A stretch of 64,000 bases of DNA from Aquimarina sp. BL5 (GTDB taxonomy: Bacteria > Bacteroidota > Bacteroidia > Flavobacteriales > Flavobacteriaceae), in assembly GCF_003443675.1 (NCBI RefSeq), contig NZ_CP031963.1, positions 4,053,501 through 4,117,500 on the forward strand, in the 5' to 3' direction. The notes below the pieces were generated by a model. It did not search any database, was not told the origin of the DNA, and was given only the letters and a program-made list of their open reading frames with translations. Positions 1-64,000 of the stretch are shown here, one piece after another (the first letter of the stretch is position 1; each line of letters starts with the position of its first letter). Made by a program: the position numbers and the translations under genes.

Positions 1-428
1 AACTGACTTACAGGAGGATAATTGGTATAATGACTACCATTAAGTGTGCCCATTCCTTCATAAAGTTCTTGTGCTTGAGCAATTGGAGCACTACCCTGGG
101 CAATCCATATTTCTGGTAATGATAGATATGGATTAAATCCTTCTAGTAGCATGCGACCATCCCAGATAAATCGGTAAAAATCTTGAGATAGATTTGGTAT
201 GGCGAATAGAAATATAATTCTAAATCCTAAAGCAATACTTGCTAAGAGTTTAATACTATTAGGATTAGTCTGAACGATTTTATAGGACAGAAAGAATAAT
301 CCAGTCCACAGACCAAACATTTTTAGGAAGTCAATGCGATCTAGTCGATATGCAAAATTCCAATAAAATAAGGCGCAAACTACGGTAAAGATAATGGAGA
401 ACTTATGGTATTTCCAAAGTCTAACCAT
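1..428 (-). CDS. Multi-membrane mannosyltransferase-like protein (partial, C-terminus outside window)
   Basis: The start is an ATG that overlaps the stop of the upstream glycosyltransferase by one base (TAATG). About 142 residues are visible and the frame stays open to the window edge. The visible part has hydrophobic segments (roughly residues 10-25, 35-50 and 60-78) and then a soluble loop with the string DFYRFIWDGRM followed by FNPY. That D-x-x-R-x-x-W-D-G loop is typical of GT39/GT87-like membrane glycosyltransferases that use polyprenyl-phosphate sugars. Last gene visible in a four-gene coupled operon with two GT2 enzymes, one of which could supply its lipid-linked sugar donor. That link is inference, and the exact family cannot be fixed without the C-terminus. 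Confidence 0.7.
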   Translation of the reverse strand, partial: MVRLWKYHKFSIIFTVVCALFYWNFAYRLDRIDFLKMFGLWTGLFFLSYKIVQTNPNSIKLLASIALGFRIIFLFAIPNLSQDFYRFIWDGRMLLEGFNPYLSLPEIWIAQGSAPIAQAQELYEGMGTLNGSHYTNYPPVSQ

Positions 429-1900
429 TACATTTTAGAAGTAACTGACTTAAAGAATACAAAACCAAATCCGAGGAATAACATGATGTGAAATAAAAAC
501 AATCCAAAATCCTGAAGTTTAAAAGCACTGTATAAAGCAAATGCAAAATAGCACATAAGAATCGCTTCTATGATTGTATTTCCAGAAATATTCTTATTCA
601 CGTATTTATTTCCTTTCCAGGAATCCTTAAGTGTATTTATATTGAATTTTGGCGTTCTGATAAATTCGCTTTTCTTTCCAAAATGACCTTCTAGAACTGC
701 CATTGAATTATGTACAGAGAACCCCATCGCTATAGAAAAGAAAGTAAAAAACATCTTTATATATTCTATAAAGTTCCAAAATCCACCTTTATGAATTTTC
801 TTAAAGGTGTGCCAGTAGCAAAAGAAAAATATCACAGTACTTAATGCAAAGAAGGCAATCACATTAAAATACCAGCTAAACATTGGATTGCTATTTTTAA
901 TGTACATCACCGGAACACTTAATATTGCAACTAGCAGTACTAATAAAAACATACTACTATTTAATAAGTGAAAGAAACTATGGAATTTGGTTTTAATGGA
1001 TACCGTTTTATCTTTCAGCATTTTCCAATACAGTTTCTGGAAGTTTTCTGCAGCACCTTTGTTCCATCTAAACTGTTGCGATCGAGCAGCGCTTATAACA
1101 ACGGGCAACTCGGCAGGAGTTTCTACCTCTTCCAGATACTTGAATTTCCATTTCTTGAGCTGGGCTCTATAACTTAAGTCTAAATCTTCTGTTAACGTAT
1201 CTCCTTGCCAGTTTCCGGCATCCTCAATACATTTCTTTCTCCATACACCTGCGGTTCCATTAAAATTAATAAAGTGATCTTTATAATTACGACCTACCTG
1301 TTCCATCGTAAAATGAAAATCCAGCGCAAATGCCTGAATTTTGGTCAACATCGAATAATCTCTATTAATATGTCCCCAGCGAGTTTGTACAACACCTATT
1401 TTATCATTTTTAAAATAAGGAATTGTCTGAAGCAACCATTTTTTACCAGGAAGAAAGTCGGCATCAAAGATTGCTATAAATTCACCTTTAGCAATTTTTA
1501 ATCCTTCTTTTAAAGCTCCTGCTTTAAAACCTGTTCTATCTTCTCGGCAGATATGCTTAATATCTAAACCGGTGTTTTGTAGTTGTTTAATATGGGTTGC
1601 AGTAGTATTCACAGATTCGTCTGTAGAGTCATCTAATACTTGTATTTCTAGCTTGTCTTTAGGATACTCCAATAACGCAATGTTATCCAATAAACGTTCC
1701 ATTACATAGAGTTCATTATATACTGGTAATTGAATGGTGACGTAAGGAGTTTCTTCTTCTTTGGAAAGGTCAAAAGTAGGAGAATTATCATCTAGTTTAC
1801 GAGACTTAAGATAATTGAAAAGTAAATTCAACTGTGCTAAACTATACAAGAAAATGATTAGTAAAGCTACTGTATAAATAACAATGATAGCAATATCCAT
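428..1900 (-). CDS. Family 2 glycosyltransferase, cellulose-synthase-like, membrane-bound
   Basis: 490 residues. An N-terminal membrane segment (about 4-28) is followed by a GT-A catalytic domain with every processive GT2 landmark: QLPVYNE near 57-63, Asp90-Asp91 (DDSTDE), the DAD metal motif at 146-148, the TED acid at 237-239, and QQFRW (275-279), the Q-x-x-R-W motif of processive synthases. Several membrane helices follow from about 310 on. It should transfer sugars from a nucleotide donor at the inner face of the membrane, perhaps glucose or mannose; the substrate is not readable. It overlaps its neighbours on both sides by one base, so translation is probably coupled. No PilZ domain or BcsB-like partner is present, so true cellulose synthesis is unlikely. 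Confidence 0.88.
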   Translation of the reverse strand: MDIAIIVIYTVALLIIFLYSLAQLNLLFNYLKSRKLDDNSPTFDLSKEEETPYVTIQLPVYNELYVMERLLDNIALLEYPKDKLEIQVLDDSTDESVNTTATHIKQLQNTGLDIKHICREDRTGFKAGALKEGLKIAKGEFIAIFDADFLPGKKWLLQTIPYFKNDKIGVVQTRWGHINRDYSMLTKIQAFALDFHFTMEQVGRNYKDHFINFNGTAGVWRKKCIEDAGNWQGDTLTEDLDLSYRAQLKKWKFKYLEEVETPAELPVVISAARSQQFRWNKGAAENFQKLYWKMLKDKTVSIKTKFHSFFHLLNSSMFLLVLLVAILSVPVMYIKNSNPMFSWYFNVIAFFALSTVIFFFCYWHTFKKIHKGGFWNFIEYIKMFFTFFSIAMGFSVHNSMAVLEGHFGKKSEFIRTPKFNINTLKDSWKGNKYVNKNISGNTIIEAILMCYFAFALYSAFKLQDFGLFLFHIMLFLGFGFVFFKSVTSKM

Positions 1901-2592
1901 TATGCAAAGCTATATTTAAAAATCCAACTTAAAATCTTAACGCCTGCAAAGATAGCACCTTTTATGGTTCCTGAAACTTTTGAGACGCCTATTCTCTTTT
2001 TATAACGAACAGGAACTTCTGTATAACTAAAACGCTTTTTTATTGCTTTTAGTTGCATCTCCACAGTCCATCCATAGGTTTTGTCTTGCATATTCAATTC
2101 CAGAAGCTTTTTGTATTTAATTGCTCTAAAAGGTCCTAGATCTGTGAATTTTGCTCCAAAAAAAAGTTTCATTAAACTTGTAGCAAGCCAATTCCCAAAA
2201 ATCTGTGGAACGGTCATAGAACCTGATTCTCTTAATTTTTTATCTCTAGCACCAATAACCATATCCATATCTTGATTGATGATTGGTTCAATAATCTTTG
2301 TCAATTCTTCAGGGTAATCACTATAATCACCATCTAGAAATACAATAATCTCTGGAGTAGTTTTTTGTGAAGCTACATATGCTAAACCCTTAAGACAAGC
2401 ATATCCATATCCCATTCTTTCCTCTCTTAGTACAATAGCTCCGGCTTGTTTTGCCACTGCTTCAGTATTATCACTGGAGTTGTTACTTACAACAATTATC
2501 TCAGAGACAAGATTAGGAATTTCATTGATTACATGGCCTATAGAGTCTTCTTCATTATAGGCAGGTATGATAACTTTGATTATGGGATTCAT
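1900..2592 (-). CDS. Family 2 glycosyltransferase, DPM1-like (polyprenyl-phosphate sugar synthase type)
   Basis: 230 residues with a GT-A fold: IPAYNEE near residue 9, a nucleotide-binding acidic cluster (VSNNSSDNT), and the metal-binding DGDYSD near 87-92. The later VRYKKRIGVSKVSG string is typical of bacterial dolichyl-phosphate-mannose-synthase-like enzymes. There is at most one hydrophobic C-terminal segment, so the protein is probably peripheral. Such enzymes load mannose or glucose onto undecaprenyl phosphate. That would fit the membrane mannosyltransferase two genes downstream, which would use the lipid-linked sugar. Its stop overlaps the next start by one base, and its own ATG directly follows the stop of the upstream gene. 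Donor sugar not resolved. Confidence 0.85.
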   Translation of the reverse strand: MNPIIKVIIPAYNEEDSIGHVINEIPNLVSEIIVVSNNSSDNTEAVAKQAGAIVLREERMGYGYACLKGLAYVASQKTTPEIIVFLDGDYSDYPEELTKIIEPIINQDMDMVIGARDKKLRESGSMTVPQIFGNWLATSLMKLFFGAKFTDLGPFRAIKYKKLLELNMQDKTYGWTVEMQLKAIKKRFSYTEVPVRYKKRIGVSKVSGTIKGAIFAGVKILSWIFKYSFA

Positions 2593-3099
2593 TTATAGCG
2601 AAGCATTGGGATTGTCTTTCTTAAAGCTAAAAACATCTGTCCATTCTCCCACTTTTTGATCATCAACGTATTTTTCTGCTTTAAAGAGCTTATCATTTTT
2701 ATATAATAGGCAGTACCCGTTTTTTTTATTATTTTGATATTGATATTTTCTGATAATTTGATTTTTCTTATTACCAGCGGCAATATCGTAAATAATCCAC
2801 CATTTTTCTGCTTTATCATTTATAAAATGTCCTTCTTTAATGAGTTTGTTTTCTGAGGAATAGAAATACCAATACCCTTGTTTCTTATTATTTCTATAAT
2901 GCCCTTGTTCTAAAACAGTACCATTAGGATGATATATATACCAATAATCGATCTTTTGCTCGGCTATTTTCCAGCCTTCAGATTTGATGGATCCATCGCT
3001 ATAATATTCTTTATGGTATTCTTTTTTAACAGAAGTTTGAAAAGAAAGGAAAAATAGGGAAATAACAATATAGACAGTGTATTTCATCATAATTAGCAT
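2593..3099 (-). CDS. Secreted MORN-variant repeat protein
   Basis: 168 residues, first gene of the glycosyltransferase operon. The N-terminus has three in-frame Met codons (positions 1, 4 and 5); the cleanest signal peptide starts at Met5 with a hydrophobic core and a cut near SFQTS. The rest is a run of about 22-residue units of the form G-x-W-x-x-Y-x-x-[ND]-G-x-x-x-x-x-G-x-[YF] (YYSDGSIKSEG, YHPNGTVLEQG, ENKLIKEG and others), the toxin_YwqK/MORN_2 repeat style that folds into an extended beta-sheet. The cellular role of such proteins in Bacteroidota is mostly unknown. Its stop abuts the next ATG (TAAATG), implying co-translation with the glycosyltransferases. Confidence 0.7.
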   Translation of the reverse strand: MLIMMKYTVYIVISLFFLSFQTSVKKEYHKEYYSDGSIKSEGWKIAEQKIDYWYIYHPNGTVLEQGHYRNNKKQGYWYFYSSENKLIKEGHFINDKAEKWWIIYDIAAGNKKNQIIRKYQYQNNKKNGYCLLYKNDKLFKAEKYVDDQKVGEWTDVFSFKKDNPNASL

Positions 3100-3318
3100 T
3101 GGTTAGTTGCTTAGACGAAAATGATTTGGTTTACCTACAAAATATTTTTAAAAATTAAACTAATAGATTTTTAATGTGTATGCAAAAAAGCTTTTTTTAG
3201 ATTTATTTAACAATAAAAGTGCATTTTGTCGATTTTTTTGTTAACTTTATCGATATAGTTGAAATTTGATTTCTATTTCTATATAAAGTTTAACGGGGCT
3301 AAATAAATTGATATTGAT

Positions 3319-4602
3319 ATGAATATTAGTGATAAATCCCGAAAATCACCCAAGTTTTTTCAATTTGACAAAGTATTATTCACTGTAATGTTTATTGCAT
3401 TGCCGGGAATAATATTAGATGGTATCGTAGAATATAACGAAGGAGGACTAAGTGTCTATTTTATAAGAGCAATTATCACTTTTACAATAGTTACCATAAG
3501 TTTGTTATTGCAGAAAAGTGGTTTGATCAGAAAGTCTCGATTGCTTACGCTTTCGGTATATACTATTGTCTTAGGGATGATGTCTTCTCTTTTTTATGGG
3601 GTACTAGATCCTAATTTCGAGTTTGAATCATTCTTTTTGAAAGTAGAAGTGATCGTGTCACTATTGTTTTTTGCTGTAGGGATGTTGGTTCATTTTAGAC
3701 ATATTATCTTTTTACTTACGATTAATTTTCTTTTCATAGCCTTGAGCACATTCTATTATCCTAGTTTTCCTTTGGAGAAATTAGCATTCTATTTTGTGAT
3801 TGTAAGTGGAGGTGGTCTTATGGCATATTTTTGTCAACGATTACTCGTACAGTTATCTAGAAAAGTAAAAGAAGCAAATAGATTGATAAGTATCAAGAAT
3901 GAAGAACTTAAAGAAATGAATCAATCAAAAGATGATCTCTTTAGAATTATCGGGCATGATCTTAGAACACCTTTTTATCAACTTAGATCTCTTATCGATA
4001 TGGTAGATGAAGTGGATAATGTTCAGGAACGAGATCAAATAAGGGCTATGATAAAAGAGGCAGCTGACAAAGGAAACAATTTGTTAGAAGATTTACTAGA
4101 ATGGGGTAATATTTATAAAAAGCAATCACAAGTTTTGCTAGAAACGAAGAAGATTTCTGTTATTGTCGACAAGGTTTTTGCATTTTCTGATTTGAAAACA
4201 AAAAATAAAGAAATTAGTTTAATAAATGAATTGCCAAAAGATCTTAAGGTTACTATAAATCCTGCAATGATGGAAACAGTTATGAGAAACTTAATAGCAA
4301 ATGCTATAAAATTTTCTCATCGAGGATCTGATATTATCGTAAAATCCGAAAAAATAGGAGGACAAGTAAGAATAGCCATAGAGGATAAAGGAATAGGAAT
4401 ACGTAACGAAAGTCTTTATGATCTTTTTACTACAGAAAAGAATAATTCTACAACCGGAACGGAAAATGAAAGAGGTACTGGATTTGGACTAAGTATCGCT
4501 AAGAAACTAGTGGAAAAACAAAACGGAGTTTTAGAAATAGAAAGCGAGTATAATAAGGGAACGACAATTAACTTGTATTTTCCACACACTATGAGTGCTT
4601 AA
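3319..4602 (+). CDS. Orphan membrane sensor histidine kinase
   Basis: 427 residues. Residues 18-175 form about six membrane helices with very short loops, so sensing is probably within the membrane. A short coiled linker (175-205) leads to a HisKA domain with the H-box IIGHDLRTP (His213) and a HATPase_c domain with N-box NLIANAIKFSH, G1 motif EDKGIGI and G2 motif GTGFGLSIAKKLV. All catalytic motifs are intact. No response regulator is adjacent, so it is an orphan whose partner lies elsewhere. It runs away from the glycosyltransferase operon, separated by 219 bases that must hold both promoters, although I could not pick a convincing TTG/TAnnTTTG pair there. A strong terminator follows. Confidence 0.88.
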   Translation: MNISDKSRKSPKFFQFDKVLFTVMFIALPGIILDGIVEYNEGGLSVYFIRAIITFTIVTISLLLQKSGLIRKSRLLTLSVYTIVLGMMSSLFYGVLDPNFEFESFFLKVEVIVSLLFFAVGMLVHFRHIIFLLTINFLFIALSTFYYPSFPLEKLAFYFVIVSGGGLMAYFCQRLLVQLSRKVKEANRLISIKNEELKEMNQSKDDLFRIIGHDLRTPFYQLRSLIDMVDEVDNVQERDQIRAMIKEAADKGNNLLEDLLEWGNIYKKQSQVLLETKKISVIVDKVFAFSDLKTKNKEISLINELPKDLKVTINPAMMETVMRNLIANAIKFSHRGSDIIVKSEKIGGQVRIAIEDKGIGIRNESLYDLFTTEKNNSTTGTENERGTGFGLSIAKKLVEKQNGVLEIESEYNKGTTINLYFPHTMSA

Positions 4603-4631
4603 AATTTACAACCTAACTATTACATAAAAAA

Positions 4632-4662
4632 AACAGCCTAATAGATTAGGCTGTTTTTTTAC
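4632..4662 (+). terminator. Rho-independent terminator of the histidine kinase gene
   Basis: An 11-bp inverted repeat (AACAGCCTAAT / ATTAGGCTGTT, 4632-4642 and 4645-4655) is followed by a run of T. It lies about 30 bases after the kinase stop. The IS element begins only a few bases after the T-tract. Confidence 0.85.
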
Positions 4663-4668
4663 AATAAT

Positions 4669-4694
4669 TGTCTCGTCCTGAAATATCGTTACAC
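4669..4694 (+). repeat. Left terminal inverted repeat of the IS3 element
   Basis: Matches the reverse complement of 6014-6039 at 21 of 26 positions by eye. The shared cores are GTCCTGAA and ATCGTTACA. It begins with TG, the usual IS3 end, and stops four bases before the orfA start codon. Confidence 0.85.
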
Positions 4695-4698
4695 TAAA

Positions 4699-5139
4699 AT
4701 GTTATTTATGGAGTCATTACATTCAAATTATGTAAAGCGTACACAGAAGGATTACAGTTTATCCTTTAAGCTACAAGTTGTTCAAGAGATTGAACAAGGC
4801 TTATTAACAAGAACTCAAGCTTTGGATAAGTATGGTATTCAAGCAAGATCTACGATTCGCACTTGGTTAAAAAAATATGGTAAATTTGATTATGATTTTA
4901 GTGTAAATAGATCCATGTCCAAAACACCTGAACAACGTATTTTAGAATTAGAACAGCAAGTCAAGTTTTTAGAGAAACAAAAAGCAAGAGCTGAATTTTT
5001 AGCAGAGCGTGCGGATAAGAAAGCAATTATATTTGATATGATGATTGATATCGCCGAAGAGGAATTTAATATTCCGATCAGAAAAAAGCACGTACCCGAG
5101 TTATCGAAAAATATAGCCAAGAAAAACAAGAAAGCATAA
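4699..5139 (+). CDS. IS3-family transposase OrfA
   Basis: 146 residues. Residues about 15-55 form an HTH (KDYSLSFKLQVVQEIE, then a TRTQALDKYGI turn and a WLKKYG end) typical of HTH_Tnp_1, which binds the terminal repeats. Residues 75-110 form a leucine-zipper-like coiled coil (ILELEQQVKFLEKQ). Two in-frame Mets (1 and 4) are possible starts. The phase ends at 5139 and overlaps the upstream extension of the orfB phase. At 5082-5088 lies A-AAA-AAG, where a -1 slip would produce the OrfAB transposase. Confidence 0.88.
   Translation: MLFMESLHSNYVKRTQKDYSLSFKLQVVQEIEQGLLTRTQALDKYGIQARSTIRTWLKKYGKFDYDFSVNRSMSKTPEQRILELEQQVKFLEKQKARAEFLAERADKKAIIFDMMIDIAEEEFNIPIRKKHVPELSKNIAKKNKKA
5082..5088 (+). 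promoter_or_regulatory. Programmed -1 frameshift site A-AAA-AAG
   Basis: In the orfA phase the bases read ..A AAA AAG, the canonical IS3 slippery heptamer. After a -1 slip the reading enters the orfB phase, which is open from here and gives a sensible HTH-like stretch (VIEKYSQEKQESITATCDLL) leading into the orfB start region. Confidence 0.8.
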
Positions 5140-5162
5140 CTGCTACCTGTGATTTACTCGGG

Positions 5163-5987
5163 GTGAATAGACAGGTGTATTATAGAGCTATTCGGTCTTA
5201 TCAAGACAAACAAAAACTAAGTAAAAAGGTAATTGATTTAGTAAATACCATTCGCATATCAATGCCTAGAATCGGTACAAGAAAATTATTTCATCTTTTA
5301 AAATCTCAACTCAAAGTAATCGGAGTTGGTCGCGATAAGCTATTTAAAATACTAAAGGCTAATAACTTGTTGATTTTACCTAAAAAGAACTATCATGTAA
5401 CTACGGATTCTCATCATAGATTTAGAAAACATAAAAATCGAATAAAAGATGTTGAATTTATCAGACCAGAACAAGTATGGGTCAGTGATATAACTTATAT
5501 AGGAAATAGGGAAAATCCATGTTATTTGGCTTTAATCACGGATGCTTATTCTAAAAAAATAATGGGATATAATGTATCAAATAGTCTAAGTGTAAAAGGA
5601 TCTTTAACAGCTTTAGATATGGCTATTTCTAATAGAGATTATAATGAAAAACCTATAATTCATCATTCCGATAGAGGATTACAGTATTGTTCCAATGAAT
5701 ATCAAAAAACATTAAACATCAATAATATTAGCCCTAGTATGACTGAAAAATATGACCCTTACGAAAATGCCATAGCAGAAAGAATTAATGGAATTCTTAA
5801 ACAAGAATTTGCTATTGACAAGTATGATACTTCAATGCAAATCAAAACCAAACTGGTTCAAAATGCAATCCGCATTTATAATCAGATAAGACCTCATTTA
5901 TCTAATTCAATGTTAACACCTGATCAAATGCATCAACAAAATAAATTAAAAAGAAAAAGCTACAAAAAACAAAAGGTAGCAAATTAA
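5163..5987 (+). CDS. IS3-family transposase OrfB (DDE integrase core)
   Basis: 274 residues when read from the GTG at 5163, but the phase is open upstream to the slippery site, so the natural product is probably the OrfAB fusion. An HTH_21-like segment (TIRISMPRIGTRKLFHLL) precedes an rve core with the catalytic triad: Asp in WVSDITYI, Asp in HHSDRGLQY, and Glu in NAIAERINGILKQEF, followed by the usual K/R seven residues on. The C-terminus (YNQIRPHLSNSMLTPDQMH) is the classic IS3 ending. No internal stop or deletion is seen, so the element may still be active. Confidence 0.92.
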   Translation: MNRQVYYRAIRSYQDKQKLSKKVIDLVNTIRISMPRIGTRKLFHLLKSQLKVIGVGRDKLFKILKANNLLILPKKNYHVTTDSHHRFRKHKNRIKDVEFIRPEQVWVSDITYIGNRENPCYLALITDAYSKKIMGYNVSNSLSVKGSLTALDMAISNRDYNEKPIIHHSDRGLQYCSNEYQKTLNINNISPSMTEKYDPYENAIAERINGILKQEFAIDKYDTSMQIKTKLVQNAIRIYNQIRPHLSNSMLTPDQMHQQNKLKRKSYKKQKVAN

Positions 5988-5999
5988 AATTGCTACCTT
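5973..5999 (+). terminator. Stem-loop at the end of orfB inside the IS
   Basis: AAGGTAGCAA (5973-5982) and TTGCTACCTT (5990-5999) form a perfect 10-bp stem with a 7-base loop that contains the orfB stop codon. A T-rich run follows. It probably stops IS transcripts from entering the convergent polyferredoxin gene. Confidence 0.7.
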
Positions 6000-6013
6000 G
6001 TATTTATTAATTC

Positions 6014-6039
6014 CTGTAACGATTATTCAGGACGTCACA
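6014..6039 (-). repeat. Right terminal inverted repeat of the IS3 element
   Basis: Partner of the repeat at 4669-4694 and ends in CA. It lies 13 bases from the 3' end of the neighbouring minus-strand gene, so the insertion did not damage that coding region. Confidence 0.85.
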
Positions 6040-6052
6040 AGTTATATTGAGT

Positions 6053-7690
6053 TTATTTGTTATTTACAAAATCCATTAAATCCACATCATTTCCTAATAA
6101 AATCTCATTAGAATTGATTCTTCCGTCTAAACTATCGTTTTCTAGTTTTAATACACCTCTAGGGCATACAGCAGAACAAATTCCACAACCTACACAACTA
6201 GATCTTACAATGTTTTCACCTTTTTGTGCATAAGCACGTACATCGATACCTTGCTCGCAATATGTTGAGCAATTACCACAAGAAATACATTGACCTCCAT
6301 TAGTAGTAATTCTAAATTTAGAAAATAACTTTTGTTGTATTCCCATAATACCCGCCATTGGACATCCCATACGGCACCAAACACGGTTACCTAAAATCGG
6401 ATAAAAACCTGTTCCAATAACACCTGAGAAGATAGATCCAATACCAAAACCATAAAATGTTCTTAAAGCACTATCAGCAGCATAACTTTTGTCGTTTAAA
6501 CCAAAAGAAAAGTATTTTGCTTGAATTTGTATTTGACTTAAATCCACAAAAGCAATTAATACAAGAAAAGCTATGGTAAGAATAAAGAAACCAACAGCTC
6601 CTTTTACAGCACTGTTATTAAGTTGGTCTCTTTTGAAATATAAAATACCAGTAAAAAGTAATGTTAAAAACACGCCGACACTAATCAGAAATACATTTTT
6701 AGTAAACCAATATTTGGTAGCATCATACCCTAGGAAAGTAGAGATCGTAGCTACGGTCATAATTACAGAGAATACTAATACTGTATTTATCATCCATCTT
6801 TCAAGTTTCCAAGCTTTCACGCTCTTGTCGGACAACTGGCGGAAAGAATCTCCAGCGGTTTCAGCTAATCCTCCGCAACCACAAACCCAAGAGCAATACC
6901 ATCTTTTTCCATACTTATAAGTTAACCACGGAGAAATTACAAATACCATTAATACGGCAAGGATTAAAAAGAATAGTCCAATATTTTGCGCATTGATGAA
7001 TTGATCTACTCGCCATTGTTCAAATGCATAATAGTTAAGAGGCCACATATTCTTTAGATCATTATAAGGCAAAGAAAAAGTGTCAGAATTTAAACGAGCC
7101 ATTAATTCTGGTATTACAAAAGCGAATGCTGTTTGAAAAAACATAACGCTCATAGTACGTAATTGCTCGTAGCGATTGTGTTTGTATTTCATCAAAAACT
7201 TTATCCCAAAACCAACTATGGCGACAGTATATAGTGTTCCATATACAAACCATTGGCTAGCTGGATTACCACTTAGTAAACGACTTAAAGGATCAAACAA
7301 TCCTACTAATCCTGTATTGGTTCCGTCTACTCCTTGTCCTAATCCTAATAATTCGGCAAAAAAGTATAAAACGATATAAAAGCCTGTGAGAGCAACTCCT
7401 GCTATCCAGGCAAGCACTCCTCTTGATGACATAGATTTAAACCAGACTCCATCATTTTTTATTCCTTCTAATTTTTTGTCATAAGATCCTTTTGAAAAAA
7501 TGATAATACCTGTTATTAAGGCTGATAAAGACATTGTAAGCCAAAGTCCTTTGTTAGGTAAGTTTAAATTAAAAGCTGCTAATAGTAATACTAATAATCC
7601 CGATATCCCGATAAGAACACCAATTTTTTGAATTGTGTTTAGGCTTTTAGGAGGTTGTCCTGTTAATGCCATATTTCTTTCTACTGCCAT
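6053..7690 (-). CDS. Membrane polyferredoxin (NapH/NosR-like 4Fe-4S protein)
   Basis: 545 residues with about nine or ten hydrophobic segments and two sets of Cys motifs. The membrane-edge motifs are CSWVCGC (Cys266, 270, 272) and CRMGCP (Cys439, 443), the C-x3-C-P type seen in NapH, NosR and CcoG relatives. Two C-x2-C-x2-C-x3-C clusters follow (Cys468/471/474/478 and Cys499/502/505/509) and should each hold a 4Fe-4S cluster. The protein should pass electrons across or along the inner membrane. It starts four bases after an FAD-dependent oxidoreductase, which is the likely electron donor. The final acceptor is not in the window. It is not standard CcoG, because no cytochrome cbb3 genes are nearby and the N-terminal half is longer. 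Confidence 0.8.
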   Translation of the reverse strand: MAVERNMALTGQPPKSLNTIQKIGVLIGISGLLVLLLAAFNLNLPNKGLWLTMSLSALITGIIIFSKGSYDKKLEGIKNDGVWFKSMSSRGVLAWIAGVALTGFYIVLYFFAELLGLGQGVDGTNTGLVGLFDPLSRLLSGNPASQWFVYGTLYTVAIVGFGIKFLMKYKHNRYEQLRTMSVMFFQTAFAFVIPELMARLNSDTFSLPYNDLKNMWPLNYYAFEQWRVDQFINAQNIGLFFLILAVLMVFVISPWLTYKYGKRWYCSWVCGCGGLAETAGDSFRQLSDKSVKAWKLERWMINTVLVFSVIMTVATISTFLGYDATKYWFTKNVFLISVGVFLTLLFTGILYFKRDQLNNSAVKGAVGFFILTIAFLVLIAFVDLSQIQIQAKYFSFGLNDKSYAADSALRTFYGFGIGSIFSGVIGTGFYPILGNRVWCRMGCPMAGIMGIQQKLFSKFRITTNGGQCISCGNCSTYCEQGIDVRAYAQKGENIVRSSCVGCGICSAVCPRGVLKLENDSLDGRINSNEILLGNDVDLMDFVNNK

Positions 7691-7693
7691 GAT

Positions 7694-8995
7694 TTATGCG
7701 TTTATTGTTTGTTGCTTTTGAAAAGCATTTAAAATATCTTTTTCGAAATGTTTAAAAAATTCAGGATCGAAATTGGCTTCTGCCAGATGCTCCATAACAT
7801 AGTCTACATCTTTTTTCTCTGTTAGCCACTTGTCAAATGTTTCATGACGCATTCGTATTCCAAAAGTATTTATACCAAGAAATTCTCGAGTTTCTTTATG
7901 GTAAGAAACGGTAATACATTTTGTATCATCTTTGTGTATCCAATGAAATTGTGCTTCGTATTCTTTAGGTTTTCCAAACACCCATCCATAGGTCTGATAC
8001 TCGATATCTAGAAACTTAGCACTATTAAACCAATGCCCCGGCTTATACTCTAATTTATTTCCGCATATAGTCTGCGCAACTGTTTCGCCCATCATTCTGC
8101 CCGTATACCAAACAGCTTCGATAGGTCTTCTGTTTCCTATAGCTTCGTGTTGTTCTGCACAATCTCCAATCGCATAAATATTAGGAATGTTTGTTTCTAG
8201 AAAGCGATTTACTTTGATACCTCTTCCCAGTTCAATGCCAGAATCTTTTAAGAAATTTACATTTGGAGATACACCAGCGGTTAGACCTACAACATCACAA
8301 TCAATGACTTCTCCAGTTTCCTGAATTACTGCTGCTTTAACCTTTCCGTTATCGTCAGCAATAATTTCCTTTAGATTCATCCCTAAACGAAGATCAATAT
8401 GATGATTCTTTATATGTCTATTAATCATTCCACTTTCTCCAGGAGGAAGAACGCCATTCCAGAAACTATCTTCTCTTACTAAAAAAGTAACAGGAATACC
8501 TCGGGAGTTTAGCATTTCTGCTAATTCTATACCTATTAATCCACCTCCCACAATTACTGCTCTTTTACAAACCTTATTAGTAGGGGCATATTTTTCAAGA
8601 TTTTCAAGATCTTGTTTGTGATACATTCCCATTACACCATCTAAGTCCTGACCTGGCCACCCAAACTTGTTTGGTTTTGAGCCTGTGGCAATAATAAGTT
8701 TGTCATATTTCAGATTTTCTCCGCTATCGAAAATTAACTGACTTTTTTGGTGATCTACTTTAGAAACATACCCTTTTTTCAATTCAATTCGATTTTTTTT
8801 CCAGAACCAATTCTCATAGGGTTGGGTGTGTTCAAATTTCATATGCCCCATATAGACATACATTAATGCTGTACGAGAAAAGAAATAATCTGTTTCGGCA
8901 GATACAAGGGTAATTTTTTTATCAGACATTTTCCGGATATGCCTCGCAGCAGTAACACCAGAAATTCCGTTGCCGATAATTACAATATGTTCCAT
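7694..8995 (-). CDS. FAD/NAD(P)-dependent oxidoreductase
   Basis: 433 residues of the pyridine nucleotide-disulfide oxidoreductase superfamily without the redox Cys pair. An N-terminal FAD Rossmann motif (IIGNGISGVTAA) is followed by the ATG box IIATGSKPN, a second Rossmann motif for NAD(P)H (VIVGGGLIGIELAE), and the C-terminal FAD motif IYAIGDCAE. This is the ferredoxin-reductase or nitrite-reductase large-subunit-like layout. It is first in a two-gene operon with the polyferredoxin four bases downstream, so it probably feeds NAD(P)H electrons into that protein. The biological process served is not evident from the sequence. Confidence 0.85.
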   Translation of the reverse strand: MEHIVIIGNGISGVTAARHIRKMSDKKITLVSAETDYFFSRTALMYVYMGHMKFEHTQPYENWFWKKNRIELKKGYVSKVDHQKSQLIFDSGENLKYDKLIIATGSKPNKFGWPGQDLDGVMGMYHKQDLENLEKYAPTNKVCKRAVIVGGGLIGIELAEMLNSRGIPVTFLVREDSFWNGVLPPGESGMINRHIKNHHIDLRLGMNLKEIIADDNGKVKAAVIQETGEVIDCDVVGLTAGVSPNVNFLKDSGIELGRGIKVNRFLETNIPNIYAIGDCAEQHEAIGNRRPIEAVWYTGRMMGETVAQTICGNKLEYKPGHWFNSAKFLDIEYQTYGWVFGKPKEYEAQFHWIHKDDTKCITVSYHKETREFLGINTFGIRMRHETFDKWLTEKKDVDYVMEHLAEANFDPEFFKHFEKDILNAFQKQQTINA

Positions 8996-9317
8996 AAAGA
9001 TTTGTGTTAGTTGAATTCGATTTTTAGCTTAAAAAAATAAAACTTACGTCTGTCAGTCGTTCATAAATATAAGAACTTAAAGAGAATTAATAATTTAGAA
9101 TTAATCTAAAAAGCTGTGCTTCTGTAAGTTTTACTATCGAAATCGAACAGTGATTTCTTTTCGAAAAGAATAAAAATATCTTTTAAACAAATTCAAAATA
9201 ATTTGTAAGTAGCAGGTATGCCCTTCGACTCAATGCCAGTTGCCAAGGTAAACTTAAATGAAATTAACTCATATAAAAAACAGCTTCATTGAATGAAGTT
9301 TATAAAAACATTAACTC
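8996..9317. other. Divergent intergenic region with a degenerate REP-like piece
   Basis: 322 bases between divergent genes. I see no gene. Around 9219-9240 is CCTTCGACTCAATGCCAGT, which resembles the flavobacterial CTTCGAC..CTCAGACTGACA repeat found better preserved near 25803. A 15-base palindrome CTTCATTGAATGAAG (9284-9298) sits just before the DUF547 start. A minus-strand TATATTTA near 9068 is one mismatch from TAnnTTTG, with no good partner box. Confidence 0.4.
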
Positions 9318-10028
9318 ATGAAAAAAATAATTTTCTTATTGACTTTTCTTACGGTCACTATTGGTTCTGCACAAAACACAGCCGATTTTTTTACTAAGTC
9401 AGATGCTTTTTTCAAAAAGCATGTAACTAAAGGAAAAGTTGATTATAAGTCCATCAAAAATGACCCAACTACATTAAATGAATTATTAGATATAGCTGCT
9501 GGTGCGAGTGTTTCTAAAAATGACTCCAAAACTTTTCAGGCGTTCTTTATAAATGGATATAATTTGTCTGTGATAAAAGGAATTGTTGATAATTATCCAA
9601 CAAAGTCTCCACTAGATATCAAGGGCTTTTTCGATAAAACCAAATATACTTTAGGAGGTAAAACGACAACCTTGAATGATCTTGAGAATAAAATATTAAG
9701 AAAAAACTTCCCAACCGAAGCTCGTTTTCATTTCGCATTAGTGTGTGCTGGATTAGGATGTCCTCCAATAATTTCTGAAGCTTACACTCCTTCATTATTA
9801 GAAAAACAACTGCAACGCCAGACAACGATAGCATTAAATAACCCTAATTTCATAAAAGTTAAAGGAAAAAAAGTGCAGCTTTCTAAGATATTCGAATGGT
9901 ACAAAGGCGATTTTACCCAAAATGGTTCAGAAATAGACTATGTAAATCAGTTTAGAAAGGAAAAAATTCCGACGAATGCAAAAGTATCTTATTACCCATA
10001 CAATTGGAGTCTAAATAGTATCAAATAA
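9318..10028 (+). CDS. DUF547 domain protein, secreted
   Basis: 236 residues with a clear signal peptide (cut near GSAQ, residue 19). The body carries the DUF547 hallmarks: FINGYNLSVIKGIVDNYP, a tLNDLENKILR segment, and FHFALVCAGLGCPP with two conserved Cys. The family resembles papain-like or transglutaminase-like folds, but its biochemical role is unknown. A paralogue with the same layout is at 23547-24260, tied to the arsenosugar cluster. This copy precedes a beta-barrel protein gene, with a stem-loop between them. Confidence 0.85.
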   Translation: MKKIIFLLTFLTVTIGSAQNTADFFTKSDAFFKKHVTKGKVDYKSIKNDPTTLNELLDIAAGASVSKNDSKTFQAFFINGYNLSVIKGIVDNYPTKSPLDIKGFFDKTKYTLGGKTTTLNDLENKILRKNFPTEARFHFALVCAGLGCPPIISEAYTPSLLEKQLQRQTTIALNNPNFIKVKGKKVQLSKIFEWYKGDFTQNGSEIDYVNQFRKEKIPTNAKVSYYPYNWSLNSIK

Positions 10029-10044
10029 TAAAAATCAAATCATT

Positions 10045-10076
10045 AACAATTTAGGGTGTTGATCATCTAAATTGTT
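10045..10076 (+). terminator. Stem-loop after the DUF547 gene
   Basis: AACAATTTAG (10045-10054) and CTAAATTGTT (10067-10076) form a perfect 10-bp AU-rich stem with a 12-base loop. No long T-tract follows, so it may be a weak terminator or an mRNA 3' stabiliser. Confidence 0.5.
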
Positions 10077-10100
10077 CTAATCATATAATCTTTTAATAAC

Positions 10101-11054
10101 ATGAAATCTACTAAAAACCTTATAACTACACTTTTTATATGCCTAGCAATCACTTTTGGATTTGCTCAGGATGATGATTCTGGAGTGTCTAATATACAAG
10201 AATTTACACCGTCAAAACTATTGAAAAAGGGACAATGGGATATTAAGTTTTTTAATAGTATTTATACTCAAACCGAACGAACTGACGCAGGATCTAAATC
10301 AGTAACAATAGATAGGCAAACATTCTTTACCAATACTACAGAAATATTTACCGGGGTTAGCAAAAATTCTAGAGTAAATGTAGGAGCCATTTTTCAGGTA
10401 AGGTCTAATTCATTAGCAGGTCAAGGTGCTTTGGACGTTTTTTCTTTCCAGGATAACGGTAATGATAGAAGATCTGGTTTAACTACAATTGCCCCTGCAG
10501 TAAGAATACAGCCATTCAGAAGTTTAGCAACATTCTCTTTTACGACATCATTGATTATTCCAGTTTTTGAAGATGCTCCTGATACGGTAGCTGATAATGT
10601 GGATTCGTTTTTGGATCAGCGAAGTTTTGCTTGGGAAACCAAGTTTTTCTATGACAGAACTTTTGGTGGAAATAAGTGGCAATTGTTTACGGAAGTAGAT
10701 TTTAAATTCAATTTTGGAGATAATAGGGAAAATGTAGCACCAGATGAAAATTCATCAGAAAGGTTCGCGGGTAATAGTTTGTTCTTGCCAATAAGTGCTT
10801 TCTTGAGTTACTTTCCGACATCAAAATCTACAGTTTTCGTAAATGCTCAACAAGCTTTCTTAATAGGAATTGATAATCCCCAAGGACCAGGACAGGATAA
10901 CTTTTCTCAAAATGGTACGCAATTAGGATTTGGAGGTAAATATCAGTTAACAAAAGTTCTTAATATAGAGGCTTCTTTTGGAAAATTTGTTAGAGGAGAT
11001 AATTTTCAAGGATTAGGACAAACATTTAGCTTAGGTTTAAGAGCATTGTTTTAA
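10101..11054 (+). CDS. Outer-membrane beta-barrel protein of unknown function
   Basis: 317 residues. The signal peptide ends at FGFAQ (about residue 22). The rest alternates hydrophobic and polar residues in short strands, for example WDIKFFNSIYTQTE and LFTEVDFKFNFGD, and ends in a C-terminal Phe (LGLRALF), the usual outer-membrane barrel insertion signal. I do not recognise the specific family; it resembles MetA-pathway or phenol-degradation type barrel proteins only in general style. A GH113-like lipoprotein gene lies 45 bases downstream on the same strand, so the two may be co-transcribed. No substrate can be inferred. Confidence 0.65.
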   Translation: MKSTKNLITTLFICLAITFGFAQDDDSGVSNIQEFTPSKLLKKGQWDIKFFNSIYTQTERTDAGSKSVTIDRQTFFTNTTEIFTGVSKNSRVNVGAIFQVRSNSLAGQGALDVFSFQDNGNDRRSGLTTIAPAVRIQPFRSLATFSFTTSLIIPVFEDAPDTVADNVDSFLDQRSFAWETKFFYDRTFGGNKWQLFTEVDFKFNFGDNRENVAPDENSSERFAGNSLFLPISAFLSYFPTSKSTVFVNAQQAFLIGIDNPQGPGQDNFSQNGTQLGFGGKYQLTKVLNIEASFGKFVRGDNFQGLGQTFSLGLRALF

Positions 11055-11099
11055 GAAAAAAGAATATAAATTGTATTTTCAGCGGTATAAAAGATATAT

Positions 11100-12098
11100 A
11101 TGAAAAGATTTTTTATACTGCTGATTAGTTTAATCTGTTGCGGTTGTTCTGGTCAAAAATCTAAAATTAACGGAATTAGTTTTGTAGCATCACCTAAAGA
11201 GATAAGCGAAACCAATATAGATCCGGTTGTAAATGTAAAGGCTAATTGGGCAGCGGTAATGCCCTTTGGTTTTGTTAAAAATTTAAAAGAACCTTCGGTT
11301 GTTTTTAATATAGAAAGACAATGGTGGGGAGAACGGGCAGATGGAGCAAAACAAACTATAGAGTTACTAAATCAAAAGAGGATCAAAGTAATGTTGAAAC
11401 CTCAGATTTGGGTTTGGAAAGGAGAGTTTACGGGTAATATTTCTATGGATTCTGAAGAAGACTGGAACACTTTCGAGAATTCTTATGAAGATTTCATAAT
11501 GTTATATGCTCGATTAGGCCAAGAAATGAAAGTTCCTGTTTTATGTATTGGAACTGAATTGCACACTTTTGTGCAAAAAAGACCTACTTACTGGAGGCAA
11601 CTCATAAAGAAGATAAGATCAGTATATAAAGGAAAGTTGACGTATGCGGAGAATTGGGATCAGTTTGCTAATGTTCCGTTCTGGAATCAGCTAGATTATA
11701 TAGGTGTAGATGCATATTTTCCGGTTTCTGATAGTAAAACACCAACTATAGAAGAGTTGAGAGAAGGATGGCAGCAGCACAAAAGTAAAATAGAGACATT
11801 ACAGGAAACTATAGTAAAACCGGTTTTATTTACAGAATACGGATATAGAAGTGTTCATTATACAGGAAAAGAACCTTGGGATTCTAATAGAATACATGGA
11901 AATGTGGATCTATTGGCGCAAAGTAATGCTTTAACAGCATTATATGAAGAATTTTGGAAAGAACCTTGGTTTGCTGGAGGATTTCTTTGGAAATGGTATC
12001 ATAATCATGATGAGGTAGGAGGTGAAGATAATAATAGATTTACCATACAGAATAAACCAGCAGAAAAGCTAATACAATCATTATATAAAGATGACTAA
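11100..12098 (+). CDS. GH113-like glycoside hydrolase lipoprotein
   Basis: 332 residues. The N-terminus is a lipoprotein signal (LISLICCGCSGQ) with two or three possible lipobox Cys. The fold reads as a (beta/alpha)8 barrel of the GH113 (beta-mannanase) type. The likely acid/base is Glu in VLCIGTELHT and the nucleophile Glu in VLFTEYGYRS; supporting strings are KPQIWVW, YIGVDAYFPVS and GFLWKWYHN. The protein should be anchored in the outer or inner membrane facing the periplasm or surface. It overlaps the next lipoprotein gene by eight bases. Some relatives are annotated only as TIM-barrel hydrolase-like, so mannan specificity is inference. Confidence 0.75.
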   Translation: MKRFFILLISLICCGCSGQKSKINGISFVASPKEISETNIDPVVNVKANWAAVMPFGFVKNLKEPSVVFNIERQWWGERADGAKQTIELLNQKRIKVMLKPQIWVWKGEFTGNISMDSEEDWNTFENSYEDFIMLYARLGQEMKVPVLCIGTELHTFVQKRPTYWRQLIKKIRSVYKGKLTYAENWDQFANVPFWNQLDYIGVDAYFPVSDSKTPTIEELREGWQQHKSKIETLQETIVKPVLFTEYGYRSVHYTGKEPWDSNRIHGNVDLLAQSNALTALYEEFWKEPWFAGGFLWKWYHNHDEVGGEDNNRFTIQNKPAEKLIQSLYKDD

Positions 12099-12828
12099 AA
12101 CCAATTATATAGTACTCGTGTTATGTTGCATCTTATATGCGTGTGACAATGGTGAGAATACTATACAATTGGAGAATTCTTTAGCTTCATTAGTAAATGC
12201 TAATGAAATAGAAATTGATAATGTGATTGCTTGTGCATCAGCATCTAAATCAGATCAAAACACTGTTATTACTTATGTATATCCAAGGCCCGGTGCAACA
12301 GATATACGATATTATGAGACTTCTAGAATTGATGTGGATAAGGATAATTATAAAAACTATATGCATATCGACATAGAATCTTCGGATTTTTTTAGCGGAT
12401 ATCTCAAAAAATTTACCAGAAGTACTACTGAAGAAAAATGGGTAATCATTACCTTTTTTGAAGAAAGTAAATTACACTTGTCTAATCCGATTAGATTAAA
12501 GCATATTACAAAACCCACTGAATTTACTGATGAATTGACTATTACTACAGGTGCAGAGGCTATGCCCTCTTTTAGCTGGAATGATGGATTTTTTGATGAT
12601 AATAACATATATTTCCAGGTAATTTCTAACACCAATAATGAATTACTTTCTGGAACGTATACTTTTCAAAAACAGTTTCAGTATTATAAACTAGAAAATG
12701 TAGTTTTAAATATTACACAAGGAATACCACCACCACTAGATCCGATGAACTCTTACAATTTTACTTTAATGGGAGTAAGTGAAGATAATTGGGTGAATTT
12801 ACTTATTGAAAAAAACTTTACACCTTAG
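12091..12828 (+). CDS. Lipoprotein of unknown function
   Basis: 245 residues with a short lipoprotein signal (VLCCILYACDNG, Cys at about residue 18). The mature part is beta-rich and acidic with no motif I recognise; strings such as VYPRPGATDIRYYE suggest immunoglobulin-like or beta-sandwich folding, but that is a guess. It overlaps the GH113-like gene by eight bases and ends four bases before the BamA-like gene, so the three are almost certainly translated from one mRNA. A role as a surface partner of either neighbour is possible but unsupported. Confidence 0.7.
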   Translation: MTKTNYIVLVLCCILYACDNGENTIQLENSLASLVNANEIEIDNVIACASASKSDQNTVITYVYPRPGATDIRYYETSRIDVDKDNYKNYMHIDIESSDFFSGYLKKFTRSTTEEKWVIITFFEESKLHLSNPIRLKHITKPTEFTDELTITTGAEAMPSFSWNDGFFDDNNIYFQVISNTNNELLSGTYTFQKQFQYYKLENVVLNITQGIPPPLDPMNSYNFTLMGVSEDNWVNLLIEKNFTP

Positions 12829-12832
12829 CGCT

Positions 12833-14095
12833 ATGAAAAGGGTCATTTTATTAACCACACTATTTTTTTGCTTTGTCAATTATGCACAAGAATTAAAGAT
12901 TGTTGATCTCAAAGTACAAGGGAATAAAAAAACAAAGGCATCTTTCATAAAAAAAATTGCAAAAGTAAAAGCAGGAGCAACTCTGGATTCGATTGCAATC
13001 GAAGAAGATATTAAAAGAATTAAAAGATTGCCATCAGTCGCTCATGCGTATTATCAGGTTTTCGAAGCACAAAAAGAAGGAGAGTATAATGTTTTTTATA
13101 CCATAGAAGAAAATTTTACTATCATTCCTAGTGCGAATGTGTATACGACTAATGATGACGAGTTTGCCTTTAGAGTTGGTTTATATGAATTTAATCTCTT
13201 TGGTCAAAATATTACTTTCGGAGGATTTTATCAGGATGATATATATAGTTCCTTTGGGGTTAATCTAAGAGCTCCCTATTTGTTTAGTAGTAAAATTGGC
13301 CTAGCTTTTAATTATCAAAATCTTACCACTCAGGAACCTGTTTTTTTGGATACTGGTACTGCGGATTATAGATACAATAATACATCTTATGAATTATTGG
13401 GATTGTATGAGTTTAATTTTCAGAATCGAGTAGAGTTGGGAGTAAATTACTTTAATGAAGATTATAGTTATAAAAGAGGAGCAACAGGTCCAGGTGTGCC
13501 TTTAGATTTTGATGTTAATAAATTACTATACAAACTAATCTACGAGTATAATAATCTTGATTATGATTTTCAGTATGTCTCTGGATTTAAGAGTGTTGCT
13601 AATTTTCAATATGTAATTAGTACCGAAAATGTTTTACCTGATTTTTTAATCGGCTGGAATGATTTTTTATATTATCACAGAGTAGGAAAAAAAGGCAATT
13701 GGGCATCACGATTACGTCTTGGATTAGCAACTAATGATGACTCTCCCTTTGCTCCCTTTGCAGTGGATAACAACCTTAATATTAGAGGGGTTGGAAATAC
13801 AATTGACAGAGGAACCGGAGTAATCGTAATCAATACAGAATACAGGCATACATTGTACGACAAAGATTGGTTCGTATTGCAGAGTAATGTTTTTGTAGAT
13901 GGAGGTAGCTGGCGAAATCCTGGAGGGGATTTTGGTGATTTTGGCGATACACAAAACTTCAGAATATATCCAGGTGTAGGATTACGTTTTATGCACAAAC
14001 GTATTTTTAATGCGATTTTTAGAATCGATTATGGGTATGGTGTCACAGAGGACGCTACCAATGGATTTGTGTTTGGAATAGGGCAATATTTCTAA
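12833..14095 (+). CDS. BamA/TamA-family (Omp85) outer-membrane protein, single POTRA
   Basis: 420 residues from the ATG at 12833, four bases after the upstream stop. An in-frame ATG at 12806 would add nine residues before a good signal peptide, so I prefer the inner start. After the signal (cut near NYAQ) one POTRA-like domain is visible (about residues 20-95: LKIVDLKVQGNKKT, then the VKAGATLDS and RIKRLPSVA elements). A barrel of about 16 strands follows, with NIRGVGNT as a likely lid-lock-type L6 region, ending in Phe (FGIGQYF). It is much shorter than true BamA (five POTRA domains), so this is an accessory Omp85 protein, perhaps for insertion or secretion of the neighbouring lipoproteins. 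Confidence 0.75.
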   Translation: MKRVILLTTLFFCFVNYAQELKIVDLKVQGNKKTKASFIKKIAKVKAGATLDSIAIEEDIKRIKRLPSVAHAYYQVFEAQKEGEYNVFYTIEENFTIIPSANVYTTNDDEFAFRVGLYEFNLFGQNITFGGFYQDDIYSSFGVNLRAPYLFSSKIGLAFNYQNLTTQEPVFLDTGTADYRYNNTSYELLGLYEFNFQNRVELGVNYFNEDYSYKRGATGPGVPLDFDVNKLLYKLIYEYNNLDYDFQYVSGFKSVANFQYVISTENVLPDFLIGWNDFLYYHRVGKKGNWASRLRLGLATNDDSPFAPFAVDNNLNIRGVGNTIDRGTGVIVINTEYRHTLYDKDWFVLQSNVFVDGGSWRNPGGDFGDFGDTQNFRIYPGVGLRFMHKRIFNAIFRIDYGYGVTEDATNGFVFGIGQYF

Positions 14096-14135
14096 TAATC
14101 AAAAATTAGGTTTTTGTTAAAAACAAGTTAATTAG

Positions 14136-14153
14136 TTACCGAACGTTTGGTAA
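14136..14153 (+). promoter_or_regulatory. TetR operator O1, covering the tetR -33 box
   Basis: TTACCGAACGTTTGGTAA, an 18-base palindrome with one mismatched pair, centred on CG. A near-identical perfect version lies at 14765-14782, before the next gene. The TTTG of the predicted promoter (14146-14149) is inside this operator, so a bound repressor should block sigma contact. Confidence 0.85.
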
Positions 14154-14176
14154 AAAACTAATTACCTATATATTTG
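14146..14176 (+). promoter_or_regulatory. Bacteroidota-type promoter of the tetR gene
   Basis: TTTG (14146-14149), 19 bases, then TATATTTG (14169-14176), an exact match to TAnnTTTG. The expected start of transcription is only a few bases before the ATG at 14184, so the mRNA is probably leaderless or nearly so. Confidence 0.75.
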
Positions 14177-14183
14177 TGGTGTT

Positions 14184-14744
14184 ATGAGACCAGTAAAAGT
14201 AGAAGATAAACGGTTGATGGAGGGCCTTAATCAGGTTTTTAGATCTAAAGGTTATGAAGGAGCTAGTCTAAACGAATTGGCAGAAGGTGCCGGTTTAAAA
14301 AAAGCAAGTTTGTATCATAGATTTCCCGATGGAAAAAAGGGAATTGGCCTTGCAGTCTTATCGTATTCTTCGGATTGGTTGCATAAGAATCTGTATGAGT
14401 TACTGATGGATAAAAAAGTTTTGAAAGAGGAAAGGTTGGAAACGACTTTAACCAGAATAAAGGAATTATACGGTGATGGAAAAGAAACTTGTGTGCTTAG
14501 ATCCTTATCAATGGAATCTGGAATGGAAATATTTGGAGATCAAATAAAAGAAGAGATGGATAGATGGATAAGAAATTTCACAGAATTTGGATTAGAGTTC
14601 GGACTTAGTAGAGATCAATCAACGAGAATTGCAAAACAGGGTTTAATAAGTATACAAGGAAGTCTTGTAGTAGCTAATGCAATGTCTGATAACAGCTTGT
14701 TTTTGGATACTTTAGAAGATATAAAACTTAAGTATAAAGCATAA
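14184..14744 (+). CDS. TetR/AcrR-family transcriptional regulator
   Basis: 186 residues. Residues about 5-50 form the TetR HTH (FRSKGYEGASLNELAEGAGL, then KKASLYHRFPDGKKG with the usual [YF]-x-x-F element). The C-terminal part is a helical ligand-binding domain with CVLRSLSMESG. The two nearly identical palindromes, one before this gene and one before the DUF1348 gene, give strong support for autoregulation plus control of the downstream pair. The inducer is unknown. The presence of an alpha/beta hydrolase of the dehalogenase/epoxide-hydrolase type suggests a small organic electrophile or ester, which is inference. Confidence 0.9.
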   Translation: MRPVKVEDKRLMEGLNQVFRSKGYEGASLNELAEGAGLKKASLYHRFPDGKKGIGLAVLSYSSDWLHKNLYELLMDKKVLKEERLETTLTRIKELYGDGKETCVLRSLSMESGMEIFGDQIKEEMDRWIRNFTEFGLEFGLSRDQSTRIAKQGLISIQGSLVVANAMSDNSLFLDTLEDIKLKYKA

Positions 14745-14764
14745 TATTTTTTTACAATAATAAT

Positions 14765-14782
14765 TTACCGAACGTTCGGTAA
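14765..14782 (+). promoter_or_regulatory. TetR operator O2 before the DUF1348 gene
   Basis: TTACCGAACGTTCGGTAA, a perfect 18-base palindrome. One base later lies TAAATTTT (14783-14790), one mismatch from TAnnTTTG, and the ATG is at 14795. A second repressed, near-leaderless start is plausible, though no -33 TTTG is at the right distance. Confidence 0.85.
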
Positions 14783-14794
14783 TAAATTTTAATA

Positions 14795-15205
14795 ATGAAA
14801 AAAAAATTCCCTTTGCCACCTTTTACAGAAGAAACGGCAAAACAAAAAGTTCAGATGGCAGAAGATGCCTGGAACAGTAAAGATCCAATAGCTATATCAA
14901 CGGCTTATAGTTTAGAAACCGAATGGCGTAATCGAAATCAATTTATCAATGGACAAGAAGAAGTACAGGAATTTCTCAGAGATAAATGGAAAAAAGAACT
15001 CAATTATAAACTTAGAAAAGAATTATGGGCATATCAAGATAATAGGATTGCAGTGCGATTTGAGTATGAATATCAAAATAAAAACAATCAATGGTACAGA
15101 GCATACGGTAATGAAAATTGGGAGTTTGATGAGAATGGTTTTATGGAAAAAAGATATGCCAGTATTAACGATTTAGAAATATCAGAGACAGAAAGAAAAT
15201 TATAA
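14795..15205 (+). CDS. DUF1348 / nuclear transport factor 2-like protein
   Basis: 136 residues covering the whole SnoaL/NTF2-like fold of DUF1348. Family strings are PPFTEETAKQKVQMAEDAWNS, WRNRNQFINGQEEVQEFL, KELWAYQDNRIAVRFEYE, YGNENWEFDENGFM and a final ASINDL. NTF2-like proteins form cone-shaped pockets that bind or isomerise small molecules; the DUF1348 substrate is unknown. There is no signal peptide, so it is cytoplasmic. It lies directly after its own operator and 24 bases before the hydrolase gene. TetR-DUF1348 pairs recur in many bacteria, in keeping with a stress- or xenobiotic-induced unit. Confidence 0.9.
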   Translation: MKKKFPLPPFTEETAKQKVQMAEDAWNSKDPIAISTAYSLETEWRNRNQFINGQEEVQEFLRDKWKKELNYKLRKELWAYQDNRIAVRFEYEYQNKNNQWYRAYGNENWEFDENGFMEKRYASINDLEISETERKL

Positions 15206-15229
15206 TCTAATTTAAATACATACATAAAG

Positions 15230-16204
15230 ATGAAAAATCAAAAGACAAAGCGTTTTATAGTATTGCTTGTGATTACTCTTACCACAAGTGTCTTAGCGCA
15301 TGGTTTACCCCTTAAGAATAATTACGAAACTACTATAGAGCATGCGGTTAAATATAAAAAAATCAATATACAAGGAATAGATGTTGCCTATAGAGAGGCT
15401 GGTAATCCTAAAAATCCGGCGATTGTATTATTACATGGATTTCCTTCTTCATCTCATCAATACCGTAAAGTATTGAATGCATTATCCGATGAGTTTTACT
15501 TAATTGCACCGGATTATCCTGGTTTTGGGAATAGTGATTTTCCAAGTGCTACGTCTTACGAGTATACTTTTGATAACTTAGCTAATACTATTGAGGTTTT
15601 CTTGGAAAAGTTAAAAATTAGGTCCTATGCATTAATGATTCAAGATTATGGTGCTCCAATAGGTTTAAGAATTGCGACTAAGTATCCAGAAAGAGTAACC
15701 GCTATTATAAATCAAAATGGAAATGCCTATAAAGAAGGTTTAGGACCTGCCTGGAAGGATGTTAAAGCATTTTGGGCAAATAGATCTCCAGAAACTGAGA
15801 AGGCTTTGTTACCTGTGTTTTCTATAGAAGGATTAAAATGGCAATATACTCACGGTACCAGAAATCCAGAAAATGTGAATCCAGATACTTGGCATTTGGA
15901 TTACTTACGAATGTCAAGACCGAATGCTCATAAAGTCAACTTAGATCTGTTTTATGATTATCAAAACAACATAAAGTTATATCCGAAATGGCAAAAGTAT
16001 TTTAGAGACAACCAACCTCCACTATTAATTGTTTGGGGTAAAAACGATGCCTTCTTTCCAGAAAGTGGGGCAGAAGCTTTTAAAAAGGATGTAAAAAATA
16101 TTGATTATAATATTTATGATACTGGGCATTTTGCTTTAGAGGAAGAAAGTAAATCGATTATCAAGAAAATTAGATTTTTCCTGAAAAAAAATGGAGTTAA
16201 ATAA
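15230..16204 (+). CDS. Alpha/beta hydrolase, haloalkane dehalogenase/epoxide hydrolase type, exported
   Basis: 324 residues. The N-terminus has a hydrophobic signal-like stretch (residues 9-24), so periplasmic export is likely, unusual for this group. The core is a classic alpha/beta hydrolase: oxyanion HG at 69-70 (LLHGFPSSS), nucleophile Asp139 in IQDYGAPIG, likely acid Asp273 in VWGKNDAFFP, and His300 in DTGHFALEEES. An Asp nucleophile points to a dehalogenase or epoxide hydrolase rather than an esterase. It is the last gene of the TetR-controlled unit, followed by a strong terminator. The true substrate cannot be read. Confidence 0.88.
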   Translation: MKNQKTKRFIVLLVITLTTSVLAHGLPLKNNYETTIEHAVKYKKINIQGIDVAYREAGNPKNPAIVLLHGFPSSSHQYRKVLNALSDEFYLIAPDYPGFGNSDFPSATSYEYTFDNLANTIEVFLEKLKIRSYALMIQDYGAPIGLRIATKYPERVTAIINQNGNAYKEGLGPAWKDVKAFWANRSPETEKALLPVFSIEGLKWQYTHGTRNPENVNPDTWHLDYLRMSRPNAHKVNLDLFYDYQNNIKLYPKWQKYFRDNQPPLLIVWGKNDAFFPESGAEAFKKDVKNIDYNIYDTGHFALEEESKSIIKKIRFFLKKNGVK

Positions 16205-16218
16205 TAGCTACAAAATAG

Positions 16219-16252
16219 AACAAGGATCTAGTTGATAAACTAGATCCTTGTT
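16219..16252. terminator. Bidirectional terminator between convergent genes
   Basis: CAAGGATCTAGTT (16221-16233) and AACTAGATCCTTG (16238-16250) form a perfect 13-bp stem with a GATA loop, extended by AA/TT outside. It sits between the hydrolase gene (plus) and the small GG-leader peptide gene (minus), and should stop both. Confidence 0.85.
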
Positions 16253-16258
16253 TCATTA

Positions 16259-16465
16259 TTATTCAATACCTCCTCCGGTAAGACAAAGATGAGTTGCTTG
16301 TGTACCTAAACAACATCCATTTGGTAATGAATACCCGCCACACGATTGACATTCTCTCGGAGTGTAGATAGGACAACTAGCTTTGTTACTACCACCATTT
16401 ACAGATCTTTGTTCTTCTTTACTAAGAGTCTGTGCGTCTTTTAGATTTAAAATGCTTTTTAACAT
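16259..16465 (-). CDS. Double-glycine-leader Cys-rich secreted peptide (bacteriocin-like precursor)
   Basis: 68 residues when read from the ATG at 16465. A longer in-frame start at 16510 adds 15 residues unlike any leader, so I reject it. The leader reads MLKSILNLKDAQTLSKEEQR and then SVNGG, matching the Bacteroidota GG-type leader (L-x-K-x-E-Q-x-x-[IV]-N-G-G) cut after Gly-Gly by peptidase-containing ABC transporters. The core has 43 residues with six Cys and many Gly, so three disulfides or other crosslinks are possible. No C39 transporter, maturase or immunity gene is recognisable next to it, making it an orphan precursor. A thioredoxin-like protein gene lies about 900 bases away on the other strand. 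Function unknown. Confidence 0.7.
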   Translation of the reverse strand: MLKSILNLKDAQTLSKEEQRSVNGGSNKASCPIYTPRECQSCGGYSLPNGCCLGTQATHLCLTGGGIE

Positions 16466-16738
16466 AATTAAGGTTTTAAGAATCATATTTCCCCAAACAT
16501 TTATAGACATTTGAGGTTTCTGTCTATACGATTATTAACGAAAAAATGGGGAATTTGTTGCTTTTTTAGTGTTAGTTATCATTTCTCTAATGATTTTTCT
16601 TTTTGGTTCCAGAACTTGCATAAAATATAGCTCCGATTGGTTTTTTTCTAAAGCGGAGCATTATAGCTAGCAGTAATAATAGTAGAATGTTTAAAAAAAC
16701 TTTAAAATCCAAGGTAACAATTTCATACTTCCTTACAC

Positions 16739-16781
16739 ATTCTTATGGTGGCTCTTTAGAGAGTCGAACACTTATAAGAAT
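16739..16781. repeat. Short inverted repeat before the 40-codon ORF
   Basis: ATTCTTAT (16739-16746) and ATAAGAAT (16774-16781) are perfect complements separated by 27 bases, inside an otherwise gene-free stretch (16511-16804). It could be an RNA stem or chance in AT-rich DNA. Confidence 0.25.
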
Positions 16782-16804
16782 AGTAATCATAAAAAATTAG
16801 AAGT

Positions 16805-16927
16805 ATGGCATTAGAGAATCTAATAAGCATAAGCTTTACAGAAGAAGAATTAACACAGCTAGACCAGTACCTAGATGGTATCAAACAAATCTTGAACGAC
16901 ATTGCTCCCCTAGATTACACCTTCTAG
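16805..16927 (+). CDS. Small ORF of 40 codons, possible truncated gene
   Basis: Starts MALENLISISFTEEELTQLD and ends in a TAG directly before a palindrome-rich stretch. The composition (acidic, amphipathic, with EEELxxLDxxL) looks like the N-terminus of a real helical protein rather than random sequence. I do not recognise the family. The abrupt end suggests either a genuine small protein or a gene cut short by the following sequence. No good promoter was found. Confidence 0.35.
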   Translation: MALENLISISFTEEELTQLDQYLDGIKQILNDIAPLDYTF

Positions 16928-17339
16928 CTATTTCAGAGATTCCCGGAAGCGTTACTGAGGTCTTTCGAAGGGTTAAAAAGGTTCTTCGAGCTGTCATTTT
17001 TTGGATCAGAACCCCTAAAATTTGGCCAAGCAGCCTCGAAAACAAGGCTTATAGCCTTTATGATACCCCTAGGATGCATTGCCAATACCAAAATATTCGT
17101 TGATATACTTCTTCTAAGAAGTATTTTAATTCTTCGAATTACCTTTTTGAGGGCTAAAAGGGGGTGCGGAATGGGGTAAGCCCTATACATAGATGAGATG
17201 AGATGATAAAATAAGAATGGTTTGATTTCTAGATTCAGTAGATTTGCAAGGACGGTGAGATTATATCACTAAAATATTAATTAATATAGTAAAGCCAGCC
17301 TCTATAAAATAAGGTTGGCACTACTATGATTTTAAAACA
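16928..17339. other. Palindrome-rich non-coding stretch, repeat-like
   Basis: About 410 bases with no credible gene. It is less AT-rich than its surroundings and holds several short hairpins: AAGGCT-TAT-AGCCTT (17044-17058), a perfect 20-base palindrome at 17105-17124 (arms ATACTTCTT/AAGAAGTAT), and four TTCGA-type elements between 16957 and 17140. GGGGTGCGGAATGGGGTAAG near 17160-17180 resembles a short repeat I associate with flavobacterial genomes, but I cannot confirm it. The 85-codon minus-strand ORF across it looks non-genuine. A leader hairpin (GCCAGCCT 17294-17301 / AGGTTGGC 17312-17319) precedes the next gene, and a TAGATTTG box (17239-17246) may be its promoter. Confidence 0.45.
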
Positions 17340-18161
17340 ATGAAAAACATAAAGAAATTAAAGTATAGTGTCATATTCGTAATGCTACTGCACACCACAA
17401 CGACAATAGCCCAGGTGCAATGGATTCATGACTTTGAGCTGGGGCGTGCGATTGCCATAGAGCAAAAAAAGTGGATGGTAGTTGATTTTTGGGCCAGTTG
17501 GTGTGGTCCCTGTAAAAGAATGGATGACAAGCTATGGCAAACAACAGCGATTAATTCTATAAAAGATAATTTCGTATTTGTAAAAGTAAATTTTGATAGA
17601 AAAAGAGAGTTCGCCAAATACTTTAATATAAAATCGCTTCCTACGGTTTTAATAATGGATCCTAATAAAGCGGTCATCGATAGAAAAACAGGATACAGAC
17701 ATACAGATGAGTATATAAACTGGTTTAAAAAGATCCCAAATCTCGATTTAGAAAACGTATATACAGCTATGATCCCTATGATTCAGAATCGAAAAAGTAG
17801 TGTGGCGCATCTTAAGCTTGGAGTAGCGTATCAGAATCTTGCTATGGATACGTCCAATGCTTTGATCAAAAGCGTATTCATAAAACAAAGTAATCAGCAA
17901 TTCAAGGTGATTCTAAAAAAAAGCAAAAATGAGGAGCTATTAGACAAGGTTCAATTATATAAGTTACTCAATAAAGCTATCGCTGGCAAAAGTAAAAGTG
18001 TTCTTAAAAAACTAAACCAAAAAACTCCCGAGGATTATACATCAGAGCTAGTACATTTTATAAAATGCTATTGCTACCTTAAAGAAGGTAACGATAAAGC
18101 CCTAGCTATAGAAAAAAAACAGCTTAAAAATCCTGATATGTTGGCACTATTAGAACAGTAA
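17340..18161 (+). CDS. Periplasmic thioredoxin-fold protein with C-terminal helical domain
   Basis: 273 residues. A signal peptide ends at about residue 24 (TTIAQ). Residues 30-135 form a thioredoxin domain with an intact WCGPC site (Cys55, Cys58), the preceding VVDFWASW strand, and the cis-Pro in IKSLPTVLIM. Residues 140-273 are helical and may carry TPR-like packing, as in several flavobacterial DUF255/thioredoxin proteins. It should reduce or isomerise disulfides in the periplasm. The neighbouring Cys-rich GG-peptide is a conceivable client, but the genes are about 900 bases apart on opposite strands. No operon partner. Confidence 0.85.
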   Translation: MKNIKKLKYSVIFVMLLHTTTTIAQVQWIHDFELGRAIAIEQKKWMVVDFWASWCGPCKRMDDKLWQTTAINSIKDNFVFVKVNFDRKREFAKYFNIKSLPTVLIMDPNKAVIDRKTGYRHTDEYINWFKKIPNLDLENVYTAMIPMIQNRKSSVAHLKLGVAYQNLAMDTSNALIKSVFIKQSNQQFKVILKKSKNEELLDKVQLYKLLNKAIAGKSKSVLKKLNQKTPEDYTSELVHFIKCYCYLKEGNDKALAIEKKQLKNPDMLALLEQ

Positions 18162-18309
18162 ACTTGATAAGAATGTTATAACCCGAGAACCTATGTTTAT
18201 GTTAAAACCTATTATTACATATTCATTGACTTATACAAAAGTTTATTTTACTAGTGATTAAGCTTAGAGCTTTGGTATAACTATTAGCACGAAGAATTAG
18301 CTTAATTTT

Positions 18310-18339
18310 TTTGAGTACCTGTAATTTTCCTTAATTTTG
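18310..18339 (+). promoter_or_regulatory. Promoter of the AraC-BLUF gene
   Basis: TTTG (18310-18313), 18 bases, then TAATTTTG (18332-18339), an exact TAnnTTTG match. The start codon is at 18383, giving a leader of roughly 35-40 bases. Confidence 0.65.
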
Positions 18340-18382
18340 TAAGTGAATTTAAAAAAACAAAATATTTAAATTTTAAAGTTAT

Positions 18383-19849
18383 ATGTTAGGATTAGAAGAG
18401 AAAAGCCCACTGGAGATGTTACAACAGTTTGCTGTTTATTTTGATGCTAATTTAGAAGAAAGTCTTGGGGCGGCTACTCTTATTTTGAATAATAAACATG
18501 GAGAAGGTAGTATATCTTTATATGAGCTTTTTCCTGGCCTTACTGCCTGGGTTTATAATATTACATTTAATTCTGAACTAGTTATCGATTTAAAGTTTTC
18601 GTCTGATAGACCTTATTATTTTGGGTATCATGTTTCGGGATTTCAAATGCAGAAATTCGCTGACGAGACAGAGTATCATAAAATAAGACAAGGGCAAAAC
18701 TTCATACTTATTAGCGAACCTGGCACTAGTTCTGAATTTAAGATGAGTAGTGGTATCAAATTTGAAAGTTGTTATTTAATTCTAACACCGTCATTATTGA
18801 AGGGCTCTAGCCACAACACGAGGAAGAGACTGGAACAGAACCTAAAAGAAATATTTCTACAAATTTCAGGTGAACGGCCATATCGCTATTTTGGAGATAT
18901 TGATGCACATACCGGTACATTTGCAGAAATTATTATAAAGAATACAAGAATTGATTTAGTAGGCCGACTTTTAACTGAGGGCGCTATAACAAATTTACTT
19001 GCTGCACAAATTGAAGCACACGATTTAGATCATCAAACTGATAATTTTCAGCCCAAGCTTACAAAATCAGAATTATCAAAAATTACAGAACTCGGTGATT
19101 ACATAAGAGATAATATCGACGATAAATTAACAATTTCAGTTCTTAGTAAATATTTAGGTTTTTCTCCAAGAAAACTCCAAGCCGGCGTTCGATTTTTATA
19201 TGGTTATTCTGTTAATGAATATGTAAGCAATGTTAGGATGGAAGTTGCAAAAGAGCTTATCTATAAAACGAACAAGAGTGTTTCTGAAATATGCTATATG
19301 GTTGGTTATTCTAGTAGAAGTCATTTTTCAAATTTATTTTATAAAAGGTTCGGTATTCTTCCTAGTAAATATAAAGACTCGTTCTACAAGGATACTTTAA
19401 TGTATGAAGTAAGTTATCGATCGATAGCAAGTGATAAATTAAATGAATCGGATGTACAACAGATAATAGATGTTTCAAGAATAAACAATAAAAAAAATAA
19501 TATTACAGGAAGTCTGATTTATTATAAAAATGTATTTTTTCAATTAATTGAAGGACCTAAAAAGGAAGTTTTACCGTTATATGATAAAATAAAAGAAGAT
19601 GAAAGGCATACGGATGTGATCACTATGTGGAGTGGATCGAAACCTTACCGCACTTTCGAAAAATGGGATATGTCAATATTATCAGATGATGGTATGCTAA
19701 GCATACAACATCAAGATAGAGTCAAAAAATTAAATTTGGAACATCTTCTAGGAGAGATTGACGAAAACGCAATAGTGTCTCGGAATCTCTGGAGAAAAGT
19801 GAGAACAATTATAAATGTTTCAGGAAAAGTAAGTAAGAGTGAGCTGTGA
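18383..19849 (+). CDS. AraC-family regulator fused to a C-terminal BLUF photoreceptor domain
   Basis: 488 residues in three parts. Residues 1-230 are an N-terminal domain of uncertain fold. Residues about 232-332 are the double AraC HTH, with ISVLSKYLGFSPRKLQ as first and SVSEICYMVGYSSRSHFS as second helix pair and the terminal F-x-K-R-F-G-x-x-P signature. Residues about 338-440 form a BLUF domain. Spaced against AppA of Rhodobacter, the flavin-site residues are all kept: Tyr345 (SYRS), Asn369 (INNK), Gln387 (FFQLIEGP), Trp428 and Met430 (KWDM). BLUF domains bind FAD and sense blue light through the Tyr-Gln-flavin hydrogen-bond network. The protein should be a light-responsive DNA-binding factor. 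Neighbours do not reveal the target genes. Confidence 0.88.
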   Translation: MLGLEEKSPLEMLQQFAVYFDANLEESLGAATLILNNKHGEGSISLYELFPGLTAWVYNITFNSELVIDLKFSSDRPYYFGYHVSGFQMQKFADETEYHKIRQGQNFILISEPGTSSEFKMSSGIKFESCYLILTPSLLKGSSHNTRKRLEQNLKEIFLQISGERPYRYFGDIDAHTGTFAEIIIKNTRIDLVGRLLTEGAITNLLAAQIEAHDLDHQTDNFQPKLTKSELSKITELGDYIRDNIDDKLTISVLSKYLGFSPRKLQAGVRFLYGYSVNEYVSNVRMEVAKELIYKTNKSVSEICYMVGYSSRSHFSNLFYKRFGILPSKYKDSFYKDTLMYEVSYRSIASDKLNESDVQQIIDVSRINNKKNNITGSLIYYKNVFFQLIEGPKKEVLPLYDKIKEDERHTDVITMWSGSKPYRTFEKWDMSILSDDGMLSIQHQDRVKKLNLEHLLGEIDENAIVSRNLWRKVRTIINVSGKVSKSEL

Positions 19850-20062
19850 AATAGAAATCACTTTTTTCTAAAAAATCTACCTATCGTATACTTTTAAGAA
19901 TCACAGAAGAGATAAATAATATCCATTAATACCCTGTTTCTGTGTTTAGGGATGTTTATAAAATACTTGATGTACTACTTTCGTGATAAACGAAACCTAA
20001 AAAAGTAAGTGATAGTAAATAATGATGTTTGTTAAAAACAGTGATTTCCCGTCAACTATGTT

Positions 20063-20635
20063 TTACTTGACAAATATTAATGTACCTTCTAGTGTAAATT
20101 CATCTGCAATTGCATTTTCTTTCATACGTTTAAAAATACTAGGTGAGTTATGGTTAACTCCATATTTGGTTCGATCGATAGTATGATTGAATTTAAGAGT
20201 GATTCCAGATTCAGCTTGCTCTATACGTACAGTAATATTTTCTGTATTCGTTTTTCCTTTAATGGTAAGCGCTCCAAGTAAGATAGCTTTCTTATTACTG
20301 ATTTCTATAACATTGTTTATTAAAAATGTTGCTTTTGGAAAGGTCTTTACTTCAAAAAAATCTTCATTTTTTAGATGATTTTTAAGATCGTTGTTTTCAT
20401 GATCCAGACTTTTCATATCAATTACGATGTTTAAAGCCATGATCGTAGTATTGGATATAGAGATGATACCTTTTTTTGGTGCTATAGTTCCTTTTAAGGA
20501 ATAAGAACTAAATGCTGCTTTGCCTGTCCAGAATAGTTCAGATTTTCTGGTATCCAACTCAAAATTCTGTGTATATGCTTTTTGTAATCCGATGTGTAGA
20601 CAAAGAGTAATTAATAGTATTTGTATTGTTTTCAT
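20063..20635 (-). CDS. YceI-family periplasmic lipid-binding-like protein
   Basis: 190 residues with a signal peptide (cut near AYTQ). The mature part is the YceI lipocalin-like barrel: an N-terminal FELDTRKSELFWTGK, then TIAPKKGIISI, the LKNEDFFEVKTFPKATF element, LTIKGKT, and the IDRTKYGV signature. YceI proteins bind polyisoprenoid or fatty-acyl chains in the periplasm. Last gene of a minus-strand run that starts with a membrane AraC regulator; the preceding gene ends 12 bases upstream. Confidence 0.9.
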   Translation of the reverse strand: MKTIQILLITLCLHIGLQKAYTQNFELDTRKSELFWTGKAAFSSYSLKGTIAPKKGIISISNTTIMALNIVIDMKSLDHENNDLKNHLKNEDFFEVKTFPKATFLINNVIEISNKKAILLGALTIKGKTNTENITVRIEQAESGITLKFNHTIDRTKYGVNHNSPSIFKRMKENAIADEFTLEGTLIFVK

Positions 20636-20647
20636 TTTAGGGATTTT

Positions 20648-21136
20648 TTAATTTAGAAGTGTATCTGTAGTTTCAATTTTTTCATAGCCGCATACAGTTT
20701 CTCCTTCTTTTGTAATACCAATGAAATACCACATAGCCCATCCTCCAAAAAGCGAACTATCTGTACGCCAATTTTGTGACCAAGTATATGGTTCAGACTG
20801 TTTCATAATTTCTTTTTTGGTTCCGAAGTTTTTGTTCAATTCTTTTAATGAATATGATTTCCTAAGATTCCAGGTGTCATTATAAAAAAGATAGGCTCCG
20901 TACTCAATAATTTTGATCTCACTTTCTTTGCACAGAATTGCTGTATTGTGTTTCCAATAATATCGATCACCAATCTTAATAGGATCAATGGTTTTGGGAA
21001 AGTTGTTTACTTCAATTGCTTTGCGTACGCTTTTTAGTTTTTCGGGTAATTGATCGTTTATAGGAGTTCCATACTTTATCTGTGCAGTCAATGAGTTTAA
21101 GGTGAATGCTATTACTAGTAAAATTACTGTTCTCAT
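20648..21136 (-). CDS. Small secreted protein of unknown function
   Basis: 162 residues with a signal peptide (cut near LTAQ, residue 19). The mature part is mixed alpha/beta with several Trp/Tyr-rich strings (YYWKHNTAIL, WSQNWRTDSSLFGGWAMWYF) and three Cys. I do not recognise a family. It lies seven bases after a small lipocalin-like gene and 12 bases before a YceI gene, so the three are likely co-expressed periplasmic proteins. Confidence 0.65.
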   Translation of the reverse strand: MRTVILLVIAFTLNSLTAQIKYGTPINDQLPEKLKSVRKAIEVNNFPKTIDPIKIGDRYYWKHNTAILCKESEIKIIEYGAYLFYNDTWNLRKSYSLKELNKNFGTKKEIMKQSEPYTWSQNWRTDSSLFGGWAMWYFIGITKEGETVCGYEKIETTDTLLN

Positions 21137-21143
21137 ATTCTTA

Positions 21144-21545
21144 TTATTTTATTTTTTCAGCGATCCAAACTGCTAAAAACCCTCTGTCAACGGCGTGTGT
21201 AGAACCATATAGTTTTCCGTCTTTGTAATAAAAGCTAGTATTATAACTTCCGCTATTGTCGCCAGAGATTAGGGCAACATAAATAACGTCTCGTTGGGTA
21301 TTAACTTTTCCTTGTTTTATTTCAACCCCTTCTCGATAAAATGTTCCCTGTACTGAATTAGCATCTATTTTATCTATGCGCATCATAGCGAAATTGGTAT
21401 CCGTTTTATCTTGCGGACTCATATCTAATTGCCATTCGCCAATTAGTAATTTTAGATCTTTATTATTTTCTTGAGAAAAGCTTGAGAAAGAAGTAATCAA
21501 AAGGATAAGTAGGCTTGCTTTTTTTATGATCATGAGATGTTTCAT
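21144..21545 (-). CDS. Small secreted lipocalin-like protein
   Basis: 133 residues with a signal peptide (cut near SFSQE). The start of the mature part, LKLLIGEWQLD, is the G-x-W strand typical of lipocalin-like small barrels, and the rest alternates into short strands (VQGTFYREGVEIKQG, VIYVALISGD, TSFYYKDGKLYGS). Ligand unknown. It follows the membrane regulator gene by 133 bases, in which I see no clear promoter, and is followed closely by two further secreted proteins. Confidence 0.65.
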   Translation of the reverse strand: MKHLMIIKKASLLILLITSFSSFSQENNKDLKLLIGEWQLDMSPQDKTDTNFAMMRIDKIDANSVQGTFYREGVEIKQGKVNTQRDVIYVALISGDNSGSYNTSFYYKDGKLYGSTHAVDRGFLAVWIAEKIK

Positions 21546-21678
21546 TTTTTCTGATTTTTAGAATTTGTTTGAGACAAATATTCACCTAATACAGAAAAGA
21601 ATCGTTTCAATTGGCTAAATGAGACGAATTTTTAGAGAAGTAGACGTTGCAATTTTTTAATTGAAACCTTTATTGTCT

Positions 21679-22785
21679 TTATTTTAGAGCGCTTGGAGGG
21701 TTTCCTGTAATTTTCTTTACGGCTCTATTAAAAGAGGCTTTAGAATTAAAACCTGCTTCATATGCTAAAGCAAGAAGGGTAAGATTATCGTTTTTAGGAT
21801 TATTGAGTAACTTTTTTACTTCTTCAAAACGAAGTTCGTTTATGTAATCACTAAATTTTTTCTGATAGATCGTATTTAGACATTTAGTAAGCAAATAGGG
21901 TTTTACAGAAAGGCATTCTGATAGAGAACCTAGAGTAAGCTCTGGATTTTTGAAGAGTTGTTCTTCCCTCATTTTAGTTTCTAAAGTTTTACTAATATTT
22001 TGCAATTGCTCTTTTTCTTTATCAGAAACGGTGGCAATTTGTTTGAATGCGCTTTCTTTTCTTCTGGCAAACCCTTCTAGGCCTAACCAATAGGTAATAA
22101 TTGCCATTCCTATAAATACCGGATGACCATAGAAAAAATTACTAGCGAAATTGAAAAAGAAAAAGTCGATTAATATTCCAAATACATAAAGGATAGAGAA
22201 TATTTTCATTACCAGTACCACTCTTTTAATCCAATTGATTTTTTCTGGAAGAATTTTATATCCTTCCACCTCAATAGTGTTGCTAAGTATTTTTTCAGCT
22301 TTGCTACTATAAAAAATAATTAATGCTCCAGAAATGATAAACATAGTAGGATAATGCATCCATACAACATATCCCCAATATCCTAACCAAGATAAACTCT
22401 CGCGAGTACCATCCCAATAAAAATTTTGTGTTTTTATAAAAAAGCTCCACACAAATTCTATCAGTACAGGAAGGAAATGAATCCAATCTTTTTGTATGAA
22501 CTTGAATTTTGGATTTACATAACTTTTTACAAAAAAATAGATGAGTGTTCCATAAATCCAATTGTATTCTAATAGGATATGATACCAGAAATCATATCGT
22601 CCCAGCCCAAAAATATTTAAGGTTTCTACAATCAGGCGGTAGGAGAAGAAAAATAATATGGTTGCTAGAAATCGATTAGCAATATAGTGCAATCCTTTTT
22701 TTTGCCATAAAATGACTCCAAAAATGATTCCTTGGATAGCACCAATACATAATAATATGATTAAAAGTATCTCTAACGTTTCCAC
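21679..22785 (-). CDS. Membrane-bound AraC-family regulator
   Basis: 368 residues. The first 235 residues hold about seven hydrophobic helices (for example LLIILLCIGAIQGIIFGVILW), then a linker and a C-terminal AraC double HTH (LTLGSLSECLSVKPYLLTK; then LALAYEAGFNSKASFNRAVK and a G-x-x-P end). This 7TM-AraC layout is common in Flavobacteriia, where the membrane part is thought to sense a ligand or the envelope state. It heads a minus-strand run of three small secreted proteins including YceI, which are its most likely targets. Confidence 0.85.
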   Translation of the reverse strand: METLEILLIILLCIGAIQGIIFGVILWQKKGLHYIANRFLATILFFFSYRLIVETLNIFGLGRYDFWYHILLEYNWIYGTLIYFFVKSYVNPKFKFIQKDWIHFLPVLIEFVWSFFIKTQNFYWDGTRESLSWLGYWGYVVWMHYPTMFIISGALIIFYSSKAEKILSNTIEVEGYKILPEKINWIKRVVLVMKIFSILYVFGILIDFFFFNFASNFFYGHPVFIGMAIITYWLGLEGFARRKESAFKQIATVSDKEKEQLQNISKTLETKMREEQLFKNPELTLGSLSECLSVKPYLLTKCLNTIYQKKFSDYINELRFEEVKKLLNNPKNDNLTLLALAYEAGFNSKASFNRAVKKITGNPPSALK

Positions 22786-22809
22786 TACATTAAAGATATA
22801 TAAGAAGAT

Positions 22810-23520
22810 TTAAGAAACAACTTTTTCTTTATAATATCGATACAAATCTTCTGACGAAGCACCTAACCATCTTCTCATATGTATATTAAGAAAATGATAT
22901 TGTAATCGCCAAACTCCAACTTCTCTGTAACGTCTGGCAGAGGTAACCACATATTTAGGGATGATAACAAATTTATTTATTGCAAAAAGTCGGTCAACTA
23001 AATCATTGTCTTCATATACCACATACGCTTCATCATACCCATTTATTTCTTTGAATAATGATGCAGTGATAAACTGACTTTGATCTCCGCCGCGACATCG
23101 TTTACTGTCGAATTGAGTTAACCAACCGAGAAAACGAAGCCACCAATGATTAGAATCAAATTTCATTCTGAAACACCCTGCTTCGTTTTCTTTATGAACT
23201 TCTTCTACAATATATCGGTCATAGTTCTTTGGAGGAAAAGAATCAGCGTGTAAGAAATAGAGTATATCTCCAGAAGCTTTTGCAGCTCCGGCATTCATTT
23301 GTTTAGCACGCCCTTTTTCTGAAGAAACTACTCTAATAGACGTGCTTTGTGTGTTCGAAAAATTCTGTACTGTTTTTATAGACTCGTCCACACTTCCGCC
23401 ATCTACAATGATAATTTCTTCGATAGTATCCGCTGCACTTGCAGCTTGTATTAAATGGGAAAGCAGCTTACAAATTGTAGCTGCTTCATTTAGAATAGGG
23501 ATGATTATTGATATTTTCAA
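22810..23520 (-). CDS. TIGR04283-family arsenosugar biosynthesis glycosyltransferase
   Basis: 236 residues of GT2 type: ISIIIPILNEAATI at the start, IIIVDGGSVDES, then ILYFLHADSFPP with the HAD metal motif in place of DXD, and the family string RCRGGDQSQFI. The TIGR04283 call rests on these strings and on context, because ArsM, ArsS and two TIGR04282 genes are close by on the same strand. It is the most distal gene of the cluster, 26 bases after a DUF547 gene. It probably adds or builds the glycosyl part of the arsenosugar; the exact step is not known. Confidence 0.85.
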   Translation of the reverse strand: MKISIIIPILNEAATICKLLSHLIQAASAADTIEEIIIVDGGSVDESIKTVQNFSNTQSTSIRVVSSEKGRAKQMNAGAAKASGDILYFLHADSFPPKNYDRYIVEEVHKENEAGCFRMKFDSNHWWLRFLGWLTQFDSKRCRGGDQSQFITASLFKEINGYDEAYVVYEDNDLVDRLFAINKFVIIPKYVVTSARRYREVGVWRLQYHFLNIHMRRWLGASSEDLYRYYKEKVVS

Positions 23521-23546
23521 AAGCTTAGTATTATGCGAATATAAAA

Positions 23547-24260
23547 TTACTCATTTAAACTCCAATCGTATTTTTTATATCCTTTCTTTTTCTGTTTATC
23601 AATCTTAACTTCAGAATATTTATTGATAAAAGCTTTAGCATCTTCTCCATCTACTTTGAAATCTTTCTTAAACCAACTGAAGATTTTAGAGACTTCAACT
23701 ACTTCTTCAGTTATCGTATTTCTTTTTGGATCATTTATAAAATTCTTTGTTAGCGTTTCTAATGCATCATCTACATTTCTGGCTGTGAATGCTCTATTCC
23801 AAACTATGGGGCAAGAGAAAGAAGCGCAATTAATAGCAAAATGAATTCTGGGATCGCCAAGCTTTCTAAGAATTTTATGCTCTAATTCATTTAAACTATG
23901 CAAAACACCATTGATTTTGAAAAATTGTCTATGCCAAGGATCTTTAATGTCTTTGATGCTCTTTAAAGGATAATTATCTATAATTAACTTTATAGTGTAC
24001 GCATTATAAGCATTGATCCAGTACGCTAATGTTTCTTCTTTACTCCATGTTGCGGCTGGAGGATTGTCCGAGAGGTAAGTGAAATATTCATATAGTTGAG
24101 CACTATCTCTCATAAATCCTTTGTAATCTACTTTTCCGTCTTCAGAAACATTGATCAATAAAATTTGATCCCAAACAGCATGGTCAAGTTTTTCCTGAGC
24201 TTTTGTCTGAAAAGAGATAAATACCAATAATACTAATATAATTATTTTAGGGGTCTTCAT
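23547..24260 (-). CDS. DUF547 domain protein, secreted, arsenosugar cluster
   Basis: 237 residues with a signal peptide (cut near TKAQ). DUF547 marks: VDYKGFMRD, WINAYNAYTIKLIIDNYP, SLNELEHKILRKLGDPRIHFAINCAS with its Cys pair, and a C-terminal KKYDWSLNE. It is a paralogue of 9318-10028 but closer to the DUF547 proteins that often occur with arsenosugar genes. Function unknown. It directly precedes the TIGR04283 gene and is separated from ArsM by an old-yellow-enzyme gene on the other strand. Confidence 0.85.
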   Translation of the reverse strand: MKTPKIIILVLLVFISFQTKAQEKLDHAVWDQILLINVSEDGKVDYKGFMRDSAQLYEYFTYLSDNPPAATWSKEETLAYWINAYNAYTIKLIIDNYPLKSIKDIKDPWHRQFFKINGVLHSLNELEHKILRKLGDPRIHFAINCASFSCPIVWNRAFTARNVDDALETLTKNFINDPKRNTITEEVVEVSKIFSWFKKDFKVDGEDAKAFINKYSEVKIDKQKKKGYKKYDWSLNE

Positions 24261-24446
24261 TTTTTTTAATCTTTTTTAATCCATCCAGATGTATCGATTT
24301 TTACAAATGGCTAATTGTGTTCAACTTTTAATTACTTTTTTGTTTTCAAATAACGAAAATTCTATTAAATATTCGTTAAATACTTGGGTTTAGTCCAAAG
24401 TTTGTGCCACTCCTTACAAATATAGTTATGGCCAATGTTTTTTGGT

Positions 24447-24478
24447 TTTGCAAGTCAATTTCTGATTCCGTATTATTG
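24447..24478 (+). promoter_or_regulatory. Probable promoter of the old-yellow-enzyme gene
   Basis: TTTG (24447-24450), 20 bases, then TATTATTG (24471-24478), one mismatch from TAnnTTTG. It predicts a start of transcription near 24485, which rules out a TTG at 24482 and supports the ATG at 24497. Confidence 0.5.
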
Positions 24479-24496
24479 TAATTGAACTGTTTTTAT

Positions 24497-25717
24497 ATGA
24501 TTAGTACAACTTTAAAACTCCCCTGCGGTGCGATATTAAATAATAGATTAGTGAAATCTGCTATGACGGAGCGCATTAGTAATAATAAGTTTGAACCAAC
24601 TAAGGGGCATGAACAATTGTATGCTGATTGGTCCAAAACAGGTGCAGGCTTATTAATAACAGGTAATGTTGTACTGGATCGAAAACATGTCGAGTCAGCA
24701 GGAAATGTGTGTTTTGATGATAGAAGGATGCTGCCAAAACTAAAATCATGGGCCAAAGCGGGTAAAAAACATGGAAATCATATATGGGTTCAGATTTCTC
24801 ATTCCGGAAGACAAACGAATAGATTTGGAACGAGTAGACCCTTAGCACCTTCTGAGGTGCAGTTAAAGAAATTAGGGCTTTTTGGTAAACCGAAAGCAAT
24901 GACAGAAGAGGATATCCTAGACGTGATCCAACGTTTTGTTACTGCTGCTAAACTAGCCAAAGAAGCTGGTTTTACTGGGGTTCAAATTCATTCGGCTCAC
25001 GGATATCTATTAAGTCAATTTTTATCACCCAATACTAATATAAGATCTGATCATTGGGGTGGTAATATAGAGAATCGTAGCCGTTTATTACTCACGATTA
25101 TCAGAGATGTTAGAAAAGTTGTTGGAACTGATTTTCCGATATCTGTTAAATTGAATTCAGCGGATTTTCAGAGAGGAGGATTTACCGAAGAAGAATCACT
25201 GGAAGTGATAAAGATGTTAGACAAGGAAAAGATCGATTTGCTCGAGATATCAGGAGGGACTTATGAAAAACTAGCTTTTTTTATAATGAATGAAGAGGAT
25301 TCTGATCTTAAAGAAAGCACGAAACAGAGAGAGGCATATTTTATCGATTTTGCTAAGAAAATCAGAGTTGTTAGTAAGTTGCCTCTAATGATTACAGGTG
25401 GTTTTAGATCTTATGATTTTTGTAATGAAGTGTTAGCAAAGGGAGAGGTTGATTTGATAGGGATGGCTCGTCCTTTTATTACCAATCGAGAGGATATATC
25501 TAAATTTTTAGTTGGAGAATTACCATGTCTTGAAAACCTGGTACTCCGCACTGGATTAAAACAATTCGAAGATGCTGCTGAAGGTGGTTTTTATGCTAGG
25601 CAAATTATCCGGTTTTCTAAAGGGAAAGGACTAAAAACCAATATGAACCCACTTTGGTGTTCTATGTTTCTAATAGTATATGAATTCCGAAAAGCGATGG
25701 CTAAGAAATTAGCTTGA
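24497..25717 (+). CDS. NADH:flavin oxidoreductase (old yellow enzyme family)
   Basis: 406 residues from the ATG at 24497 (an upstream TTG at 24482 would fall on the transcription start). FMN-binding TIM barrel: LNNRLVKSAMTER at the start, TGNVVLDRKHVE, IWVQISHSGRQ, VQIHSAHGYLLSQFLSPNTN, the NRSRLLLTI helix, and a phosphate-binding TGGFRS / GMARPFI end. It lies on the plus strand inside the arsenosugar cluster. It may reduce an enone or other electrophile; a role in arsenic chemistry is only suggested by position. Confidence 0.88.
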   Translation: MISTTLKLPCGAILNNRLVKSAMTERISNNKFEPTKGHEQLYADWSKTGAGLLITGNVVLDRKHVESAGNVCFDDRRMLPKLKSWAKAGKKHGNHIWVQISHSGRQTNRFGTSRPLAPSEVQLKKLGLFGKPKAMTEEDILDVIQRFVTAAKLAKEAGFTGVQIHSAHGYLLSQFLSPNTNIRSDHWGGNIENRSRLLLTIIRDVRKVVGTDFPISVKLNSADFQRGGFTEEESLEVIKMLDKEKIDLLEISGGTYEKLAFFIMNEEDSDLKESTKQREAYFIDFAKKIRVVSKLPLMITGGFRSYDFCNEVLAKGEVDLIGMARPFITNREDISKFLVGELPCLENLVLRTGLKQFEDAAEGGFYARQIIRFSKGKGLKTNMNPLWCSMFLIVYEFRKAMAKKLA

Positions 25718-25765
25718 AAAAACAATGAGGATGTCTGTAAAGTAACTTTACTATGCTAAACTAAG

Positions 25766-25825
25766 CTTGTCGAAGTTTTTAATCCGTTGATTTTCAAAAT
25801 GTCTTCGACAGGCTCAGACTGACAA
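25766..25825. repeat. REP-like inverted repeat between convergent genes
   Basis: CTTGTCGAAG (25766-25775) and CTTCGACAGG (25803-25812) form an imperfect 10-bp stem with one wobble pair. The right arm runs on into CTCAGACTGACA. This CTTCGACAGGCTCAGACTGACA type is a dispersed intergenic repeat in Bacteroidota genomes, recalled from general knowledge. It may act as a bidirectional terminator here. Confidence 0.55.
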
Positions 25826-25892
25826 TTTTAGATTTTGTTCACTTTTCAGACAGCCTCATATAAAATTATTACTTAAAGCGAGTTTTAAAATT

Positions 25893-26861
25893 TTAGCAAC
25901 ATCCACCACCATCATAGTGGTACGTAGATTCGCTGATGAAAATATCATCTCTTCCCAGGTCAGCAAGAGCACCAGCAGTTTTATCACAAACCGCAATAGG
26001 TTGATTTTTCAGTAATACGTGTCCTTTTTTATCATCAAAATAATCTTCATTACCATAATAAATGGCTGCCTTACCAGTAAAAATACAAGGGCCATCTTCT
26101 GGCATAGGGTCTTTGATTGCAGCTACTTCAATAGATTCTATATAGATTAATTCATCGGTTTCATAGTTTTTAGGATCCAAAATACGATACGGTTTACGCG
26201 CTCTAATTTCTATGGTTCCAAAACCAACATCGGTCAATGCTTTTACATATTCCGCAATAGGTAAACTTCCACTAAGACATAAAGCTCTTAATCGTTCATC
26301 ATTTCTGAGCGTATCATTCATAGGTTGCTCGCAAGTTGGATCACTCATCACTAATCTACCATGAGGTTTTAATACTCGATACATTTCCTCTATCGCTTTT
26401 TTTAAATCCTCTGCTTTAAAAATATTGAATAAACAATTTTGAGCGGCAACATCAATACTATTATCTTCTACGGGAAGATTCAGAGCATCACCAAATCTTA
26501 AGTCTACAAACTCACTTTTGAACCATTCATTTTGTTCTTCTGCTTCTTTAAAATTTTTACGAGAAGCATCTAGCATTTCCTGAACTACATCAATACCAAT
26601 TACTCCACCTTTTTGACGAGAGAAATACGAAAATTGTAATAATTCCATTCCGCCACCAACACCAACATAAAGTGTTTTTGGATTATTGGTTAAATCACGG
26701 GCGTTTACTGTACTCCCACAACCATAATTCATTTCTTGCATGATCTTTGGGATTTTTAATCCAGGTAGTTCCCAAATAGGATTTGTGGTACAACATAAAC
26801 CTACATCTGGAGTTAATGCTGCTTCTTTGTATACATCATGCGTGGTTTCTAAATAGCTCAT
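25893..26861 (-). CDS. arsM: Arsenosugar biosynthesis arsenite methyltransferase ArsM
   Basis: 322 residues. An N-terminal Cys pair (Cys23-Cys24, GLCCTTN) precedes a class I methyltransferase core with the SAM motif LYVGVGGGMELLQ, the IGIDVVQEMLDASRKN acidic loop, and GDALNLPVEDNSIDVAAQNC with a further Cys. The C-terminus carries LRALCLSGS and ends GGGCC. The conserved thiols bind As(III), and ArsM adds methyl groups from SAM. It sits next to a purine nucleoside phosphorylase and in the same strand run as ArsS, the defining pair of arsenosugar synthesis. The Cys placement differs from stand-alone ArsM and fits the arsenosugar-type branch. Confidence 0.9.
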   Translation of the reverse strand: MSYLETTHDVYKEAALTPDVGLCCTTNPIWELPGLKIPKIMQEMNYGCGSTVNARDLTNNPKTLYVGVGGGMELLQFSYFSRQKGGVIGIDVVQEMLDASRKNFKEAEEQNEWFKSEFVDLRFGDALNLPVEDNSIDVAAQNCLFNIFKAEDLKKAIEEMYRVLKPHGRLVMSDPTCEQPMNDTLRNDERLRALCLSGSLPIAEYVKALTDVGFGTIEIRARKPYRILDPKNYETDELIYIESIEVAAIKDPMPEDGPCIFTGKAAIYYGNEDYFDDKKGHVLLKNQPIAVCDKTAGALADLGRDDIFISESTYHYDGGGCC

Positions 26862-26910
26862 ATTTTTGTTTTCTTTATTTTGAAGGAATAATTACTTAAT
26901 TCGTTAATGT

Positions 26911-27723
26911 TTAGAGAGATTTTATCAATTCTTTGAATAAAAGGATCATTTCCGGTTCCGCTTTTCCGGCCATGGCAATAATCTCGTCAATATTGACAGG
27001 TTGTAGATTGTCTGGGTCACATTCGTCTGTAAGAACAGATACTGCTGCAACTTTAAGATCTAAATGATTGGCTACAATAATTTCAGGAACTGTGCTCATT
27101 CCTACTGCATCGGCTCCAATGATTTTTAGATAACGATATTCTGCGCGGGTTTCTAATTGCGGTCCTACTACAGAGGCATATACACCTTTATGAAGATTAA
27201 TGTTATTTTCTTTAGCAATGGATTCTAATTTTGCATTAATTTTAAGGTTATAAGGAGCACTCATATCTGTAAAACGGGTGCCTAATTGTTCTACTCCTTT
27301 AAATGCTAAAGGAGATCCTCCCTGAAGATTAATGTGATCATCAATAAGCATTAATTCGCCTTTTTTAAAGTTTAAATTAATCGCTCCGGATGCATTAGAA
27401 ACTAAAAGTGTTTTGATTCCTAATTGATGCATAATTCTAACAGGATATGTCACATCTTGTAGAGAGTAACCTTCGTAGAGATGAAAACGTCCTTGCATTA
27501 CCACTACTTTTTTGCCTTCTAACTTTCCGTAGATTAATTTTCCTTTGTGGAATTCTACTGTGGCTGTAGGGAAATAGGGAATGTGATTATAACTTACTTC
27601 TTTTATGATTTCTATTTCATCTAGTAACTGTCCTAATCCTGTTCCTAAGATGATACCTATTTCTGGATTATCAAATCCTTTTTCTTGTAAGTATTCTGTT
27701 GTTTCTTTAATGTATTTAGTCAT
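26911..27723 (-). CDS. Purine-nucleoside phosphorylase, arsenosugar cluster
   Basis: 270 residues of the trimeric PNP (PunA-like) family: IILGTGLGQLL phosphate loop, VVMQGRFHLYEGY, LLVSNASGAINL, GVYASVVGPQLETRAEYR, and VGMSTVPEIIVANH. It cleaves the glycosidic bond of purine nucleosides with phosphate. In this cluster it could remove adenine from the 5'-deoxyadenosyl arsenical made by ArsS and leave an activated arsenoribose phosphate. That role is inference; a plain nucleoside-salvage function is the alternative. It overlaps the TIGR04282 gene by eight bases. Confidence 0.9.
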   Translation of the reverse strand: MTKYIKETTEYLQEKGFDNPEIGIILGTGLGQLLDEIEIIKEVSYNHIPYFPTATVEFHKGKLIYGKLEGKKVVVMQGRFHLYEGYSLQDVTYPVRIMHQLGIKTLLVSNASGAINLNFKKGELMLIDDHINLQGGSPLAFKGVEQLGTRFTDMSAPYNLKINAKLESIAKENNINLHKGVYASVVGPQLETRAEYRYLKIIGADAVGMSTVPEIIVANHLDLKVAAVSVLTDECDPDNLQPVNIDEIIAMAGKAEPEMILLFKELIKSL

Positions 27724-28333
27724 TTTGATAGCTTAATAAATGTTGAAAAACTGAAATGTCCTTGATATCTTCATAATAATCTATATCATTACGTTCTTCT
27801 AATAGTTTAATAGTTGTTTGTTGTAGATCGTTTAATGTATTTTGAAGTACTGTATTTGTTCCCCAGGATTTGTTCTGAAAAACTTGCGAATTCAGCTTTT
27901 TCATACCTAGTAAATAATACCCTCCATCTTCCGCAGGACCTATTACATAATTATTTGTTTTCAGAGCATTGAATGCGTTCTGTATATCGGATTGGCTTAG
28001 GTCGTACATATCACTCCCTATTATAATAATATTGGTATACCCTGCTTTAAAACCTCTTTTGAAAGCATTATACATACGATCACCAAGATCTTCTCCTTCT
28101 TGTTGCTTTTTTTCATAAACAGTAGGGTTCCAGATGTCGTTCTCTCCAATTCTTGTGGAATAGTATACTTCCTTAGCCACTGTAAGATCTTTTGTAATAG
28201 ATACAGTATGGGCTAACAATAACTCATAAACTTCCAGAGCAGCGTGATCTCCTATGGTCGCGGCTAAACGAGTTTTACATTTACCCAATTCGGGATTTCG
28301 GGTAAAAATCATTAATAGATTCTTTTCTTTCAC
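27716..28333 (-). CDS. TIGR04282-family arsenosugar transferase (first copy)
   Basis: 205 residues, DUF2064 fold related to nucleotidyl/glycosyl transferases: MIFTRNPELGKCKTRLAATIG at the start (a K-x-R-L-A signature), YNAFKRGF, IIIIGSDMYDLS, and VIGPAEDGGYYLLGMKK. A second, more diverged copy lies at 28962-29660. It overlaps the phosphorylase gene by eight bases and the rhodanese gene by four (ATGA), which shows tight coupling. Probable role: transfer onto or activation of the arsenoribose. Confidence 0.88.
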   Translation of the reverse strand: MKEKNLLMIFTRNPELGKCKTRLAATIGDHAALEVYELLLAHTVSITKDLTVAKEVYYSTRIGENDIWNPTVYEKKQQEGEDLGDRMYNAFKRGFKAGYTNIIIIGSDMYDLSQSDIQNAFNALKTNNYVIGPAEDGGYYLLGMKKLNSQVFQNKSWGTNTVLQNTLNDLQQTTIKLLEERNDIDYYEDIKDISVFQHLLSYQND

Positions 28334-28830
28334 TGTGTGTATACTTTTTTTCCTTTATGTAACCATTTCCCCCATTCTTTGGAAAATGCGTGTATTTTAT
28401 CTGTTTCTTTTCCTTTAGAGTCAATCACTTTATTATTATCGTTTTTCCACTCAAAAATTCCGCCATATAGATTATAGATATTGTTATAGCCTGCTTCTTT
28501 AAGTTTTTCCGAAATGTCTTCCGATCGTATGCCTAAACTACAGTAAACAATAATTTTTGATTTCTTATCTATGTTTTCGTTGGAAAGAGTCTTGATGTCA
28601 AAATGGTCATATCCTACGTGGATTGCACCTTGTAGATGACTAGTATCGTACTCATTTATTTCTCTAGCGTCTAATAGGATTACTTCACTTTGTATCTCAT
28701 TTAATTCTTTTACCGAGATATATGGGATACTTTCATTATTGTATTGATCCAATAATTCATCAAGTGAATCTTGGCCAATAGCTAAAAAAGGGAATAAAAT
28801 TAATAATAGTATTACGATTATTTTTCTCAT
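28330..28830 (-). CDS. Rhodanese-like protein, exported
   Basis: 166 residues from the ATG at 28830 (an earlier ATG at 28842 adds four residues before the signal). A signal peptide (cut near AIGQ) is followed by one rhodanese domain with the active Cys97 in IVYCSLGIRSEDIS, plus ILLDAREINEYDTSHLQGAIHVG and NLYGGIFEWK. The active loop is CSLGIR, the usual six-residue type for sulfur transfer. Its place within a coupled arsenosugar run suggests a periplasmic role in thiol or arsenic-sulfur chemistry, which is inference. Confidence 0.85.
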   Translation of the reverse strand: MRKIIVILLLILFPFLAIGQDSLDELLDQYNNESIPYISVKELNEIQSEVILLDAREINEYDTSHLQGAIHVGYDHFDIKTLSNENIDKKSKIIVYCSLGIRSEDISEKLKEAGYNNIYNLYGGIFEWKNDNNKVIDSKGKETDKIHAFSKEWGKWLHKGKKVYTQ

Positions 28831-28961
28831 ATATAACGGCATATCTAGTTAATATAGCTATACAATGTAATTGATTGTTAAAGTGCGAATCTATTTGTAG
28901 AGATCAGTTTTTAGGTTTGTTCCATAAACTTCCCTTAAGAAGATAAGGTAGTTGTTAGGGT

Positions 28962-29660
28962 CTAAATAGTGTAAAAACTGGAATTCGAATACATAGGAGA
29001 ACCTTTGTTATAAAAGGATTGGAGATAATAAGTATCTTTTATCGAATCGTTATGTTTTACTATCTCTATTTGGGAATTTGTAATATGATATATAATAGCC
29101 TGAAGCGTTTCAGAAAAAGTAAAATTAAGTTTAGAAATGATTTTTAGATCGTCAACTGTGTCAATGTCATATAGAACCTCAAGTTGTGCAACTTCAATTT
29201 CTGTATTTTTAATTAAAAACGATATACTTTTAGCTAAATGTTTAGACTGCCAGGGAAGCTTTAAGAAAGTATTTATATTGAACTGAGATTTATGTAATCC
29301 CATTAGATAAAATCCACCATCGGCAGATGGTCCCAAGACAAACTTATTGTTTTGAAGTTGTTTGGCGCTTTCTAATAAATGATGTTTCTTTAAATGAGGT
29401 GTGTCATTTCCTATGGTGATTATATTTTCGAATCCTAGATCATAGGTAGCCTGAATAGCATTTACAAAACGTTCTCCGAAGGTCTTACCCGTTTGTCTTT
29501 TTTCAGTAAATACAAAAAATGGAAGTCCAGAACTTTCTACAACCTGCATTGTTTTTTTAGTAAGCTCTGTAAAAAGTTTTTCACCACCAATAATAGGTTT
29601 GTGCAGAAGCTCTTCCTTGGAGGAGTTCACAAAAACTAATACGGCGGTTTTAATGTTCAT
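28962..29660 (-). CDS. TIGR04282-like arsenosugar transferase (second, diverged copy)
   Basis: 232 residues of the same DUF2064 fold: an AVLVFVNSSKEELLHKP start in place of the K-x-R-L-A signature, GKTFGERFVNAIQATYDLGF, IITIGNDTPHLKK, FVLGPSADGGFYLMGLHKS and VLYDIDTVDDL. The missing basic N-terminal signature suggests a changed donor site. It lies 12 bases after ArsS. The C-terminal 45 residues have no counterpart in the first copy. Confidence 0.78.
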   Translation of the reverse strand: MNIKTAVLVFVNSSKEELLHKPIIGGEKLFTELTKKTMQVVESSGLPFFVFTEKRQTGKTFGERFVNAIQATYDLGFENIITIGNDTPHLKKHHLLESAKQLQNNKFVLGPSADGGFYLMGLHKSQFNINTFLKLPWQSKHLAKSISFLIKNTEIEVAQLEVLYDIDTVDDLKIISKLNFTFSETLQAIIYHITNSQIEIVKHNDSIKDTYYLQSFYNKGSPMYSNSSFYTI

Positions 29661-29672
29661 ATGCTGATCATT

Positions 29673-30728
29673 TTATGCTACAGTTCCTTGACAACTACTT
29701 CCAGCTCCAGCTGTGCAACCATAACAGTGCTGAGAGATGATAATATCCCTATTTTGTAGTAGTTCTTCATTATACTCACTAATATGTTTTACTTTACTGG
29801 CAACTTTAAGATCTAACATCTGGTTAAAATCACAATCATATAACCATCCATCCCAGCTTATAGAAATAGTATTAGTACACATTACATTTGCTACGGCAGA
29901 TGGATTATATGCTTCTACTAATGAATACATATAATCTTCATAATTCTCTGAAGCAATTAGATAATCTAAAAATCTACTGATCGGTAAATTAGTAATTGCA
30001 AACAAATTATGAAAGTGAATTCCAAAATCTTCTAACAAAGCTTTTTTAAAATCTTTTTCCATGGATGCTTGATCACCTGGTAAAAAAGCACCAGATGGGT
30101 TGTAAACCAAATCCAATCTCAGACCACTATTTGGCATTCCATATCCCCGTTCATTAAGTTCTTGAAGCGCTTTGATAGATTTGTCAAAAACACCATCTCC
30201 ACGTTGTTTGTCAGTTTTACCTCTGGTCCAATGAGGCATCGAAGAAACTACGTGTACATTATGTTTTTTGAAAAAATCAGGTAAATCATAGTACTTTTTA
30301 TTTGCTCTAATAATGGTAAGGTTACTTCGTACAATAAAATCTTTGATTCCTGCTTTGCTAGCTTCTTCTACAAACCATCTAAAATTAGGATTCATTTCCG
30401 GAGCCCCCCCTGTTAAGTCTAATGTGTGGGCTCCTGTTTTCTTGATGACTTCCAGACACTGTTTCATGGTCTCTTTAGTCATAATTTCTTTTCGATCAGG
30501 ACCAGCGTCTACATGACAGTGTTCACAAACCTGGTTACACATATACCCTACATTAATTTGAAGTATTTCCAATTTGTTAGGGCGCAATGTATCATGTCCA
30601 ATTTCGGCAATTTTATCAGCGAACTTTGGTAATTCTCCATTTGCAAAAATGCCATTGTTCAGAATCTCTAATTGTCTATGAGAGTCAGCGAGTTCGTTAT
30701 TTCTATTCTTTAGCGACTTAGTAGCCAT
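29673..30728 (-). CDS. arsS: Arsenosugar biosynthesis radical SAM protein ArsS
   Basis: 351 residues. The radical SAM cluster motif C-x3-C-x2-C is at Cys64, Cys68 and Cys71 (MCNQVCEHCHVDAGPD). LDLTGGAPEMN is the GGE-like SAM site, and the extra C-terminal Cys set HCYGCTAGAGSSCQG is the DUF3641-type tail of ArsS. The enzyme joins a 5'-deoxyadenosyl radical to dimethylated arsenic, the first committed step to oxo-arsenosugars, as shown for cyanobacterial ArsS. It is second in the minus-strand run, 63 bases after the CMD-like gene. Confidence 0.92.
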   Translation of the reverse strand: MATKSLKNRNNELADSHRQLEILNNGIFANGELPKFADKIAEIGHDTLRPNKLEILQINVGYMCNQVCEHCHVDAGPDRKEIMTKETMKQCLEVIKKTGAHTLDLTGGAPEMNPNFRWFVEEASKAGIKDFIVRSNLTIIRANKKYYDLPDFFKKHNVHVVSSMPHWTRGKTDKQRGDGVFDKSIKALQELNERGYGMPNSGLRLDLVYNPSGAFLPGDQASMEKDFKKALLEDFGIHFHNLFAITNLPISRFLDYLIASENYEDYMYSLVEAYNPSAVANVMCTNTISISWDGWLYDCDFNQMLDLKVASKVKHISEYNEELLQNRDIIISQHCYGCTAGAGSSCQGTVA

Positions 30729-30791
30729 ACATTGTTTTTAGCGATAATATTCTGTTTTTAGATGACGTAAAATGTACCGATAACAATCCGT

Positions 30792-31127
30792 TTACATGGA
30801 CAATTTATCATATTTGTTCATCATCTGTACACCGTGTACTAGTGTAGCTCCACTTTCTATAGCTGCTCCGGCGTGCACTGCTTCCATCATTTCTTCCTTG
30901 GTAATTCCTCTCTGAAGGCCATCTTTGGTGTAAGCATCAATACAATAAGGACATTTTACTACATGAGAGACTGCTAATGCAATTAAAGATTTCTCGCGTG
31001 CAGTTAGCGCACCTTCTTCAAAAACTTTTCCATAGTAATCAAAGAATTTAGTTCCAAGTTCTTCACTCCACTCTGTTATTTTTCCAAATTTTCTTAGATC
31101 CGCAGGATCGTAATATGTTTTAGACAT
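30792..31127 (-). CDS. Arsenosugar-associated peroxidase-like (CMD/AhpD fold) protein
   Basis: 111 residues, the size of a single carboxymuconolactone-decarboxylase domain: KSLIALAVSHVVKCPYCIDAYTKDG with the AhpD-like C-x2-C pair, the following His absent but EMMEAVHAGAAIESGAT present. The redox Cys pair suggests a thiol peroxidase or reductase. It is the first gene of the arsenosugar run. It may reduce As(V) intermediates or protect ArsS from oxidants; both are inference. Confidence 0.88.
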   Translation of the reverse strand: MSKTYYDPADLRKFGKITEWSEELGTKFFDYYGKVFEEGALTAREKSLIALAVSHVVKCPYCIDAYTKDGLQRGITKEEMMEAVHAGAAIESGATLVHGVQMMNKYDKLSM

Positions 31128-31783
31128 GCTGTGTCATTTTTTAGTTACAGACATTTACTGTTAGTCGTATAGTAATAATCAAAACTTACAATAAATTTAT
31201 ATTTATTTTATAAGGACTAAAGTCTGCATTATGCTGTTAAAATAAAAGCTAATGTTAAATAATTAAGTCTTTTTATTACAAATTGTTGATTATTAAAAAG
31301 TGAAAATATCTGAATCGTATATCAGGTGAAGTGTTGTTTTAATTTTGATATTATGCTTTTTTAATTAGAAATGTTAAGATAATGGACTTCTTTTTAATTT
31401 AAAAATTGATAGATGATATTTAGTAATAACTATGAAATTCTTTGATACAATATATTTAATTAATCTTTACTAGGTTTTGTTTTGTTAGCTGTTGAAGCAT
31501 TCAATGTTTTAACAAATAAAAAGCATAAATGACTGAATTACAGTGTTTTTTTTAAATATTATTAAATTGTTGTCAAACTTTTAGTATCATATGTAAATAC
31601 AATGTTAAGATTGATTTATTGTAGTGAATTAGGATGTAATGTTGTAGTTTTATCAATATTCGCAGTAAAAAATCTAAAATATTTATTTACTCTTTAAATG
31701 ATTATAGAGTTAATATTTTTTAAGTAAATAGGGAGGATAGATTTGTTTAATCATTATTAGTAAATAACCAAAAAACAAAATCA
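31128..31783. other. 656-base AT-rich intergenic region between divergent clusters
   Basis: No ORF or RNA gene seen. It must hold the promoters of the arsenosugar run (minus) and of the GH3 genes (plus). A TAATTTTG box (31340-31347) fits TAnnTTTG on the plus strand but lacks a -33 TTTG at the right spacing and is far from the GH3 start. No ArsR-like palindrome was found beside the arsenosugar genes. Confidence 0.4.
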
Positions 31784-34099
31784 GTGAAAGTTTATAAAAA
31801 ATTTAATTTTAGGAGTACTAATGTAATTGTTACAGTAGGTCTTTTAGTACTAGTACCTAAATTTAGTTTTTCTCAAGATAAAGGGCGTCAAGAATCTCCA
31901 GATATTATTGAAAGAAAAGTAGATTCACTACTTTCTTTGATGACTGTTAAAGAAAAAATAGGACAGCTTGTTTTATATAATGGAAGTTGGGATGTAACTG
32001 GACCACCGTCTGATGTAGGGAATAAGGAAAAATATGAAAAATTAAAAAATGGAGAAGTTGGAGCTATGCTTAATGCTACTTCTGTTGCGGGAACTAAAGA
32101 GTTACAGAAAACCGTTGTTGAAAATTCACGATTAAAAATACCATTACTTTTCGGATATGATGTCATACATGGTTTTAAAACTATGTTTCCTATCCCACTT
32201 GGAGAAAGCGCAAGTTGGGATCTAGAGGCTATTACAAAGTCGTCATCTATAGCGGCAAAAGAAGCAACGGCTTCTGGAATTAATTGGGCATTTGGACCTA
32301 TGATGGATATTTCTAGAGACGCTCGTTGGGGTAGAGTTATGGAAGGAGCTGGAGAGGATCCTTTTCTAGCTTCAAAAATAGCTGTCGCCAGAATTCAAGG
32401 TTTTCAAGGTGATGATCTGTCTAAAAATAATACGTTAGCTGCTTGTGCTAAGCATTTTGCAGCTTATGGGTTTGCAGAAGGAGGGCGAGATTATAATACA
32501 GTAAGTATTGGAGAGTATGAGTTACATAACACGGTATTACCTCCTTTTAAAGCAGCAGTAGATGCCGGTGTGGCTTCTATCATGAGTTCATTTAATGAAA
32601 TTGACGGTATACCAGCGACTGGACATAAAGGATTGCAGAGAGATCTTCTTAAGAATACTTGGGGTTGGGACGGATTTGTAGTTTCTGATTGGGCTTCTAT
32701 TGCAGAGATGATATTTCATGGATATGCAAAAGATAAAACACACGCAGCAGAACTGGCGATACACGCTGGTAATGATATGGATATGGAAGGAAGAGCCTAT
32801 GAGACAGGTTTAGAACAATTGATAAAAGATGGGAAAGTAGATGAGAAACTAATTAACGATGCTGCTAAGCGAGTACTGCGAGTTAAATTTGAGTTAGGAT
32901 TATTTGATGATCCATTTAAATATTGTGATGAAGAAAGAGAGAAAAAAGATATATACACCAAAGGCCACATAGAGGCTTCTAGAGATGTAGCTAAAAAGTC
33001 TATTGTTTTGCTAAAAAATGATAATAATGTATTGCCTCTTAAAAAAGATATCAAAAGTATTGCAGTTATTGGTCCATTAGCGGATGATAAGGATACTCCA
33101 ATTGGTAGTTGGAGAGGAATGGCAACTCCTAATTCTGCAGTTTCACTTCTAGACGGGATTAAAACAGCACTAGATCAAAGTGTTAAAATAACCTATGCTA
33201 AAGGAGTAGAGCTTGGAGTGGGTGAAAGGAGTTTTGTCCGTGATTTAAAAGTAAATAGAGATAGTTTTAAAGGTATTGAAGAAGCAGTAAAGGTAGCTAA
33301 AGATGCAGAAGTTGTGGTTTTAGCTATTGGAGAAGAAGCTTTTCAGTCTGGAGAAGCGAGAAGTCAAGTAAGTATTGAGTTAACAAAGCCTCAGCAAAAA
33401 CTATTCGAAGAGATATATACGGTTAATAAAAACATAGTAGTAGTTCTTATGAATGGTCGTCCTATGGCAATTTCGGATATTGCGGAAAAAGCACCTTCGA
33501 TATTAGAAACCTGGCATTTAGGTTCGGCATCAGGAAATGCAATTGCAGATGTTTTGTTTGGGGATTATAATCCTTCTGGTAAGTTGCCTGTTTCTTTTCC
33601 GAGAAACGTTGGTCAGTTACCTTTATACTACAATGTAAAAAATACAGGAAGACCTTCAAACCTTGATGGGATGGTATTTTGGTCACATTATACTGATGAG
33701 AAAAATGATGCTTTATATCCTTTTGGACATGGATTAAGCTATACTGCTTTTAAATACAAAGATTTAAAAATAAGTGCTCCGTCTTTTGCCTCTGGAGGAA
33801 ATCTTTCTGTTTCAGTAACTATTACAAATACGGGTAAGAGAAAAGGTAAAGAAGTTGTACAATTATACATTAGGGATATCATAGGGAGCTTAACACGTCC
33901 GGTAAAAGAGCTTAAAGGATTTGAGTTAGTTGAATTAGAGCCTAAAGAAAGTAAAACAGTTACTTTTAGTATCAGTGAAGAGACAATCCAGTTTTATACA
34001 GCAAATAAAAAATGGGAAGCCGAATCGGGAGATTTTAAGGCTTTTGTAGGAGGTACTTCAGACACAGATCTTGAAATCGATTTCTCTTTTAAAAAATAA
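31784..34099 (+). CDS. Glycoside hydrolase family 3, BglX-like beta-glucosidase
   Basis: 771 residues from a GTG start that gives a proper signal peptide (cut near SFSQ, residue 31). GH3 N-domain with GYDVIHGFKTMFPIPLG, WAFGPMMDISRDARWGR, CAKHFAAYGF and nucleophile Asp302 in VVSDWASI. The C-domain holds the probable acid/base Glu in FQSGEARS. A fibronectin-III-like domain ends the protein (GKEVVQLYIRD). It should release glucose from beta-linked oligosaccharides in the periplasm. A second GH3 gene starts one base after its stop. Not clearly different from BglX of other flavobacteria. Confidence 0.92.
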   Translation: MKVYKKFNFRSTNVIVTVGLLVLVPKFSFSQDKGRQESPDIIERKVDSLLSLMTVKEKIGQLVLYNGSWDVTGPPSDVGNKEKYEKLKNGEVGAMLNATSVAGTKELQKTVVENSRLKIPLLFGYDVIHGFKTMFPIPLGESASWDLEAITKSSSIAAKEATASGINWAFGPMMDISRDARWGRVMEGAGEDPFLASKIAVARIQGFQGDDLSKNNTLAACAKHFAAYGFAEGGRDYNTVSIGEYELHNTVLPPFKAAVDAGVASIMSSFNEIDGIPATGHKGLQRDLLKNTWGWDGFVVSDWASIAEMIFHGYAKDKTHAAELAIHAGNDMDMEGRAYETGLEQLIKDGKVDEKLINDAAKRVLRVKFELGLFDDPFKYCDEEREKKDIYTKGHIEASRDVAKKSIVLLKNDNNVLPLKKDIKSIAVIGPLADDKDTPIGSWRGMATPNSAVSLLDGIKTALDQSVKITYAKGVELGVGERSFVRDLKVNRDSFKGIEEAVKVAKDAEVVVLAIGEEAFQSGEARSQVSIELTKPQQKLFEEIYTVNKNIVVVLMNGRPMAISDIAEKAPSILETWHLGSASGNAIADVLFGDYNPSGKLPVSFPRNVGQLPLYYNVKNTGRPSNLDGMVFWSHYTDEKNDALYPFGHGLSYTAFKYKDLKISAPSFASGGNLSVSVTITNTGKRKGKEVVQLYIRDIIGSLTRPVKELKGFELVELEPKESKTVTFSISEETIQFYTANKKWEAESGDFKAFVGGTSDTDLEIDFSFKK

Positions 34100-34100
34100 A

Positions 34101-36377
34101 ATGATGCAAAAATTATATATAATATTATTGGTTCTAATTGTCGTAAGTTGTAATTCAGAATCAAGTAAAGAAGATGGTAAATCAATATCAGAAAAACCAA
34201 CAATGAGTTCGGAAACAGACAAAAAAGTGGCTACGTTACTCTCTAAAATGACTTTAGAAGAAAAGGTAGGTCAGATGACGCAAATTACGTTGGATGTTGT
34301 TACAAAAGGCGATAATCAATATAGCTCATCACAACCGTACGCTTTGGACTCTGCATTGGTTCATAAAGCCATTCATACTTATAAGGTTGGCTCAATACTT
34401 AACACTCCAGGAGTGCCTTTGTCAAGACAAGATTGGTATAAAACGATTAAAACTTTTCAGGATGAGGCAGCAAAAACGCCAAGACAGATTCCAATTATTT
34501 ATGGGATCGACGCCATTCATGGTGTAAACTATACAATTGGAGCTACATTGTTTCCTCAACAAATAGGATTAGCCGCTACTTTTAATAAAGACTTGGTAAA
34601 AGAAGCAGCAAAAATATCTGCTTATGAAACGAGAGCTTCTTCGATTCCTTGGAATTTTTCTCCTGTTTTAGGTTTAGGAAGAAATCCATTGTGGCCAAGA
34701 TTATGGGAAACATTTGGAGAAGATGTGTATTTAGGGAAAACAATGGGTGTTGCCATGGTCGAGGGATATCAGGGAACATTAGGAGATCCAAATACAGTTG
34801 CTTCCTGCATGAAACATTATTTAGGGTATAGTGTTCCACTTTCTGGTAAAGATCGCACACCTGCATGGATACCAGAGAGAGAATTAAGACAGTATTTTTT
34901 GCCAGCATTTAAAGAAGCCGTAGATGCAGGATCTGTGACATTAATGATAAATTCTGGGGAGATTAATGGTGTTCCAGTACACGCCAGTAAGTTTTTACTA
35001 ACAGATGTGTTAAGAGGTGAATTAGGTTTTGATGGTATTGCTGTTACAGATTGGGCGGATATCAATTATCTGCATACTAGACACAAAGTAGCCGAAACTA
35101 TTAAAGATGCAATTAAAATATCTGTTAATGCGGGAATAGATATGAGTATGGTGCCACATGACTTTGAATTTTCAGAATTACTTGTCGAATTAGTGAAAGA
35201 AGGAAATGTTTCTGAGGAAAGGATCAATAATGCAGTTTCTAGAATATTAAAAGTTAAGATGCAATTAGGGTTGTTTGAGAATCCTGTTACGGATCCAAAG
35301 GATTATCCTGATTTTGGTTCTGATAAGTTTGCCGAGGTTAGTAAAAAAGCAGCGGTAGAATCTTTTACTTTATTGAAAAATAAGAATGATATCCTTCCTC
35401 TAGAAAAGGGTGCTAAAATATTAGTAACAGGTCCAACAGCTAATACTATGAGATCCCTTAACGGAGGTTGGTCTTATAATTGGCAGGGTAGTGAGGCTGA
35501 TAATTATGCAAAAGATAAAAATACAATAGCTGAGGCTTTTACGAATTCAGGTAATGCTACATTTATACAGGGAGTTTCTTTTGAAGGCGAAAACAATATT
35601 AATGAAGCAGTGAAAGCAGCAAAACAAAGTGATGTAGTAGTATTATGTCTAGGCGAAAACTCATATACAGAAACCCCGGGAAATATAAATTCTATACTAA
35701 TGCCAAAGGATCAAATTGATTTGGCAAAAGCATTGTCTAAAACTGGAAAAAAAATAATACTTGTTTTATTAGAAGGAAGACCAATTATTTTTAATGAAAT
35801 AGAGCCGCTGGTTGATGCAGTTTTTATGGGGTATTTACCAGGAAATTATGGAGCGGATGCTTTAGCAGATTTATTATTTGGTATCGAAAATCCATCAGGA
35901 AGATTACCAATAAATTACCCGAAACATCCTCATGCGTTTGTAAATTATAATCATAAGCACTCGGATAATATTTCTGTACCTAATTACTATGAATCTGACT
36001 ACGATCAGCAATATGAATTTGGGGATGGATTATCGTACACTAGTTTTGAGTATGCTGATTTATCGATTAGTTCTGCAGAAATGGATCAAGATGGATCAAT
36101 TGAAGTTTCTGTAAATGTTACTAATACCGGAAGTAGAAAAGGAAAAGAAACTGTGTTACTTTTTATAAGTGATTTATATGCCAGCATTACACCAGAAGTT
36201 CGTGCACTAAAAGGGTATGATAAGATAACACTGGATAAAGGGGAATCTAAAAAAGTTTCATTTACAATCACAAAAGATGAATTATCCTTTGTTAATGAAA
36301 ATTTAGAAACAGTTGCGGAACCCGGTGATTTTGAAATTAGAATCGGAGATTTAAATAAAAAAATTAAGCTTAAATAA
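34101..36377 (+). CDS. Glycoside hydrolase family 3 lipoprotein (second GH3)
   Basis: 758 residues from the first of two adjacent ATGs at 34101/34104. The longer in-frame ORF from 34071 overlaps the previous gene and spoils the signal. The N-terminus is a lipoprotein signal with Cys17 (LIVVSCNSE), so it is membrane-anchored, unlike its neighbour. GH3 marks: YGIDAIHGVNY, GRNPLWPRLWETFGED, CMKHYLGY, nucleophile Asp317 in AVTDWADINY, a C-domain with LCLGENSYTETPGN, and an FnIII-like end. The two GH3 proteins are of different subtypes rather than recent duplicates, so they may act on different linkages or chain lengths. Confidence 0.9.
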   Translation: MMQKLYIILLVLIVVSCNSESSKEDGKSISEKPTMSSETDKKVATLLSKMTLEEKVGQMTQITLDVVTKGDNQYSSSQPYALDSALVHKAIHTYKVGSILNTPGVPLSRQDWYKTIKTFQDEAAKTPRQIPIIYGIDAIHGVNYTIGATLFPQQIGLAATFNKDLVKEAAKISAYETRASSIPWNFSPVLGLGRNPLWPRLWETFGEDVYLGKTMGVAMVEGYQGTLGDPNTVASCMKHYLGYSVPLSGKDRTPAWIPERELRQYFLPAFKEAVDAGSVTLMINSGEINGVPVHASKFLLTDVLRGELGFDGIAVTDWADINYLHTRHKVAETIKDAIKISVNAGIDMSMVPHDFEFSELLVELVKEGNVSEERINNAVSRILKVKMQLGLFENPVTDPKDYPDFGSDKFAEVSKKAAVESFTLLKNKNDILPLEKGAKILVTGPTANTMRSLNGGWSYNWQGSEADNYAKDKNTIAEAFTNSGNATFIQGVSFEGENNINEAVKAAKQSDVVVLCLGENSYTETPGNINSILMPKDQIDLAKALSKTGKKIILVLLEGRPIIFNEIEPLVDAVFMGYLPGNYGADALADLLFGIENPSGRLPINYPKHPHAFVNYNHKHSDNISVPNYYESDYDQQYEFGDGLSYTSFEYADLSISSAEMDQDGSIEVSVNVTNTGSRKGKETVLLFISDLYASITPEVRALKGYDKITLDKGESKKVSFTITKDELSFVNENLETVAEPGDFEIRIGDLNKKIKLK

Positions 36378-36448
36378 TTGCCTAGACTTAGTATCTGTCT
36401 TTTGGTAAATTAGCATTGATGACTTATTAATATTTTATAAACAAGTAG

Positions 36449-36484
36449 TTTGTAAAATGTGTTAAGATTTTAATGGTATATTTG
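36449..36484 (+). promoter_or_regulatory. Possible promoter of the sensor/LuxR-type regulator gene
   Basis: TATATTTG (36477-36484) matches TAnnTTTG exactly. The nearest TTTG (36449-36452) is 24 bases upstream, slightly beyond the usual spacing. The ATG is at 36514. Confidence 0.4.
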
Positions 36485-36513
36485 ATAAGCTTACTTATGT
36501 AAAAACTCATCTA

Positions 36514-39300
36514 ATGTATCGTTTTTTTATTATACTTTGTTGTTTACCTTTTTCGGTTTTTTCTCAATCTATAAAGAATAAGACACTTCCTAAAATCACC
36601 CATTATGATACTAAAAATATGGGTTTTAATGCTCAGTCTTGGCATATTCAGCAAGATGAGAATGGTCTGATTTATATTGCTAATGGGCATCAAGTTTTGA
36701 TATTTGATGGAACTGATTGGTCTTCTGTAGCTACTAATCCAGAAATGGTCAATAGAAGTCTTCTTGTTAAGAATAAGGATACAGTTTATTTTGGTGCGGA
36801 CGGGCATCATGGTATGTTAATTAAAAATGGTTACGATAACTATGATGTTCAGCCATTAAGGAATAGTAAAAAAGACGTTGTATCCGATATTGAAGAATAT
36901 TGGAGAACTCATTTTATTAATAATGAGATCATTTTTCAAACCTTCAGGAATTTATACGTTAATCAAGATAATATCATTACTAAAATACCAGCTCCCTATC
37001 GCTTTAAATGGAGCTATAAGGTAGATGATCAAATATATGTAAATGATCTTAAGTATGGTGTTTTTAGGTTGCAGGAGACTAACCTGATCCCAGTAATTAG
37101 TGATGCTGATCTAAATGAGAATATTATTGGAGTTACGAAGGTAAATGAAGATTTAATTATTATAACAGATACTAAGGGGTTATATAAGCTTATTGGTGAT
37201 AGTTTGATCCCCCTTAATTTTTCTATGTCTGATGAAGTTGAGAAAGCTCAGATCTTTTCTTTTCTAAAACTTAGCGACAACAGAATAGCACTGGGAACAG
37301 TTTCTAATGGACTATATATAGTAGACCTTAAAACAGGAGAGACAAATAATATAAATAAGAGAAATGGATTACAAAATAATACGATACTTTCTATATATCA
37401 AGATGACGAAGATAATCTTTGGCTTGCATTAGACTACGGAGTAGACTACGTAAAATTGAACTCACCTCTTACTTATTATTATGATTACTATGGAGATCTA
37501 GGATCCACTTATGCTGTAGTTAAAGAACAAAATTTAACGTACTTAGGAACCAATCAAGGACTTTATGTTACGGATAATGCCTCAGGAAATTCTAATGATG
37601 TTTTAGAGTTGTTACTTAACGGACAGGTTTGGAATATAGAAAAGGTTGGAAATGAAATTTATGTTGGACATGATAAAGGTGCTTATGCGTTAAAAGGAAA
37701 GGTTTTAATAAGAATGGGGGAGGATTTGGGTGCTTGGAATTTTCGGAAATATGAAGTACCGGGACTCGATAATGTTATTGTTTCTGGAAATTATAACGGA
37801 ATCTCCTTATACCAAAAAAATGGTGATGAATGGGAAGGATATAAATTAAAAGGTTTTGAAAAATCGGGGAGATATTTGGAAGTTGACGAAGAAAACAATC
37901 TTTGGGTGGCTCTAGGAACTGATGGTGTGTTTAAGTATCGATTGAATTACGATAATAAAGAATTAAAAAGCATAGCGTTTTATCCTGTAAGTGAGTTTGA
38001 CGGAAAAAGAATATCTCTTTCAAAAGTTGAAAATAAAATTGTTATAACATCAAATTTTCATTCATATACTTATTCTAGTGATAAAAACACTTTTACAAAG
38101 TCTGAAATAGGTTTAAGCAAAGGATATGCTCCTAGAATACTTAAAAGAGGAGATGAAACCTGGTATGTGGATAATAATAAAGTAGCGGTGGAGGATCAAG
38201 ATGGCCTTACAGCACTACCCGAACTAAAAGACCAGTTGATACCTGATGTCCTTAATGTTTTCTCATTGAGTAAAGAGCATAAGATCATTCCTGTTTTTAA
38301 TGGTTATGCTTTGTATTCCAAGGATAAAAAGGTAATGACCAGAGCTCTTGGGAGCGAAGTGTTAATTAGAGATTTCGTTTCGGTTAATAGCGAAAAATCA
38401 TATGCCTTTGATTCCGAGATACCATTTTCAGACAATGATCTTAAGATTAATTATGCGCTACCTATATATGGCCAGGAAATAGCATATCAAACTAGTTTAA
38501 ATGACAAGGAATGGAGTGAAAAAACTACAGCAACAGAACAAACTTTGTTTAATCTGAAAGAAGGAAAATATAAGCTTAAAATAAGAGCTAAATACAATGG
38601 CGATTTTAGAGAAAGTACTTTTGATTTCAGTATAAAACCTCCTATTTATAGAACAAATTGGGCGTATGTTTTGTATCTGCTACTGCTGTTGTTGTTGATT
38701 ATTTCTGTAATCGGAGTTAATCGACATAAACTGAAGAAGCAAGAACGAATTTTATTAGAGCAAAAAGCAGAAAAACTTCAAAAACAGGAGGAAGAACATA
38801 GAGCTCAGAAATTAGAACAGGAGCATAAAATTATTGAGCTAAATAATTCTAAATTACAGGATGAGATAAAGGCAAAAAGTAGAGAGCTTACTCAGATCGC
38901 TTATGTTAACTTAAACAAAAATAAAATTCTCAAGAAAATAAAGGATAAAATTGTTAAAGTACAAGGTTCTTCTCCTCAAAAATTGCCCACTAATAGCTAT
39001 AACGAATTGGTAAGATTGGTGGATTATTATATTACAGATAAAGAAAGTAAGTTGTTTGAAATTAATTTTGATAAATCACATCAGGAATTTTATGAAAAAC
39101 TTTCTAAAAATTACCCTAACCTCACTTCTAAGGATTTAAGGTTATGTGCATACCTTAAAATGAATCTTTCTTCAAAAGAAATTGCTCCACTATTAGGAAT
39201 AAGTTCACAAAGTGTCGATGTTAGCAGACATAGATTAAGAAAAAAGCTTAATTTAGGCTCCAAAGATAATTTGACTAATATTCTTATAAGTCTAAAATAA
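36514..39300 (+). CDS. Periplasmic two-component-propeller sensor with cytoplasmic LuxR-type HTH
   Basis: 928 residues. A signal peptide (cut near SVFSQ) is followed by about 600 residues of Reg_prop-type beta-propeller repeats (NNTILSIYQDDEDNLWLALDYG is a clear unit), a Y_Y_Y domain (near 640-710), one membrane helix (about 715-735), a coiled coil rich in Gln/Glu/Lys, and a C-terminal LuxR-like HTH (LTSKDLRLCAYLKMNLSSKE, then SVDVSRHRLRKKL). There is no kinase domain, so signalling is direct from periplasmic sugar binding to DNA. This architecture is widespread as a utilisation-locus regulator in Bacteroidota and lies next to GH3 and LacI genes here. Confidence 0.88.
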   Translation: MYRFFIILCCLPFSVFSQSIKNKTLPKITHYDTKNMGFNAQSWHIQQDENGLIYIANGHQVLIFDGTDWSSVATNPEMVNRSLLVKNKDTVYFGADGHHGMLIKNGYDNYDVQPLRNSKKDVVSDIEEYWRTHFINNEIIFQTFRNLYVNQDNIITKIPAPYRFKWSYKVDDQIYVNDLKYGVFRLQETNLIPVISDADLNENIIGVTKVNEDLIIITDTKGLYKLIGDSLIPLNFSMSDEVEKAQIFSFLKLSDNRIALGTVSNGLYIVDLKTGETNNINKRNGLQNNTILSIYQDDEDNLWLALDYGVDYVKLNSPLTYYYDYYGDLGSTYAVVKEQNLTYLGTNQGLYVTDNASGNSNDVLELLLNGQVWNIEKVGNEIYVGHDKGAYALKGKVLIRMGEDLGAWNFRKYEVPGLDNVIVSGNYNGISLYQKNGDEWEGYKLKGFEKSGRYLEVDEENNLWVALGTDGVFKYRLNYDNKELKSIAFYPVSEFDGKRISLSKVENKIVITSNFHSYTYSSDKNTFTKSEIGLSKGYAPRILKRGDETWYVDNNKVAVEDQDGLTALPELKDQLIPDVLNVFSLSKEHKIIPVFNGYALYSKDKKVMTRALGSEVLIRDFVSVNSEKSYAFDSEIPFSDNDLKINYALPIYGQEIAYQTSLNDKEWSEKTTATEQTLFNLKEGKYKLKIRAKYNGDFRESTFDFSIKPPIYRTNWAYVLYLLLLLLLIISVIGVNRHKLKKQERILLEQKAEKLQKQEEEHRAQKLEQEHKIIELNNSKLQDEIKAKSRELTQIAYVNLNKNKILKKIKDKIVKVQGSSPQKLPTNSYNELVRLVDYYITDKESKLFEINFDKSHQEFYEKLSKNYPNLTSKDLRLCAYLKMNLSSKEIAPLLGISSQSVDVSRHRLRKKLNLGSKDNLTNILISLK

Positions 39301-39321
39301 GAAATTTCTAATAGTAAGGTC

Positions 39322-40335
39322 ATGAGGAAAAAGGTTACCCTAAAACAGCTTGCAAAAGAACTAAACTTGTCCATTTCTACCGTTTCTAAATCATTAAAAA
39401 ATGATTCAGAAATAAGTCAGAAAACCATTAATAGAGTTCATGAATTAGCCAATTTTTATAATTATAAACCTAACGCATTAGCTGTAAGTTTAAAAAGTAA
39501 CAAGACGAATACTATAGGGGTTTTATTACCGGAAATTTTAAATCATTTTTATGCAAAAGTGTTATATGGTATAGAACAAGAAGCTTCTAAGAATGGATAT
39601 AAAATTGTTACTTGTATAACCAATGAATCTTATGAGAAAGAGGTAGAATATGTAGAAATGCTTAATTATAGCAGTGTTGATGGATTTGTGTTAGCATTGA
39701 GTAAAGAAACTCAAATGCTTAATAAACTAGATCATTTTAAAGATTTAAAAAGAGACAATGTGCCTTTGGTTATGTTTGATCGGGTAAGTGGAGAAATAGA
39801 TTGTGATAAAGTTATTGTTGATGATAAGCACGCGTCAAAAACCGCTATTCAATATTTAATAGGAACCGGATGTAAAAAACTAGCAATAATTTCTACCATT
39901 TTTGACCTTAGTGTGGGTAAATTGAGAATAGAAGGAGCGGAGGAAGAAGTTCTATTACACGATGGAGTAACATTGATACAATTGCCTATTAACAATGTAG
40001 AGACAGAGGAAAATGAAATAGAGTCATTTCTGAGGAATAATGAAATAGATGCAGTACTTGGATTGGATGAAACTGCTGCTGCAATAGCAATAAATATGGC
40101 TAATAAATTAGGCTATAGCATACCGAAAGAAATTTCTGTAATTGGTTTTACCGATGGTATATTGTCAAAACACTCTTACCCTAAATTAACTACCGTATCT
40201 CAACATGCGGAAGAATTGGGTGCAAAAGCGGCAAAAATGTTGCTTGACAGATTATCTAATACGTCAGAGAATAATTATCAAACTAGTACTGAGATTGTAA
40301 AAACTTCTTTAATACTTAGGGATTCTACGAATTAA
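39322..40335 (+). CDS. LacI-family transcriptional regulator (first copy)
   Basis: 337 residues. LacI HTH at residues 4-25 (VTLKQLAKELNLSISTVSKSL), hinge PNALAVSLKSNKTNTIGVLLP, then a periplasmic-binding-protein-like sugar domain (VDGFVLALSKET, VPLVMFDRVSGEIDCDKV, DAVLGLDETAAA, ISVIGFTDG). It lies 21 bases after the sensor/LuxR gene on the same strand. It is convergent with a second LacI gene at 40360-41394, to which it is related but clearly distinct. Ligand probably a mono- or disaccharide. Confidence 0.92.
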   Translation: MRKKVTLKQLAKELNLSISTVSKSLKNDSEISQKTINRVHELANFYNYKPNALAVSLKSNKTNTIGVLLPEILNHFYAKVLYGIEQEASKNGYKIVTCITNESYEKEVEYVEMLNYSSVDGFVLALSKETQMLNKLDHFKDLKRDNVPLVMFDRVSGEIDCDKVIVDDKHASKTAIQYLIGTGCKKLAIISTIFDLSVGKLRIEGAEEEVLLHDGVTLIQLPINNVETEENEIESFLRNNEIDAVLGLDETAAAIAINMANKLGYSIPKEISVIGFTDGILSKHSYPKLTTVSQHAEELGAKAAKMLLDRLSNTSENNYQTSTEIVKTSLILRDSTN

Positions 40336-40359
40336 CCTTATTCAATTATTACTGATTTT

Positions 40360-41394
40360 TTAGGTGCTTTCTCTTTCAGTTAGTTGAGTTTTCAACCGAA
40401 TTATTGTTTTCTTATGATCCATTTCATCGGGTTCATTAAGTTGGTTAATAAGAAGTTCCGCTGCTTTTTGACCCATTTCAAAACTTGGTTGAGATATACA
40501 AGTCAAAGTTGGAACGAATATTTCTCCCAGGCCTAAATCTCCAAATCCTATTACGGCAACTTCTTCTGGTATTTTTTTGCCCATTTTCAATAGAGTTTTC
40601 ATGGTTAGTAATCCGTAATTATCAGTACACGCAAAGACTGCATCAGGAGTAGTAGATAAATGCTTAAAAAAATCAAGGATTTCTTTATCTTCAAATTCTC
40701 GATGAAGAGAATTACAGTGTAAAATTAGTTCTCTGTAAACAGGAATGTCATATTCAGTTAAAGCGGCAATAAAACCTTTATGTCGATCTTGAAACACTTT
40801 CTTTTCTTTTATCCCTCCGATGAAAGCGATTTTTTTCTTTCCTTTTTTTATTAAGAATTCTACAGCTTCAAAAGAAGCTTTTTTATCATCTATCATTACG
40901 TGATCAGCTCCAGAAACTTGTTCTCTAATATTATCAAATAATACCATTGGCATTCCTTTATTGATCAAGTCATTTAAATGAGCTACATTTTCAGTTTCAT
41001 GCGTCGGCGATAATATGATACCATCTACCAAACCTCTTTCAAAGGAAATTAGATTTTCTTTTTCGAATTCATATGAGTTTCTTGAGGAACTAATAAGTAT
41101 TTTATAGTTATGATTTCTGGCATATTGATCAATCCCTCGACATACTTCAATAAAGAAAGGCTCATCATATCGAGGAATAAGAACTCCAATAATATTAGTT
41201 TTCCCAGAACTAAGGCTTTTGGCAATTTGATTAGGCATATACCCCATCGATTTTGCAGTGTTAAATACTTTTTCCTGAGTACTTGCTTTTACTCTGGGGT
41301 TTTTATCTAAAGCACGAGATACGGTTGCAATAGAAACATTGAGTTTTCTTGCAATATCCTCAAGTTTTACTCTTCTTTTTTTAAAACCCATCAA
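40360..41394 (-). CDS. LacI-family transcriptional regulator (second copy)
   Basis: 344 residues. HTH at about residues 9-32 (VKLEDIARKLNVSIATVSRAL), hinge PNQIAKSLSSGKTNIIGVLIP, sugar-binding domain with GIILSPTHET, MVLFDNIREQVSGADHV, IAFIGGIKEKK, DAVFACTDNYG and VAVIGFGDLG. A perfect 18-base CG-centred palindrome lies 53 bases upstream of the start and is a natural operator, so autoregulation is likely. A matching right half-site at 41754-41763 lies towards the GH13 gene, which it may also control. Confidence 0.92.
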   Translation of the reverse strand: MMGFKKRRVKLEDIARKLNVSIATVSRALDKNPRVKASTQEKVFNTAKSMGYMPNQIAKSLSSGKTNIIGVLIPRYDEPFFIEVCRGIDQYARNHNYKILISSSRNSYEFEKENLISFERGLVDGIILSPTHETENVAHLNDLINKGMPMVLFDNIREQVSGADHVMIDDKKASFEAVEFLIKKGKKKIAFIGGIKEKKVFQDRHKGFIAALTEYDIPVYRELILHCNSLHREFEDKEILDFFKHLSTTPDAVFACTDNYGLLTMKTLLKMGKKIPEEVAVIGFGDLGLGEIFVPTLTCISQPSFEMGQKAAELLINQLNEPDEMDHKKTIIRLKTQLTEREST

Positions 41395-42087
41395 AATTAG
41401 TATTAAAAAATTATCAATAAATTCCTTATTTTGATAAAAAAACGATAATACAAACGTTTGTATTTTTTTAATAGAAGATTTACTTTTCTAGGATGCTATT
41501 TGTTATGTAATTTGTGATAACATGAATTAGCACAAATTAATACAGTATTAAGATGTATTGATAAAACCTTCCCCAAAATAAAAAATTCAAATTTCCGTAT
41601 TTGAATCACCTACGCTAATTTATGATAAATAATGTTAGAACCTATGTTTTTTTAAGAAATTGAAAAATGGTTTGATAAGAAGTTTATTGGTTGTTTTTTT
41701 ATGATTGTATAGAAAAATTTTAAGGACGTGTCTATATAAAATCTATACTTAATCGTTTGTATTCTTTATTTATGCCACCTTTTTACGTCTTGTTGATATT
41801 AATTAATTATCTGATTATCAGTTTTTTGAACTATAATAATAGCCATTAAAACCGTGTTGTATAGTTAATGTAAAGATTTAGATATTTGAGATTCTATGTG
41901 AATATTATTGTAGTTTTGATAAAAAAAGAACTTAACATGTGTTGATATCGATATATTTTAACTCTTTTTTTATTAATTTAATTATGTGTAATGTTTTTTG
42001 AGAAAAAAATAATTAGAATTAATTTAATGGCATCTGGATCCTTTAATAAATAAGAATAATTATTGTTTAAAAAATAAAATTTATTAA
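41395..42087. other. 693-base regulatory region between the second LacI gene and the GH13 gene
   Basis: No gene seen. It contains a LacI palindrome (41447-41464), a half-site CGTTTGTATT (41754-41763), an inverted repeat ATTCAAAT / ATTTGAAT (41585-41592 and 41599-41606), and a possible plus-strand promoter whose TTTG (41457-41460) lies inside the palindrome, with TACTTTTC 20 bases on. The GH13 start is still about 600 bases away, so a long leader or a second promoter is expected. Confidence 0.5.
41447..41464. promoter_or_regulatory. LacI-family operator
   Basis: AATACAAACGTTTGTATT is a perfect 18-base palindrome with the central CG typical of LacI/GalR operators. It lies 53 bases before the start of the minus-strand LacI gene. 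Confidence 0.75.
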
Positions 42088-43761
42088 GTGGAGCTTACTT
42101 GGTTTAAAAAAGGAACGATCTATCAAATATATCCTCGGAGTTTTAACGATAGTAACGATGATGGTATAGGAGATTTAAGAGGGATCATCGAAAAACTGGA
42201 TTATATACATAGTTTGCATATCGATATCATATGGTTGAGTCCTATTTTTAGTTCACCAAATGATGATAATGGGTATGATATAAGTGACTATTGTTCTATT
42301 ATGTCAGAGTTTGGTACAATGGAAGATTTTGATGTGTTATTAAAAGAAACCCATAAAAGAGGGATGAGGCTTATTTTGGATCTGGTTGCGAATCATTGTT
42401 CCGATGAACATAAGTGGTTTGAAGAGGCTAGGAAATCTAAAGATAATCCATATAGAGATTATTTTCATTGGAAGAAACCTTCAATCGATGGTGGCCCTCC
42501 AAATAATTGGAAATCCTTTTTTGGTGGAAGTGCTTGGGAGTTAGACGAAGTTTCAGATGAATATTATTTGCATCTTTTTACTAAAAAACAGCCTGATCTA
42601 AATTGGGAAAACCCTAAAGTAAGGGAAGAGATATATGATGCAATGCGTTTTTGGTTAGATAAGGGAGTTGATGGGTTTAGGATGGATGTTATTCCTTTGA
42701 TATCAAAACCTGAAGGGTATCCTGATGCACCAGATATAGGTTTTAGAAAAATTATTGAAGATGTGTACGCTAATGGGCCTACTCTGCATAGGTATCTAAA
42801 TGAAATGAATGAAGAGGTTATTAGTAAATATGATGCATTTTCTTTGGCAGAAGGAGTTGGGATTAATGAAGATACTGTAGGGCTTTATGTAAACTATGAT
42901 AGAAAGGAATTAGATATGTTGTATCATTTCGATATTCTGGAATGTACAATAGTAAACGGGAAATTTGAAGAAGTTTCTCCGTTTGATTTGGTCCAAATGA
43001 AGCATATATTTAAAAAATGGCGGGATGCAATACACCAAACAGGTTGGATTGCTAACGCTATGGGAAACCACGATTTTGCGCGCATGGTATCTAGGTTTGG
43101 AGACGATAAGAAATATCATAAAGAGTCCGCTAAAATGTTAATGACCATGTTATCGACCCAAAACGGTACTTTGAATATATATCAGGGTGATGAGATTGGA
43201 ATGACTAATATATCCTTGCTTAATATTGATGAAGTAAGAGATATACAGTCTTTAAACTTTTATAAAGAAAATAAAATAACTCATAAGTACACAGAGGAAT
43301 TGGCTCTAGAAATGATTAATAAAGAAGGTCGCGATAACGCAAGAACTCCGGTACAATGGGATGGTGATGAAATAAATGGAGGTTTTTCTAAAGGGGAACC
43401 TTGGTTAAAAGCTAATCCTAATTATAAAGATATTAATGTAGCGTATCAGGAGAAAGATCCCAATTCTATATTGAATTTTTATAGAAATTTATTAAAAACA
43501 AGGAAAGAACACGATGTATTTGTACACGGAGATTTCGAAGAGATAGAATTTAATAACCCTAAGTTATATATATACAAAAAGAAGCTTGGTAAAGAGGAAA
43601 TTATGGTGATGCTTAACTTCAATAGTTCTGAAGAGTCATTTGATGCTGGAAGTAATATAAATGAAGTTGAGGTTTTGGTAAATAATTACGAAAATCTGGA
43701 TGTTGAAAATAATAATGTTCTCTTGAAACCATATCAAGGGGTGATACTGGATTTAAAATAA
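42088..43761 (+). CDS. GH13 alpha-glucosidase, oligo-1,6-glucosidase-like
   Basis: 557 residues from a GTG start with no signal peptide, so cytoplasmic. GH13 regions: DLVANHCSDEH, GFRMDVIPL with nucleophile Asp200, SLAEGVG with acid/base Glu255, and MGNHDFARMVSRFG with His328-Asp329. The residue after the nucleophile is Val, which in this subfamily marks alpha-1,6 specificity (Thr or Ala marks alpha-1,4), and QPDLNWENPKV is an oligo-1,6-glucosidase string. It probably degrades imported isomalto-type oligosaccharides or sucrose-like substrates. It lies among SusCD and GH3 genes, mixing alpha and beta specificities. Confidence 0.9.
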   Translation: MELTWFKKGTIYQIYPRSFNDSNDDGIGDLRGIIEKLDYIHSLHIDIIWLSPIFSSPNDDNGYDISDYCSIMSEFGTMEDFDVLLKETHKRGMRLILDLVANHCSDEHKWFEEARKSKDNPYRDYFHWKKPSIDGGPPNNWKSFFGGSAWELDEVSDEYYLHLFTKKQPDLNWENPKVREEIYDAMRFWLDKGVDGFRMDVIPLISKPEGYPDAPDIGFRKIIEDVYANGPTLHRYLNEMNEEVISKYDAFSLAEGVGINEDTVGLYVNYDRKELDMLYHFDILECTIVNGKFEEVSPFDLVQMKHIFKKWRDAIHQTGWIANAMGNHDFARMVSRFGDDKKYHKESAKMLMTMLSTQNGTLNIYQGDEIGMTNISLLNIDEVRDIQSLNFYKENKITHKYTEELALEMINKEGRDNARTPVQWDGDEINGGFSKGEPWLKANPNYKDINVAYQEKDPNSILNFYRNLLKTRKEHDVFVHGDFEEIEFNNPKLYIYKKKLGKEEIMVMLNFNSSEESFDAGSNINEVEVLVNNYENLDVENNNVLLKPYQGVILDLK

Positions 43762-43821
43762 AATTGAAGTATAACAAAGATGAATCAAGTAGAAAGTGAA
43801 ATTAGTTTTTGTTTGTTAGCG

Positions 43822-43848
43822 AAGGAGTTTTTCTGATAGGAACTCCTT
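43822..43848 (+). terminator. Stem-loop after the GH13 gene
   Basis: AAGGAGTT (43822-43829) and AACTCCTT (43841-43848) form a perfect 8-bp stem. No U-tract follows, so termination may be weak and read-through into the susC leader is possible. Confidence 0.5.
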
Positions 43849-43856
43849 TATAAGAG

Positions 43857-43970
43857 GTAACATAGGGGCATCTTAAAATTGTAACTTTTGTTTTCAAATA
43901 TTTATTTGTAGTTACTAACGTGTCGATTGTTCTAGTAAGACGAAGACGCCCCTGTTACTTGTTTTTTTTA
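43857..43970 (+). promoter_or_regulatory. Structured susC leader: long stem-loop followed by a U-tract
   Basis: The arm 43857-43874 (GTAACATAGGGGCATCTT) pairs with 43943-43958 (AAGACGCCCCTGTTAC): 6 bp, a 2-base bulge, 5 bp, one mismatch and 4 bp. The loop is about 68 bases. Directly after it come TTG and a run of T, as in an intrinsic terminator. It lies about 90 bases before the susC ATG and could be an attenuator or a protein-binding leader element. Confidence 0.45.
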
Positions 43971-44047
43971 AGAAAAAATGAATTTTTTAACGGTAAAAAT
44001 ATTAATAATTAACAACTAAATATTTAAATTTAATCAAACTCTAAATT

Positions 44048-47020
44048 ATGAAAAGTATGATACTCAAAAAACTCATGTTTCTTTTGGTATTTATCTCGGG
44101 GAATATGATGTTTGCACAAATCACAGTTACGGGGGTGACTTCTGATGCAAACGGTCCAATACCTGGGGTTAATGTCATTGTTAAAGGATCTGCAAATGGG
44201 GCGGTTTCAGATTTCGACGGTAACTATACTATTAACAATGTTCCAGAAGATGCTGTATTAATTTTTAGCTACATCGGATTCGAAACTCAGGAAGCAGCAG
44301 TTAATGGACAAACTGTTATTAATGTCATCTTAAAAGAAGATGCTGCGCGATTAGATGAAGTGATAGTGGTAGGATATGGATCAATTAGGTCCAAGGATGC
44401 TACAGGAGCGGTAGCTACCGTAAAATTTGAAGATTTTAATCAAGGTATTATTAATTCTCCAGAACAGTTAATTCAAGGTAAGACAGCTGGGGTTCAGATC
44501 ACACAAACCAGTGGTGAACCTGGAGCTGGGGTTAATTTAAGAATACGAGGAACTTCATCAGTAAGAGCGAATAATAATCCACTTTATGTGGTAGACGGTT
44601 TTCCTTTGAACGGAGCAGATACATCTGCAGGAGCTTCTGGTTCTGATATTGGAGCTTCAGCTGCTACAAATCCATTAAGTTTTCTAAATCCAAATGATAT
44701 AGCAAGTATAGATATACTTAAAGATGCGTCGGCAACTGCAATATACGGTTCGCGTGGAGCAAATGGAGTCGTTTTAATAACTACTAAAAGAGCAAAACAA
44801 GGAGTTCAATTATTAGAATTTAATACATCTGTATCTTCTAGTTCTGTAAGTAATACGTTGGACATATTGGATAGAGATCAGTTTTTAGATGCTCAATCAC
44901 AATTAGGAGCCGATTTATCTGTATTGGATTTAGGAGGAAATACAGATTGGCAAGATTTTATATTTAGAAATGGTTTTAGTTCAGAATACCATGCAGCTTT
45001 TGGAGGTGGTGGAGAGAATGGAGGATATCGTTTTTCTGTGGGATACATCAACCAAGAAGGTATTGTGGAAAAAACTGGTCTAGAACGTTTGACAGCTAGA
45101 TTTAATGGGAAATACAATTTTTTCGATGATAAATTGAAAATGAATGTTCAGTTAAATGTTTCTAATGTAGATATTGATAAAGCACCAATTACAGATGATG
45201 CAAATGCAAGAGGTGATTTAATTTCTGCAGCGTACTATTCAAATCCTACATTGTCACCTTTTGATGAGAATGGGGTTCCTACATCAACAGGGTCTGTAGA
45301 ACAATTGAATCCAGCGGCTATTTTAGGGTTTTCTAGAATTAATACAAAAACCTTAAGAACTCTTAGTAATTTTTCTCTAGAATACTTCTTTATTCCAGAG
45401 CTTTCTTTTAAAACAGCGATAGGGGTAGATAGATCAATCTCTAAAACAGGTTCGGCGTTTTCATCTGAATTCGAACTAACTAATACACAGGGTATTGGTA
45501 GAGCAAGAGTTGATGATCTAAGTTTGACTTCTGTGCTTTGGGAAAACTATTTTACGTATCAAAAGGATTTTGAAAATAGTAGTCTTAATGCATTATTAGG
45601 ATACTCTTATCAGCAATTTAGCACCAATGTAGAAGCATTATTTGCAGCGAATTTTAGAGAAACAGATCCAGGTTTAATGCTTAATAATATTGGATCTGCG
45701 GAGGTTTTTGGCGCAAATTCCGGTAATTTCACGGACGAATTGCAATCTTTCTATGGAAGAATAAATTATTCTTTATATGATAAGTATTTATTTACGGGAA
45801 CATTAAGAGCGGACGGTTCTACTCGATTTGGACCTAATGAAAAATATGGTTATTTCCCATCCTTTGCATTTGCTTGGAGATTATCCGAAGAAGATTTTAT
45901 TCCAGACGCTTTTTCTGATCTAAAATTAAGACTAGGATATGGTATTACTGGTAACCAAGAGATCCCTTCTAATCTTTATGTAGAAAGAGTTCGTTTTGAT
46001 GAAGGAAGTATCGATAATGATGGTAATTTTATACCAGGAGGTCAGTCTACTGTGGCGTTTAGAAATCCTGATTTAAAGTGGGAAGAGTCTACTCAACTTA
46101 ACTTCGGTTTGGATTTTGGATTTTTTGGAAATAGATTGTCTGGGTCTTTAGACGTATTTAGAAAAGAGACCACAGATTTATTAACACAAATTACTAGCGC
46201 ACAACCAGCAGTAAATCCTTTTGTTTGGAAAAATATTGATGCTACTATTATAAATCAAGGTGTAGAATTATCTCTTAACTATAGAGTGATAAGTAGTGAA
46301 AATTTTAACTGGGATACTAGTTTCAATGTAGCATTTCTTGAGAATGAAGTAACTGATTTCAATGAAGCTCCTATTAATACAGGGCAAATAGATGGTCCAG
46401 GTCTAACTGGAGCGTTTGCGCAACAGATAGCCGATGGACAACCTCTATATGCATTTTTCCTGAGAGAATTTATTGGATTTGATGAAAATGGAATTGCAGA
46501 ATATGAAGGAGGAGATGTTCAAAAATTCACAGGAGATAGTCCACTTCCTAAGTATAACTTAGGTTTTTCGAGTAATATGACTTATAAAAACTTTGATTTA
46601 AACTTATTCTTTACAGGACAATTTGGACACAAGATTTATAACAATACTGAGAATGCTTTGTTTTCTGTAGCAAATCTTTCACAAGGTAGAAATGGTACTA
46701 CTGATACAGCAGCTCTTATTGGTACAGAAGACCCTTTTAATGCTGCAGACGTTTCAACTAGATATCTGGAAAGTGGTGATTTTCTGAGACTACAAACAGC
46801 AACATTAGGTTATACGTTAAATCTAGACAGATATAAATGGATTAATAAAGCAAGACTATTTGTCAATGCACAGAATTTATTTGTAATCACTAGTTATAGC
46901 GGACAGGATCCGGAAGTGTCTATTAATAAGCAGATTAACGGAGTTCCATCAATAGGAATTGATTATACAGCATTTCCAAAAGCGAGAACGTTTACATTAG
47001 GATTAAACGTGACTTTTTAA
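44048..47020 (+). CDS. SusC/RagA-family TonB-dependent outer-membrane transporter
   Basis: 990 residues. A signal peptide (cut near MFAQ) is followed by a CarboxypepD_reg-like domain (about 25-105, GVTSDANGPIPGVNVIVKG), a TonB-box-like DEVIVVGYG, a plug domain (NLRIRGTSSVRANNNPLYVVDG, ILKDASATAIYGSRGANGVV), and a large barrel ending in Phe (FTLGLNVTF). It imports oligosaccharides with its SusD partner, encoded 22 bases downstream. No anti-sigma/ECF pair is nearby; control is more likely through the LacI or sensor regulators upstream. Confidence 0.95.
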   Translation: MKSMILKKLMFLLVFISGNMMFAQITVTGVTSDANGPIPGVNVIVKGSANGAVSDFDGNYTINNVPEDAVLIFSYIGFETQEAAVNGQTVINVILKEDAARLDEVIVVGYGSIRSKDATGAVATVKFEDFNQGIINSPEQLIQGKTAGVQITQTSGEPGAGVNLRIRGTSSVRANNNPLYVVDGFPLNGADTSAGASGSDIGASAATNPLSFLNPNDIASIDILKDASATAIYGSRGANGVVLITTKRAKQGVQLLEFNTSVSSSSVSNTLDILDRDQFLDAQSQLGADLSVLDLGGNTDWQDFIFRNGFSSEYHAAFGGGGENGGYRFSVGYINQEGIVEKTGLERLTARFNGKYNFFDDKLKMNVQLNVSNVDIDKAPITDDANARGDLISAAYYSNPTLSPFDENGVPTSTGSVEQLNPAAILGFSRINTKTLRTLSNFSLEYFFIPELSFKTAIGVDRSISKTGSAFSSEFELTNTQGIGRARVDDLSLTSVLWENYFTYQKDFENSSLNALLGYSYQQFSTNVEALFAANFRETDPGLMLNNIGSAEVFGANSGNFTDELQSFYGRINYSLYDKYLFTGTLRADGSTRFGPNEKYGYFPSFAFAWRLSEEDFIPDAFSDLKLRLGYGITGNQEIPSNLYVERVRFDEGSIDNDGNFIPGGQSTVAFRNPDLKWEESTQLNFGLDFGFFGNRLSGSLDVFRKETTDLLTQITSAQPAVNPFVWKNIDATIINQGVELSLNYRVISSENFNWDTSFNVAFLENEVTDFNEAPINTGQIDGPGLTGAFAQQIADGQPLYAFFLREFIGFDENGIAEYEGGDVQKFTGDSPLPKYNLGFSSNMTYKNFDLNLFFTGQFGHKIYNNTENALFSVANLSQGRNGTTDTAALIGTEDPFNAADVSTRYLESGDFLRLQTATLGYTLNLDRYKWINKARLFVNAQNLFVITSYSGQDPEVSINKQINGVPSIGIDYTAFPKARTFTLGLNVTF

Positions 47021-47042
47021 TATATTTAGAATAAAAACGATC

Positions 47043-48527
47043 ATGAAAAATTTAAAAACAAAAAATGTTGTAAGACTCATTCTGAGTATTGCAATTTTAT
47101 CGATAGGTTCTTGTACCGATTTAGAACCTGTTTTTGACGATTCTGTAGCTGTAGAAGATGCTTCTGGAGCTTTTGCAGGTGTTGATCCAGCTAATTTCTT
47201 GGAATCAGCATATAATGATATTGAAGGTATGGGAGATCAAGCAAATACCTATGCTTTATTAGAAGTGTCCTCTGATGAATTAGTAGTGCCAACCCGTGGA
47301 GCCGATTGGGGGGATAATGGTATCTGGAGAACGATGCATCAGCATAATTGGGATGCCAATCACCCACATATTCTAGCGGCATGGAATAATCGTAATGCAG
47401 CTGTTTTCAGATGTAATCAGATTATAGCAACAGAATCAAATGCAACAGCAGGACAAGTAGCACAAGCAAAAGCATTACGTGCATTGAACATGTTCTACGT
47501 AATGGATTTCTTTGGACAAGTACCTTTTAGAGAAGTAAATGATGGTGTAAATGTAGATCCAGTAGTATTTACACGAGCCGAAGCATTTGAGTTTATAGTA
47601 AAAGATTTAACTGAAGCATTGCCTGATTTAGAAGATGCGAATTTATCCGACATTTATACAGTGAATAAAGCTTTTGCTCATTTCCTGTTAGCTAAATTGT
47701 ATATAAATAAAGAAGTGTATACGGGTAGTGCCGACGCGACTGATTATACAAAAGTTATTGAAAATAGTGATGCAGTTACTGCTCAAGGATATACTTTAGA
47801 TTCAGATTATTTTGGTATATTTTTACCAGATAATAGTGCAAATCAAGAAATTATATTAGCATTAGATACATGGACAGGTAATAGAGTATGGAATATACTT
47901 CAATCTTCTCAAGGAGGTTGGAACGGATTTGCTACTTTAGGTGAGGTTTATGATTCATTTGAAAGTAGTGATATTCGTCTTGGAGAGACAGGTACTGCTG
48001 GAGTAGGAAGAGGAATGTTAATTGGTCAACAGTTTGCTCCTGATGGGACAAAATTAACAGATAGAAGTGGAATTGATTTAGTGTTTACAAAAGACTTTCC
48101 TAATGGAATTAGTGGTAACAATGAAAGAACGGGTGTAAGACCAATGAAATATTCGAATACTACGGATGGATCGCCATCACCAGGAAATGGAACCGTGGTA
48201 GCAAGATATGCTGATGTTGTTCTTATGAAAGCAGAAGCAATTATGAGAGGAGGTACCTCAGGAGAGACTGCAGAGAGTATTCTGGATGGTTTGAGAACGT
48301 TACGTGGTGCAACTGCTTCCGGAAGTTATACTATGGAAGAATTATTAGATGAGAGACGAAGAGAATTATGGATTGAAGGTTGGAGACGAAATGATCAAAT
48401 TCGTTTCGGTACTTTTAATAGTACGTGGGACATGAAAGACAATACAGAAGAGTTTAGAGTATTGTTTCCAATACCAGCATCTGCTGTAGCAACAAATCCT
48501 AATTTATCTCAAAATACTGGTTATTAG
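47043..48527 (+). CDS. SusD/RagB-family surface glycan-binding lipoprotein
   Basis: 494 residues with lipoprotein signal (LSIGSCTDLEP, Cys about residue 24). SusD marks are YNDIEGMGDQANTYALLEVSSDE, ALRALNMFYVMDFFGQVPF, a TPR-like helical core with FAHFLLAKLYINKEVYTG, and the C-terminal LLDERRRELWIEGWRRNDQIRFG. It forms the lid on SusC and gives substrate affinity. A perfect 13-bp hairpin follows and separates it from three large FG-GAP lipoprotein genes. Confidence 0.95.
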   Translation: MKNLKTKNVVRLILSIAILSIGSCTDLEPVFDDSVAVEDASGAFAGVDPANFLESAYNDIEGMGDQANTYALLEVSSDELVVPTRGADWGDNGIWRTMHQHNWDANHPHILAAWNNRNAAVFRCNQIIATESNATAGQVAQAKALRALNMFYVMDFFGQVPFREVNDGVNVDPVVFTRAEAFEFIVKDLTEALPDLEDANLSDIYTVNKAFAHFLLAKLYINKEVYTGSADATDYTKVIENSDAVTAQGYTLDSDYFGIFLPDNSANQEIILALDTWTGNRVWNILQSSQGGWNGFATLGEVYDSFESSDIRLGETGTAGVGRGMLIGQQFAPDGTKLTDRSGIDLVFTKDFPNGISGNNERTGVRPMKYSNTTDGSPSPGNGTVVARYADVVLMKAEAIMRGGTSGETAESILDGLRTLRGATASGSYTMEELLDERRRELWIEGWRRNDQIRFGTFNSTWDMKDNTEEFRVLFPIPASAVATNPNLSQNTGY

Positions 48528-48557
48528 GCAAGTTCATAAAATTTGTTAAAATAGAAC

Positions 48558-48583
48558 AGAGCCCTTCAATATTGAAGGGCTCT
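48558..48583 (+). terminator. Perfect 13-bp hairpin between susD and the FG-GAP genes
   Basis: Arms AGAGCCCTTCAAT (48558-48570) and ATTGAAGGGCTCT (48571-48583) form an uninterrupted palindrome. No U-tract follows, so it is more likely an mRNA processing or stability element, or a partial terminator that lowers expression of the downstream genes. Confidence 0.6.
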
Positions 48584-48615
48584 ACTAATTATTATCTTGT
48601 ACAAAAAAATCAAAA

Positions 48616-51600
48616 TTGATTACTTTTCTTAAGAATATTAGCGTTTGCATATTTCTATTTATACTTCTTACATCTTGTCAAAATGATGAGAGAACTTATT
48701 TTTTTGAATTATTATCAAACAAAGAAACTGGGATCAATTTTCAAAATGAATTAAAAGATACTCCAGAACTTAATATACTTACATATCTATATTACTATAA
48801 TGGAGGAGGTATAGGTGTAGGAGATTTTAATAATGATGGTTGGGAGGATTTGTATTTTATTTCTAATCAAAATGAAAATGAGTTGTATCTCAATCAAAAG
48901 AATTTTCAATTCAAAGAAGTTACCTCTGACCTTCTTAAAGATAAAGAAGGATGGTCTACAGGTGTTACTATAATCGATATTAATCAGGATGGACTACAAG
49001 ATATATATCTGTGCAAAGTTGGGAATTATAAAGGATTAAAAGGAAAGAATAAGCTGTTTGTAAACCAAGGATTAGATAATGAAGGTATTCCTATCTTTAA
49101 AGAAGAAGCATCTTTATATAACCTTGATATATCTAGTTTTTCTACGCAAGCTAGTTTTTTTGATTATGACCGTGATGGTGATTTGGATATGTACCTCTTG
49201 AATCATTCGGTGCATCCTAATCGAACGTACGGAAGAGGCACTAAAAGAAAACAAACAGATTCTCTATCTGGAGATCGATTATATCGAAATGATAACAATA
49301 AATATATAGATGTAACTAAAGAAACGGGTATTTTTCAAGGAGCTATAGGATATGGTTTAGGGATTGCTACAAGTGACATTAATAATGACGGATATCCTGA
49401 CATTTATGTTGGGAATGATTTTTTTGAAAATGACTATTTATATATCAATCAAAATGATGGTACTTTTAAAGAAGTTATTACTTTAGGTTTAAATACAATA
49501 CAGCATACATCTCATTTCTCTATGGGTGTTGATATAGCGGATATCAATAACGATGGATGGTCTGATGTTTTATCACTAGATATGTTGCCAGAAGACTTAA
49601 CAACTTATAAATCATCCGGAACGGAATATGGATTCACAATATATAATCAATATCTTAAAAATGGATACCAACCGCAGTATATGCAAAATGCGATGCAGTT
49701 AAACAGAGGAAATAATAATTTTAGTGAGATTGCATTTTTTTCAGGAATTGCCGCAACAGAATGGAGCTGGGCGCCCTTGATGGGAGATTATGATAACGAC
49801 GGTTATAAAGACATTTTTATTTCTAATGGAATAAAAGGAGCAACTAATGATATGGATTTTATAAGCTTTATTGCTAATGATAATATTCAGAAACGTGTCA
49901 GTGAAGGAATGACTAAAGAAGATTTAGCATTGGTTGACGAGCTGCCTGATAAGAAAACCGCGAATTACTTCTATCGTAATAATGGAGATTTGACTTTTGA
50001 GGATGTTTCTAATGTATGGTCACAGAATTTGGGATCGTATAGTAATGGTGCTGTATATACAGATTTAGATAATGATGGAGATTTAGATATTGTAACTAAC
50101 AACATTAATGAAAATGCTTTTGTGTATCAAAATCATTCAGATACTTTGGAACATAATAATTATATAAAACTAAAATTAAAAGGAACAGCACAAAATCCAC
50201 ATGCCATAGGAGCTAAAGCAACTATTTACACTGATATAGGTTTCCAAGTTTCAGAAGCATATACAACCAGAGGGTATTTGTCATCGGTTTCGCCCATATT
50301 ACATTTTGGATTAGGAGATAGTGCTAGTATAGATTCTATTGGTATTAGATGGCCTGACGGAGATAGGTCTGTGTATAAAAACATTGCAATAAACACTACA
50401 ACTACCTTAAGTAAAGGTGATGTTTATGCCAGTCTCTTTAACATTAGTGAACCTTCATACACTTTTGAAAATGATTCCATACACATAAAATTTAAACATC
50501 AGGATTATGAAACTAAGGATTTTAGTGCAGAACCCTTAGCGCCTTATGCGATTTCTAATGAAGGGCCTCATATATCTACAAAGGATATAAATAAAGATGG
50601 ATTAGAAGATGTTTTTGTTCCTGGAGGAAGATTTAGAGCAGGAACACTGTACTTACAAGAAATATCAGGAAAATTCAATAAAATTGAACAACCTGATCTA
50701 GAGTTATATAAGAAATATGAAGATGTAGATCAATGTTTTTTTGATGTAGACGCCGATGGTGATTTAGATCTGATTACAATTTATGGAGGTAATGAAAAAC
50801 ATTCTGAATATGATACAAGTCCAAAACTTTTCATTAATGAAAATGGTGTGTTCAAAGTTAACCTTGATGCTTTCCCTGATCTTAAAATCAATGCTTCAGT
50901 AATTATTACATCAGATTTCGATCAGGATGGTGATCTGGATGTTTTTATTGGAAGTAATAGTGAGGCAGGATCTTATGGGAAATCTCCAAAAAATTATCTT
51001 TTCCAGAATAATGGCAAAGGTATTTTTAAAGAAGTAACCAAAACCAGTGCTCCGGATTTATATAGTATCGGACAAGTCTTTGATGCAGAGTTTATTGATA
51101 TCAATAATGACAAATATCCAGATTTAATACTGGCAGGACATTATATGCCAATTACAATTCTAATGAACAACGGTAAAGGAAACTATAAAAAAGAAATAGT
51201 GCCTTCATTAGAAAAAACAAACGGTTGGTGGAATTGTATTGCTGTTGGTGATATGGATCAGGACGGAGATATAGATATTGTTGCAGGTAATTGGGGGCTT
51301 AATAGTCGTCTTAAAGCTTCAGAAGAGGAGCCAATTCAGTTATGCCTTAATGATTTTGATGATAATGGTAAAGTAGATCCAATTGTTACCTATTTTTATC
51401 AAGGAAGAGAAACACCAATTGCCACCAAGGATGAATTAACTAAACAAATACCACAACTTAATAAGAAGTTCTTGTCATACAAAGCCTTTTCTGAAGCCAA
51501 TTTCAAAGATTACTTTTCAAAGGGGAAAATTGATCAGGCAGAGAAAAAACAAGTATTTACGCTTAAGACGATATATTTTGAAAACAAAGGCAATCTAGAT

Positions 51601-51936
51601 TTTACGCAGCGCGATTTGCCTTGGGAAGCACAGGTATCTTCTGTTCAGGATATATTGGTTCACGATATAAATGATGATCAATATCCTGATATAATTCTCG
51701 GGGGTAATACCTATGAGATCAGCACACAATTAAGTAGATTAGATGCATCATACGGAGTTGTACTCTTAAATGATAAAGAAGGAAGCTTTGTAAGTTGTGA
51801 AAACACGAGTTTGAAGGTTAATGGAGCTGTTAGATCCATTAAGACAATCAAGATTAAAGAAGAGGAATATTTTCTATTTGGTATTAATAATGACAGTATC
51901 CAAGTTGTAAAAAAAATAAAAAAGAAACATGAATAA
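48616..51936 (+). CDS. FG-GAP/VCBS and ASPIC-UnbV (CRTAC1-like) lipoprotein, copy 1
   Basis: 1,106 residues from a TTG start; no closer start keeps the lipoprotein signal (LFILLTSCQND, Cys about 21). Two beta-propeller-like sets of FG-GAP/VCBS units flank an ASPIC/UnbV domain. Units carry Ca-binding D-x-[ND]-x-D-G loops (GDFNNDGWEDLYF, DINQDGLQDIYL, DYDRDGDLDMYLL). The ASPIC part (about 515-600) has IKLKLKGTAQNPHAIGAKATIYT and TTRGYLSSVSPILHFGLG. Such proteins are surface or periplasmic and often occur beside SusCD, but their biochemical role is unproven. It overlaps copy 2 by eight bases. Confidence 0.88.
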   Translation: MITFLKNISVCIFLFILLTSCQNDERTYFFELLSNKETGINFQNELKDTPELNILTYLYYYNGGGIGVGDFNNDGWEDLYFISNQNENELYLNQKNFQFKEVTSDLLKDKEGWSTGVTIIDINQDGLQDIYLCKVGNYKGLKGKNKLFVNQGLDNEGIPIFKEEASLYNLDISSFSTQASFFDYDRDGDLDMYLLNHSVHPNRTYGRGTKRKQTDSLSGDRLYRNDNNKYIDVTKETGIFQGAIGYGLGIATSDINNDGYPDIYVGNDFFENDYLYINQNDGTFKEVITLGLNTIQHTSHFSMGVDIADINNDGWSDVLSLDMLPEDLTTYKSSGTEYGFTIYNQYLKNGYQPQYMQNAMQLNRGNNNFSEIAFFSGIAATEWSWAPLMGDYDNDGYKDIFISNGIKGATNDMDFISFIANDNIQKRVSEGMTKEDLALVDELPDKKTANYFYRNNGDLTFEDVSNVWSQNLGSYSNGAVYTDLDNDGDLDIVTNNINENAFVYQNHSDTLEHNNYIKLKLKGTAQNPHAIGAKATIYTDIGFQVSEAYTTRGYLSSVSPILHFGLGDSASIDSIGIRWPDGDRSVYKNIAINTTTTLSKGDVYASLFNISEPSYTFENDSIHIKFKHQDYETKDFSAEPLAPYAISNEGPHISTKDINKDGLEDVFVPGGRFRAGTLYLQEISGKFNKIEQPDLELYKKYEDVDQCFFDVDADGDLDLITIYGGNEKHSEYDTSPKLFINENGVFKVNLDAFPDLKINASVIITSDFDQDGDLDVFIGSNSEAGSYGKSPKNYLFQNNGKGIFKEVTKTSAPDLYSIGQVFDAEFIDINNDKYPDLILAGHYMPITILMNNGKGNYKKEIVPSLEKTNGWWNCIAVGDMDQDGDIDIVAGNWGLNSRLKASEEEPIQLCLNDFDDNGKVDPIVTYFYQGRETPIATKDELTKQIPQLNKKFLSYKAFSEANFKDYFSKGKIDQAEKKQVFTLKTIYFENKGNLDFTQRDLPWEAQVSSVQDILVHDINDDQYPDIILGGNTYEISTQLSRLDASYGVVLLNDKEGSFVSCENTSLKVNGAVRSIKTIKIKEEEYFLFGINNDSIQVVKKIKKKHE

Positions 51937-54900
51937 GTTCCTATATAGCGGTCTTATATTACTAATATTTTTTTCCTGTGCGAAAGAAAAAATAGAGCAA
52001 AAACCTGTAGAACAAAGGAATACTTTGTTTACCAAACTCACTCCTGAAAAAACAAGTATTGATTTTATTAATCAGGTCAATAATGAAAAAGACTTCAATA
52101 TTTTTACCTACAGGAATTTTTATAATGGCGGCGGCGTAGCTATTGGTGATATAAATAATGATGGTTTACCTGATCTATATTTAACGGCCAATCGAAAAGA
52201 AAATAAATTGTACCTCAATAAAGGAGATTTCACTTTTGAGGATATTTCTAAATCTTCTAAAACCACAGGAAAGAATTCTTGGTCTACCGGAGTAGTCATG
52301 GTGGATATCAATGCAGATGGATTATTGGATATTTACGTATGTAATGCTGGTAATGTAAAAGGAGATGATCAGAAAAATGAACTTTTTATAAACAATGGTC
52401 CTTCAGAAGATTCAGGAATCATTACGTTTACGGAAAAGGCCGAAGAATACAATCTGGCCGATAGTGGGTTTACGACCCACGCAGCATTTTTTGATTATGA
52501 TAAGGATGGAGATCTGGATGTATATATACTTAATAATAGTTTTATCCCTGTAAGTAGTTTAGGATATGTGAACAAACGTAACCTTAGAGCAAAGGATTGG
52601 GATGTTCCTGAAATTCTAAAAGGAGGAGGAGATAAACTACTAAGAAATGATGATGGGGTGTTTACAGATGTAAGCGAGGCTTCAGGTATATTCGGAAGTC
52701 TTATTGGTTTTGGATTAGGAGTAACTATAGGAGACGTGAATAAAGATCTGCTTCCTGATATTTATGTGTCTAATGATTTTTATGAAAGAGATTATCTCTA
52801 TATCAATAAAGGTGATGGAACGTTTAATGAAGAAATTAAGGATTGGGTAAAGCATCTTAGTACCTCTTCTATGGGAGCAGATATGGCAGATATAAATAAC
52901 GATGGATATCCAGAGATTTTTGTAACGGATATGTTACCTGAGGGTGATCAACGATTAAAAGAAACCAGTGCTTTCGAAAATTATGATTTGTATAAACTAA
53001 AGAAAAGCAGAGATTTCTATAATCAATATATGCAGAATTCACTTCAGCTAAATAATGGAGATAATACGTTTTCAGAAATTGCCTTTTATAGTGGAGTAGC
53101 AAAAACAGATTGGAGTTGGGGAGCTTTATTATTTGATATGGATAATGATGGCTATCGTGATATTTATGTAAGTAATGGAATCTATCATGATCTAACTAAT
53201 ATGGATTTCATGAACTTTTTTGCCAATGATATCATACAGAAGATGACTTTAACCGGTAAAAAAGAAGAAGTAGATTCTATTATTAATAAAATGCCTTCCA
53301 CACCGATTTCTAATTATGCTTTTAAAAATAACGGAGATCTAAGCTTTTCTGATGCTACAAAAACTTGGGGTTTCGAAGAACCAACTTTTTCTAATGGATC
53401 CGCCTATGGAGATTTGGATAATGATGGAGATTTAGATTTGGTGGTCAATAATTTTAATATGCCAGTTGCTATTTATAAGAATAATAGCGAACAGGGAAAT
53501 AACAACTATCTGAAAGTTAAGATTAATGGAGACAGTAAAAATACTTTTGCGATAGGTAGTATTGTCGAGACATATATTAACAATGAAACATTACGACAAG
53601 AATTAATTCCTACAAGAGGTTTTCAGTCATCGATAGATTATATAATGACGATCGGTCTTGGTAAGAGAAATATAGTAGATTCTCTTCGGGTTATTTATCC
53701 GGATGGAAAATCACAATTAATTAAAGATGTTACGGTGAATCATCAAATTACGTTGAGTCATAAAGATGCAGATCATGATTACAAGTACTTCTCAGAAAAA
53801 AATGACACCTATTTTAAAGAAATCGAAAACACATTAGATGCTCATAAAGAAGATCAATATGTAGATTTTGATTATGAAGGGTTAATTTACAAAATGCAAT
53901 CCAGAGAAGGTCCAGCGATGGCAATTGCAGATATTAACGGAGACGGCAATGACGATGTTTTCATTGGTGGAGCCTATGGTCAACCTGGTAAGTTATATTA
54001 TCAAAATGGAAGAGGTGAATTAACATTGTCTAAATTCGAAACAGAAACTTTTTTTGAAGATACCGTTGCTATTTTTGAAGATATAGATGGGGATCAAGAC
54101 TTAGATTTAATAATAGGTTCAGGAGGAAATTTTAGAGGCGCTAAGACTGGGGTTAGGAGTTATATAAATGATGGAAGAGGATATCTTTCTAGAGGAGAAA
54201 TAATTTTACCAACGGTTACTAATATATCTACATTAGCACCTTATGATTATGATCAGGATGGAGATATTGACATATTTGTTGGAAGTCATAGCGTCATAGG
54301 TACTTATGGAGTTTCTCCACAAAGCTATTTATTAGAAAACAAAGGTAAAGGTAAATTTATAGATATTACAAGTAACAAGGCTGCTGAAGCTAAAAATACC
54401 GGAATGATCACTGACGCTACTTGGCAAGATATAGATGGAGATGGTAAAAAAGATTTAATCCTTGTTGGCGAATGGATGTCTCCAAAAGTTTTTCTTAATG
54501 ATGGAAGTTCATTAAACCTAATAAAAACAAATTTAGATGAAGTTTCCGGTTGGTTTAATACAGTAAAAGCTACTGATCTTGATAATGATGGGGATGTGGA
54601 TTTGGTATTAGGTAACAGAGGTTTAAACTCGATTTACCAATGTAGTAAAGAAAGGCCATCTAAGATGTATATAAATGATTTTGATAATAATGGAACCGTA
54701 GAACAAATTGTTACACAGACAATAAATGGCAAAGACATTCCAATACATTTAAAAAATGAAATAACAGCACAAATTAATGTTCTGAAAAAGCAAAACCTTA
54801 AGTTTTCTGAATACGCTACTAAGGCAATTGATGAAATATTTTCTAAAGAAATTTTAGATAAAACAACCATTAAGACTGTAAATAACTTTGCAAGTTTAAT

Positions 54901-55255
54901 AGCATATAACAATGGGAATAATACTTTTGAGATAAAAGAACTTCCAAAAGAGACACAATTATCTTGTATCTGTGATATCGAAACAAAGGATGTAAATAAA
55001 GATGGTCATTTAGATCTTATTGTTGCAGGTAACAATTACAATTTTAAGCCTCAATTCTCCAGATTAGATGCTAGTCGCGGAAACGTCTTGCTAGGAGATG
55101 GAAAAGGAAATTATAAAAATCAAAAAGCATCAGGGTTTTTAGTAGAAGATGAGGTAAGAGTCATGCACTGGATGAAAAATAAGTCTGGAGAAAAATATTT
55201 GCTTGTTGGCATTAACAATAAAGCTCCAAAAATATTTAAAATAGACAATAAATAG
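51929..55255 (+). CDS. FG-GAP/VCBS and ASPIC-UnbV (CRTAC1-like) lipoprotein, copy 2
   Basis: 1,108 residues with lipoprotein signal (LLIFFSCAKEK, Cys17). Same layout as copy 1: a first propeller with GDINNDGLPDLYL, DINADGLLDIYVC and DYDKDGDLDVYIL; an ASPIC/UnbV domain (YLKVKINGDSKNTFAIG, then TRGFQSSIDYIMTIGLG, where the usual HFG is TIG); and a second propeller (ADINGDGNDDVFIGG). The three copies share order and length but differ at most positions, so the duplications look old. Probably co-translated with copy 1. Confidence 0.88.
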   Translation: MNKFLYSGLILLIFFSCAKEKIEQKPVEQRNTLFTKLTPEKTSIDFINQVNNEKDFNIFTYRNFYNGGGVAIGDINNDGLPDLYLTANRKENKLYLNKGDFTFEDISKSSKTTGKNSWSTGVVMVDINADGLLDIYVCNAGNVKGDDQKNELFINNGPSEDSGIITFTEKAEEYNLADSGFTTHAAFFDYDKDGDLDVYILNNSFIPVSSLGYVNKRNLRAKDWDVPEILKGGGDKLLRNDDGVFTDVSEASGIFGSLIGFGLGVTIGDVNKDLLPDIYVSNDFYERDYLYINKGDGTFNEEIKDWVKHLSTSSMGADMADINNDGYPEIFVTDMLPEGDQRLKETSAFENYDLYKLKKSRDFYNQYMQNSLQLNNGDNTFSEIAFYSGVAKTDWSWGALLFDMDNDGYRDIYVSNGIYHDLTNMDFMNFFANDIIQKMTLTGKKEEVDSIINKMPSTPISNYAFKNNGDLSFSDATKTWGFEEPTFSNGSAYGDLDNDGDLDLVVNNFNMPVAIYKNNSEQGNNNYLKVKINGDSKNTFAIGSIVETYINNETLRQELIPTRGFQSSIDYIMTIGLGKRNIVDSLRVIYPDGKSQLIKDVTVNHQITLSHKDADHDYKYFSEKNDTYFKEIENTLDAHKEDQYVDFDYEGLIYKMQSREGPAMAIADINGDGNDDVFIGGAYGQPGKLYYQNGRGELTLSKFETETFFEDTVAIFEDIDGDQDLDLIIGSGGNFRGAKTGVRSYINDGRGYLSRGEIILPTVTNISTLAPYDYDQDGDIDIFVGSHSVIGTYGVSPQSYLLENKGKGKFIDITSNKAAEAKNTGMITDATWQDIDGDGKKDLILVGEWMSPKVFLNDGSSLNLIKTNLDEVSGWFNTVKATDLDNDGDVDLVLGNRGLNSIYQCSKERPSKMYINDFDNNGTVEQIVTQTINGKDIPIHLKNEITAQINVLKKQNLKFSEYATKAIDEIFSKEILDKTTIKTVNNFASLIAYNNGNNTFEIKELPKETQLSCICDIETKDVNKDGHLDLIVAGNNYNFKPQFSRLDASRGNVLLGDGKGNYKNQKASGFLVEDEVRVMHWMKNKSGEKYLLVGINNKAPKIFKIDNK

Positions 55256-55277
55256 CCTAAGAATAGATTTCATAAGA

Positions 55278-58200
55278 ATGATCAAGAATTTAATCATATT
55301 AATATTGGGGCTGTTGCTTGTATCTGGGTGTAAAAAACAAAAAGTACACCAAGGAGAATTATTTGACAAAATAACTTCAGAGGTTACCAATGTGAAGTTT
55401 CAGAACACCCTAAATCCTACCGAAGAACTAAATATTCTTGATTATCTGTACTACTATAACGGAGCAGGGGTTGCAGTGGGAGATATTAATAAAGACGATT
55501 TAGTAGATGTGTTTTTCACCTCTAATCAAGGTGAAAATAAACTTTACCTAAATAAAGGAAACTTTCAATTCGAGGATATTACAGATAAAGCAGGAGTAAA
55601 AGGAAATGCTGATTGGAACACAGGAACAGTAATGACAGATATTAATGGCGATGGGTATCTAGATATTTATGTTTGTGCGGTTGTTGGGCTTCAGGGATTA
55701 CAGGGAAGAAATGAATTATTTATAAATAACGGAGACAATACATTTACAGAGAAAGCGTCGGAGTATGGATTAGATTTTCAAAACTACACCACTTCAGCAG
55801 CATTCTTTGACTACGATAATGATGGCGATTTGGATATGTATTTATTAAATCACGCAATCCATACCCAGAACTCTTTTGGTAGAGCTGCACTCAGAAATAA
55901 AAGAAGCTCAGAAAGCGGAGATAAATTACTTCGTAATGATGGGGATGTATTTACAGATGTTAGTGCAGAAGCTGGCATTTTTGGTGGAGGAAACGGATAT
56001 GGTCTTGGAATAGCAACAGCAGATTTTAATAATGATGGATATATAGATATTTATGTGAGTAATGATTTTCACGAAGATGATTATTATTATATCAATAATG
56101 GTGATGGCACTTTTAGTGAATCTCTAAAAGAGAGTTTTGGGCATACGAGCCGTTTCTCAATGGGTAATGATGTCTCTGATATTAATCACGATGGATATGC
56201 AGATATAATTACGTTGGATATGACTCCCGATGAAGAAACAGTTCTGAAGGCTTCTGCTGGAGATGAAACGGTAGATATGTTGCAAATGCGCATCAATCGA
56301 TTAGGATACCATTATCAATATGCTCGTAATATGCTTCAGATCAATAAAGGAGGTTATTTTGCTGAAACTGCATTGCTAAGTGGTATATCGGCTACGGATT
56401 GGAGCTGGTCTGCCCTGTTTGCGGATTATGATCAAGATGGAGAACAAGATGTATTTATATCTAATGGAATTCCGAAACGCCCTAATGACCTAGACTATAT
56501 TAAATATATTTCTAATGAAAAAATACAAGAAAAACTAAACACTAAAAAGTTAGTAGATAATGAGGCATTAAATATGATGCCTTCTGGCAAAGTGCAAAAT
56601 TGTATTTTTAGAGGAGATAAAGAGATTAGCTTTATGGATAAATCTTCCAGCTGGCTCCCGATAGAAAATACAGCTTCTACAGGAAGTGCTTATGCCGATT
56701 TGGACAATGATGGAGATTTAGATATTATAACGAACAATATCAATGCGTCAGCTTCTTTTTATCAAAATAAAACAAATCAAAAAAGTAAGTTTTTAAAACT
56801 GAAATTTGATTTCAAAGACAAAAATAAACTAGGAATAGGAACCAAAGTAATATCGTACCATCAAGGAATTGCACAGTACAAGCAGTTATTTACTTCTAAG
56901 GGTTTCCAGTCTTCTTCAGAACCTATGATTCATTTTGGATACGATACGATATCAACTATAGATTCGCTAAAAATTATATGGCCCGATAATACAATTCAGG
57001 TTGCAGAAAATATAGCTACAAATCAAACATTAACAATTAAATTGTTACACAAAAGGAATACTGTGAATTATGAAGAACTATTTCCTAAAAATAAGGGCTG
57101 GTTTAAAAAAGTGGATTCTATTCCTGGATTACGGTATGTACATAAAGAAAATAATTACACAGATTTTAATCGTCAAAAGTTAATACCGTATAAAATTTCT
57201 GACAGAGGACCTGCTACGGCAATAGGGGATCTAAATGGAGATGGGAAAGATGATATTTTCTTTGGAAGTTCTAAACTTGAAGCATCTCAAATATATATCC
57301 AAACTGATTCGGGTTTTAAACAACTGGAATCTGATTTTCTTAATACCGATAAAAAGAAAGAAGACGTAGCTGCTATTATAGAAGATTTAGATAATGATGG
57401 TAAAAAAGACTTATTGATTGCATCTTCTGGAGGAGAGTTTTTTGGGACATCTAAGGAGTTGGTGGATAGATTGTATGTAAACTCAGAGGCAGGTTTATCT
57501 AAAAGCGTTTTTCCAGAATTATATGGACATGAATCAGTAATTAAACCCTTTGATGTAGACGCAGATGGAGATCTTGATCTTTTTGTGGGAAGCTATGCTG
57601 TTTCTAATGATTTTGGTAAAATTCCAAACTCGTATCTCTTAATAAATAATAATGGAAATTTCGCCATAAAAGAAAACCAAGAGATTCAACAAGTGGGCAT
57701 GGTTACTGATGCTCTTTGGACCGATTTCGATAATGATAAAGTAAAAGATTTGATTGTAATAGGAGAATGGATGTCACCACATTTTTTTAAAAACAATAAT
57801 GGAAATCTAGTTGATGTTACCGATAAAGTTTCTGAAATAGAATTAAAAGGTCTTTGGCAATCTATAGTAGATTTTGATATTGATAATGACGGTGATATTG
57901 ATTATTTGTTAGGCAATTTTGGATTGAACTCTAAATTTACTGCTTCTTCGGATTTTCCTCTAAAAATGTACTATTCTGATTTTGATAACAATAATAAAAC
58001 GGAAACAATTTTAGCATTACCTAAAAACGGAAAATACTATACTGCCTTGGGTTTAGATGAATTGTCAGGTCAGTTAAACTATCTAAAGAAAAAGTTTACA
58101 TCATATAACAGTTTTGCAGGTAAGACTGTAGAAGAAGTTTTTGGAAAAAGTGAACTGCAGAAAGCGGAGCTGTTAGAAGTGCATCAATTAGCTTCTGGGT

Positions 58201-58544
58201 ATTTGAAAAATGAAAAAGGAACATTCGTGTTTGTTCCTTTTGAAAACTCTCTCCAATTATCCCCAATTACTGCCATGTTAAAATATGATTTTAACAAAGA
58301 CGGAAAAGAAGAAGTGTTTATGGCGGGGAACTATTTTGGAGTGATTCCTTATCATGGCAGATTTGATGGATTTGCTGGGGCGATGATGAAAGGATATACT
58401 TCGTTAATTGATGCCCAAGAGTTGCATATTAATTTGAGTCAGAAATCCGCTAGAGGGTTAAATATTATTAATTTTGTAAATAAGGATTATTTACTAATCA
58501 CACTAAACAATGGAAAATCAGAGATTTATGAAATGCTTCAATAA
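55278..58544 (+). CDS. FG-GAP/VCBS and ASPIC-UnbV (CRTAC1-like) lipoprotein, copy 3
   Basis: 1,088 residues with lipoprotein signal (LLLVSGCKKQK, Cys18). Layout as in copies 1 and 2: DINKDDLVDVFFTS, DINGDGYLDIYVC, DYDNDGDLDMYLLNH; ASPIC/UnbV with FLKLKFDFKDKNKLGIGTK and SKGFQSSSEPMIHFGY; second propeller with GDLNGDGKDDIFFG and DVDADGDLDLFVGSY. It starts 22 bases after copy 2 and overlaps the haloperoxidase-like gene by up to 35 bases, so all four are one transcription unit. Confidence 0.88.
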   Translation: MIKNLIILILGLLLVSGCKKQKVHQGELFDKITSEVTNVKFQNTLNPTEELNILDYLYYYNGAGVAVGDINKDDLVDVFFTSNQGENKLYLNKGNFQFEDITDKAGVKGNADWNTGTVMTDINGDGYLDIYVCAVVGLQGLQGRNELFINNGDNTFTEKASEYGLDFQNYTTSAAFFDYDNDGDLDMYLLNHAIHTQNSFGRAALRNKRSSESGDKLLRNDGDVFTDVSAEAGIFGGGNGYGLGIATADFNNDGYIDIYVSNDFHEDDYYYINNGDGTFSESLKESFGHTSRFSMGNDVSDINHDGYADIITLDMTPDEETVLKASAGDETVDMLQMRINRLGYHYQYARNMLQINKGGYFAETALLSGISATDWSWSALFADYDQDGEQDVFISNGIPKRPNDLDYIKYISNEKIQEKLNTKKLVDNEALNMMPSGKVQNCIFRGDKEISFMDKSSSWLPIENTASTGSAYADLDNDGDLDIITNNINASASFYQNKTNQKSKFLKLKFDFKDKNKLGIGTKVISYHQGIAQYKQLFTSKGFQSSSEPMIHFGYDTISTIDSLKIIWPDNTIQVAENIATNQTLTIKLLHKRNTVNYEELFPKNKGWFKKVDSIPGLRYVHKENNYTDFNRQKLIPYKISDRGPATAIGDLNGDGKDDIFFGSSKLEASQIYIQTDSGFKQLESDFLNTDKKKEDVAAIIEDLDNDGKKDLLIASSGGEFFGTSKELVDRLYVNSEAGLSKSVFPELYGHESVIKPFDVDADGDLDLFVGSYAVSNDFGKIPNSYLLINNNGNFAIKENQEIQQVGMVTDALWTDFDNDKVKDLIVIGEWMSPHFFKNNNGNLVDVTDKVSEIELKGLWQSIVDFDIDNDGDIDYLLGNFGLNSKFTASSDFPLKMYYSDFDNNNKTETILALPKNGKYYTALGLDELSGQLNYLKKKFTSYNSFAGKTVEEVFGKSELQKAELLEVHQLASGYLKNEKGTFVFVPFENSLQLSPITAMLKYDFNKDGKEEVFMAGNYFGVIPYHGRFDGFAGAMMKGYTSLIDAQELHINLSQKSARGLNIINFVNKDYLLITLNNGKSEIYEMLQ

Positions 58545-59925
58545 ATTAAACGAAATACCTTTCTTGGTTAAGAGTAAGAATATATTTTTATTCACTTTTT
58601 TGCTATTGTTTTTAAATGCTTGTCAAAAAGAAGCCAAAGAAATTGAAATTACTTCTGATGATTACCACCAAGCTGTGGATAAAATTACAGAGGTAATGGT
58701 ACACGATATTTTTTCACCTCCTGTAGCTAGTAGAATATACAACTATGCTAATATTGCTGCATATGAAGTGATAAGACAAGAAGACGGGAACTATAAAACC
58801 TTATCAAATCAATTACACGGTCTAAAATCTATTCCTGCTGTTGATACAACCAAAAGCATTAACTATAAGCTTTCTGCATTAGTTGCATATCTGGAAGTGG
58901 GTAAATCATTGCTTTTTTCAGAAGATCGTGTAGAAGTATATCGTGACAGTATATATAATGCTTGGAAATTACAAAACGAAGTAACTTTTAATGACTCTAA
59001 AACTTATGGATTAACAGTCGCAGAGCATATAAAAAAATGGTATGCTACAGATAATTATGCGCAAACCAGAACAATGCCTAAGTTTTCTGTAAATACGGAA
59101 GATCCTTCTAGGTGGCAACCGACTCCACCAGATTATATGGATGGTATTGAGCCTCATTGGAAAGAAATTAGACCATCGATTATAGACTCTTCTTCACAGT
59201 TTAAACCTGCGAAATATCCTGATTTTTCATTAGAAAAAGATACACCATTTTATAAAGAATTAATGGAAACTTATGAAGTAGGCCAGAAAATTAAGGAAGA
59301 AGGAGAGGGTTCAGAAAAATTAGAAATTGCACAATTCTGGGATTGTAATCCATATGTTTCAACACATAAAGGGCATTTAATGTTTGCAACAAAAAAAATT
59401 ACACCGGGTGCTCATTGGATTGGGATATGTAAAATAGCTAGTAAAAAAACCAATGCGGATTTTGCAAAAACAGTTTTTGCCTATACCAAAACCTCTATCG
59501 CAATAGCAGACGCATTTATAAGTTGTTGGGATGAGAAATACAGAAGCAATTTGATTCGTCCTGAAACCTTGATTAATCAACATATTGATGAAAATTGGAC
59601 TCCAGTTTTACAGACGCCACCTTTTCCAGAATATACTAGCGGTCATTCGGTTGTTTCTGGGGCGGCTTCAACGGTGTTAACAACTATTTTTGGAGATAAT
59701 TTTGCTTTTGATGATGATACAGAATTACAATATGGTCTTCCTGTTCGTTCTTTTAAGTCTTTTAATCAAGCGGCTGATGAAGCTGCGATCAGTAGGTTAT
59801 ATGGAGGAATTCATTATAGAGCGGCAATCGATTTAGGATTGGATCAGGGACGTGCATTAGGAAATTTTGTGGCTAATAAATTAGAAATGAACACATCAAA
59901 TTCTAAAGTAGCAAGTTCTAATTAA
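58510..59925 (+). CDS. Vanadium-dependent haloperoxidase-like PAP2 lipoprotein
   Basis: 471 residues from the ATG at 58510; an inner ATG at 58528 also leaves a workable signal. The lipobox is LFLNACQ (Cys38). The C-terminal half is a PAP2/vanadium haloperoxidase core: K-x6-R-P at Lys343-Arg350-Pro351, SGH at 377-379, and S-R-x5-H-x5-D at Arg429, His435 and Asp441, the vanadate- or phosphate-binding residues. The family includes both haloperoxidases and acid phosphatases, and the sequence alone does not decide. It overlaps the end of the third FG-GAP gene and precedes a GyrI-like gene by one base. Confidence 0.8.
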   Translation: MENQRFMKCFNKLNEIPFLVKSKNIFLFTFLLLFLNACQKEAKEIEITSDDYHQAVDKITEVMVHDIFSPPVASRIYNYANIAAYEVIRQEDGNYKTLSNQLHGLKSIPAVDTTKSINYKLSALVAYLEVGKSLLFSEDRVEVYRDSIYNAWKLQNEVTFNDSKTYGLTVAEHIKKWYATDNYAQTRTMPKFSVNTEDPSRWQPTPPDYMDGIEPHWKEIRPSIIDSSSQFKPAKYPDFSLEKDTPFYKELMETYEVGQKIKEEGEGSEKLEIAQFWDCNPYVSTHKGHLMFATKKITPGAHWIGICKIASKKTNADFAKTVFAYTKTSIAIADAFISCWDEKYRSNLIRPETLINQHIDENWTPVLQTPPFPEYTSGHSVVSGAASTVLTTIFGDNFAFDDDTELQYGLPVRSFKSFNQAADEAAISRLYGGIHYRAAIDLGLDQGRALGNFVANKLEMNTSNSKVASSN

Positions 59926-59926
59926 T

Positions 59927-60823
59927 ATGAAGAAAATTGTAGTTTTAATCTTGGGGATGCTCTCCTGCTTGTCCATTTGGTATTTATTTATAAAAGAATA
60001 TGATTATCAGATAACATTTAAGGTTAAAATGGCTCCTGGTAGTTTGTATTACGAATTATGTGAACTAAAATCTTGGGGAGATAGTAATAGTAAGATTGAA
60101 ATATTAGATACAATATTATTTAAAAAAGTTATTCAAAAAGTAGGAAGTGAGAATACTGCTTTCGTTTTGGATTGGAATTTTAAAGTTGTTAATGACAGCG
60201 TCACAAAAGTTACTGTAGGCGTTGTTTCGGAACAAGAATCAATAAAAAATAGATTGCAAGTGCTTACAGGTTCTTCGGATTTTGTTGATACATATAAAAA
60301 TCAAATAATTAAATTTAATAATAAGCTTATTGATTATACAAGTAGTTTTAAAGTTCATATACATGGAGAAAGTGAGATCCCTGAGGTAAAGTATGTAAGT
60401 GCTTTTATAAAAGCTAAACGATCAGAAAAAGCCAGTAAAATGATTATGGCTAACAGTGACCTTTTTCTAAGTATTCCCAGAAATAGTATAAAACAAAAAG
60501 GTCATCCTGTAATTAAAGTAAAACATTGGAATTTTAAATCTGATTCTATTCAGTTTGATTTTGGATTTCCAGTAAAAAGTAAAGATTCTATTGTCTCGAA
60601 TTCAATCACTAACTATAACGAACAAGTCTCCCAAAAAGCTCTGAAGGCTACTTATTATGGTAATTATAAAAATAGTGACCAGGCTTGGTTTGCATTAATC
60701 GAATACGCTAGAATTAATGCTATCGAAATAGAAAAAAAACCATTCGAAATTTTTTATAATAATCCTATGCAAGGTGGTGATGAATTACAATGGAAAGCAG
60801 AAGTCTTTCTTCCAATAAAATAA
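59927..60823 (+). CDS. Membrane-anchored SRPBCC-like plus GyrI-like protein
   Basis: 298 residues with one N-terminal hydrophobic helix (about 4-22). The middle (about 28-150) looks like an SRPBCC/START-type fold. The end (about 240-298) is a GyrI-like small-molecule-binding half-domain: KATYYGNYKNSDQAWFALIEYARINAIE-type layout followed by FEIFYNNPMQGGDELQWKAEVFLPI. GyrI-like domains bind hydrophobic ligands in AraC-type regulators, but here there is no HTH. It is last in the utilisation operon and its function is unknown. Confidence 0.7.
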   Translation: MKKIVVLILGMLSCLSIWYLFIKEYDYQITFKVKMAPGSLYYELCELKSWGDSNSKIEILDTILFKKVIQKVGSENTAFVLDWNFKVVNDSVTKVTVGVVSEQESIKNRLQVLTGSSDFVDTYKNQIIKFNNKLIDYTSSFKVHIHGESEIPEVKYVSAFIKAKRSEKASKMIMANSDLFLSIPRNSIKQKGHPVIKVKHWNFKSDSIQFDFGFPVKSKDSIVSNSITNYNEQVSQKALKATYYGNYKNSDQAWFALIEYARINAIEIEKKPFEIFYNNPMQGGDELQWKAEVFLPIK

Positions 60824-60848
60824 AGATCTAATAAAATTATTCTTTCTG

Positions 60849-61763
60849 TTAAAATGTACCTACTACGCCTAGTTGACCTGCACCTAATTTAAGATCCCAT
60901 TTTACTCTAAACTTTTTACTATCATAAACATACCTTTCTTTCTTATATAGATAGTTGTCTATACCATCGACAATAACCACACTTAATGCTACACCAAGAA
61001 CTACATCGGTTAACCAATGAGCACCACTCCATAAACGAGAAATAGGGCTAATTAAGCCTACTGCATAAAGACCTCCTTTGATGTAAGGGCTGTCGAATTG
61101 TTTTGCTATTGCATAAGCTGTAGTAAATGACAGGATAGCATGTCCAGAAGGGAAAGAATGATAGTCAGCTTCACTAGCATTAAAACGGAAACTCCAATTA
61201 CCTTCTCCGGCGGTAGGTCTTGCACGACCGGCTAGCGTTTTACTCACTGTTTGGATAATCCCTCCAGCAGTGGCAGAAGCAATAAGTAAAACTCCGGTTT
61301 TTCTTATTTTTTCATCTTTAGTAATAAGACCCAAAGCGTAAATACCTGTTGTCAATCCATAGTTAAAAAGAGGTTTTCCAAAGCGAAAACCACTTTCCTT
61401 AATTATTTGAGGAACCCCTTCACTTTGTTTAGTGAAATAATCATTTGCAGGTTCATCAGCGGCTAGTAATATTGCGCTCCCCGCAATAATCCCCCCAAAT
61501 CTTGCCCAATCATCACCTTTCCATCTAAGAGGTTGGGTGTATGCATTTTTGACTCCACCCAAAGCAGAAACGCCATCATACTTTAGCATTTGCCATCGAG
61601 TCATTTCATATTGCGATTTTTCAGTTTTTTCTTCTGGGGTTGATTCTGATTTTTCTTCCTCTAATTTTTTTTCAGGCTGTTCTTCTGATTTTTCTTGCGA
61701 ATAAGTAATAACAGAAAAAAGAAATAACAATAAAAAAACTGGTCGGATATTAAAATGTCTCAT
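60849..61763 (-). CDS. PAP2-family phosphatase, membrane-associated
   Basis: 304 residues with a signal peptide (cut near ITYSQ) and then a highly charged Glu/Lys/Ser-rich linker (about 22-52). The PAP2 core has the three motifs: K-x6-R-P in KTLAGRARP, PSGH in YHSFPSGHAIL, and S-R-x5-H-x3-D in SRLWSGAHWLTD, with several membrane helices. It probably removes phosphate from lipid phosphates such as undecaprenyl pyrophosphate. It is convergent with the utilisation operon and unlikely to belong to it. Confidence 0.88.
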   Translation of the reverse strand: MRHFNIRPVFLLLFLFSVITYSQEKSEEQPEKKLEEEKSESTPEEKTEKSQYEMTRWQMLKYDGVSALGGVKNAYTQPLRWKGDDWARFGGIIAGSAILLAADEPANDYFTKQSEGVPQIIKESGFRFGKPLFNYGLTTGIYALGLITKDEKIRKTGVLLIASATAGGIIQTVSKTLAGRARPTAGEGNWSFRFNASEADYHSFPSGHAILSFTTAYAIAKQFDSPYIKGGLYAVGLISPISRLWSGAHWLTDVVLGVALSVVIVDGIDNYLYKKERYVYDSKKFRVKWDLKLGAGQLGVVGTF

Positions 61764-61895
61764 AAGCAGAATTTGTAAAGTAAAAATAACAACTTATTCG
61801 CAAACATAGGTTAAATATGTTGGCGCGATCTAAATAATGAGGTTTTATAGTTGTAGAAAACAAAAAACTGAACATCATCGATTCGAATTTTTGGA

Positions 61896-62134
61896 ATGTT
61901 GTGCGAAACGTTAAAAACCATTGACGAAGAAGAATTATCCCAATTAATACGTCTACCTTTTAATTATATGCCAAAAGAAGAGCTGAAACAAATTTTCACA
62001 AAAGTAGAAGATGGATCTTTATTTATGGGGAGATAGAAGAAGCTCTTAAACGAGTTTTTAAAGAAAATGTAACAATATTAAACGAAACTAATTTTGGTAA
62101 AATGATTACATATGTCTTGAAAGCTCGAAAATAA
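61896..62134 (+). pseudogene. Frameshifted gene remnant (possible C-terminus of a methyltransferase-like protein)
   Basis: The ATG at 61896 opens 46 codons (MLCETLKTIDEEELSQL and then PKEELKQIFTKVEDGSLF) to a TAG. If one base is missing near 62018-62026, the frame continues as YGEIEEALKRVFKENVTI, NETNFGKMITYVLKARK and a stop at 62134. Both halves have protein-like, charged amphipathic composition. The second half resembles the end of some class I methyltransferases, which I cannot confirm. It lies in a 566-base gap between divergent genes. Confidence 0.4.
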
Positions 62135-62309
62135 TAATAAAAAAACAAGAGTATTTAATATATAGTTAATAAAGCTTTTGATATAAAATAGGTAGAAGCT
62201 ATAGTAAGAGAGTCCTGATTAATATTGAAACTTTTTTTAGATAAGATAACATAAAAGTTTAGTTGTAATAACTTTGTCATTAACCTCATATAAAATCTAT
62301 ATAATTCAA

Positions 62310-62317
62310 TATTTTTG
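62310..62317 (+). promoter_or_regulatory. Possible -7 box of the cobQ promoter
   Basis: TATTTTTG fits TAnnTTTG exactly. The expected start of transcription near 62323 excludes a TTG start at 62315 and supports the ATG at 62330. No -33 TTTG is at the normal distance. Confidence 0.35.
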
Positions 62318-62329
62318 TACTTCGAAAAA

Positions 62330-63796
62330 ATGGCAAATATGCAAAAAATACAACCTATAATGTTAGTCGGTACTGGCTCTGATGTAGGGAAAAGCTGGAT
62401 AACGACAGGTATTTGCAGATGGCTTAAAAAGAAAGGATATAATCCTGCTCCTTTTAAAGCTCAAAACATGTCATTAAATAGTTTTTCTACACCGGATAAT
62501 CTAGAGATTGGAAGAGCACAGGCGGTACAAGCAGAGGCTTGTGGTATTCCACCAACAGTAGAAATGAATCCTATTCTGTTAAAACCTTCATCAGTAAATA
62601 AATCACAAATTGTTTTACACGGAAAACCAATTGGTGACCAAACAGCTAAAGAATATTTTTTAGTAGATAATAAAAAACAGTTGTTTGAAGAAGCTAAAAA
62701 ATCATTTAGACAATTGGCTTCAAAACACAATCCTATTGTAATGGAAGGTGCAGGAAGTATTAGCGAACTTAATTTAAAACATAGAGATATTGTAAACATG
62801 CGAATGGCAGCTGCTGCCAATGCATGTGTTTATTTAGTAGCGGATATTGATAAAGGTGGAGTATTTGGAAGTGTATATGGAACTATTGAATTGCTAGAGG
62901 ATTGGGAGCGTGAATTGATTAAAGGAATCATCATTAATAAGTTTAGAGGAGATCCAACTTTATTCATTGATGGGAAAAAGAAATTAGAAGAACTTACGGG
63001 TATTCCAGTTTTAGGCGTTTTACCTTATGCTAAAGATATTATTATTGAAGAAGAAGACTCCGTAGCATTGAATCGCAGAAATACAACTGCTTCAAATAAT
63101 AAATTAAATATTGCTGTTGTCAAACTTCATTATATGTCTAATTATACAGACTTTCAGGTTTTAGAGCAAGAATCATTAATCAATCTATATTTTACAAGAG
63201 ATATAGAAGAGCTAAATAAAGCAGATGTAATTATCATTCCAGGCACCAAAAATACTATTGAAGATTTAGTAGCTTTGAAAAAAGATGGTTTAGATACTGT
63301 TATCAAAAAACAATACAAAGACATTCCAATTTTAGGGATTTGTGGTGGATATCAAATGCTAGGCAAGGTGGTCAAAGATCCTTTTTCAATAGAGAGTATG
63401 ATCAATTCAGAAGTAGGTTTAGGGTTGTTTGATATCGAAACAACACTTTCAAAAACGAAACAAACAGTACAACGTAACTTTTGGTTTAAAGATTTGGCAA
63501 TACCTTGTGAAGGGTATGAAATTCATATGGGAGAAACTATAGTGCCAAAAACGAGAGGTTTAAACCTTGTTGATGGTGAGGAAGAAGGTTATTTCGATGG
63601 GAATAAAAGTTGGGGGACGTACTTTCATGGGATATTTGATAATCAAGAAGTAGTTACAGAATTATTACGCTTAAAGTATCCGGATGCCACGGCAAAAGAC
63701 TATAAAGCGTTTAAAGCAGTACAATTTGATAAATTAGCAGATTGGATAGATGAAAACTTAGAAATGTCAACCATCTTAAAAAATAGCCTGCAATAA
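62330..63796 (+). CDS. cobQ: Cobyric acid synthase CobQ
   Basis: 488 residues from the ATG at 62330; a second ATG at 62339 is also possible. The N-terminal dethiobiotin-synthetase-like ATPase has the P-loop LVGTGSDVGKSW and AQNMSLNS; VMEGAGSISELNL is the Mg-binding region. The C-terminal type 1 glutamine amidotransferase domain has Cys338 in ILGICGGYQMLG and His433 in YFHGIFD. It amidates the corrin side chains b, d, e and g with glutamine. Its stop overlaps the next start by one base (TAATG). No cobalamin riboswitch-like structure was seen upstream. Confidence 0.95.
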   Translation: MANMQKIQPIMLVGTGSDVGKSWITTGICRWLKKKGYNPAPFKAQNMSLNSFSTPDNLEIGRAQAVQAEACGIPPTVEMNPILLKPSSVNKSQIVLHGKPIGDQTAKEYFLVDNKKQLFEEAKKSFRQLASKHNPIVMEGAGSISELNLKHRDIVNMRMAAAANACVYLVADIDKGGVFGSVYGTIELLEDWERELIKGIIINKFRGDPTLFIDGKKKLEELTGIPVLGVLPYAKDIIIEEEDSVALNRRNTTASNNKLNIAVVKLHYMSNYTDFQVLEQESLINLYFTRDIEELNKADVIIIPGTKNTIEDLVALKKDGLDTVIKKQYKDIPILGICGGYQMLGKVVKDPFSIESMINSEVGLGLFDIETTLSKTKQTVQRNFWFKDLAIPCEGYEIHMGETIVPKTRGLNLVDGEEEGYFDGNKSWGTYFHGIFDNQEVVTELLRLKYPDATAKDYKAFKAVQFDKLADWIDENLEMSTILKNSLQ

Positions 63797-64000
63797 TGTT
63801 AGACGGACATGGGGATGACCTTCATTTAATTGAAGAAAAAATCAGGTATAACTTTAGTTCAAATGTGTATTATAAAGGATGTCCTAAAACATTACTTACT
63901 CATATTTCAAAGAATGTCTCTCTAATTCAAAATTATCCTTCACCTGCTGCAAGTGAGTTAAATGAATTGGCAGCGCATAAATTTCAACTCGATAGAGAAC
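63796..64000 (+). CDS. cobD: CobD-like aminotransferase (partial, cut by window end)
   Basis: 68 residues visible, beginning MLDGHGDDLHLIEEKIRYNF, with SSNVYYKGCPKTLLTH and the LIQNYPSPAASELNELAA segment. This matches the start of the class I/II PLP enzymes that make (R)-1-amino-2-propanol phosphate (threonine-phosphate decarboxylase, CobD) and their histidinol-phosphate aminotransferase relatives. One-base overlap with cobQ and the pathway context favour CobD; the PLP Lys is beyond the window. Confidence 0.78.
   Translation, partial: MLDGHGDDLHLIEEKIRYNFSSNVYYKGCPKTLLTHISKNVSLIQNYPSPAASELNELAAHKFQLDRE

Follow-up and report, generated by a model that had tools for sequence, protein, structure and literature searches.

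The window, that is, the whole 64,000-nucleotide stretch of Aquimarina sp. BL5 DNA analysed here, carries on its forward strand an unbroken, single-frame open reading frame (18383-19849) of 488 residues, which encodes an AraC-type regulator continued by a BLUF domain. The gene, its parts and the DNA upstream are as follows.

18231..18280, no strand assigned: weak operator candidate, an 11-nt inverted repeat, 10/11 complementary, arms 28 nt apart
18310..18339, + strand: candidate Bacteroidetes-type promoter TTTG-N18-TAATTTTG, ending 43 nt before the ATG
18383..19849, + strand: whole gene, AraC-type regulator with C-terminal BLUF domain, 488 aa (open reading frame, Pfam)
18383..19057, + strand: residues 1-225, AraC/CuxR-like cupin regulatory domain with dimerisation-type helices, without Pfam match
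19073..19381, + strand: residues 231-333, double AraC helix-turn-helix (HTH)
19382..19399, + strand: residues 334-339, HTH-BLUF junction (P327-Y345 interval of 17 residues in 65/66 fusions)
19400..19675, + strand: residues 340-431, BLUF domain with Tyr345, Asn369, Gln387, Trp428 and Met430 (Pfam, fold, conservation)
19676..19846, + strand: residues 432-488, C-terminal helices alignable to the cap helices of PixD, BlrB and AppA (fold, conservation)

The Pfam search placed HTH_18 at residues 254-331, HTH_AraC at 294-328 and BLUF at 340-430, each above its cut-off, with the BLUF match (PF04940) scoring 94.2 bits against a curated cut-off of 25. The N-terminal part had no match in this search, and at E 0.01 the chain showed only BLUF, HTH_18 and HTH_AraC, with no LOV (PAS-type) sensor domain and no EAL, GGDEF or cyclase domain. 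A stand-alone short BLUF protein was ruled out, the domain occupying residues 340-430 of 488 within one frame. In a sequence search of the PDB, the C-terminal part matched BLUF chains (a photoactivated cyclase, PixD and AppA), the middle part matched AraC-type DNA-binding domains, and the top match of the protein was bPAC. Structure models resemble solved AraC-type and BLUF structures: the double HTH of the AraC/XylS family (HTH_18/HTH_AraC) is found by Pfam and by fold comparison, the N-terminal part has the cupin-type regulatory and dimerisation domain of that family, and the C-terminal region is modelled with the ferredoxin-like BLUF fold, stretch 429-451 having low confidence. The preliminary description of this DNA, made from the sequence alone, had read the frame as an N-terminal domain, a double AraC HTH and a BLUF domain with flavin-site residues like those of AppA in identity and spacing, and had named structure prediction of the C-terminal region as a check. 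The open reading frame, Pfam and the models bear out this anatomy, all five residues are present and the predicted fold is the expected one.

The candidate promoter follows what we take to be the Bacteroidetes-type consensus, and both of its elements and their spacing are unchanged in L092, the locus with a 98%-identical copy of the gene. Both arms of the inverted repeat are also kept in L092, and a single arm occurs 9 times genome-wide against 5.15 expected, which is near chance. No shuffled sequence gave the repeat pattern, but the pattern was picked after being seen, so this zero means little, and the operator candidate may be a chance product. Since the repeat is present at only one place in the genome, it does not point to a regulon. 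The upstream neighbour is a thioredoxin-like gene on the same strand, and downstream lies a series of convergent genes, the first of which is a YceI gene. On the reverse strand at 16259-16510, a small frame resembles, by eye, a secreted-peptide precursor with a Gly-Gly leader ahead of a core that contains Cys; an NCBIfam search with it gave no match. Farther along the reverse strand, arsenosugar-type genes (22810-27723) include the following.

22810-23520, - strand: TIGR04283 arsenosugar glycosyltransferase
25893-26861, - strand: ArsM of the arsenosugar type (577 bits)
26911-27723, - strand: purine nucleoside phosphorylase

A count of HTH_18-plus-BLUF proteins across Bacteroidota had been proposed beforehand, and such fusions were found. 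The full-length query returned 102 relatives, whose domain make-up was taken from precomputed Pfam: 48 combine HTH_18 with BLUF, 53 are AraC-type proteins lacking BLUF and the last is a BLUF-bearing cyclase. The fusions with a named source come from Aquimarina, Zobellia, Maribacter, Psychroserpens, Dokdonia and Aggregatimonas, to which a profile search added Galbibacter; the nearest named relatives are from Aquimarina, in keeping with the flavobacterium assumed in the preliminary description. Among 397 sampled genomes of the same family, 154 hold a BLUF domain, 12 match the window protein at E <= 1e-55 and at least 11 carry a fusion (14 fusion genes), a lower bound with at most three candidates scored per genome; one of the 12, G188, has only an AraC-only relative among the candidates scored. 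Within the genus (33 genomes, its own included), at least five genomes carry fusions among the matches listed (G000, G409, G427, G417 and G399), with at least five fusion genes in G399 and four in G417. At least three of 395 genomes sampled across the phylum have a listed fusion at E <= 1e-30, and G509, from another family of the same class, holds one at L139:8498-9967. Presence is patchy across the sampled genomes, and the window protein is one member of an AraC-BLUF family rather than a one-off. Existing database names for these genes are 'BLUF domain-containing protein' or 'AraC-like DNA-binding protein'. One genome of the genus, G399, does have an AraC-only gene (L105_7, L105:7419-8438) and a short BLUF gene (L105_8, L105:8443-8883) 4 nt apart on one strand, an arrangement that a sequencing or assembly error might merge into an apparent fusion. 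However, the single open frame in the window and the 48 of 102 matches with HTH_18 plus BLUF, drawn from several sources, make the chance of such an artefact negligible.

Other light-related genes were also observed. The genome of the window itself has three tandem short BLUF genes (G000:C1:2222707-2224027; L093:8699-10166) that keep Tyr, Asn and Gln and have Tyr or Phe and Ser at the positions of Trp428 and Met430 of the fusion. No Bac_rhodopsin match was found in this genome, nor in any control genome, so the negative carries little weight for the non-phototrophic habit assumed in the preliminary description. A 342-residue protein of another flavobacterium (G253, L140:1354-2382) has an N-terminal BLUF domain by Pfam followed, by eye, by a class III adenylyl cyclase, an order that resembles photoactivated cyclases.

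Conservation of the flavin site was counted in 66 full-length fusions, after removal of the identical copies P0001, P0019, P0026 and P0045; this set does not include P0011, P0040, P0053 and P0103 (partial or shorter), L139 or P0104, and it counts twice one protein with differing starts (L107_7 and P0023). Tyr345 and Gln387 are present in all 66 and Asn369 in 65, the Tyr/Asn/Gln set being complete in 65. Trp428 is kept in 60 and lost in 6, the Y-N-Q-W pattern with exact spacing occurs in 60, and at position 430 Met stands in 48 fusions, Leu in 17 and Val in one. W470 in the C-terminal helices is kept in 65 of the 66. The strongest exception at the flavin site, L112_7 (Lys369, Cys428), is the second gene of a tandem pair of AraC-BLUF fusions in genome G154 (L112:7402-10500) and lacks both Asn369 and Trp428. 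Against L092, dN/dS is low, 0.08 for the whole gene, 0.07 for the N-terminal part, 0.07 for the HTH, 0.22 for BLUF and 0 for the C-terminal helices; the counts are small, with 33.5 silent and 11.5 replacement changes in the gene and 5 of each in BLUF. In BLUF photochemistry, light on the flavin reorders the hydrogen bonds between Tyr, Gln and flavin, and the Tyr-Gln pair is required. The BLUF domain of the fusions might bind flavin and yet sense redox state or flavin level, or just aid dimerisation, without any sensing of light in the cell. Its dN/dS, the highest of all parts, the absence of Trp428 in 6 and of Asn369 in one of the 66 fusions, and the BLUF-less relatives nested in the tree described below all speak for such a role; retention of the Tyr/Asn/Gln set, with the photochemical pair, in 65 of 66 speaks against it, and we consider it unlikely.

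The interval from P327, at the end of the HTH, to Y345, in the first BLUF strand, measures 18 residues in the single fusion in which it is not 17, and residues 334-339 within it have the highest entropy (2.88 bits) among six segments. The commonest length is found in 56 of 66 fusions for the cupin-HTH linker and in 57 of 66 for the stretch after Trp428, and segments inside folded domains are likewise nearly or fully fixed in length. Because length is kept while sequence varies, this between-domain stretch suggests a rigid joint; the argument is only suggestive, since fixed lengths are also usual within folded domains.

The neighbourhoods of 23 fusion loci (the window included; 25 fusion genes) and of four non-fusion loci were surveyed by clustering, and L139 was examined too. 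No neighbour genes are conserved between the fusion loci, the neighbourhood in the window being common only to the near-identical L092. Elsewhere, AraC paralogues, short BLUFs and a PAS histidine kinase each recur in three loci, the remaining recurrent families being pairs; these are too few for a regulon to be named from the neighbours. A catalase gene lies 5.5 kb from the fusion in L103, and a UmuC-like polymerase gene lies upstream of it in L107. In L114 of genome G347, a short BLUF gene, a catalase gene and an AraC-BLUF fusion are adjacent (L114:5277-9834) with a PAS histidine kinase near, possibly forming a light and oxidative-stress island. L110, L114, L115 and L139, four loci of different genomes, each have an AraC-only gene 0.3-1.3 kb from the fusion, divergently transcribed in two of them; these genes are of a shared type (34-63% identity to one another); different AraC-only genes are nearby in L103 and L105, and L099 and L112 have tandem fusions. 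Partner regulators beside the fusions are a lead, not a result. Such a neighbour could be the other protein for which BLUF served as a light-controlled docking site, DNA binding by the protein's own HTH remaining unchanged, and short BLUF proteins are described as working through protein-protein contact (PMC8508746, available text). However, the window gene is without such a partner, as are the remaining loci examined save for the different AraC-only genes in L103 and L105, and the fixed-length junction suggests coupling within the chain. Docking of this kind seems to us distinctly improbable.

The history of the fusion was examined with separate trees of the BLUF and AraC parts. Set against 34 short BLUFs, the fusion BLUFs (68 fusion rows, among them P0011 and P0053, which are shorter) group as a single clade with support of 98/97, and of 100/97 in a reduced set; the short BLUFs, a partial sample, comprise 29 from the 30 loci that the BLUF search of the family returned, the three of the window's own genome, L114_9 and L105_8. 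In the AraC-part tree, which excludes P0077, P0082 and P0083 (more than 360 residues) and P0096-P0102, 66 fusions and 53 AraC-only proteins are interleaved, the latter stopping 0 to about 30 residues past the HTH. A reduced AraC-part tree (49 of the 66 fusions and 26 of the 53 AraC-only proteins, with six long-branch rows removed and near-copies thinned) requires five changes, four of them forced by well-supported branches, and none of 200 bootstrap trees needs only one. One gain without loss was rejected for the AraC part: the log-likelihood drops by 153 units when the fusions are constrained to one clade (AU p 2.9e-6). In the reduced tree, two gains and three losses come to one change fewer than one gain and five losses, but a single gain is preferred because the BLUF domains of the fusions fall in one clade and share one spacer length. 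The simplest account, and a probable one, is a single fusion event followed by repeated loss of BLUF, with domain exchange between paralogues as a possible alternative. The L105_7/L105_8 pair (L105:7419-8883) adjoins a convergent AraC-BLUF fusion. L105_7 branches just outside the fusions in the AraC-part trees; L105_8 falls among the remaining short BLUFs, with a very long branch of its own, and the AU test does not reject a tree that places it with the fusions (p 0.31). The pair may be a pre-fusion relic. A search with the BLUF part alone yielded one extra fragment, P0103, and found no donor.

AraC, CuxR and BgaR share with the window protein a cupin regulatory domain and a C-terminal double HTH; they end at the HTH, whereas the window protein continues into a light-sensor domain. 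Escherichia coli Rob likewise has an extra C-terminal domain after its AraC-type HTH, but this domain is not known to be BLUF and Rob is not known to have an N-terminal cupin. LOV-HTH regulators of the EL222 type differ in their LOV photochemistry, their HTH family, the reverse position of the sensor and the lack of a cupin domain. In concept they are likewise one-component blue-light transcription factors (PMC4844311, available text). In bPAC and the BLUF-EAL proteins YcgF and BlrP1, BLUF is covalently linked to an effector as in the window protein, but there the effector that follows BLUF is an enzyme domain, in some cases a degenerate one; the target of YcgF is a separate repressor, BluR (PMC3509220, available text). 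AppA, PixD/Tll0078, BlrB and BlsA have the same BLUF fold and flavin-site residues as the window protein, and their C-terminal helices align with it. According to the available text of PMC8508746 and PMC4844311, their BLUF domain is stand-alone or N-terminal and acts through other proteins, whereas in the window protein it lies behind the DNA-binding domain of a single chain. Illumination of the short BLUF protein BlsA changes its affinity for effector proteins that include AraC-like regulators (PMC8508746, available text), which by analogy makes BlsA the nearest two-protein precedent for BLUF-AraC control.

That an AraC fusion is no textbook architecture, as stated in the preliminary description, agrees with the available text of PMC4844311, section 10, in which 64% of BLUF proteins are short and 34% have EAL. 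The same section counts eight bacterial LOV proteins with HTH. However, this review, treating LOV and BLUF receptors as one group, also says that HTH-type DNA-binding partners are found 'quite frequently', so specialists may know of BLUF-HTH proteins that it does not list. The MerR-type BLUF fusions also mentioned in that description met with no confirmation here. In the literature found on BLUF and AraC, with supplements and most subscription journals outside its scope, no AraC-BLUF protein is described; both modules are known families.

Taken together, these features argue that the gene product is probably a one-component, dual-input transcription factor of cupin, double HTH and BLUF, in which blue light alters DNA binding or activation. 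Pfam and fold evidence stands behind its three parts, the gene has its own candidate promoter, and anatomy, modelled fold and conservation support the blue-light-to-transcription switch in one protein that had been suggested earlier. The N-terminal cupin would serve for dimerisation and may also bind a small ligand; since it is an AraC/CuxR-like regulatory domain, a second input besides light is likely. The double HTH would contact DNA and the BLUF domain would hold the flavin. Blue light would rearrange the hydrogen-bond network of Tyr345, Gln387 and flavin, as it does in BLUF domains elsewhere, and this movement would pass through the short, fixed-length junction to the second HTH, altering its affinity for DNA or its contact as an activator. 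Flavin binding, the photocycle, light control of DNA binding and its direction, the ligand and the targets are what we infer for this switch. The reading is weakened by the BLUF-less relatives, whose nesting inside the fusion tree indicates that the regulator can evolve without light sensing. Further points against it are the dN/dS of BLUF, the highest of all parts, the loss of Trp428 in 6 of 66 fusions, the Lys369 and Cys428 of L112_7, the lack of conserved neighbours or a regulon, and the low-confidence model of residues 429-451.

More tentatively, and with somewhat less than even confidence, the family may be a class of AraC photoreceptors in Bacteroidota that take both a ligand and blue light as input and have a single origin, in which a whole short BLUF became attached behind an AraC regulator through a length-locked junction. 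Several losses would have followed, with multiplication in some genomes. One tandem pair includes L112_7, apparently blind, and mixed dimers of the two partners could grade the light response.

The characterised BLUF receptors compared here work through partner proteins or enzyme domains. If the switch reading is true, a BLUF transcription factor made of one chain would allow the step from BLUF photochemistry to DNA to be measured directly, and a compact optogenetic regulator would be possible. The nested BLUF-less relatives offer natural controls, one scaffold with and without the light sensor. For the bacteria themselves, the fusion would link blue light directly to transcription.
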